DNA of 36,422 bases from assembly GCA_012838035.1 (NCBI GenBank), contig DUQB01000014.1, positions 1-36,422 on the forward strand, given 5' to 3'. This stretch comes from Bacillota bacterium. GTDB taxonomy: Bacteria > Bacillota > Limnochordia > DTU080. The notes under the pieces were generated by a model, which was not told the origin of the DNA, did not search any database, and saw only the letters and a program-made list of their open reading frames with translations. The first letter of the stretch is position 1. Every line of letters starts with the position of its first letter. Position numbers and translations under genes: made by a program. Shown piece after piece: positions 1-36,422 of the stretch.

Positions 1-603
1 CAAACCGATCAGTTTGCCGTGCCGCTGGACGAGCCGATGAACAAGCCTGTACAGTGGCATCTCACGGCAACCACGCGAGAAAAACAGGTTGAGGCTTACT
101 TCCTCGCAGTGTTGACGCCCGATCCCAAGGGCAAACAGCGCGAGGTAAACGCAACTCTGCTGACCACTGCCGGCGGCGAAGGCGTGCTGGTGCAAGATGC
201 GGATGACAAAACCGTCGCTCTGTTCCGCCGCTCAACCGGAACCTTATCTGCCGAAGGGCTCGCCAGTGACGGTCAAGCGGCGGCTTGGCACCAGGACGGG
301 GATGGATCTCAGGGGATGCTGTTGATCGATGGTACGTGGTGGCAAAGTGATAACGGCGTCGGCCTAACCGCGTCGGTCACCATAGACTGCGAGATGACCG
401 TAAACGACAAGGAAGCTGTAGGCAGCATCATTTATCCTGCCGTACCCGGTACAAAACCGTTTACGGTGAGCTTAAGGCTGCCGCAGCAGAGCGTTACCGC
501 AGTGACGTCATCAGGTCAAATTCTGGATTGGCGGTTTGCCGACGACACGCTCACCTTGGAGTTGGCTCCAGGCGAGCACCAACTGACCCTGAACCTGCAG
601 TAA
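1..603 (+). CDS. C-terminal fragment of a polysaccharide lyase-like protein (heparinase II/III-type beta-sandwich C-terminus), 5' end outside window
   Basis: Open frame continues to base 1 (QTDQFAVPLDEP...); beta-rich sequence with 'YFLAVLTP' resembling the C-terminal region of heparinase II/III-like proteins; followed by a terminator. Confidence 0.5.
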   Translation, partial: QTDQFAVPLDEPMNKPVQWHLTATTREKQVEAYFLAVLTPDPKGKQREVNATLLTTAGGEGVLVQDADDKTVALFRRSTGTLSAEGLASDGQAAAWHQDGDGSQGMLLIDGTWWQSDNGVGLTASVTIDCEMTVNDKEAVGSIIYPAVPGTKPFTVSLRLPQQSVTAVTSSGQILDWRFADDTLTLELAPGEHQLTLNLQ

Positions 604-630
604 TACGGTAATTTAGTATCGTAAAAACAT

Positions 631-673
631 ATGGGTAGCGCTGATATTCTCACGGCGCTACCCATGGTTTTTT
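631..673. terminator. Bidirectional intrinsic terminator between convergent genes
   Basis: ATGGGTAGCGC (631-641) / GCGCTACCCAT (655-665) perfect 11-bp stem, followed by GGTTTTTT on +, and ATGTTTTTAC on -. Confidence 0.9.
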
Positions 674-739
674 CTCTCCTAAAATTCGACTTCTCACCTA
701 GTGAGTGCGTAACCTGTCCATACCTCGCAATCAGCCCTG

Positions 740-1852
740 CTATAGCACTGCATCATAGACAGCTGCGGTTTTCTGCGCCATAGCCTCTGCTGTGAACAAC
801 TCTTTATAACGTTTGTAACCCGCTACGCCCAAACTACGACGGGCAACGACGTCCTCAACCAGGTGATGCATGGCTTCAGCCAGTGCTTTGGCATCTTGCA
901 CCGGTACCAATATGCCTGCATCTCCTAGAACCTCCGGCAGCCCACCTGTATTGGTGGCAATGACCGGAATCCCTGCCGCCATGGCTTCAGCGCACACCAG
1001 GCCAAAAGGTTCAATTACGGAAGGCAAGACAAAGATATCCCACTGAGACATCAGGTTCATTACCTGCGGATCGTAACCACGGAACTCTACGGTGTCCGTC
1101 AAGCCCAAAGACGCCGCCTGTTGCTGCAGGACGTCTCTGTCGGGTCCATCACCATAGATGAGTAGCAGAGCTGCCTGAGGCCCCAGACGCTTTGTCAGTA
1201 AATGCATTGCTTCTATGAGGTAGCTCAGGCCTTTTGCCGGAACCAACCGGGCAGCCGTACCGATCAACACAGGTCGATCCGTAGAGGCCTGCAACTTCTC
1301 ACAAGAATAGTCCTGTTCCACGTACTCTTTTGGTACGCTCGGGGCAAGCACACCGTTATATACGAGATGCAGCTTGGTTGGATGCAAACCGGCAGCGAGC
1401 AGTATCTCCCGCTCAGACCGGGATACGGCTATCACTGCATCCGCATACTTATTTCCACCTTTAGCTGCTAATTTGTAACTGATACCGGCTCCTTTGCCAT
1501 GATATCCATGTACTGTGAAAACGATAGGCGCGTCCGTCACCGTGTGCGCCAACCATAGCAGTTCAACAGCCCCATGTACGTGAACCAGTTGAGCCGCTGT
1601 CACAGACGACTGCAATACATGTCGGAGTAGACGCCGACACTCAAGTGCGCCTTTCAGCGGGGCGGCGGATAGCGACTGAAAATTGCGCACAGGAACGCCG
1701 GCAGCGAAAAACTCCTGTTGCGCCGGCCCGCAAGGAGCGAGCACCTGCGCGCGATACCGGCTCGGCAACGTCTGTGCCAAAGTAAGGACATGCCGCTCCG
1801 TTCCGCCGCGCTCCAAATATGGCGCCATCGCAATTACATCAGTAGTCTGCAA
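740..1852 (-). CDS. Glycosyltransferase family 4 (GT4-like)
   Basis: 370 aa; 'YLERGGTERHVLTLAQ' N-terminus, 'GTAARLVPAKGLSYLIEA', 'EPFGLVCAEAMAAGIPVIATNTGGLPEVLGDAGILV' donor-site motif. Start TTG preceded by GAGGTG. Confidence 0.93.
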   Translation of the reverse strand: MQTTDVIAMAPYLERGGTERHVLTLAQTLPSRYRAQVLAPCGPAQQEFFAAGVPVRNFQSLSAAPLKGALECRRLLRHVLQSSVTAAQLVHVHGAVELLWLAHTVTDAPIVFTVHGYHGKGAGISYKLAAKGGNKYADAVIAVSRSEREILLAAGLHPTKLHLVYNGVLAPSVPKEYVEQDYSCEKLQASTDRPVLIGTAARLVPAKGLSYLIEAMHLLTKRLGPQAALLLIYGDGPDRDVLQQQAASLGLTDTVEFRGYDPQVMNLMSQWDIFVLPSVIEPFGLVCAEAMAAGIPVIATNTGGLPEVLGDAGILVPVQDAKALAEAMHHLVEDVVARRSLGVAGYKRYKELFTAEAMAQKTAAVYDAVL

Positions 1853-1986
1853 CCGTGCACCTCGGGTTGATAGCGGGTAATATGCAGCGATCTTCGTTAC
1901 CGGAACGATTCCGTCGGGTCTACTGCACTCATAATAAGCCTCCGATCCATCGGAGGTCTATATTCACTGAGTGCACCCGGTGATAC

Positions 1987-2343
1987 CTACCGCTGACCGT
2001 ACTTTAATATGAATTCATCGTCGGACATGGTCAGAAACATGATCCCTTCAATAATACCGATGATCGCCGGAATACCCGTCCAGCAGAACAATAGATAAAG
2101 AATAGCCATGCCCGTATCGTTCAAGTAGAACCTATGTGCGCCTAAGCTCCCTAAGAGTATGGCGAACAACCCGGCGGCCAGTTTGTTTTTGCCATTCGGC
2201 GCGCTTACCGTACTAAGACCGATACTCGGTGCGTTAATTTGACGTACGCCGCAGTAGGGACAAATTTCCGCTCTACGCTTTATTATCTCGCCGCATTCCA
2301 AACAGTACTTTTCATCACTGGTCTTCATCTTCTCAGGGGGCAT
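1987..2343 (-). CDS. Zinc-ribbon + TM2 domain membrane protein
   Basis: CLECGE...CPYCG zinc ribbon; 'AGLFAILLGSLGAHRFYLNDTGMAILYLLFCWTGIPAIIGIIEGI' TM2 signature; GGAGGA RBS before ATG at 2343. Confidence 0.9.
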   Translation of the reverse strand: MPPEKMKTSDEKYCLECGEIIKRRAEICPYCGVRQINAPSIGLSTVSAPNGKNKLAAGLFAILLGSLGAHRFYLNDTGMAILYLLFCWTGIPAIIGIIEGIMFLTMSDDEFILKYGQR

Positions 2344-2551
2344 CAACTGTCCTCCTATACCGGATCACCGCGACTCTTAGACGACGCCTATACTTTGGCA
2401 CCCTTCCTTCGGCACTTGCTCGGGCGACGGCATAACATACATGTATTTCCTGCCGCTTCCTCGACATGCTAGTGCGGCTAATCGCTTATTTACGAGATCA
2501 TTATACGAAATCCATGTTATTATCACAAGCTCAGTCCAGTACGAAAGGAAG

Positions 2552-2593
2552 ACAAAAACTACTCACACCTCCCTCGGGACGTGTGAGTAGTTT
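2552..2593 (-). terminator. Intrinsic terminator of the CBM-esterase gene
   Basis: AAACTACTCACAC (2556-2568) / GTGTGAGTAGTTT (2581-2593) 13-bp stem; T-run on the - strand. Confidence 0.88.
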
Positions 2594-2618
2594 CCTTTTG
2601 CATCGATGTGAAAAGCTC

Positions 2619-3992
2619 CTATTTGCCGGCGGAAAACAGGATCTTATATAGGAACTGCGACGATTGCTCCAGTATGGTGGCCATTTCAGACGCAGGCGTA
2701 TGTCCCAACCCCGGCAAGGGATGGAGTTCATTGTATACGCCGACTTTGTTCAACTCATTGGCCAGGTATTCGCTACGGCTGAACGGAACCGTTGTATCAG
2801 CGGTACCGTGAATCATAAACATCGGCGGATCCGCCGCGTCTATTTTCCCCAAATAGCGATCCAATGCCGGTGAACCCCATAGATTCAATACCGCTTTGAT
2901 TTTGCTCTTATCGTAAGCTCCCCATCTGACGTCATCTATGACGCCGATATTGACTACCAACCATCCTCCGGCCGAACCACCGCCAATAACGATTTTTTCA
3001 GGATCAATACGGTACTCGGCGGCATGCTCAAGCACCCAATTAAAAGCGGCGATGCCGTCTTCCACCGCATTATCCAGAATCTTGCCGAAGTCATCCTGGT
3101 TCGTGCCGATACGATAGTCCGCCGAAATGCAGACATATCCCCGTTTGGCGAACTCTCTGGACACTGTGCCGATGTAACCTTGCTTGCGGTCGCCGCCCTT
3201 CAGTCCGCCGCCATGTAACCATAGGATGGCCGGTCTTAGCTCTTGCGTATCGCCTTTAGGTTCATAAACATCCAAGAGCAGCCGCTGATTCACGCCTTGG
3301 AGATCGACGGCGCTTCTGAAATAAATGCCGTCATGGATCTCCACCTGCGAAAAGACAGGCTTGAGGTATCTATCGGCCGCCGGATCGTACATTGACTCCA
3401 CTGTTACCTCTCCTTCAACAAGCACTACATTATCTACCGCCACGCTACCCGGAGTGGACTTGGAAGTATAGATGATCACACGCGCCATCACCGCGCCGGC
3501 GGGAATGGTCACGACCGAACTGCTGATATCCCAATCTCCCGTCGAAAGCATGAAATCGGAGGCCAGGTTCTGCACGATCGCGGATGTCTCCATCGCTCCT
3601 GCGTTAGGCTTATTATAAGTACGCAGGCGGAAGGACAACGTACCCGTTTTACCCTTGGTGACCGCGCTCAAGGTGTATGTAGCGCCGGGCTTCACCATAA
3701 TGGGATCCGAGTAGAATACCACTGCGCCGACATCATGGTCATCCCAAAGCCACATGTAACGTTCGCCGTCCGGGGCTCCATCGGTTTTGGTGATGGCTTC
3801 CAAATTCGGCGTACGTCCTTGTGAACCCCAGTAGACTTCCCAATTGAGCGGAAAACCGTCCGCGTCGACCTCTTCAAAACCGGCGTTCAATACCAAGTTT
3901 TCCTGTGCCCAACACACCGGACTTACTGCGAAAAGAGCCAACAGGATGAATACGCTGATCCGCGCAAAAATCTGCGCTGTGTAACACTGCAT
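2619..3992 (-). CDS. Secreted CBM-like N-terminal domain + alpha/beta-hydrolase (BD-FAE / acetyl-xylan-esterase-like)
   Basis: Signal peptide; 'NLVLNAGFEE' CBM4/9-like start; 'ILWLHGGG' oxyanion motif, 'GGGSAGG' nucleophile, 'HGTADTTVPF' and 'GLGHT' Asp/His. ATG at 3992 with GAGGTG RBS preferred over the TTG at 4022. Confidence 0.9.
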   Translation of the reverse strand: MQCYTAQIFARISVFILLALFAVSPVCWAQENLVLNAGFEEVDADGFPLNWEVYWGSQGRTPNLEAITKTDGAPDGERYMWLWDDHDVGAVVFYSDPIMVKPGATYTLSAVTKGKTGTLSFRLRTYNKPNAGAMETSAIVQNLASDFMLSTGDWDISSSVVTIPAGAVMARVIIYTSKSTPGSVAVDNVVLVEGEVTVESMYDPAADRYLKPVFSQVEIHDGIYFRSAVDLQGVNQRLLLDVYEPKGDTQELRPAILWLHGGGLKGGDRKQGYIGTVSREFAKRGYVCISADYRIGTNQDDFGKILDNAVEDGIAAFNWVLEHAAEYRIDPEKIVIGGGSAGGWLVVNIGVIDDVRWGAYDKSKIKAVLNLWGSPALDRYLGKIDAADPPMFMIHGTADTTVPFSRSEYLANELNKVGVYNELHPLPGLGHTPASEMATILEQSSQFLYKILFSAGK

Positions 3993-4008
3993 TGCGAACA
4001 CCTCACTC

Positions 4009-4605
4009 TCATTCGCCTTCAATCAGCACTACCTTATCTATAGCCAAGCTGCCGGGAGTAGCCTTCGAGGTATAAATAAGCACCCGCGCCATGACTACGC
4101 CGGCGGGAATGGTAAATGTGGAGCTGCTTTCTTGCCACTCTCCCGTTGATAGAACGAGGTCGGAAGCGAGGTTCTGCACGATCGCCGAAGATTCAGTCGG
4201 CCCTGCGTCTGGTTTATTAAACGTGCGCAGACGCATAGACAACGTGCCCGACTTACCTTTGGTTATAGCGCTCAGGGTATATGTTACTCCCGGCTTTACG
4301 ACGATGGGATCCGAATAGAACACCACGGCGCCGACTTCGTGATCATCCCAAATCCACATATAGCGGTCGCCGTCAGGAGCTCCATCGGCTTTGGTAACGG
4401 CTTCCAGGTTCGGCGTAAGTCCTTGTGAGCCCCAATAGACATTCCAGCTGAGTGGGAAACCTTCTTCGTCCACTGCCTCAAAGCTGCCGTTCAACACTAA
4501 ATTATCCTGAGCCAAACACGCTGCGCTCATCACAGCAAGAGCCAACAGGATGAACAAGCTGATACTCACATGAACCAATCCGGTTTTACGATACACCGCC
4601 AACAC
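4009..4605 (-). CDS. Secreted CBM-only protein, paralog of the N-terminal module of the downstream esterase
   Basis: 198 aa with signal peptide; collinear with the esterase N-terminus, ending exactly at the module boundary (VLIEGE* vs VLVEGE-VTVESM). RBS AAAGGAG. Confidence 0.88.
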   Translation of the reverse strand: MLAVYRKTGLVHVSISLFILLALAVMSAACLAQDNLVLNGSFEAVDEEGFPLSWNVYWGSQGLTPNLEAVTKADGAPDGDRYMWIWDDHEVGAVVFYSDPIVVKPGVTYTLSAITKGKSGTLSMRLRTFNKPDAGPTESSAIVQNLASDLVLSTGEWQESSSTFTIPAGVVMARVLIYTSKATPGSLAIDKVVLIEGE

Positions 4606-4859
4606 CTCTCCTTTGTGATATAGGTACCATCATGACTCTATAGACAGCTACATCTCTAAGGTTTTGCAAAGAATGCGAAATCCCTGCAAAGGCAACCACT
4701 CAGTTTTCTTTTCCACGGCTCCTATTCTCATCTTGCGCCATACCGTTTAGAACCTAACCGTCGTATCAATACATGCGTGGCATATCCTTCCAAGCATGAT
4801 TCTCTAACGAGTGTAAAAGACTAGATAGCAACAGGAAACCGGAGAGGACTAGTCTTGAG

Positions 4860-5378
4860 ATGAAGAAGATAACTGATCGGATTTTGCTCGCTGCAGCAGC
4901 ATGCGCGATCTCGACATTCCCCAGTCGGATGGTCCTGCGCCTGCTGCACAAGTTGCGTGTGATGAACTATAACTATTCTTATGATGAGCTCGGTGGGCGC
5001 CTTTTCATGGTAAGCCGAGCCGTAAAAACGCCACTCGGGCGATTTTCCGGCTTTGTTGTCAATCAAACCAACAACCTCATGTTCACCACGGCGCTAACCT
5101 ATCTGTTATCTGCAACCGGGCGAGACAAGGCCGTTTTGAAAGGCATAGGCTTATCGATGACTTCATGGGTCCTTTTGAATGGTTTAACGGCCGGCACTCT
5201 ACTTAAAAACAAGTCCAAAGAACCTACCACACCGTTCATCGGCTTGCTGGTACATACGCTGACGGGGGCTCTAAGCGGCCTGGTAATCAGTACATTGGGC
5301 GACGAATCCCTCTTCCCCGATACGAAGATGAACGATAACAATGACAAGTTACCTATCGTAGCGGGAATATCGCAGTAA
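4860..5378 (+). CDS. Hypothetical membrane protein
   Basis: 172 aa with hydrophobic segments; upstream GGAGAGG. No family recognised. Confidence 0.7.
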   Translation: MKKITDRILLAAAACAISTFPSRMVLRLLHKLRVMNYNYSYDELGGRLFMVSRAVKTPLGRFSGFVVNQTNNLMFTTALTYLLSATGRDKAVLKGIGLSMTSWVLLNGLTAGTLLKNKSKEPTTPFIGLLVHTLTGALSGLVISTLGDESLFPDTKMNDNNDKLPIVAGISQ

Positions 5379-5651
5379 ACCATCCGCCGAGGTCCATGCC
5401 GATAACGCCCATCACAGGCTCTTTTTCGGTTGATCGCCTCCAGTAACCAGGAAACTCACGCGCAGTACTTCTCTTCCAACGTCGCCCCTTTCATCACGCA
5501 CCAGTCAGATGAGTTACCAGGAAAACTGCCGGTACATGTGCAATAATCTACACATGTGTCCATCACCTAGCACGTCGCTGTGTTCATCCGTATCTGAAAC
5601 GTAACCGACGTCGTGCGCGATGCGGCAGACGCTTAATCACATGAAAGGGGC

Positions 5652-6563
5652 ATGAGTATGAGAATCATGCGTGTGGCTACCATTTCCATACCGCGTACAG
5701 GAGACATGGCTGCCAACTTACAAAGAGCCGTGAGCTCAATTGAACAAGCCGGAGCGGCAAAACCGGACATCATCTGTCTACCGGAGGCTATGTGTAATAC
5801 GGTGCGCTCCGCTGAAACCGTTCCCGGCAGACTAACAGATACCTTTGCGGCATTGGCTCGCAAAAACAGGTGCCATATCATTGCCCCTCTCATCAAGAAG
5901 GAGAGCGACGGCAAGATCTATAACGTAGCGGAAATCATTGCCGCCGACGGTTCTATCGTCGGCGAATACAAGAAGATGTTTCCGGCGGATAACGGCCTGC
6001 GCATGGGCATAACTCCCGGATCTGAAACAAAGGTTTTTGAAACGCCGAAAGGCCGCATCGGCATAGCCACCTGCTTTGACATTCACTTTGAGGAAGTCAT
6101 TAAAGGACTGGTGAGAGACGGCGTAGAGGTTGTCTTCTTCATTTCCGCGTTTGAAGGCGGCCGTTTGTTGCAACGTTGGGCGCTCGATTACAGCATCTAT
6201 GTGGTTTCCGCGCACCGTGCCGGCATCGGCGCCGTCGTAGACAAAAGCGGCTACCTTTTACAAAAAGGAGATCCCGGTTTTCAACCGATTATTATCCGCG
6301 ATTTGAACATGGATCGCGAGATCTTCCACCTCAATTTCAACTGGAAAAAGATAGAAGGTATTTATGCCAAGTACGGCAATCAGATTCATATTGACGTATA
6401 TAGGCCGGAAGCCATCTTTGCGCTCGAGTCGCGCTCACCGGGCTTAAGCATCACCGACCTCATGCAAGAATACAACCTGGAGCCATTTCAAGCTTATATC
6501 CAACGCTGTCGGGAAATGTGCGCCGGCGCACGCGCAGGCCAAACAGAGTTCCCCTATTACTAA
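5652..6563 (+). CDS. Carbon-nitrogen hydrolase (nitrilase superfamily)
   Basis: E-K-C triad context: 'ICLPEAMC', 'GEYKKMFP', 'IGIATCFDIHFEE'. Confidence 0.93.
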   Translation: MSMRIMRVATISIPRTGDMAANLQRAVSSIEQAGAAKPDIICLPEAMCNTVRSAETVPGRLTDTFAALARKNRCHIIAPLIKKESDGKIYNVAEIIAADGSIVGEYKKMFPADNGLRMGITPGSETKVFETPKGRIGIATCFDIHFEEVIKGLVRDGVEVVFFISAFEGGRLLQRWALDYSIYVVSAHRAGIGAVVDKSGYLLQKGDPGFQPIIIRDLNMDREIFHLNFNWKKIEGIYAKYGNQIHIDVYRPEAIFALESRSPGLSITDLMQEYNLEPFQAYIQRCREMCAGARAGQTEFPYY

Positions 6564-6687
6564 GCCGCTATGGCATTGCATGCTGAAATGGCAGAACCAT
6601 GTAACCTAAAACTCGTGACCTACGGCTGCCACCTTTGCCGCATTATGCGCGAGATGGCTTGGGAGTCACGGTAGCTCATGCAAAATT

Positions 6688-6722
6688 GGAGCATACCCCG
6701 GTCCGGAGGCATGCTCCTTTAC
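6688..6722 (+). terminator. Intrinsic terminator after nitrilase-family gene
   Basis: GGAGCAT (6688-6694) / ATGCTCC (6711-6717) followed by TTTACTT. Confidence 0.7.
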
Positions 6723-6871
6723 TTCCATCAACCAGACAAGTACCATCGCCCTTGATATAATACCGTATAGGCGGAATGCACCCGCATCACTCGGTCGCGG
6801 TCTTGGGTTCAGTCATCCATAAACGGAGCAGCTGCTTTCCATACCGCTTATGCAAACGAGGAGTGACATAC

Positions 6872-8790
6872 TTGACGCTCTCGTCTCATGTGCCGAACAG
6901 AGCATGGTCGTCCCTACTTGCAGCGATTTTCGTACTCCTCGTACTTCAAGCCGACTCCTTTGCCGGAGCCGCCTGGCGAACCCCGTCCGGAATACCTTCC
7001 ACCGAAATCGCATCTCGCATCAATGAACTTGCGACCAAGCACATAGGCGTTACCACTCCCGGCGCGGTCATCGTCATCGTCAAGGACGGCGGAATAGACT
7101 TTTCCAAAGGCTACGGCTATGCGGATGTGGAGAACAGAATAGAGGTAGATCCGGCTACAACGGTATTTGAGTACGGTTCCATCAGCAAACTCTTTGTTTA
7201 CGCTACCTTCATGCGCCTTGCCGAGGTAGGTTTGCTGGATCTCAACGCCGACATCCGCTCGTTCTTGCCTGAAGGCTTTTTAAAAAGACTGCGTTATGAC
7301 GCGCCCATCACCTTCTACCATGTGATGGATCATACGGCCGGGTTTGAGGATTACCTCTTTGATTTAGTACACGCCTTCCCCAACAAATTCCCTTCACTTG
7401 AACAAGCGCTGCTCAACTCTCAGCCTGCGCAGGTGTACCGACCGGGAACGGTCAGCGCCTATTCCAACTACGCGGTCGCATTAGCTGCCTATATCGCTCA
7501 GCAACTCATCGGTAAAGAGTTCTTTGCGTATCTGAGAGATACGATTTTTACACCGTTGGCTATGCATCATACCTCTGCGCACCCGTTGCTAGCCGATCAC
7601 CCTGCCATGTTGCAACAAAAAGCCATCGGATATGACAGTCGACCTGCAATGCGGTTCAAGAAAGGCTTCTGGAGCCATATACCTCTCTATCCCGCCGGTG
7701 CGGTCAACGGGACGGCGGAAGATTTAGCGCGTTTCGCCATCGCGCTCATGCCGCCTGACGGTGAGGAGAGTCCGTTGTTTCAAAAGCGTGATACGCTGGA
7801 CACAATGCTCTCTCGCAGTCCTGTGAGTTCGGAGTTATCCGGCTTTGCCCATGGTTTTATTTTAAGTAAGGACAACCGCGGCGCTCTAGGGCACGGCGGC
7901 AACACGGCATTTTTACATCTCAGTTGATCATTGTGCCGAAAGCGCGTTTTGGCGTTATTGTGCTCTGTAATACAAATGCGGAAAGACAACTGACCGGCGA
8001 ACTAATCAGCATGCTGATCGCGGCGAACGACGGTGTCCAACACCTATACGACGCAGAGTTGCCCGACATTGAGCCACTTGCCGGCGTTTACATCCCGGCA
8101 CGCCGATCACATACCGGTTTTCTCAAATTATACGGTTTCCTTATGCTGCTACGTGTTAAGACGCTCGCACCGGATCTTATTGAGATGAGCTATGGAGGCC
8201 AAGTGGGGATCTATAAGCAGATTGCGCCTTATCTATTCAAGCAATTGACCAACGACGGCGTTTTAGCGGAGAGCAGCGCCTCTACCATTTATTTCGAGAT
8301 GACTGACGGTAAGGTAAAACGGATATCGGGCGACTTCCTTCCCTTACCGCCTGGTCATACAGTGAACTGGTTGATCACGGATGCCCTATCGGTTGTCTTA
8401 TGCGGCGCCTTCTTTCTACTCACACCTATTTATCTCCTGATCAGTTTTGTCATACAACCTAGAAATCGCCGGCCGCAGCAGCGTCAAAGGAAGGTGTTGT
8501 CGGTACTGCTCAACTTACACGGTACGATACTGGTCTTAAACAATGCCGCGCTCATTACGCGCGTACTGGTTGACAATTACCATTCCTATGCGGCGGTGCG
8601 CCCCCACATCCTATTGAACAATCTGTGGGTAACCACCGCTATTCTGCTCGCTTGCATCTTAGGGCGGCAACGGAAAAAGTATCTGCAGACAAAGGCGCTG
8701 AAAATCTTTGCCCTCGTGTCTGGAACCCTGCTTTCGCTATTAATCGTGCTGCTGATCAAGTGGCAGTTCCTCTATGATCTACAGCCTTGA
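6872..8790 (+). pseudogene. Beta-lactamase-class serine hydrolase with C-terminal membrane domain, interrupted by one frameshift near 7924
   Basis: ORF 6776..7927 ends '...GHGGNTAFLHLS*'; ORF 7924..8790 resumes 'LIIVPKARFGVIVLCNTN', the expected continuation. One extra T in CTCAGTTGATC restores the frame. 'SISKLF' = SxxK; 'YSNY' = YxN. TTG start at 6872 with GAGGAG RBS and signal peptide. Confidence 0.85.
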
Positions 8791-8937
8791 TGCATATACG
8801 TCCAACCTCTATCACAAAGGTGCCGGCGTTTTTAAGCGCGCTCTAACTGCTGGAAACCTGCCGAACGCATAAGGATCACCGCCGAATAACGCAGTTGCAG
8901 GTAGAGAAAAACAGGAACCTTACCTGAGGAACTAGAA

Positions 8938-11463
8938 ATGAGTGAAACGACAAACGTCTTTTCGACGCTACATTTGACCGGCGAACACGTCCATACCGTT
9001 GTTCAGCAGTACCTGAAACGAAACGAGGCGATTTTCGTGTACAAAACACCATGGCGGATCACTACGTCCGTTCTGCTTATGTTAGTCTGTATGGTCGCAC
9101 CAAACTTGGCGGCTGCAGAGGAAGGGAATATGTCAGTGTGGTACTCATCTCTATATCCGCCGGATTGGGTTCCCGGGCATCACGACAGCCAGGGGCGATT
9201 CCTACAAGATTACTCCTTCGCAGGTTACCATGCGGGAGAAAAACCGCTCCCAGCCGATGTGCTTCCGCCCATATTCGATGTAACGCAGCCACCGTATTCA
9301 GCGGATCCCACCGGAAAAACCGACTCTACCAAAGCCATTCAGGCAGCCATTGACGCCGCCGGAGCGCTTGGCGGCGGTACGGTATACCTACCGGCGGGAA
9401 CCTATGCCGTCAGTATCCCCAGCTCGACCGCTAAAGCCGCTCTCCTCATTCAACACAGCAATATACGTCTCGTCGGCGACGGTCCGGATAAAACCTTCTT
9501 GCGTTTAGACAGTCATCAAGTCCGCAGCAAGGCTATGATTTTGGTGGCAGGAGAAAGCTGGTGGAACAGCGTGCTGCCCCATTCCACTCAACTGATCGCC
9601 GCCGATCTGCGGTATCCTACACAGATCATTCCGCTTGTAGGAACCCCGCAATATGAAGTGGGAGATTGGGTGGTCATTACCCACGATACCACGTTCGACT
9701 GGATACAAGATCACAATATGACGGACATGTGGAACCCGGGCGCCATTCCAGGGGTCGCCTTCTACCGGAAAGTGATCGCCGTCGACACCGAAAACAACAC
9801 CATTACCATAGACGCGCCGATCCGATACTACCTGTTGCAACGCGATAACGCACGCGTCTACCAAGTACCGAAGCATGTGGAAGAGGTTGGTTTATCGGGA
9901 TTCTCCATAGGGATGCGTCAACATCCGGGTACCGACGGTTGGGGAAGCGTTGATTATAATGTGCAGGGTACGTCGGCATGGGAGGTCCATGACTCTTACG
10001 CCATTCGCTTCAATCACGCGGTCAATTCGTGGATAACCAATGTGAAGTCCTATCGCCCCGAAGGCAACGACGTCATCCACTTGTTGTCCAACGGTATTCT
10101 ACTGTATCACAGCCGTTGGATCACGGTGTCCCATGTTGACCTGCGCAACCCGCAATACCTGGGCGGCGGGGGCAACGGCTACCTCTATACTTTGATGTCG
10201 AATGACGCCCTGATTATTCACAGCGCCGCTTATAACGGGCGCCATAATTTTGACTTTAAACAGGGCTACGCCAACGGAAACGTCATTAGCCAATGCTACT
10301 CTCATAGTCCTGCGGGTCTGCAATCCGACTTCCATATGCATCTGTCGCCGTCCAACCTCATCGACAACATCACGCTCGACTATGATCGCTTTAATGCCGG
10401 TTGGCGCGGTACGTCGGGTACCATTCCCCACGGCTTAACCACCACGCAAACCGTCCTTTGGAACACCAACGCGCAAAACTACTTGCCCAGCTCGCCAACG
10501 AGCATCATCAACTCCGAACAGTATGGGTGGGGTTATGTCATCGGTACGCAAGGTCCGGCATATAGAGTCAATTTAGGCTCCAATGCGCGCACGTTGCCCA
10601 TCGATTTCGCCGAAGGTATAGGTGATGCCGCTCATTTATACCCGCAATCGCTTTATGAAGATCAGCTGCAAAAACGGTTGGCCCGGCAAGGGATCATTCA
10701 CAACCCGGATTTGGATTTCTTGCCGCAACTACCGCGCATTGAAGCCATTTCGCCGCGCCAGGACCAAACGGTGAGCGGACATATTGAAGCGGTCTTTCAG
10801 ATCACGATTCCTGCCGGCGACTCTTTGCAGGACTTCCGGATCGATCTGGATGGTAAGAAAATCTACGCAGGAGCAACCTTACCGGAGAATCTCGTCATTG
10901 ACACCACGGCACTCTCCGACGGCAGGCATGAGTTGACTGCGTATGTCCGTTCGGAGCGAGGAAGAGAAGGCAGCCGCATCGTATATTTCAATTCCACGAA
11001 CTGGTGGACCCTTTACGATCTGCTTGATCCGCCTATGGTCACCACTTGGTTCGGCGTCATCGACCAATCAAAAACCAGCAGCCAATCAGCCGGATGGCGG
11101 TATGCCGACGATCAACCCGAAGGGCATGGCGATACAGGTCGATTGGTGCGGTCGAGTAATGATGAAGAGTATCTCATCTGGGAAACGCCGCAGTTACGCA
11201 AGTATTCCGTAACCGTTTATACCAGACCCGAGCTGGTCGACTATGTACAGTTAGCCGCCTCCTCAGACCAGGAAGAGTGGCAACTGCAGCAGTGGGACAT
11301 GAAAGTCGACGCCACCTTCGCCAATGGGCTGAGCCGCATCTTCTTAACCGGCGAAGTATCTCCTTCAGCCAAAGCCAACTGGTTCCGCCTCCTCTTACCG
11401 CCCAGCGAAATTGGGCCTGACGATTTCCAGTTGGGTGAAGTCCAGCTGCGCGGTATCAAGTAA
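8938..11463 (+). CDS. Secreted pectate-lyase-superfamily (beta-helix) protein with Ig-like and shared C-terminal module
   Basis: 'YSADPTGKTDSTKAIQAAIDAAGALGGGTVYLPAGTY' is the pectate-lyase-superfamily N-terminal signature; right-handed beta-helix-like repeats follow. Confidence 0.9.
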   Translation: MSETTNVFSTLHLTGEHVHTVVQQYLKRNEAIFVYKTPWRITTSVLLMLVCMVAPNLAAAEEGNMSVWYSSLYPPDWVPGHHDSQGRFLQDYSFAGYHAGEKPLPADVLPPIFDVTQPPYSADPTGKTDSTKAIQAAIDAAGALGGGTVYLPAGTYAVSIPSSTAKAALLIQHSNIRLVGDGPDKTFLRLDSHQVRSKAMILVAGESWWNSVLPHSTQLIAADLRYPTQIIPLVGTPQYEVGDWVVITHDTTFDWIQDHNMTDMWNPGAIPGVAFYRKVIAVDTENNTITIDAPIRYYLLQRDNARVYQVPKHVEEVGLSGFSIGMRQHPGTDGWGSVDYNVQGTSAWEVHDSYAIRFNHAVNSWITNVKSYRPEGNDVIHLLSNGILLYHSRWITVSHVDLRNPQYLGGGGNGYLYTLMSNDALIIHSAAYNGRHNFDFKQGYANGNVISQCYSHSPAGLQSDFHMHLSPSNLIDNITLDYDRFNAGWRGTSGTIPHGLTTTQTVLWNTNAQNYLPSSPTSIINSEQYGWGYVIGTQGPAYRVNLGSNARTLPIDFAEGIGDAAHLYPQSLYEDQLQKRLARQGIIHNPDLDFLPQLPRIEAISPRQDQTVSGHIEAVFQITIPAGDSLQDFRIDLDGKKIYAGATLPENLVIDTTALSDGRHELTAYVRSERGREGSRIVYFNSTNWWTLYDLLDPPMVTTWFGVIDQSKTSSQSAGWRYADDQPEGHGDTGRLVRSSNDEEYLIWETPQLRKYSVTVYTRPELVDYVQLAASSDQEEWQLQQWDMKVDATFANGLSRIFLTGEVSPSAKANWFRLLLPPSEIGPDDFQLGEVQLRGIK

Positions 11464-11680
11464 CCGACGCCAAACAGCAGACAACACGATAATATACCGC
11501 ATCCACAAGCCGATCCGTGCCGCCCGCCGGCTGCGCATCGGCTTGTGATCTTCATTGCCGGGATGCGTTGTGCAGACCGGAAAAGCGAAAAAAGCGCCTT
11601 CTTCCCCCAATAAGCGAACCCGACGCAGGAGACAGGCTGCGCGTGCAGTATCCGCCATATATGAAGTGGAGGTGACGCGT

Positions 11681-12736
11681 ATGACTATCCCACTTTGGGG
11701 GGACCAGTACTTTTCCACATTGGCGGCAAGTACATATAGGGAGTACGCCTTTAGAGCCCGTAACACGAAGGAGTTCCGGCAGTGGCAGCGTGCCTTTCGG
11801 TCGCGTTTGCATGCTGTATTGGGGCTCCACCGTATTCAAGAAGGCGGCGTAACCGATTTGGCGCCGCGCATGATCAAGCAGGAAGCATTTGCCGACCACG
11901 TGCGAGAAGAGTGGCGCATCACGACAGAGCCTGGTTTTGAGTTACCCTTTTTCTTGTTACGTCCTTTAGACAAGAGTACACGGAGCCGCCCCGTGGTCAT
12001 CACCCCGCACGGACACGGCATCCACGGCAAACATACCTATGTAGGCGCTGGTAACGAATCTGCGCCGGACGCCGAAGGCGATCGCGACATTGCCCTGCAG
12101 GCCGTAAGGCAGGGGTATTTGGCCCTAGCGCCGGATATGCGCGCTTTTGCCGCAATGCGGCTCTCAGAGGATATAAAGGCCGAACGCACCAGCTCGTGTC
12201 AATTGCTGCAGTTGCGTGCCATTATGTTCGGCCGTACTCTTATCGGTGAACGAGTTTGGGATATGATGCGTTTGGTCGACTTTGCCGCCACGTTGCCCGA
12301 TGCGGATCTCGACAGGATACTGATTACGGGCAACTCCGGCGGAGGCACGGTCACTTTGTTTGCCGCAGCCTGCGACACACGTTTCCATATGGCCATACCC
12401 GGCTCGTATTTCTGCACCTTTGCCGGTTCTATCGGACATGTGTCTCACTGCGCCTGCAATTACGTTCCCGGGATTATGCAACTCGGTGAGATGTACGACA
12501 TCGCCGGTCTAATTGCACCTCGTCCCTTTCTGGCTGTACATGGCAGTCAGGATCGTATTTTTCCCCGACCGGCCACGGAGGAAGCCTTTGCGCGACTCAA
12601 GAAGATATATCAGACGGCAGGTGCTGAAGAGGCTTGTCAGATCCACTTCGGCGCCGAAGGCCACCGGTACTACAAAGAACCTGTGTGGCCGTTCGTGAAA
12701 CAGTGGTTCCAAGAAAACGGAGGCAAGCATAGATGA
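11681..12736 (+). CDS. Dienelactone-hydrolase / acetyl-xylan-esterase-like alpha/beta hydrolase
   Basis: 'ILITGNSGGGTVTLFAA' nucleophile elbow, 'HGSQDRIFP' and 'GAEGHRYY'. ATG at 11681 with GGAGGTG RBS. Confidence 0.85.
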   Translation: MTIPLWGDQYFSTLAASTYREYAFRARNTKEFRQWQRAFRSRLHAVLGLHRIQEGGVTDLAPRMIKQEAFADHVREEWRITTEPGFELPFFLLRPLDKSTRSRPVVITPHGHGIHGKHTYVGAGNESAPDAEGDRDIALQAVRQGYLALAPDMRAFAAMRLSEDIKAERTSSCQLLQLRAIMFGRTLIGERVWDMMRLVDFAATLPDADLDRILITGNSGGGTVTLFAAACDTRFHMAIPGSYFCTFAGSIGHVSHCACNYVPGIMQLGEMYDIAGLIAPRPFLAVHGSQDRIFPRPATEEAFARLKKIYQTAGAEEACQIHFGAEGHRYYKEPVWPFVKQWFQENGGKHR

Positions 12737-14061
12737 AGAAACGGTATGTTGTTGTGGGTTTGGGCAACCGTGGACCGAGCATGTTTGTAAAGCCGCTGGT
12801 ACGCCAATATTCTGATGTAGCCGAACTCGTAGGCATCTGTGACATCAACCCGCATCGGTTGGAGCTGGTGCGCAGCGAGTTGGACAATACAGTTCCGGGG
12901 TTCACCAGCTTTACGCAGATGCTCGATGAGGTGCGGTGCGACGTCGTCATCGTCGCTACGCCCTGTGGTACTCACCACGAGTTAATCATTGCCGCACTGG
13001 ACCGCGATCTGGATGTGATCACCGAAAAGGCCTTGACCGTTGACGCGGAGAAAGTAAGGGCCATCTTGGCAGCTGAAGCGCGAAGCAAGGGCCGGCTGAC
13101 CGTTACCTTTAACTACCGCTATGCGCCGTACGTAACGGCATTGAAGCAACTACTCAAAGATGGAACGATCGGCGACATCCATTCGGTGGAGTTTCACTGG
13201 TTCCTCGATACGTTACATGGAGCCGATTACTACCGCCGCTGGCACCGGAGAAAAGAGAACAGCGGTGGTTTACTGGTGCACAAAGCCACGCACCACTTCG
13301 ATCTGATCAACTGGGTGATCGATGCGGAACCGCAAGTTGTGTTCGCCACCGGTCGACGCCATTTCTATGGCGATAACCGTCCTTCCCCCAGCGATCGTTG
13401 CCTTAACTGCCCTGCCGGCGACGACTGCGAGTTCCATCTGGACTTGACGCAAAACGGTTCTCTGCGCCGATTGTATCTTGATGCCGAAAAGCATGACGGC
13501 TATCTGCGCGATCGTTGCGTATTCAGCCCGGACATAAACATTGAGGATACCATGCATGTGCTGGCCACATACACCAAAGAAATCCAGCTGAGCTACACGC
13601 TGACGAGCGCTTCGCCCTTTGAAGGGTGGACCATGGTGGTCAACGGCAGCAAGGGACGGTTGGAAGCAAGCGAAGCTCACTCTTTCGTACCGACGGAAGA
13701 GCGCGTATTTGCCCAACGTGTAAAAGCTGCCAAACCGCTTGATGCGGCACAAGCTGCAGCCGGCATGCTGGAACCTGCCACAGAGCGAACCATCCGCGTC
13801 TATCCGTTATACGGCGGCGTAGAAGTGCACAAAGTACCGGTCGATCGCAGTGCGCACGGCGGCGGCGACAGCAGACTGCGTGAGATGTTGTTCCGCGCGC
13901 ACGTTCCCGATCCCCTTGGGCATGCCGCCGACAGCTGGGCCGGCGTTCTATCCGTTTTGCTCGGCGTAGCGGCAAATGAATCCATAGCCACCGGATTGCC
14001 TGTAAGAATCGCCGATTTACTAGGCGAGGAATTTACCCCGACCGAATGGCGCAAGAACTAG
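12733..14061 (+). CDS. Gfo/Idh/MocA family oxidoreductase
   Basis: 'YVVVGLGNRGPSMFVKPL' NAD-binding start, 'ITEKALTVDAEKVRAIL' (EKP-like), 'LLVHKATHHFDLINW'. ATGA overlap with preceding esterase. Confidence 0.93.
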   Translation: MKKRYVVVGLGNRGPSMFVKPLVRQYSDVAELVGICDINPHRLELVRSELDNTVPGFTSFTQMLDEVRCDVVIVATPCGTHHELIIAALDRDLDVITEKALTVDAEKVRAILAAEARSKGRLTVTFNYRYAPYVTALKQLLKDGTIGDIHSVEFHWFLDTLHGADYYRRWHRRKENSGGLLVHKATHHFDLINWVIDAEPQVVFATGRRHFYGDNRPSPSDRCLNCPAGDDCEFHLDLTQNGSLRRLYLDAEKHDGYLRDRCVFSPDINIEDTMHVLATYTKEIQLSYTLTSASPFEGWTMVVNGSKGRLEASEAHSFVPTEERVFAQRVKAAKPLDAAQAAAGMLEPATERTIRVYPLYGGVEVHKVPVDRSAHGGGDSRLREMLFRAHVPDPLGHAADSWAGVLSVLLGVAANESIATGLPVRIADLLGEEFTPTEWRKN

Positions 14062-14079
14062 TCCCTACCGTATACTACC

Positions 14080-14106
14080 GAACCCGCCGCACCAGCGGGT
14101 TCTTTT
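14080..14106 (+). terminator. Intrinsic terminator after esterase-oxidoreductase operon
   Basis: GAACCCGC (14080-14087) / GCGGGTTC (14095-14102) followed by TTTTC. Confidence 0.9.
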
Positions 14107-14286
14107 CATTTACTTTCGTCACCGTAGATTGCTTGTCTATCAAAAAAGGGTGTAAATAGGCCCAAGCCGAAGAACCATATAGTGCCGGACATGAAACAGC
14201 CGGTAGCTTTCACTCCCCGGTTGGGGGAGTATATACTGCATCGCCGTGTCTATTAGGCGTCATATCTCCGGAGAGGAGGAACTCGC

Positions 14287-15336
14287 TTGTCTTTTACCGA
14301 GCGTTACGATGTCATTGTCGTCGGCGCCGCATTCGCCGGCGTCAGTTGTGCGCAGGAACTGCAGCGCCATGGCGTGCGCGGCTTACTGCTTGATCGCTGG
14401 GAACCCGGATCGCACTGTAATTCAGCCTGTCTAGCGCCTTTACATACCATTGAGCAGTACGGAGCCGCCGATTCCATCTTGGAAACATACGACCGCATCA
14501 CGATTCACACGCCGGTTGGCGACGCCATATGGCAACTTCCCGTGTTCGGCTGCATCTTCGATTACCGCCGCTTCTTCCAAGCGATGTTACGACACACTCC
14601 CATTGAGTTTCGCCAGGTGCGAGTGATCAACTTGGAGCAGGATACTCTGGTTACGTCGGAAGGCCGGCTGTGGGCAGACACCTATGTGGATGCATCGGGA
14701 TGGCGAGCCGTATTGGCCAACTCGGTGGAGCCTACCTATTGGGAATCGGGTGCCGGCCATCTGGGCGTAGGTGTGGAAACCGAGTTGGATTATCCGACTG
14801 AGGGTTTACATTTATACATCGATCCACCTTTGCTCAACGGCTACGCTTGGGCGTTTGGCTGTCAAAAAGCCACGCGTTTCGGCGTGGCCAGTTTTCAGCC
14901 GTGCAATGCCATACGCGACCACTTGGCGCAGTTTGTGCGCCGCTTCGGTATCACTGAACTCGGTCCGCTCCGAGGTACACGCATCCCCTTCGGCTTGCGT
15001 CAACCGGTTTTAGATAAGGTGTTTGTCGCCGGTGACGCCGCCGGCCAAGCGATTCCCGCCAGTGCCGAAGGCATCCGTCCGGCATTGCATGCGGGTAAAA
15101 AATTAGGCAGGTTACTCGTCGGCGTCTTCCATGGCGAGTATGATTTGGCACAAGCGAAGCAAGCTTATCGCCGGTACCACCGGATTCAGCATAAAACCTA
15201 CCGCTCAATGTACGCTTTTCAACACCTGGTGATGACGCTTCCGTCTCGCCTTTGCCTGCAGTTACTACGTCTGCTGGAGCGACCGACGTTCATGTCTCTT
15301 CTTTGGCGTTACTATGGTGCGGTTTTTGAGGATTAA
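14287..15336 (+). CDS. FAD-dependent oxidoreductase (geranylgeranyl-reductase-like)
   Basis: 'YDVIVVGAAFAGVSCAQELQRHG' FAD-binding motif, 'VFVAGDAAGQAIPASAEGIRPAL'. TTG start after GAGAGGAGG. Confidence 0.88.
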   Translation: MSFTERYDVIVVGAAFAGVSCAQELQRHGVRGLLLDRWEPGSHCNSACLAPLHTIEQYGAADSILETYDRITIHTPVGDAIWQLPVFGCIFDYRRFFQAMLRHTPIEFRQVRVINLEQDTLVTSEGRLWADTYVDASGWRAVLANSVEPTYWESGAGHLGVGVETELDYPTEGLHLYIDPPLLNGYAWAFGCQKATRFGVASFQPCNAIRDHLAQFVRRFGITELGPLRGTRIPFGLRQPVLDKVFVAGDAAGQAIPASAEGIRPALHAGKKLGRLLVGVFHGEYDLAQAKQAYRRYHRIQHKTYRSMYAFQHLVMTLPSRLCLQLLRLLERPTFMSLLWRYYGAVFED

Positions 15337-15545
15337 CATTACGACGGACCGCACGAACGCCCTACACGTCATTTCTCCCCGATAGCGACCCTTGCATCAA
15401 TCTCTATTGCCCATGCGTTTGGGGCATGCCCTTGCCTCCCATCCCTGCTTAACCAGGTATTACCACAAGGGCTGTACCCCTATTACGCCCAAGTGAATAT
15501 GGGCAGGGTTGTCTGATCAGGTACATTTTGGATGGGAGGCTATTT

Positions 15546-16709
15546 ATGTGGAAAAGGTTTAGTCTTGGTATTGTCATAGCCTTACTTGCTGCTTTAATCA
15601 GTGGCTGCAGCTGGTTATGGGGTGAGCCCCTATACCAGATCGTACTGAACGTTGAAGGCCTATCAACTTGCAGCTCAGCGCATGTAATCTCTTGGCAAGC
15701 GCAAAGCCCAGGCCGTCAGGAGCAGACTGGGATAGTCGACGTTGCGGACGCAACCCTGCAAATACCGCTTAAGATTGCTCCGGGCGTGTGGCAGTTTTCG
15801 CTGCAACTTACAGATGCCGATGGCTTACAACACTATAGCGACACGCAGGAACAGCTGATAGACAATCCTGGTCAACAAGTCGTATTTATCATTGAGTGCC
15901 CCATCGAGGAGCCGCCTGCGGAAGAAATCGAAGTCCCCGACGAAGAACCTGAACCGCCTGAAGAAGAGCCGGAACAACCCGTTGAGGAACCCGAACTCAC
16001 CTGGACCGCTTGGTATGGCGAATTACAACCATCTCCTACCGGTCTGCTGCAAGGACCGAACAACTACCAAACGCCGTATTACATCATAGACAGCGGGGTT
16101 CCCGGGCCTGTGCTGCTGATCACCGGTGGTATGCACGGCAATGAACCGGCTGGGTCGCGTGCAGCTTGGCGCTTTGTCAATTACACCCCTATAAAGGGCA
16201 AACTGGTGATCATACCAGAGGTGAATAGACTAGGCTTAAAGGCAAATAATCGCACCGGCAGTTATCCGGGAGATCCGAATCGCGATTACCCCCGCAGTAA
16301 AAGCGAATCGGCAGACGACAAGCTTTCTCGCAACATCTGGCAGTTGGTGCAAGATCAGCAGGTCACTTGGCTTATGGATCTACATGAAGGTTACGATTAT
16401 CATAAGCTCAACAAAGACTCCGTGGGGCAATCCGTCATCATGCATAAAGGCACTGCCGCGCAGCATGCCGCACGCGATAAAGTGGTGAACGCGATGATTG
16501 CCGCGGCCAATAAAACGGTAAGCAAATCCGGCCATCATTTCAGCCACCTGCACAATCCGATTGTCGGCAGTCTGGCCAGAGCCGCCGGCGATTATTTAGG
16601 CGTAGCCGGCATGATTATTGAGACAAGCCGTAAACAGCCTTTGTCATTGCGCATTGAGCAGCACGAAACCATGGTGAGTACGGCTATGCGAGAACTGGGT
16701 ATGCTGTAG
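15546..16709 (+). CDS. Lipoprotein with Glu/Pro-rich linker and succinylglutamate desuccinylase/aspartoacylase-like (M14 superfamily) domain
   Basis: Lipobox 'ALISGC'; linker 'EEPPAEEIEVPDEEPEPPEEEPEQPVEEPE'; 'GGMHGNEPAG' (HxxE zinc ligands), 'NRDYPR', 'MDLHEGYDYH'. ATG at 15546 with GGGAGG. Confidence 0.85.
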   Translation: MWKRFSLGIVIALLAALISGCSWLWGEPLYQIVLNVEGLSTCSSAHVISWQAQSPGRQEQTGIVDVADATLQIPLKIAPGVWQFSLQLTDADGLQHYSDTQEQLIDNPGQQVVFIIECPIEEPPAEEIEVPDEEPEPPEEEPEQPVEEPELTWTAWYGELQPSPTGLLQGPNNYQTPYYIIDSGVPGPVLLITGGMHGNEPAGSRAAWRFVNYTPIKGKLVIIPEVNRLGLKANNRTGSYPGDPNRDYPRSKSESADDKLSRNIWQLVQDQQVTWLMDLHEGYDYHKLNKDSVGQSVIMHKGTAAQHAARDKVVNAMIAAANKTVSKSGHHFSHLHNPIVGSLARAAGDYLGVAGMIIETSRKQPLSLRIEQHETMVSTAMRELGML

Positions 16710-16779
16710 GAGCCTGTTTTGCAGCACGTGCATAGGGGGCGGGGGGCGGATTTTCCACCCTTCCACCCCCCGTTCCTTC

Positions 16780-18792
16780 TCACAATCGTCTGGCGGCATG
16801 GTAACCCTCATGGATAGCATGGATCACTTTGCGTGCACCGTTGACGTCTCCTACAGGAATAACCGGGTAAGGCCGATTGCGCAGTTGCTCGTAGAGAGTC
16901 GGATCAGCCCCGATGCCCAATGCGAGCACAAACGTATCAGCATCTATGCTGACTTGACCGGCATCGGTAGCGCAGAGCACTTGGTTTGCGCGAAACTCCA
17001 CAATCCGGTGTTTAAGCCGCATCTCTACGCCATCTTCCGCCAATCGCCCCATGACCGCCCAGCGGGTGAAGATCTCCACCGCAGGTAGGATATCCGGCAA
17101 TTGATCGACCAGCACCACCTTTTTGCCGTAGCTTTCCGCTAAGTACATGGCCGTTTCGCAGCCCACGAAGCCGGCGCCGCATACGACCACTCTGTCTTCA
17201 GGAGGAATCCGGCCGTCCAGAACGTCTAAAGCGTTGAATACATTCGGTTGATCAATGCCGTCAATAGGCGGCACAAGCATCTTACCGCCCGTAGCGACAA
17301 CTACTGCATCCGGCGCTTCGACAGCTACCATTTCGGGGGTTACTTCACAGCCCAGTTTAACAGTCACCCGCAGCCGCCCCAGTTCGGCTATCTGCCAGTC
17401 TAAAAATTGCCGATAATCCTGTTTGAATTCAGGAATAGCCCCATAGCGCAGCATGCCGCCGAGACGCTTCTCTTTGTCGTACAATGTGACCTGATGTCCT
17501 CGCAAAGCAGCGACCCGAGCAGCTTCCATACCTGCAGGTCCACCGCCGATTACCATGATGTTCTTGGGCCTCTCCGGTGTTGTCGGTTTAACAAACGATT
17601 CATGTTCTTGACCCGCCTCCGCATTCACCGCGCAAACGAGACCTTTGTAACTGAGTACCGAGCCTAGGCATTCGTTACACCTAACGCACCGCCGAATGCT
17701 CTGCGGTCGATTCTCCAGTACCTTCTTGGGCATATCCGGATCAGCAATCATTTGCCTACCAAACGATATGAGGTCCGCTTGCTTTTGGGCGATGACTTCT
17801 TCGCCCATCTCCGGCGAGATACCGCATACTGCGATGACGGGGATAGACACATGCTGCTTAATTGCTGCGGCCAGCCGAATCAGATTGCCGCGCGGCACAT
17901 AATGCGGCGGTACCCAAACACCAATGCTTACGCCTTCGCTTAAGCGGCTGCCCGCTGCCACTTGGGCGCCGTTTAGTACGTTCGCAAACTTCTCCATCCT
18001 GGAATCCCAAGTGCCGGCAGTAACATGAATGGCGTCCGCGCCGGCGTTCTCAGCCATCCTGGCAAAACCAACGGCTTCTTCCAAGGTAATGCCGCCGGGA
18101 ACATCCTCTTCGGCTGATAAGCGATAGATAACAGGGTAATCCTGCCCTGCCCTTTCTTTTACCGCCTTGATGATCTCCAGGCAGAAACGGGCTCTATTCT
18201 CCAAACTACCGCCGTACTTATCCGTCCTCCGATTCGTATATCCCGACAAGAACTGCAGCGGCAAATAACCGTGCGCCCCGTGGATCTCTACCGCATCAAA
18301 ACCGGCGATTCCCGCACGTTCCGCCGTAGCGGCATAAGCTTGGATCAGCTCTTCGATCTCAGCGATGGTCAGCGCTACGGGTTTGTCGTCAGGCAGCAAA
18401 AAGGTTCCTATGCCGGATGGCGAAACGGGTTGTTGACCGGTTATGGCTTCTCCGGCAAAACAGCCGCCATGCGCTATCTGTAAAGCGATTTTCGCCCCAC
18501 CGGAGTGCGCTGCTCGCACCAACCTGCCCAGACCGGGGATATAACCCAAGCCTGTGCATGCCAGTTCGCCTGGGATCACCTTGCCCCTCGCCTCCGGGCA
18601 ACAGACTTCCGTGATGATTAAACCGATGCCGGTGTTAGCCCTCCTGGCATAATATTCCACAATAGCATCCGACACGGTGCCGTCCAAATTAGTAAGGTTG
18701 GTCCCCATTCCGGGTTGGACCATGCGATTGCGCAATCTCATAACACCGATGCTGATCGGCTGAGTTAAATAACGAAACGCCACCCCACACAC
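16780..18792 (-). CDS. NADH:flavin oxidoreductase, OYE family with C-terminal NAD(P)/FAD domain (2,4-dienoyl-CoA reductase / BaiCD-like)
   Basis: 'EIHGAHGYLPLQFLSGYTNRRTDKYGGSLENRARF' OYE signature; 'CVRCNECLGS...C' Fe-S ligands; 'VIGGGPAGMEAARVAALRGHQVTLYDK'. Confidence 0.95.
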   Translation of the reverse strand: MCGVAFRYLTQPISIGVMRLRNRMVQPGMGTNLTNLDGTVSDAIVEYYARRANTGIGLIITEVCCPEARGKVIPGELACTGLGYIPGLGRLVRAAHSGGAKIALQIAHGGCFAGEAITGQQPVSPSGIGTFLLPDDKPVALTIAEIEELIQAYAATAERAGIAGFDAVEIHGAHGYLPLQFLSGYTNRRTDKYGGSLENRARFCLEIIKAVKERAGQDYPVIYRLSAEEDVPGGITLEEAVGFARMAENAGADAIHVTAGTWDSRMEKFANVLNGAQVAAGSRLSEGVSIGVWVPPHYVPRGNLIRLAAAIKQHVSIPVIAVCGISPEMGEEVIAQKQADLISFGRQMIADPDMPKKVLENRPQSIRRCVRCNECLGSVLSYKGLVCAVNAEAGQEHESFVKPTTPERPKNIMVIGGGPAGMEAARVAALRGHQVTLYDKEKRLGGMLRYGAIPEFKQDYRQFLDWQIAELGRLRVTVKLGCEVTPEMVAVEAPDAVVVATGGKMLVPPIDGIDQPNVFNALDVLDGRIPPEDRVVVCGAGFVGCETAMYLAESYGKKVVLVDQLPDILPAVEIFTRWAVMGRLAEDGVEMRLKHRIVEFRANQVLCATDAGQVSIDADTFVLALGIGADPTLYEQLRNRPYPVIPVGDVNGARKVIHAIHEGYHAARRL

Positions 18793-18825
18793 CCTCTCTC
18801 CGAGCCACAGCCCTGCCTACGATGC

Positions 18826-18853
18826 GCCGACCTGAATTGGTCGGCCTTTTTTT
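18826..18853 (+). terminator. Strong + strand intrinsic terminator located between two - strand genes
   Basis: GCCGACC (18826-18832) TGAATT GGTCGGC (18839-18845) then CTTTTTTT. Confidence 0.85.
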
Positions 18854-18893
18854 ATATTTTCCCCGCCGCAGAGGAAACATGTGGGAATAAACA

Positions 18894-18916
18894 ACACCGG
18901 GTTTTAACCACGGTGT
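18894..18916 (-). terminator. Probable terminator of the ABC-F gene
   Basis: ACACCG / CGGTGT stem, - strand continues TGTTTATT. Confidence 0.6.
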
Positions 18917-18942
18917 CGTTTTGTCAATCGCTGAGGGTACGC

Positions 18943-20724
18943 CTAGGATCTTTGACGTAGCGCTTTACTTAACGCAAGGTATTCCAAACGCAGTTTCTCC
19001 TCTTCATCGGGATCTTTGGCTCGGCCCAGCTGACCGATAAGCCAAGCACGACGATTCTCCATCAAGAGCCTTTCCTCCGGAGATAACTCCCCATCCTGCG
19101 CAGAGGCGGTATCTGTCTGACGCCCAAACTGAGATTTGCCGGCAGTAGCTGATGCTGCAGTATTACCTTGTGCCGCCAACCGTTCCAGGTACTCCTGCAA
19201 CGTTCCCGGGTACAGGTGAATACGCCCGTCCGCAATGGCGATGATCTTATTACAGACGGTTTGCATCAGATAGCGATCGTGGCTGGTCAGGATCAGCGTG
19301 CCCTGATACGCCATCAAGGCTTCTTCCAGCTTTTCTCTGGCCAACACGTCTAAATGGTTGGTGGGCTCATCCAGCAGCAATACGTTATATTCACCCAACA
19401 GCAACCGAATGAGAGCGACTCTGCGCTTTTCTCCCTCACTGAGCACTCGCAGTGGTTTCTCCCAGGTATCGGCGGGGAACAAAAATGAAACCAGAAGATG
19501 ACATACCCGCTGCCGCAGTTCTCCTGTAGGTTGGCCGAAAAGAGACAAGACGCTTTCCAACAGAGGCGCATCTTGTCTTAGATTGTTCAGTTCCTGCTCC
19601 AGGTAACCTGCCTTTAAAGCAGGAGTGGCCCACAATGCGCCTTCCGTGGGCGCCTCTAGTCCCAGCAACATGCGGATCAGCGTTGTCTTGCCGGAGCCGT
19701 TGGCACCTACCAGGCCTACCTTATCTCCTCGCATGATGTGAAAGTTGCCGCCCTTAAAAAGGGGATAGGCGAATGCCTTGCCCAGGTTTTCCGCGGAAAA
19801 TATCCGTATGCCGCTACTGCTTTCTTGTGACAACTGGAGAGAGATACTTCGCTCAGCCTTCGGCGCGCTGATACCGTCGGCTTTCGCTCTCTCCAACCTG
19901 GCGATGGCAGCCTTGGCACGCGCTGCGTTCTTCTTCGCCCGACTCCGGTAGAAGTCGTTTTGCCCGGCTTGTTTGTGGGCTTGCCGGAACCAGCGCATTT
20001 GCTTTTCTATCGCCATCTCGATGCGTCTGATTTCTTTCTGCTCCGATTGATACTGTTTGTACCGCTGCTCAAAAGCAGCCTGCTTTTGCCGCCGATACTC
20101 GCTGTAATTACCATGGTACTCCTTAAGCTGATGTGGTTGCAGCTCCAACACTTCGGTCACGATCTGATCTAAGAAGTAACGGTCATGGGAGATTACCAAC
20201 ACGGCATTGCGATAACCGTTAATAATGTCGATCAACTGCTCGCTACCCGCATAATCCAAATTATTGGTGGGCTCATCCAGGATGATGAGGTCTGGTTGCG
20301 CCAACCACATCCGTGCCAACGCCAAGCGCGTCTTTTGTCCACCGCTCAACGCGTCCACGGGTAAGGCGGCGATCTCGCCGTCTAAGCGGAAGTGCCTGAG
20401 AGTCTCTTCCACACCGGAGCGCACGGCTGCGCCGAGTACATGCGCCCGTGCCTCCAAGATGCCGCGTGCTGTTTTGTTCGCGGGCAGGTCGGGCGTTTGC
20501 GGCAAATAGGCGACCAACACCTGGTCATGCAAAGGAGTTATCCGCCCGGAGGTGACCGGCTCCAATCCGGCTAAACAGCGTGCCAAAGTACTCTTGCCAA
20601 CGCCGTTGGCGCCTACCAATGCCGCCTTAGCGCCGGTATTGATACTAAAACTGATATTGTCAAATACGTCATGGGGACCAAAGGATTTACTCACATGGAG
20701 TACACGAATTAGGGTTTGACTCAT
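18943..20724 (-). CDS. ABC-F family ATP-binding protein (ribosome-associated; possibly antibiotic resistance ABC-F)
   Basis: Two ATPase domains ('GANGVGKSTLARCL', 'LSGGQKTRLALARMWLAQPDLIILDEPTNNLD'; 'GANGSGKTTLIRML', 'LSEGEKRRVALIRLLLGEYNVLLLDEPTNHLD') joined by a charged helical linker; no transmembrane domain. ATG (MSQTLIRVLHV) at 20724. Confidence 0.95.
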   Translation of the reverse strand: MSQTLIRVLHVSKSFGPHDVFDNISFSINTGAKAALVGANGVGKSTLARCLAGLEPVTSGRITPLHDQVLVAYLPQTPDLPANKTARGILEARAHVLGAAVRSGVEETLRHFRLDGEIAALPVDALSGGQKTRLALARMWLAQPDLIILDEPTNNLDYAGSEQLIDIINGYRNAVLVISHDRYFLDQIVTEVLELQPHQLKEYHGNYSEYRRQKQAAFEQRYKQYQSEQKEIRRIEMAIEKQMRWFRQAHKQAGQNDFYRSRAKKNAARAKAAIARLERAKADGISAPKAERSISLQLSQESSSGIRIFSAENLGKAFAYPLFKGGNFHIMRGDKVGLVGANGSGKTTLIRMLLGLEAPTEGALWATPALKAGYLEQELNNLRQDAPLLESVLSLFGQPTGELRQRVCHLLVSFLFPADTWEKPLRVLSEGEKRRVALIRLLLGEYNVLLLDEPTNHLDVLAREKLEEALMAYQGTLILTSHDRYLMQTVCNKIIAIADGRIHLYPGTLQEYLERLAAQGNTAASATAGKSQFGRQTDTASAQDGELSPEERLLMENRRAWLIGQLGRAKDPDEEEKLRLEYLALSKALRQRS

Positions 20725-20753
20725 AAAAAACACCCCCGGGGCTAATAGGGGTG
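20725..20753 (-). terminator. Second terminator-like hairpin abutting the ABC-F start codon
   Basis: - strand CACCCC TATTAGCCCCG GGGGTG TTTTTT immediately followed by ATG. Confidence 0.55.
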
Positions 20754-20798
20754 AGAGACGCATGACGGAAATGCCGCAGGGATGGTGATGGGTGCATC

Positions 20799-20824
20799 AA
20801 AAAAGAAGCCGCCTAAAGGCAACC
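20799..20824 (-). terminator. Leader attenuator hairpin of the ABC-F gene
   Basis: - strand GGTTGCC TTTA GGCGGCT followed by TCTTTTTT; stem includes G-U pairs. Confidence 0.65.
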
Positions 20825-20836
20825 GGCCTTACGCTC

Positions 20837-20878
20837 TCACCGTTCAATTTGGTTTGAGAAAAGCCGTTGCGTGCGCAT
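20837..20878 (-). CDS. Putative leader peptide (uORF) MRTQRLFSNQIER upstream of the ABC-F gene
   Basis: ATG at 20878 preceded by AAAGGAGAAGAA; 13 codons then TGA; ends 13 nt before the attenuator stem. Confidence 0.65.
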   Translation of the reverse strand: MRTQRLFSNQIER

Positions 20879-20943
20879 TTCTTCTCCTTTGTGGCAAAAA
20901 ATATTCGGCTCAGGCTTGCGCGCCCTTGTGTGAGCCCACATGT

Positions 20944-20972
20944 ACGATACCATATGATGCTCTGACTGGCAA
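20944..20972 (-). promoter_or_regulatory. Candidate sigma-A-type promoter of the ABC-F leader transcript
   Basis: TTGCCA (20972-20967) - 17 bp - TATCGT (20949-20944) on the - strand. Confidence 0.5.
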
Positions 20973-20974
20973 GA

Positions 20975-21022
20975 GGCAGGGAGTCACCGGCCGCGGTTGC
21001 CGCCCTGTGACTCCCCCCTGCC
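20975..21022 (-). terminator. Long hairpin downstream of the PL6 gene (possible terminator, weak U tract)
   Basis: GGCAGG-GAGTCAC (20975-20987) / GTGACTC...CCTGCC (21007-21022). Confidence 0.5.
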
Positions 21023-21039
21023 TATTTATGAGTACTTGA

Positions 21040-23607
21040 CTATTGTTCTAGTCCTGTTAAATGTACGCGCCCTATTTGTAACTCCTTAGCGCTATGTCGG
21101 CCTGCCGCTACGATCAGTCGGAAATATCGCACCGCATCGGGATCAGGAATCTCTGCGGTCAGGTCCAACTTGTGCAGGCCCGATGCGGGCTCCTCCAGAC
21201 AACGAAGCGTATATGGTACTTCCACCCACTGCTGTTGGTCGGCTGACACTGCCAGGACGACCTGGTCGGCCACATCCTCGTCCGTCGCGTACACGATGAT
21301 CTTTGCTGCGAGCAAACGCGGCGCTTCCCAAACCAACCACTCTTGGTTCTCGGTTGAACGCACTCTACGCGAAGCATCGCCGAAAAAGCTTGCCGCATTG
21401 TCGGTGTCGTAGTCCCAGCCTGCCGAAACAGCCGACGTTAGGGAGCGATCGAAGACACCGAACCAAGAAGCCTGAGGAGCATCTAAGTGATCATCCAGCT
21501 CCCAGTAGTTGTCGATCACGATGTTCACCGTTGCGCTTATATCATTCCCATCTTTACCGCGAGCAACGGCGGTGAACCGGGTGAATCCGTCAGCGAATCG
21601 CATGGCGTCTACCCACGTCGGCACGTTCTCTATAGATCCCTCATAAACGACCTGATCGCCTACCAACAACCGTACCGCGTCGATCAGCGCCGCCGGTATG
21701 CCCATCGCTATAGACACCGGTATCCGCTCCGCATATTTCCCGCTCTGAACCGGTGATTCCAAGCGCATATTGCTGACCGCAAACTCTATGATTCTTTCGC
21801 TGGTTGTTGCTCCGCTCTCAGCGACTACTTTCAGTCGATGCCACCTGTCGGTTAACTCACCTTGGTTTACCGTAACCTGAGCGGAAGAGCCGGCTGAACG
21901 CTGGATCAGGTTGTCATCTACATACACGCTTAGAGTGATCGGTGCGTTGAGCCGACCAGTGTTAACGACGCTCACGTTCACATCAATGGGTCCCCACCAG
22001 CCGGCAACAGCATCGCAGTTGCCGGTTAAATCCAAGGTGGTGAAGTACAACCCGGGCGCATCGTAATCCACAGGCCGCATGGTTATTCCGTACGGTCCCA
22101 CATCCGCCGCCGTAAGCGGGCCTCGCAACAGTGGGTAACCGGCATATTCAAAGGCGCCGACATCCGGTTTGTCACCGCGCGGTTTTCCCTCAATGTCCGT
22201 AACCACCGCCGGCTGGGGGATTCCCGTATCAATCGCCGGACTTGCGGGCGCAATATAATAGCCGCTCAGGTTCCGGCTCAGTGGCGCCTCCATGTACCGT
22301 ACCCCCGCATAGTCGCTGCCGATCTCACAGCCGCCGCATTGGACGATGTTGTTCATCCATGTTAATTGCGACATCCCCTGCAGATCAAGGGCCGGTTCGG
22401 TCGTTTCGGTTACAAAAAGGTTATTTACGAAAAGGACGTTCTTGGGAGCAAGCGGGTAGTTCCCCGTAGAAACGATGACGATATCAGCCTTATTGTTGAT
22501 GAACGTGTTGTTGGCGATCAGCAACCGCTCCACTTGCCAATAGTCCATTACCGTCACTTGATTTTCGACGTCCGCCATACCCAGCGAAATGGCGGAACGC
22601 ACTCCGCTGCCGCCTAGTTCAACGAAGTAGTTATTGTAGATTTTATGGTCGGCGCCATAAACACGGATCCCGCCCGTATCAGGTTTACCGTTGCCGATAA
22701 AGTAGTTCCCGTACACGTCGGTGCCGTTACCATGTCGGTAGGTTACGGCGCCTTCGCTCTCTAAAAAGGTGTTATAACGAATGGTATTGCCGCCCGATTT
22801 GATGGAAATGATTTCAGCTTCACCGTTGCAGCGTTCGAACAGGTTGTATTCGATGATAGTCAGGGCATCGGAAGTCGATGTGTAGCTGTTGCCGATCCGA
22901 ATGGCCTCCATACCGCCCGAACCGATGTTGATGATATCTTTGAAGTGGTTGTGATCAATGCGGTTATGTTGCGCCACCCGGGTATCATCACCGGCTATGG
23001 TGATGAAGTTCCCGACCGTGCGTTTACCTGCAAATAGGTTATGATCGATACGATTGGCTATTGATCCGAACCCGTTCACATATAGCCAGTGCCGACTCGC
23101 ATCATCCTTGCTTCCTATCGGTTCCTCCAACGCAAAATGACTCCGAGTCACCCGGCTGTGGTCGGTATTCTGCAACCTTAACCCGCCACTGCTTTTCTGC
23201 GCTGTCTTAAACACCAGACCGTCAATCACGATGTAACTGGAGTTTTCCAGCCAGAGTGACGAGTTCCCGGCAATGACGGCCTGACCGCGGTTTTGCGCCC
23301 GTACGATGATCGGTTTTTCCGCAGTCGCACGTTTGTTGCGTATGTAAAAAGCACGACCGATATCGTACTCTCCGTCCGCCAGTTCGATTACATAGCCGGG
23401 TTGCGCTGAAAGGAGCGCTCTATCCAACTCTTGGGCCGTGCTCACGAACACATACACTGCGTCGATAGGATCTGCAACATATTCTACGTCCAGCACGGGA
23501 TCAAACGCTGTTACGACGGTATCCGGCATCGCGACGGCAATCCGGCAGAAACACAATATGATCGTCACGACGCAGGCAATTACGGTACCTTTAGCTGCTC
23601 TATACAC
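21040..23607 (-). CDS. Secreted polysaccharide lyase family 6 (chondroitinase B / alginate lyase type) with C-terminal accessory domains
   Basis: PL6 motifs: 'NRIDHNLFAGKRTVGNFITI', 'NLFERCNGEAEIISIKSGGNTIRYNTFLESEGAVTYRHGNGTDVYGNYFIGNG'. GTG at 23607 preceded by GGAGGT; signal peptide follows. Confidence 0.93.
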   Translation of the reverse strand: MYRAAKGTVIACVVTIILCFCRIAVAMPDTVVTAFDPVLDVEYVADPIDAVYVFVSTAQELDRALLSAQPGYVIELADGEYDIGRAFYIRNKRATAEKPIIVRAQNRGQAVIAGNSSLWLENSSYIVIDGLVFKTAQKSSGGLRLQNTDHSRVTRSHFALEEPIGSKDDASRHWLYVNGFGSIANRIDHNLFAGKRTVGNFITIAGDDTRVAQHNRIDHNHFKDIINIGSGGMEAIRIGNSYTSTSDALTIIEYNLFERCNGEAEIISIKSGGNTIRYNTFLESEGAVTYRHGNGTDVYGNYFIGNGKPDTGGIRVYGADHKIYNNYFVELGGSGVRSAISLGMADVENQVTVMDYWQVERLLIANNTFINNKADIVIVSTGNYPLAPKNVLFVNNLFVTETTEPALDLQGMSQLTWMNNIVQCGGCEIGSDYAGVRYMEAPLSRNLSGYYIAPASPAIDTGIPQPAVVTDIEGKPRGDKPDVGAFEYAGYPLLRGPLTAADVGPYGITMRPVDYDAPGLYFTTLDLTGNCDAVAGWWGPIDVNVSVVNTGRLNAPITLSVYVDDNLIQRSAGSSAQVTVNQGELTDRWHRLKVVAESGATTSERIIEFAVSNMRLESPVQSGKYAERIPVSIAMGIPAALIDAVRLLVGDQVVYEGSIENVPTWVDAMRFADGFTRFTAVARGKDGNDISATVNIVIDNYWELDDHLDAPQASWFGVFDRSLTSAVSAGWDYDTDNAASFFGDASRRVRSTENQEWLVWEAPRLLAAKIIVYATDEDVADQVVLAVSADQQQWVEVPYTLRCLEEPASGLHKLDLTAEIPDPDAVRYFRLIVAAGRHSAKELQIGRVHLTGLEQ

Positions 23608-23899
23608 TAGCGCGCACCTCCGGTGATACAATTCCGCACACTTTAGTCGGATCCTGGTACAGAAGGGGAACAACCTCCGAAGCCGTAGTCCCGCCCATTA
23701 ACCAACGTGATGCCATACTGGGATTTTTCCACAAGAATCCGGTTCAAAACTCGTTTTGCGTCCGTCAAGCTGGAATTGAGGTCGGCGGCGTCAATAGAGC
23801 AATGAATTCTCGGGCAAAGGGAGGCGCGAACATTCATCTGCGAATGCCTGACGCTTGCACTCCGGTATGCGCTAAAGCGTACCCCTTCAGATGCGCGAG

Positions 23900-26800
23900 C
23901 TATTCATCTCGCCACCCGACAAGCGTCAATTTGCCCAGCTGCAGTACTCGCTCCCCGACGGCAGGTAAAACAGTAATACGAAAGTAGGCGTCACTTGTGG
24001 ATTCCGGCACAGTTCCCTTTATGGTCGCCTTCAGCCACCCACTAGCTCCTTGCTCTGTCTGCACCTGGGAAAACGGCACTCTGCGCCAACCCCCTGCGTC
24101 ATCACTTACCTCTAACCTAATCAGATCCGTGACATCAGCAGTCGGCCCATAGAGTACCAGCTCATAGCTTTCCAACAAAGGCGCTTCCCAAATGAGAAAG
24201 CCCTCATCATTGCCGGTCGGCGTATAACGTGTATCGTCGTAGAAGAAATGAGTGGGCTGGTCCGTATCGTAGCGCCAATTGGTGGACTGAAGTATAGCAG
24301 TAGTCCCCCCTACTGAGCCGAACCATGCCGATTCTACTTTAGGAGCGAAGTCATCCGTCATGATCCAGTGGTTATTGAGTTGCAGCGTTACACCTGTTGA
24401 GGCCGAACGGCCGTCTGCCAAAGTCACATGTAATGTGACCAAATGCCTCCCATTGGCCAATGTGGAGGTATCAAGGGTCCAGGTGTCTGGTATCGTCGCC
24501 GCTTCGTAAACCGGAGCGCCATTCAGTCTGATAATCACCGACTGCACCGCGTCATCAGCTGTGAGTTGTTCAGAAATGGCGAATGGCAACTGTCTCACGC
24601 CAACAGTACTCTCACTCATAGGTGTGATCTTTAAGCCTGCAGCCAGGGTTGACACCGGAACAGAGTCAATGATGACCTCATCTAGTTGGTAGGAGTCGTT
24701 GGGACCTACCATTTGGGTGCCTTGATTAAAGCTCACCCCATAAGCCATCTTCAGCTCGGGCATGAGTGAACGTACGGTTCGCACATCGATACACAACTCA
24801 TGCCACTGGCCGTCATTGAATAGGAGTTGTCCGCCTACATTGGACAATCTAGTATCGGTATGGTCATAGGTTGCTGCCAGAATAAACGTGCGACCTACGA
24901 AGGTATCTAACTGTAAAGCCAGCGGTGTCCCCTGCATGATGCGGTAACGCACATATAGATAGGGATACTGGTCAATATCCCAGTTCGGCACCTGAATATC
25001 CGTATACAGTGTTGAGTCGGCAGCCGAGCCGTTCACGCGAATATAACCATCACCTGCTGCAGACGTTACCACCAATCTGTTATTCTTCGTATATCCGGGT
25101 TGGAAACGCCAACGCCACCACCAACTCGTATCGTTCCGATCAAAGCTGGAATGCAACAACGGGCCACCTTCTGCGGCTACCACCTCCACCACCTGGAGGC
25201 CGTAGTGGACTTCGCCATCGGCGTCCAGCACTTTAACGATGATCGGATACAACCCTGGATCGGTATAGACATGGGTTACTTCTCGCCCATAGACGGCAGG
25301 ACCACCATCACCTAAAGACCAATCGTACTGAATGATGTCGTCGATACCCTGCGTTAAGGCGGTTAAGCGCAACGGAGTACCGACCTGGAGCGTCGCTGCC
25401 GATAATTCGACTTTGACCGTAGCGGTCAGGTCATCATCCATCTCATATACCCCGATGTCCGGCGCCGACCCACTCCAAGGCAGTCCGACAGGCATACCGT
25501 CTTGCCATGTTACTTCCCGGTCCAGCGTCAGCAGCCTGTTTTCATAATCTATCGCTACGACCCGTGCCGTTTGCGATGCATCACCGACCTGAATCAGGTC
25601 ACCGACCTCCCCGACGATACCGAATCCATCGTAAAAGCCGTAAGCATCCTCAACCGGTAGTACCTTGCCGTTACCGTTACCGCGTGTTTTAGTAAGCGCC
25701 GCACCGCCGTCACGAAGCGCGCTGGCGTTATCCAGTGAAAAATCGTTACGCTCCGCTGCCAAGAAACCGAGCTCCGCGTTGGCTTGACTCCCCCAGATGT
25801 TGTCGTAATCCACCAGTCTAGGATCTAACTCCAGGATGCCGGAGAGCGCATTGTTTCGAAAGCGCACTTGCCCTGTATTCTGACCTCTCAAGGTAAGTTG
25901 CGTTCCGGTACCGAGTGCGTCATTATTGCCCATGACATTGTTCTGCACCACGATGTCGTTGATATACGGGCTGATGGAGATCTCCAGCCCCGTTTTGACG
26001 TTTTCATAGAACACATTGTTGTAAATGCGTACGTGCTCAATGATGTCCAAATCGCTGTCGGCATCGGTGAACAGGGCGAAAGGTGAGTCCCAGTTACGAA
26101 ACATCACGTTACGGCGAACGATGCCGTGGTCCACGCGCAGCTTCGAGCGCGCGCCGCCCATGGCCCCTTGGTAAGCTCCCGTGACGATATTGCCGTCTAA
26201 GAGCACATGCCGTGCTGTGAAAAATTCAAAAGCTCGACCCCAGGTGTTGATGAGAATGTTGTTGCGCATGACGATATACTCGTTTGATGCGCGCGGGTAG
26301 AACGAGATAGCGGTATGAAGACTGCCGCCGATGACATTTCCTGCAAAGAGGATGTGTCTGGAGGTATCGACGCGAATAATGTCCTCATTTGGTCGCAGCG
26401 TCAAGCTCGCTCCCTGCGGTGGTAGCCTGCGGATGATATTATCCGTGATTCCAACCTGCTCACTACCGACGACATAGAAGGGCAAGCGAGCGTTGGCGCC
26501 GTATTCCATGATGTTGTTCTCAATAGCAATGTGGCGCGCGTTCTCTACCCTTATCCAACCGGCCGTAGATGACTTAGGAGTGATGTGAAAATCGGCTATG
26601 CGGATATGTGCAACCTTAGCAAGCACCACCACCGCTTCGCTTCCGGATGTACCCAATAGTCGTACGCTATGAGGCGTTTCGGGCATAAAGGTGATTGGCG
26701 CATCGATCGTGCCACTGCGCACAGGGCGCAGAATTTCCTCATATTCGCCTGGCAAAAAGATGACCGTATCGCCAGGTTGTGCTTGCGATACCGCTTTGGC

Positions 26801-26974
26801 TATGGTAGCCCAGGGCTGACTGCGACTACCATCGCCGGCATTGTTACCTGCAGGTGAAACATAGTAGGTAGTACCCGCCGAAACGCTCGCAGCCGTTATC
26901 ATTACATATGCCGACACTACCAGCACCAAAATAAGAATCAGGCGGCATCTTCCCTTTCGGGCCATAGCCTCCAT
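23900..26974 (-). CDS. Secreted right-handed beta-helix protein with PKD-like domain, beta-sandwich, Ig-like and shared C-terminal module
   Basis: 'TYYVSPAGNNAGDGSRSQPWATIAKAVSQAQPGDTVIFLPGEY' beta-helix N-terminus; 'YDWSLGDGGPAVYGREVTHVYTDPGLYPIIVKVLDADG' PKD-like motif; signal peptide. Confidence 0.92.
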   Translation of the reverse strand: MEAMARKGRCRLILILVLVVSAYVMITAASVSAGTTYYVSPAGNNAGDGSRSQPWATIAKAVSQAQPGDTVIFLPGEYEEILRPVRSGTIDAPITFMPETPHSVRLLGTSGSEAVVVLAKVAHIRIADFHITPKSSTAGWIRVENARHIAIENNIMEYGANARLPFYVVGSEQVGITDNIIRRLPPQGASLTLRPNEDIIRVDTSRHILFAGNVIGGSLHTAISFYPRASNEYIVMRNNILINTWGRAFEFFTARHVLLDGNIVTGAYQGAMGGARSKLRVDHGIVRRNVMFRNWDSPFALFTDADSDLDIIEHVRIYNNVFYENVKTGLEISISPYINDIVVQNNVMGNNDALGTGTQLTLRGQNTGQVRFRNNALSGILELDPRLVDYDNIWGSQANAELGFLAAERNDFSLDNASALRDGGAALTKTRGNGNGKVLPVEDAYGFYDGFGIVGEVGDLIQVGDASQTARVVAIDYENRLLTLDREVTWQDGMPVGLPWSGSAPDIGVYEMDDDLTATVKVELSAATLQVGTPLRLTALTQGIDDIIQYDWSLGDGGPAVYGREVTHVYTDPGLYPIIVKVLDADGEVHYGLQVVEVVAAEGGPLLHSSFDRNDTSWWWRWRFQPGYTKNNRLVVTSAAGDGYIRVNGSAADSTLYTDIQVPNWDIDQYPYLYVRYRIMQGTPLALQLDTFVGRTFILAATYDHTDTRLSNVGGQLLFNDGQWHELCIDVRTVRSLMPELKMAYGVSFNQGTQMVGPNDSYQLDEVIIDSVPVSTLAAGLKITPMSESTVGVRQLPFAISEQLTADDAVQSVIIRLNGAPVYEAATIPDTWTLDTSTLANGRHLVTLHVTLADGRSASTGVTLQLNNHWIMTDDFAPKVESAWFGSVGGTTAILQSTNWRYDTDQPTHFFYDDTRYTPTGNDEGFLIWEAPLLESYELVLYGPTADVTDLIRLEVSDDAGGWRRVPFSQVQTEQGASGWLKATIKGTVPESTSDAYFRITVLPAVGERVLQLGKLTLVGWRDE

Positions 26975-27043
26975 CCCCTCTCAGGCTTGTTGTCATCCGC
27001 ACGATTAGAGCAATATGGCTGGTTTTCCACGGGCTGAATCACC

Positions 27044-27120
27044 GGTTCGGCTATCGATCGATTGATTAGTTGCCGAACCTATGGTGAACGGGCGGGAAGC
27101 GAGTCAGCGAGCCGCCCGTT
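27044..27120. repeat. Two consecutive inverted repeats (possible terminator/processing hairpins)
   Basis: GGTTCGG (27044-27050)/CCGAACC (27073-27079) and AACGGGCGG (27087-27095)/CCGCCCGTT (27112-27120). Confidence 0.7.
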
Positions 27121-27166
27121 ACATCGGGTTTACCTCAGAATGTGACAACCATATTGCCGATAGGTG

Positions 27167-27745
27167 TTAATCGAGCTGCACTATACGTACGTCGTCCAGA
27201 TAGTACTCTGTCCGCTCGTTTTCCGTCAGCGGAGACTGGCTTAGACTTACCCGTATGGCTTCACATGTCTCCGGTAAGGTGAAGACAAATTCGAAGTACT
27301 GCCACTCACCGGGCATATAATCATCCGCAAAGTGTCGCATTTGAGTCTCTCGAATAAAAGCTCCGGCGGTGTTGTTCACAACAGCTATCGACGTGATGCC
27401 GTCTTTCATGTAAAGCCAGTAGCTGAACTTATAGGTCTTGCCGCCGTCAACCGCAATAGAGACGGAGTTCAAAAACTGAGCGTTACGCCGTGTGGTGGAA
27501 ACCATGCGTAAAGCCGACCGGCCATCCACCTTATCCGGAGCCGGACCGAGCTCATCATGGTGCAGTACGTTGGCGGTCCATCCCACCGTACGGAGTTTTT
27601 CAGGCGTATCCGCGCTGACTACAGTCCACTCTTCTTCAAAGCTGCCGTTAACGACCAGATTTGTCTCAGCAGCCACACCAACTACCTGTACCATACACAC
27701 CAGAAGAACCACTACCAACGCAAGCATGCTACCGTTATATTTCAC
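27167..27745 (-). CDS. Secreted CBM-only protein (CBM4/9-like)
   Basis: 192 aa, signal peptide, 'ETNLVVNGSFEEEW' start and 'YYLDDVRIVQLD' end. GTG with AAGGAGG RBS, 84 nt after the SBP gene. Confidence 0.85.
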   Translation of the reverse strand: MKYNGSMLALVVVLLVCMVQVVGVAAETNLVVNGSFEEEWTVVSADTPEKLRTVGWTANVLHHDELGPAPDKVDGRSALRMVSTTRRNAQFLNSVSIAVDGGKTYKFSYWLYMKDGITSIAVVNNTAGAFIRETQMRHFADDYMPGEWQYFEFVFTLPETCEAIRVSLSQSPLTENERTEYYLDDVRIVQLD

Positions 27746-27829
27746 GCCATTTCCTCCTTATACCAGCTATGCGGAGCGTATTGCTCCTCTACGACCTCTC
27801 CGTACCCGTAACATCCGGCGCAACCCTGC

Positions 27830-29131
27830 TTACGGCTTCCTCGATAGGTAATCCGCTAGTGTTAAATTCATGATCCGCTCAGCTTCTTCAAGCGCTCCGC
27901 TGATGGCCATCTGGTCTTGAACGGCGCTGAGGATAATCGTACCCGTCGGCGTGCTGATTTCCGAGAGCAACGGGTGTTTGGGACCATAAGTAGTTATGGG
28001 AGGAGTGAACAGAGCGATTTGCTCTCTGGAATACAACCGAGACAGGATGTCACGGTTGGTGAATAACGAGGCCATAACGGGCTGATACGCCGGCATAATC
28101 ATCAGATAGTCTCGCATATTCACCGGATCAGCAAACGCGGCCATGACTTTCCAAGCCGCATCTTTATCTTTTGCCGAGTAGAGCATGTATAGCCCGCCGG
28201 CACAGTGTTCAATGATATCCGTGCCGCCTTCAGGGCCGACAAACCGGCGGAAGCTGATATCTAACCCGTAGTTCGGGATATCATATAATTGCCTAGTCAC
28301 ACCTTGGACGCTGGCCATGGCCACGCGATCGGCATACACTTCCGGCCAGCGTACGCCGAACCGTTTATCAGGCATGCCTGCATGATAAAGGTCGCGGATA
28401 AAGGTTAAGGCTTGGTTACCAGCTTGGTTGTTGAGTGTGCCTGTGCTGTCCCCAGGCTTGATGATGATGGAGTTGAGCTGCTCCATTGTCCGACCAAGAA
28501 TGTAAAACATGTAGAAAGCTGACCCTGCGCTCTGGTAGCCGTATGTTTTGACTGTACCGTCCGGATTGATCTGGGTGAGTTTACTGGCTGCGGCGACCTG
28601 TTCGCTCCAACTGGTAGGTAGGTCGATCCCTGACTGCTGGAACAAGGTGAGATTGTAGATATCGTTAATTGGCCACATCATGTATGGCAGCGCATACTTC
28701 TTACCTTCAATCTCCACGCCCTCAAGTAAGGCCGGCAGCAGTTCGGCAGTATGATCCCACTCCGCATAGTAGGAATCCAGCGGCACCGCCATTCCGCCGT
28801 ATACGCCGCTATGTGTGAACCGTCCGACCACATTGGTTGATAAGTAGGCGATGTCCGGGCCGGTTCCGGTCGCCACGCCGATGGCCACAGCCTCATTAAG
28901 GCCGGTGGTACCACCAGCCACAAAGCGCAACTCCAGGTCGATGTCCGGATTCTCTTCCTCGAAATTCTTTTCAAACTGAGCAAAGAATTGCTGCTCAGCG
29001 TCAGTTACATAAAAACTGGATGGGAACCACATGTTGATCGTCGTCTTCGCGGCAGCGACCCCGTTCACGCTCAACACTATGGACAAAACGATGACCATCA
29101 CTACCGGTTTACTTAGGTACCGTGTCGCCAA
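27830..29131 (-). CDS. Extracellular (sugar) solute-binding protein, family 1
   Basis: 'INMWFPSSFYVTDAEQQFFAQFEKNFEEENPDIDLELRFVAGG', 'GTGPDIAYLSTNVVGRF', 'KYALPYMMWPINDIYN'. Confidence 0.93.
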   Translation of the reverse strand: MATRYLSKPVVMVIVLSIVLSVNGVAAAKTTINMWFPSSFYVTDAEQQFFAQFEKNFEEENPDIDLELRFVAGGTTGLNEAVAIGVATGTGPDIAYLSTNVVGRFTHSGVYGGMAVPLDSYYAEWDHTAELLPALLEGVEIEGKKYALPYMMWPINDIYNLTLFQQSGIDLPTSWSEQVAAASKLTQINPDGTVKTYGYQSAGSAFYMFYILGRTMEQLNSIIIKPGDSTGTLNNQAGNQALTFIRDLYHAGMPDKRFGVRWPEVYADRVAMASVQGVTRQLYDIPNYGLDISFRRFVGPEGGTDIIEHCAGGLYMLYSAKDKDAAWKVMAAFADPVNMRDYLMIMPAYQPVMASLFTNRDILSRLYSREQIALFTPPITTYGPKHPLLSEISTPTGTIILSAVQDQMAISGALEEAERIMNLTLADYLSRKP

Positions 29132-29379
29132 TGTACTGCCCCCTTAAGTGTTAGATTGGTTAAACACCTGAGTGTCCGATACAGTTACGCCAAGGGTATC
29201 ACCTCCCCAGGCTCCGACCGAATCTGTGAACTTGCGCTCCTGAGGTCATCTTATCCTGCCGGTATCGCTCGTTAATCCGTAAGTGGAAGCCGGCAGATTG
29301 CCCGTTCACCTAGCGGATGCCTACCGGCATGACCGCACACCTGGGACAGAACCGGCCGCCATTGCTCTTTAAGCGATCT

Positions 29380-30564
29380 TTAAGAATGTTGACTTAACCG
29401 GTCGATGACCTTACCGACAGCTACATCAACCGCTCCCAAGGCTACGCCGTAGGTACCCAGGGTAGTGGTTTGCACTAAGTTGCTGTGAAATACTCTAGGC
29501 ACGACATGTCTTTCAATGACTCTGCTTAAAGCCGCTATAAAGTCATCGCCTACATTACGCAATAAACCGCCTAAAACAACGACATCCGGATTGAACAGAT
29601 TGACTACGTAAGAGATCCCTAAGCCTAATTTCTCGGCCAATTTGGTTGTAACATCCACCGCTAGCTTATCCTTGTCGATTGAAGCTGCAATAATATCCTC
29701 AAAGGTAATGGATCTACCTTCAATGTTATTTAACACCGACTCAGCTTCAGGAGAGAGGTCGGCTAAGGTTTGCTCAACTACGACGGCAGGAGTAGCCATG
29801 GTTGCCAGACATCCCCGTCCGCCACAGAAACACCGCGGTCCATCAGGATCTAAACACAAATGGCCCAACTGCCCGGCTAAACCTCCTCCTCTCACCAGTC
29901 TGCCGTGATCTACGCAGGCCAAACCCAGCGCAGCCCCGTAGTCCGCGTTTACGTACGCAAACGACGACACCTGGTCTTTAATTCCATGATTAAGTTCGCC
30001 GAGCGCTGCGGCTTGTGTCCGTGCCTCAAGATAAACGGGCACACCGATCATTTGCGTCAATTGATCTGCGAGAGCGATATTCTGCAGCTTATATGGCGGG
30101 AGACTGAGTATCACGCCTGTATCGCGATTGACGAGCCCGTAGGAAGCAAGGCCGCATGCGAGTAGCCGACGCCCCTGATGCGCGATACGCAACCTGTTGA
30201 CCAGCATGCCTATGTGATGTTCGAGCGTTTCGAGGGTCAGTGCATCTACTAAAGACTGTTCCGCACACCCGATCACTTCTCCGGTAAAGTCGGTGACAAG
30301 AGCCCGAATATAGGCATTAGTCATCTCCATGCCGATGAGACAGCCAAAATCGGCATGCAAAGACAATGCTACGGGACAGCGGCCGCGCGGCGTACTGATT
30401 GTGCCTTTCTCAACGATAAGACCTTGGAGAATAAGGTCGGATACCAAATCGCTCGTCATGCTGGAGCCAAGGTTTAAGTAACGTCCGATATCCCTTCTGG
30501 AACTTATTCCCTTTTGATATAGATACTTCAGAATTCTCGCTTGAGTACGGTTTATTATTGCCAT
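29380..30564 (-). CDS. ROK family transcriptional regulator
   Basis: N-terminal winged HTH 'ARILKYLYQKGISSRRDIGRYLNLGSSMTSDLVSDLILQGLI'; 'CFCGGRGCLATMATP' ROK zinc motif; 'LGISYVVNLFNPDVVVLGG'. Confidence 0.95.
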   Translation of the reverse strand: MAIINRTQARILKYLYQKGISSRRDIGRYLNLGSSMTSDLVSDLILQGLIVEKGTISTPRGRCPVALSLHADFGCLIGMEMTNAYIRALVTDFTGEVIGCAEQSLVDALTLETLEHHIGMLVNRLRIAHQGRRLLACGLASYGLVNRDTGVILSLPPYKLQNIALADQLTQMIGVPVYLEARTQAAALGELNHGIKDQVSSFAYVNADYGAALGLACVDHGRLVRGGGLAGQLGHLCLDPDGPRCFCGGRGCLATMATPAVVVEQTLADLSPEAESVLNNIEGRSITFEDIIAASIDKDKLAVDVTTKLAEKLGLGISYVVNLFNPDVVVLGGLLRNVGDDFIAALSRVIERHVVPRVFHSNLVQTTTLGTYGVALGAVDVAVGKVIDRLSQHS

Positions 30565-30616
30565 ACACGCGGCCTCGTTTCAGGTATCCAATATCACTAG
30601 TAACAACTTATTTACA

Positions 30617-30645
30617 ATTATACATGGGCTAAATAGCGTTTACAA
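30617..30645 (-). promoter_or_regulatory. Candidate sigma-A-type promoter of the ROK regulator
   Basis: - strand TTGTAA (30645-30640) - 17 bp - TATAAT (30622-30617). Confidence 0.7.
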
Positions 30646-30837
30646 TGCATCAATATGTCCGATTATCGGAGGATTAGCTTGTTGTGGGCTAGACGTCATA
30701 CGCCATATAAACGGACGAAAAACCAGGCTATAAACATGATCACTATCTCATTTTTTTCGGTAAACAAAACTTAGCGCACTCCCTACACATAGCGGCCATG
30801 TGTAAACTCAGGCCGTCAAAGACGTCTACGCACACTA

Positions 30838-30875
30838 AAAATGAACAGGCGCCTGTGTTCTTATCCAAGCGCCTG
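30838..30875 (-). terminator. Probable terminator of the 30976..32358 gene
   Basis: CAGGCGC / GCGCCTG stem, - strand continues TTCATTTTTAG. Confidence 0.6.
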
Positions 30876-30975
30876 ATACTAGAAATATCGCAGATATTCG
30901 CGCCGGTACCATCCGCAAAAACGAAGTAGGACGTGCTTCACGCAGTACCGGCGCCATACTCAAGCCCAATTACCA

Positions 30976-32358
30976 TCAGCTCACCAGGTTACCATGCGCC
31001 GTACTTTCAGCCGACGCCAACATAAGAGCACCTTGTAAACCGCTGTTTAGGCGATTGGCGCTGAACAGATTGCGGCGACTGCAGCCTGTTTCAGCAATGG
31101 CGGCCAACATGCCGTCCACTCCTTCGCCAGGCGCCACTATGCAATTTGCCACGACCGAATCGGTGACATCTTCCAGCCAGATCCCCCGGTAATGCGGTCC
31201 GATAATGGTGCAACCGTTGATGTTTAAAAAGGCGCAATTACTTGCTTCTACGGCCCCGCCGCGCTCAAGAGAGCCACCTATGGCGCCTACCAATAGATTC
31301 CCTTGCAAGGAGCAGTACCGGGAATTTTGCATCACAATGCCGCCTACATTACTTACCTTCTTGTTTAGACGATAATCCGGGTTGTCGTCTAAAGTGTTTT
31401 GGCTGCAGACAATCGCCATGGAATCCTCGATGACGATGTTGCGTTCGGCTCCCTGCAAAGTGTTTCCCTCTATCACGATGCCCCTGCTGTTCTTTATCCA
31501 GATGTTGGTTTTGGACTGATTGGCAATGTGGTTCCCGGAAATGGAGAAGAAACCGATTTTGTTAGGCGATTTGGCAACATAACCTTCAAAGCGGATGTTG
31601 GCTTCTCCCTCTCCCGGTAAGGCCTGGATGGTATTGCCCACAATAGCGCCTTCCCGAATCGCATTTTCGCCGGCAATGAACCAAATGTCGCTGCCGCCTT
31701 CTTTGTGGTTGTACTCAATATCGTTACCACAAATTTGGATATTGCGGATGGCACCGCCCACCACCTTGATGCCGCCTGCATGATTGTGGCTGATGTGGCT
31801 GTCGCTGATATTTATTTGGTGAAAGTCGACATGGTCCAAATAAACCCCGATCCGGTTATTGTATATGTGACAGGTATCTATCAGTAGGTCGCGGTTGCGC
31901 TCTATCGCATGGATGCCGTAGCGACAGTTGCGAATGAACGTCTGATTTATTGTGGCTTTGAAAGTACCTTTGATGGTAATGCCGTCGGCTTCAGGATGTC
32001 GGCCTTGTATTTCTATACCCTGTACAATGGGGTTGATCTCCCGGGCATCGGTTTCGGCGGTTACCGTCAAGGGGTTGGAAGTGCCTTGATGGCACCCGCG
32101 CAATCGCAAAGCCGGGCCTGCTCCCGTCATGATAATAACCGCCCCGGCCCCATAAATGGCGGATTTACCCCCGGCTCCCAAGTCAACGTCCAGACTATGA
32201 CTGATCAGATAGCGTCCCGGAGGCAGAAAAATCGCATTGTCACCACCGCGCATTGCTTCTTGCAAGCACGCGGTATCATCCGTTACGCCGTCTCCTACGA
32301 CGCCGTACTTCTTCACGTTGATTGCAGTAAAGTCGGTGATTCTTCGCTCATGTGCCAC
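30976..32358 (-). CDS. Right-handed beta-helix / pectate-lyase-superfamily protein lacking a signal peptide
   Basis: 'INVKKYGVVGDGVTDDTACLQEAMRGGDNAIFLPPGRYLI' signature and many N-x-I/G-N-x beta-helix coils; N-terminus MAHERRITDF is not hydrophobic. Confidence 0.88.
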   Translation of the reverse strand: MAHERRITDFTAINVKKYGVVGDGVTDDTACLQEAMRGGDNAIFLPPGRYLISHSLDVDLGAGGKSAIYGAGAVIIMTGAGPALRLRGCHQGTSNPLTVTAETDAREINPIVQGIEIQGRHPEADGITIKGTFKATINQTFIRNCRYGIHAIERNRDLLIDTCHIYNNRIGVYLDHVDFHQINISDSHISHNHAGGIKVVGGAIRNIQICGNDIEYNHKEGGSDIWFIAGENAIREGAIVGNTIQALPGEGEANIRFEGYVAKSPNKIGFFSISGNHIANQSKTNIWIKNSRGIVIEGNTLQGAERNIVIEDSMAIVCSQNTLDDNPDYRLNKKVSNVGGIVMQNSRYCSLQGNLLVGAIGGSLERGGAVEASNCAFLNINGCTIIGPHYRGIWLEDVTDSVVANCIVAPGEGVDGMLAAIAETGCSRRNLFSANRLNSGLQGALMLASAESTAHGNLVS

Positions 32359-32741
32359 CAGTGCTCACTCCATCCACTTGAGATTGAGTACTAAAAAGAA
32401 ATAGTTAATACGATAACGCATGACTGATCTGCCGCTGTGCCCTATTGCTCTCGGCGGCGAATCGATCCGCTTTCATCCGCGCCAAGATCCGTCGGCTCAA
32501 GTCTATGGCCACAGACCTAAGACCTGTACTTCCAGCAATATCCGTCGGATCCTGTCTCTGCGCTGTCTATATTTATAGGGTGACACATTAGAATTCGAAC
32601 GTTCTATCCGGCCGTTCCATGTGTTGCAACACCAATCGGAGCTGATGATGCCGTTAAAATGACGGTCATCACGAAGGATCCCGCAGTACAAAGGTGAATC
32701 TATATTTAAGCAGGTACAAAATGCATTAGGAGGTAGGTTAC

Positions 32742-33401
32742 ATGAGAACATTCCGTACTGTCGTCATCTTCGTATTATGCGTACTGTTGGCGAGCTTCGG
32801 CTTGGTCTACGCGCAGGATCTAGCGGTTTTCAACGGGGACTTTGAGCTGTTGCCCGAGGGAGTAACAGCTGAAGAGGCTCTGGGTAAAACGCCTTACGGC
32901 TGGTCAGCCTCGATTGCTACCGCGCCGACAATACCAGACGGTCATATCTCAGCATCGTTGACCGACGCAAAAGTGTTCAGCGGCAAGTTCGCCGTCCGTT
33001 TGTATACCAATGATGCCGCCAGCATCTTGCTATCCAGCCGTCCCATCCCTATCCAGGGCGGATTAACATACGCCGCTCTATTTCGGATTTTTGACGTAGA
33101 TGATCTGGCTACGAATCATACCCAAGCTTATATGGAGTTCTGGGCTGATGACCAGGGCTGGTGGGGACATCGGGACTTCTGGTCGGAGGAGAGCTGGCGT
33201 GAGCAAACTCCAGGCGGATGGGGCACCTCTAAAAGGCTCTCTGCCGTATGGGCCGCCGCAAAAAGCTTCAACACCTGGGAAGAGGTTATCGTTATGGCCG
33301 ATGCCCCGGCAAATGCGAAATATGTAACCTTGTCGCTATGGATTCCGCGGCGACCAATGCATACCTACATCGATGAGATCCAGCTGGCAGTGGTGGAATA
33401 G
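32742..33401 (+). CDS. Secreted CBM-like protein without recognisable catalytic domain
   Basis: 219 aa, signal peptide, 'QDLAVFNGDFELLPEG' start, 'HTYIDEIQLAVVE' end; AGGAGGT RBS. Confidence 0.85.
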   Translation: MRTFRTVVIFVLCVLLASFGLVYAQDLAVFNGDFELLPEGVTAEEALGKTPYGWSASIATAPTIPDGHISASLTDAKVFSGKFAVRLYTNDAASILLSSRPIPIQGGLTYAALFRIFDVDDLATNHTQAYMEFWADDQGWWGHRDFWSEESWREQTPGGWGTSKRLSAVWAAAKSFNTWEEVIVMADAPANAKYVTLSLWIPRRPMHTYIDEIQLAVVE

Positions 33402-33450
33402 GATCGTCCCGGAGGCTTTTATCCAGAATAAGTAACATCCGTCAAATACG

Positions 33451-33508
33451 AATCATCATAGGTCGCAATAGGTAATATCTACCTGAGCGCCTATGATGAT
33501 TCTTTTTG
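33451..33508. terminator. Intrinsic terminator between convergent genes
   Basis: AATCATCATAGG (33451-33462) / CCTATGATGATT (33490-33501), 12-bp perfect stem, then CTTTTTG. Confidence 0.88.
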
Positions 33509-33558
33509 CATTCATGTCCAAGCGGTGAACTGCTGAGCCGTCAAGACGCGATATGCGA

Positions 33559-35472
33559 TTACTTCCTCATGACCGCCACATCATCAACTTGCAACCACAC
33601 CGAAGCAGCGCCGTCACTTGCGGAAACGACGGCTATCTCCATATAGTTCTCGGTCACTGCCACCTGATCGATCACCACGTACCGCCATTCGGAGCTTGGC
33701 TCCAGATTAACTTCGAGTATTTCTCCCCCATAGTTGCTTACCTGCAGCTTGGCCGCCGTATGACCGCCGCTGCTTCGCACCCAAGCCGAAACCTGGTAGG
33801 TTCCCTGTGGAAGATGGCTTAAGCGCTGTTTAGTCGTCGCTTGATACGCTTGGTCGCCGGAATGCTCCAATGCGTACTCCCCGCTGCGGCCGCCGGCCAC
33901 CACCTTGCTTGCGCTCGCGGCGCCCTGCTTGATCCAGCCCAGAGCTTCACTCGAATTGTTCAGCTCAAAAGAAGCGTTGCCGACATAGTTGATCTCCTGA
34001 TCGACACGAGCATAGAACCGGAAGTAGTCGAACTGGGCTGCGGCATTGGATAAAGGAGCCTGAGTATAAGTACGCCCGTCGGCTAGCGCAGTTAAAAGCA
34101 CATTTTGCGGTGCGAAGACGTCTTCTATGTGATAAGTATAAACATACTCACCGTCAGCGTAGAAATTCACCCTGCCGGGTAGCCATTCAAATCCCCATGT
34201 GAACCAGTTCGTCGTATCAATTTCAAAACGCGCTCGGCCCGGATAGCTGTACGCTTCCGGAAAATGACGGTGGATGGTCACGTTCAAGCGACTAGAATTT
34301 TCTGAGTCCACTTCGAAACCGTCAATTTCCAACAAGGCGCCCAACCTCGGAGCCTGCCCGCTTTGAACATCCTCACCGCTGAACGAACCCATAGTCCAAA
34401 ATGACTGATGTAATCCAGGCGTAGCGCCGTAAAGCTTAGCACGTACTTCATAGTATCCATAACCAAACGGATTGCGGGAGATTATGCCCCCTGCGGAGTA
34501 ATCGAGTTTGCCGTCCATGTTATAATCGGCCTGTTTGAAATCGATATACAGATTAGAGTTACCTGCCGCATCCGGTCCTACCCGAACGTTGCTCGGCAAG
34601 TTGTAGCTGTCCCACTTCGTACCGGTGCGATAAAACCAGTCGTTTGTGTTGAGCCCATCTCCCGTGAAGTGGTCCTCATAGGTGAGTTGATAATAATCGC
34701 TTTGTGTAGGACGGCGCTTGAGAATAACCTTGAATGTATTAGACTTACCATCCGCCTCTGTAACGGTCACCATCACGACCTGCTCCGCTCCTGCTCCCAA
34801 CTCCACTACCACTTGGTTTACCCGTTCACCGTTCATAAGCACGCTTTGAGTAGCCGTCATAGGAACAGCCTGTAAAGTCACTTGCGTGATTTCATCAGGC
34901 ACAATCACATCATACACGTCCTGCAGGGGGCTAGGTACGACATAACCGATTTCAGGAACAGCCAGTTGCCCTAACACCGGATTGCCGTGATAGTACAGTT
35001 CGAAGTTCCGTAGGCCGATGGCCGAACTCTTGGTATCATTGCGCAGAGCCACATAACGTACATATCTGGCCGTGACGGTCGGAAACGAACCAGCCTCATC
35101 GCGCAAAACGGCATCGATCTTCTCCATGGCATCGGTCCAATGCTCACCGTCGTTAGAGTACTGGAACTTATACCCGCTCATATACGGATACCCATAAACA
35201 TCCAGCTTGTAACTATCGAACGGCATTGGTCGGCCTAAATCGACGACAAGCCAGATTTCACCTTCGGTAACGCCTACACGCCAATAAGTGGCAGCGCTGT
35301 TATCCACTGCAAGATTACCCGGATAACTGGCAGCGGCAAAAGAGGTGGTGACCGGCTTGTTCAACACCAAGTTTCCGTCTGCTGCTTGTACAGCAACAAC
35401 CGTAGACAACACGAACAGCACCACATATAGGATCAAAATGTTCATGATCTTCATAGTAGACACAAACGACAT
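33559..35472 (-). CDS. Secreted GH16 glycoside hydrolase with N-terminal F5/8-type C (discoidin) domain, cadherin-like beta-sandwich and C-terminal CBM
   Basis: GH16 catalytic 'LLEIDGFEVDSEN' (ExDxxE); 'YSAGGIISRNPFGYGYYEVRAKLYGATPGLHQSFWTMG', 'WFTWGFEWLPGRVNFYADGEYVYTY'; N-terminal discoidin-type 'NLAVDNSAATYWRVG...'. Confidence 0.93.
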   Translation of the reverse strand: MSFVSTMKIMNILILYVVLFVLSTVVAVQAADGNLVLNKPVTTSFAAASYPGNLAVDNSAATYWRVGVTEGEIWLVVDLGRPMPFDSYKLDVYGYPYMSGYKFQYSNDGEHWTDAMEKIDAVLRDEAGSFPTVTARYVRYVALRNDTKSSAIGLRNFELYYHGNPVLGQLAVPEIGYVVPSPLQDVYDVIVPDEITQVTLQAVPMTATQSVLMNGERVNQVVVELGAGAEQVVMVTVTEADGKSNTFKVILKRRPTQSDYYQLTYEDHFTGDGLNTNDWFYRTGTKWDSYNLPSNVRVGPDAAGNSNLYIDFKQADYNMDGKLDYSAGGIISRNPFGYGYYEVRAKLYGATPGLHQSFWTMGSFSGEDVQSGQAPRLGALLEIDGFEVDSENSSRLNVTIHRHFPEAYSYPGRARFEIDTTNWFTWGFEWLPGRVNFYADGEYVYTYHIEDVFAPQNVLLTALADGRTYTQAPLSNAAAQFDYFRFYARVDQEINYVGNASFELNNSSEALGWIKQGAASASKVVAGGRSGEYALEHSGDQAYQATTKQRLSHLPQGTYQVSAWVRSSGGHTAAKLQVSNYGGEILEVNLEPSSEWRYVVIDQVAVTENYMEIAVVSASDGAASVWLQVDDVAVMRK

Positions 35473-35633
35473 CCCCTTTCCTAACTCACTCCCTGCGCCG
35501 AAGATTATCCCAGCGCCGGTTGTCACCGGTAATAAACCATGCCTGTCCACTCATATCGCTGACAACAGTTTCGGCATGCGTAAATGCTGTCCTTGTCCTG
35601 CAATTGGTAAACTTTAGTTAAAGTAAATGGCCA

Positions 35634-35775
35634 GACTATACCAATGAAGCAACCAAAGTCGGCATGCAATAATGCGACAAGACAACGGCCTCACGGTGTA
35701 CCTTCTAGGACTTGCGCCTTTTCGGTCGAGCAGGAGTAGACAGCACTTACGCTCAGGTGAACCTTCCCTATGTCC
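35634..35775 (-). pseudogene. Decayed fragment of a ROK family regulator (N-terminal region)
   Basis: Translation '...EGTP*GRCLVALLHADFGCFIGIV' aligns to the intact ROK protein 'TPRGRCPVALSLHADFGCLIGMEM' with an in-frame stop and indels; DNA is also visibly similar to about 30325-30410. Confidence 0.75.
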
Positions 35776-35914
35776 TAGGCGTAATAATAGAAAACAGATG
35801 GTCTATCCTGGTCTGAGAAACAACCATCTGTAGCCTGGTGTAGAAGTATGGTCTGGTGGCAGTTGCAACTCCACCAACCCGTTTTCTACTGAACACTCCT
35901 GAACTTAGGCAGGT

Positions 35915-36220
35915 CTACTGGAGCGCCGCGCAATCGCTACCACCATGACTGGACGCGAGCACTTCCGAAGGTGAATTACGTCGGACCTCCGGCAACACGG
36001 CTACGGTTTTCCCGCAGCATTTGCAGCGCATCCGGACGATCTTGATTTGATGCTTGAGATCGTGTCCATCAACTACGTAACTGCGTTGATAACTTCCCCA
36101 GCGTTGCAGAACGCCCGATTCACAGTAAGGGCATTTCTTGGGGAGTTCCAGTTGCCCTTTCACTTCTTTTCCACCGTCAAAGCTCTTGTGATCCCAGCCG
36201 CAAGATAGTACGATAGGCAT
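35915..36220 (-). CDS. Small zinc-ribbon protein (DUF6431-like, often transposon-associated), possibly truncated
   Basis: 'CPYCESGVLQRWGSYQRSYVVDGHDLKHQIKIVRMRCKCCGKTVAVLPE' two CxxC pairs; ATG at 36220 with GGGAGGG RBS. Confidence 0.55.
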   Translation of the reverse strand: MPIVLSCGWDHKSFDGGKEVKGQLELPKKCPYCESGVLQRWGSYQRSYVVDGHDLKHQIKIVRMRCKCCGKTVAVLPEVRRNSPSEVLASSHGGSDCAALQ

Positions 36221-36390
36221 GAAAACCCTCCCTTCTTGGCATGGGCGGAGGAGCGTAATGCGGTTTCTCTCGTTGAGCTGGCTAGGCCCTTTTGGAGAGA
36301 TTCCCACATTCGTTCACTCATTTTAGCCAAAGAGGAGGGTTTTTCATCTGGCCCCAATGTCCCTGCTCTCTACGGCAGGTTTGTAAGCAA

Positions 36391-36410
36391 TAAAGCCGCC
36401 TCGAGGCGGC
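36391..36410 (-). terminator. Terminator-like perfect palindrome at right edge
   Basis: GCCGCCTCGAGGCGGC (36395-36410) followed on - strand by TTTATTG. Confidence 0.55.
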
Positions 36411-36422
36411 AATAATTGAGGC

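Follow-up and report, generated by a model that had tools for sequence, protein, structure and literature searches.

A C-terminal module common to many exported enzymes of uncultured Bacillota is a candidate attachment domain

Introduction

In type IX secretion, many exported enzymes of a two-membraned bacterium carry a common C-terminal domain. To our knowledge, the delivery and retention of large polysaccharide-degrading enzymes outside the outer membrane have been little studied in two-membraned Bacillota. Two other lineages place a standard module on diverse enzymes. In Ruminococcus albus, the lineage-restricted CBM37 is present in 51–102 copies on many unrelated GH/PL/CE families; it is found on enzymes whose orthologues carry dockerins, in genomes with at most one cohesin, and cell attachment of enzymes through it has been reported (PMC4081043, PMC4954948). 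In Fibrobacter succinogenes, FPm-1 (the basic terminal domain) is a lineage-specific paralogous C-terminal module encoded by 24 genes, carried by many polysaccharide-degrading enzymes, and thought to localize its proteins (PMC3079729).

Here we describe a C-terminal module from a draft genome of the class Limnochordia, a class described as diderm (PMC11456536; PMC10628300). We began from a single stretch of 36,422 nucleotides (the window) and compared its enzymes with those of related genomes and with the systems above.

Results

Three proteins of the window end in the same block

Three large exported proteins encoded in the window end in a common block of ~240 residues, an Ig-like domain followed by a module of ~155 residues, at ~30% identity (Table 1). 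In blastp comparisons, copies 1 and 2 are 32% identical over 252 aa (E 3e-32), copies 1 and 3 are 32% identical over 240 aa (E 7e-30), and copies 2 and 3 are 30% identical over 232 aa (E 2e-24). This three-way match is far above chance and includes the Ig-like segment, while outside the block the same comparison gave only weak matches among the three hosts (E ≥ 0.15). The initial annotation, made by reading the sequence, had proposed both the common ending, on the strength of quoted strings, and the Ig-like segment before it; we found all of the strings, and both proposals hold. Its start for copy 1 (10987) lies three residues before the module start. For copy 2 it had the right gene, given as 21040..23607, where 23607 is a later start within the ORF. 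It was silent on strand; copies 2 and 3 both lie on the minus strand. The host of copy 1 has weak matches to mannuronan C5-epimerase and to hyaluronan and rhamnogalacturonan enzymes.

Table 1. Coordinates of the three module copies, the Ig-like domains that precede them, and their host proteins in the window
Feature	Position	Strand	Extent	Basis
C-terminal module, copy 1	10996..11463 (including stop)	+	residues 687-841 of 841-aa ORF 8938..11463	blastp, HMM, AF2 model
Ig-like (Big_7-like) domain directly 5' of copy 1	10723..10995	+		Pfam Big_7 E 0.015 (below cut-off), AF2 strands, upstream-Ig HMM
Host of copy 1, exported right-handed beta-helix protein	8938..11463	+		Pect-lyase_RHGA_epim
C-terminal module, copy 2	21040..21513	-	residues 721-877 of host	
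Ig-like domain preceding copy 2	21514..21786	-		alignment, upstream-Ig HMM
Host of copy 2, PL6-type lyase (chondroitinase B/alginate lyase family)	21040..23673	-		E 2.5e-58 to solved alginate lyases
C-terminal module, copy 3	23900..24376	-	residues 867-1024 of host	AF2 model
Ig-like (Big_7-like) domain preceding copy 3	24377..24649	-		Pfam Big_7 E 6.9e-5 (23.8 bits vs cut-off 24.1), upstream-Ig HMM
Host of copy 3, exported beta-helix + PKD protein	23900..26974	-		ORF, domain search

The window also encodes other exported proteins. One is a GH16-like enzyme without the module (33559-35550, minus strand). It combines an F5/8 domain, which shares 83% identity with the one in a module-bearing protein (L021), with cadherin-like and CBM_4_9 regions. 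Two adjoining CBM_4_9 paralogues, a stand-alone exported domain (4009-4605, minus) followed by a fusion to a BD-FAE-like esterase (2619-4022, minus), contain very similar stretches that suggest a duplication. Small exported proteins with no catalytic domain (27167-27745, minus, and 32742-33401, plus; one is a lone CBM_4_9) are encoded in the neighborhood of the module-bearing enzymes; also close to them are an ORF resembling sugar-binding proteins (27830-29131) and a ROK-like regulator (29380-30564). Finally, a beta-lactamase/serine-hydrolase-like ORF (6776-7927, plus) overlaps by 4 bases an ORF (7924-8790, plus) that apparently continues it and adds membrane segments; a frameshift or split gene is possible.

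The module is abundant in a few related genomes

Copy 1 as query gave 32 matches in the source genome (G000), a draft of 3.72 Mb in 253 contigs in which no 16S rRNA gene was found. Iterative HMMs returned the same 32, of which 30 are complete and two are cut by contig ends. The original count of three copies is therefore right for the window and too low for the genome. With the 30-row alignment A2, we found the module in seven of the 73 genomes of the class and in none of the other 66. Beyond the 32 matches in the source genome, there were 30 in G001, 23 in G002, 12 in G007, six in G003, three in G005, and one in G028, counts that for these relatives include split and fragment matches, so that true copy numbers are slightly lower. 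By shared sequences, G001 is "Clostridia bacterium DTU080" (LFTP01), and G002 and G028 are two Bacillota MAGs; DTU080 features in a biogas-microbiome paper (PMC4736482). Across 399 genomes of the phylum, the sole match outside the class was a weak one in G382. We found no viral relatives in IMG/VR with the patterns used, nor in phages, and a plasmid search gave nothing beyond one chance-level match. A viral, phage, or plasmid origin was rejected. A viral-structure Foldseek search with the Ig-plus-module model returned only low-TM matches, to phage structural proteins and tail fibers. By these searches, the module is a lineage-specific family of a limited group of uncultured Bacillota with two membranes.

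The module is always C-terminal and single

In every one of the 97 copies whose end is intact, no more than 15 residues (median 4) separate the end of the model from the stop codon, and among the hosts of all genomes (~100 proteins) the module never occurs twice in one protein. The only non-terminal matches are weak generic ones in G007 (L144) and G382 (L080/L081), and these lack the N-terminal segment. An HMM detected the same Ig-like domain upstream of the module in 91 of the 94 hosts with enough sequence. Because three G001 hosts have another domain at this place, the module and the Ig-like domain are separable. The module is acidic (median pI 4.63, median net charge –10, range –17 to –2 over 96 copies), and its tail is neither hydrophobic nor basic.

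Unrelated enzymes carry the module

Every copy closes an enzyme-like protein. A crude hydrophobicity count found a strong N-terminal hydrophobic segment in 80 of 103 hosts over all genomes, and most hosts without one are gene fragments or are truncated at a contig end; nearly all ORFs of the source genome with an intact start have an N terminus that, judged by eye, resembles a signal peptide. The catalytic parts include PL6, several beta-helix groups, GH43 with DUF7402, SASA and DUF4886 esterase-like domains, heparinase II/III-like domains, 3-keto-disaccharide hydrolase, and a region like beta-N-acetylgalactosaminidases. Single-linkage clustering of these parts gave 28 groups, of which 15 have at least two members, so the module ends proteins of at least 15 unrelated catalytic groups. 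Clustering and domain searches thus bear out the early proposal that different catalytic cores carry a common module. Other accessory domains, usually of substrate-binding type (F5/8, DUF7402, and CBM4_9), are separate from the module and lie elsewhere in the same proteins or in the same genome.

The module tree tracks the catalytic group (23 changes versus a mean of 45 and a minimum of 41 in 200 shuffles), and therefore whole architectures look old and inherited together. The same result is consistent with each copy being a substrate-targeting CBM that binds the polysaccharide cut by its own enzyme, or else a matrix glycan of plants or algae (uronic-acid polymers, for instance), and that diversified with the enzyme. 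The low identity among copies of one genome (median 29%) fits this explanation, as do the polysaccharide lyase-rich hosts, which suggest acidic glycans, and the sugar-binding fold neighbors described below. However, the tracking is equally expected from simple co-inheritance and does not discriminate between a common ligand and enzyme-specific binding. Moreover, the strict C-terminal position and single copy persist despite very different substrates, the best-conserved part of the module is common to all enzyme types, and several hosts already carry separate CBM-like domains. We regard substrate targeting as a substantial possibility that is well short of probable.

The predicted fold is a galactose-binding-like jelly roll

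No family in Pfam, NCBIfam, or PHROGs covers the module, and a PDB sequence search gave only matches with E > 1; with no match above threshold in any of these, the module has no named family, as had been claimed. F5_F8_type_C (PF00754) matched weakly in four of 30 copies (best E 0.0017) without reaching its curated cut-off, and Pfam gave no F5/8 match over the module in the hosts of copies 1, 2, and 3. CBM35 and CBM6 had no Pfam match at E ≤ 1 among the families listed for the 30 copies. Pfam found SLH repeats in no copy, though they are present elsewhere in the genome. In profile comparisons, hhalign reached 30% probability over 71 columns against F5/8 domains and found no link to DUF7402.

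We ran AlphaFold2 on seven sequences; the Ig-plus-module model of copy 1 had a mean pLDDT of 86 and the model of the copy 3 module alone 75, and strand order agrees between them. Foldseek with the module alone returned galactose-binding-like jelly rolls at TM of about 0.3–0.55, including the Eph ligand-binding domain, CBM35, CBM6, CBM32, and Cry11A. Among these are the Clostridium thermocellum CBM35 with anhydrogalacturonate (2w47, E 8.6e-4) and a CBM6 bound to agar oligosaccharide (2cdp, E 1.1e-3), with CBM35/CBM6 TM of 0.34–0.46, and the CBM32 4a42 (TM 0.45/0.55). The models tentatively support placing the module in the galactose-binding-like (discoidin/CBM) beta-sandwich superfamily, in agreement, at TM of about 0.55 or less, with the fold guessed in the initial annotation. 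Neither family profiles nor Foldseek put it squarely in a characterized CBM family, and the copies modeled, 1 and 3, are predicted to fold alike.

The best-conserved segment is particular to the module

Over 96 copies, W720 (copy 1 numbering) is invariant, and G719, R735, N688, W781, W748, S717, P699, G706, and D732 are near-invariant. Segment 687-722 is the best conserved between enzyme types (mean identity 0.38 versus 0.23–0.32 elsewhere); both AlphaFold2 models have their lowest confidence at its WFG loop. The last ~125 residues of the module are homologous (hhalign 98.3%, E 1.7e-14) to a generic domain that forms two N-terminal copies in a GH30-like enzyme of G382 and occurs in two lipoprotein-like ORFs of G007. 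Both forms have the motifs GD..R, L.Y/W, S.D...W, and Q.G. The generic domain, in contrast, is N-terminal, lacks the NWW...PP...WFG...S.GW segment, and has W720 replaced; the first ~35 residues (WFG...S.GW) are particular to the module, with most of 687-722 missing from the generic homologues. Because the WFG segment is conserved across enzymes, is modeled with low confidence, and is missing from generic homologues, it fits a functional loop, and its conservation despite an irregular structure suggests a contact site. The invariant R735, W781, D732, and position 748 (W or Y), common to the generic homologue, may be structural.

These observations bear on whether the module just stabilizes the C terminus, as a structural cap or a solubility domain that is passive and has no ligand. 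Such a role would suit an acidic, always terminal domain, several of whose invariant residues are common with the generic homologue and may belong to the core. However, a conserved irregular PP....WFG loop with low model confidence would be unusual for a mere cap, which we consider the least probable of the readings weighed here.

The two G007 ORFs (L144, contig C96; 659-1222 and 1226-4000) adjoin, are lipoprotein-like (GC after a hydrophobic N terminus), and each start with the generic form. With the generic domain as query, plasmids gave no match. Paenibacillus enzymes may have a similar "D.L.DW" domain, which we give as a lead only.

Some close paralogues lack the module

The PL6 protein L159 is 64% identical to the module-bearing L027 and ends after its catalytic part, and L157 is 67% identical to the module-bearing L037 and stops exactly after the Ig-like domain. 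Truncation could be an assembly or sequencing artefact; no module was found in other frames downstream of either gene. In one group of beta-helix enzymes, two paralogues (L023 and L026) end in the module, and two without it (L160 on contig C242 and L161 on C138 of the source genome) end in ~60 aa that form two dockerin-like calcium-loop repeats. On the contig of L159 (G000:C87), this module-less lyase is followed, 3' of position 2116, by a small exported discoidin-like ORF, which gives the impression that the binding part sits on a protein of its own.

Another possible role is that of the type IX secretion domain: a signal at the C terminus by which proteins are sorted or secreted across the outer membrane. 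Such a signal would be found exclusively at the C terminus of exported proteins, as this module is. The lineage is suitable: the host class encodes an outer membrane, with the BamA gene present in 12 of 12 genomes tested, and the class, inferred as Limnochordia partly from this gene and the biogas origin, is described as diderm (PMC11456536). However, the close exported paralogues without the module argue against an obligatory secretion signal, and G028 has one copy. The module matched no type IX tail family in Pfam or NCBIfam and has no hydrophobic or basic tail. SprA (PF14349) was not found in 12 genomes, nor in controls, so that this search had no positive control. No secretin was found in the draft genome G001, which has 30 module matches, and dependence on a secretin is thus not supported. 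We judge a secretion signal very unlikely.

Cohesin (PF00963) was not found in G000, G001, G002, G003, G007, or G028, and dockerin (PF00404) had no match over threshold in 12 genomes. With no cohesin, dockerin over threshold, type IX tail, or secretin found in the genomes searched, sequence comparison points to no conventional alternative system that explains the module.

Discussion

We tentatively favor, at nearly even chances, a lineage-specific C-terminal attachment module that binds one ligand common to all host enzymes; the common targeting or attachment domain guessed from the window is in this sense plausible. Polysaccharide lyases, glycosidases, and esterases would be exported through an N-terminal signal peptide, with the Ig-like domain as a probable spacer. 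The module would bind the common ligand, most likely a glycan of the producer itself, at its surface or in its matrix, via the PP....WFG / S.GW loop region, and different enzymes would thereby be held together near the cell. This reading draws on the sequence family, C-terminal position, signal-like N termini, predicted fold, conserved loop, restricted distribution, and outer-membrane gene.

We favor a common ligand because the module is strictly C-terminal, occurs once per protein, and is conserved across enzymes. Its strictly terminal single copy in ~100 proteins of unrelated catalytic groups, mostly with hydrophobic N termini, supports attachment. So, probably, do the conservation of the WFG segment across enzyme types and the separate substrate-binding-type domains elsewhere in hosts and genome. 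The exchange of module and dockerin-like repeats among paralogues is of the same kind as the CBM37/dockerin exchange in Ruminococcus (PMC4081043) and by analogy also argues for attachment, as do the sugar-binding CBM35, CBM6, and CBM32 among the predicted fold neighbors. Conversely, jelly rolls of this superfamily bind many things and the TM values are modest, some invariant residues may be structural, and the tree is equally expected from enzyme-specific specificity. The single copy in G028 fits poorly with anchoring as a general scheme.

A bolder proposal, which we consider unlikely, is that this diderm clade has a dedicated C-terminal surface-display or retention system, in which a single envelope ligand or receptor reads the WFG/S.GW loop and ~30 different polysaccharide-degrading enzymes per cell are placed beyond the outer membrane with no part for cohesins, SLH anchors, or type IX secretion. 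If true, this would be a system not described before. One module on ~30 enzymes per genome offers a single handle on where these enzymes go, and, with the family unnamed, ~100 enzymes of anaerobic-digester bacteria have ends that carry no annotation.

Among known domains, F5/8 type C (discoidin)/CBM32 resembles the module in its predicted jelly roll and a similar S-D-G-x-W ... R-Y-x-R pattern, but differs by the weak Pfam and profile scores given above. CBM35 and CBM6 are Foldseek neighbors, bound to uronate and agar oligosaccharide, but at low TM and with no Pfam sequence match. The type IX secretion domain differs in that the module has no sequence match to it, is longer, and is missing from close paralogues; a cellulosome differs in that neither dockerin nor cohesin is over threshold in the module-bearing genomes searched. 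FPm-1 of Fibrobacter is likewise C-terminal on many exported enzymes, but is basic, whereas the module is acidic (median pI 4.6). Ruminococcus CBM37 is also high-copy, on many catalytic groups, and lineage-restricted, as the module is (7/73 class genomes), but CBM37 is sometimes tandem and can be internal (PMC4081043), which the module never is. Should the module serve for attachment, it would add an independent example of a lineage standardizing its enzyme ends, beside CBM37 and perhaps FPm-1. On the best reading, which compares descriptions, it would be put to much the same use as these two modules of Ruminococcus and Fibrobacter.
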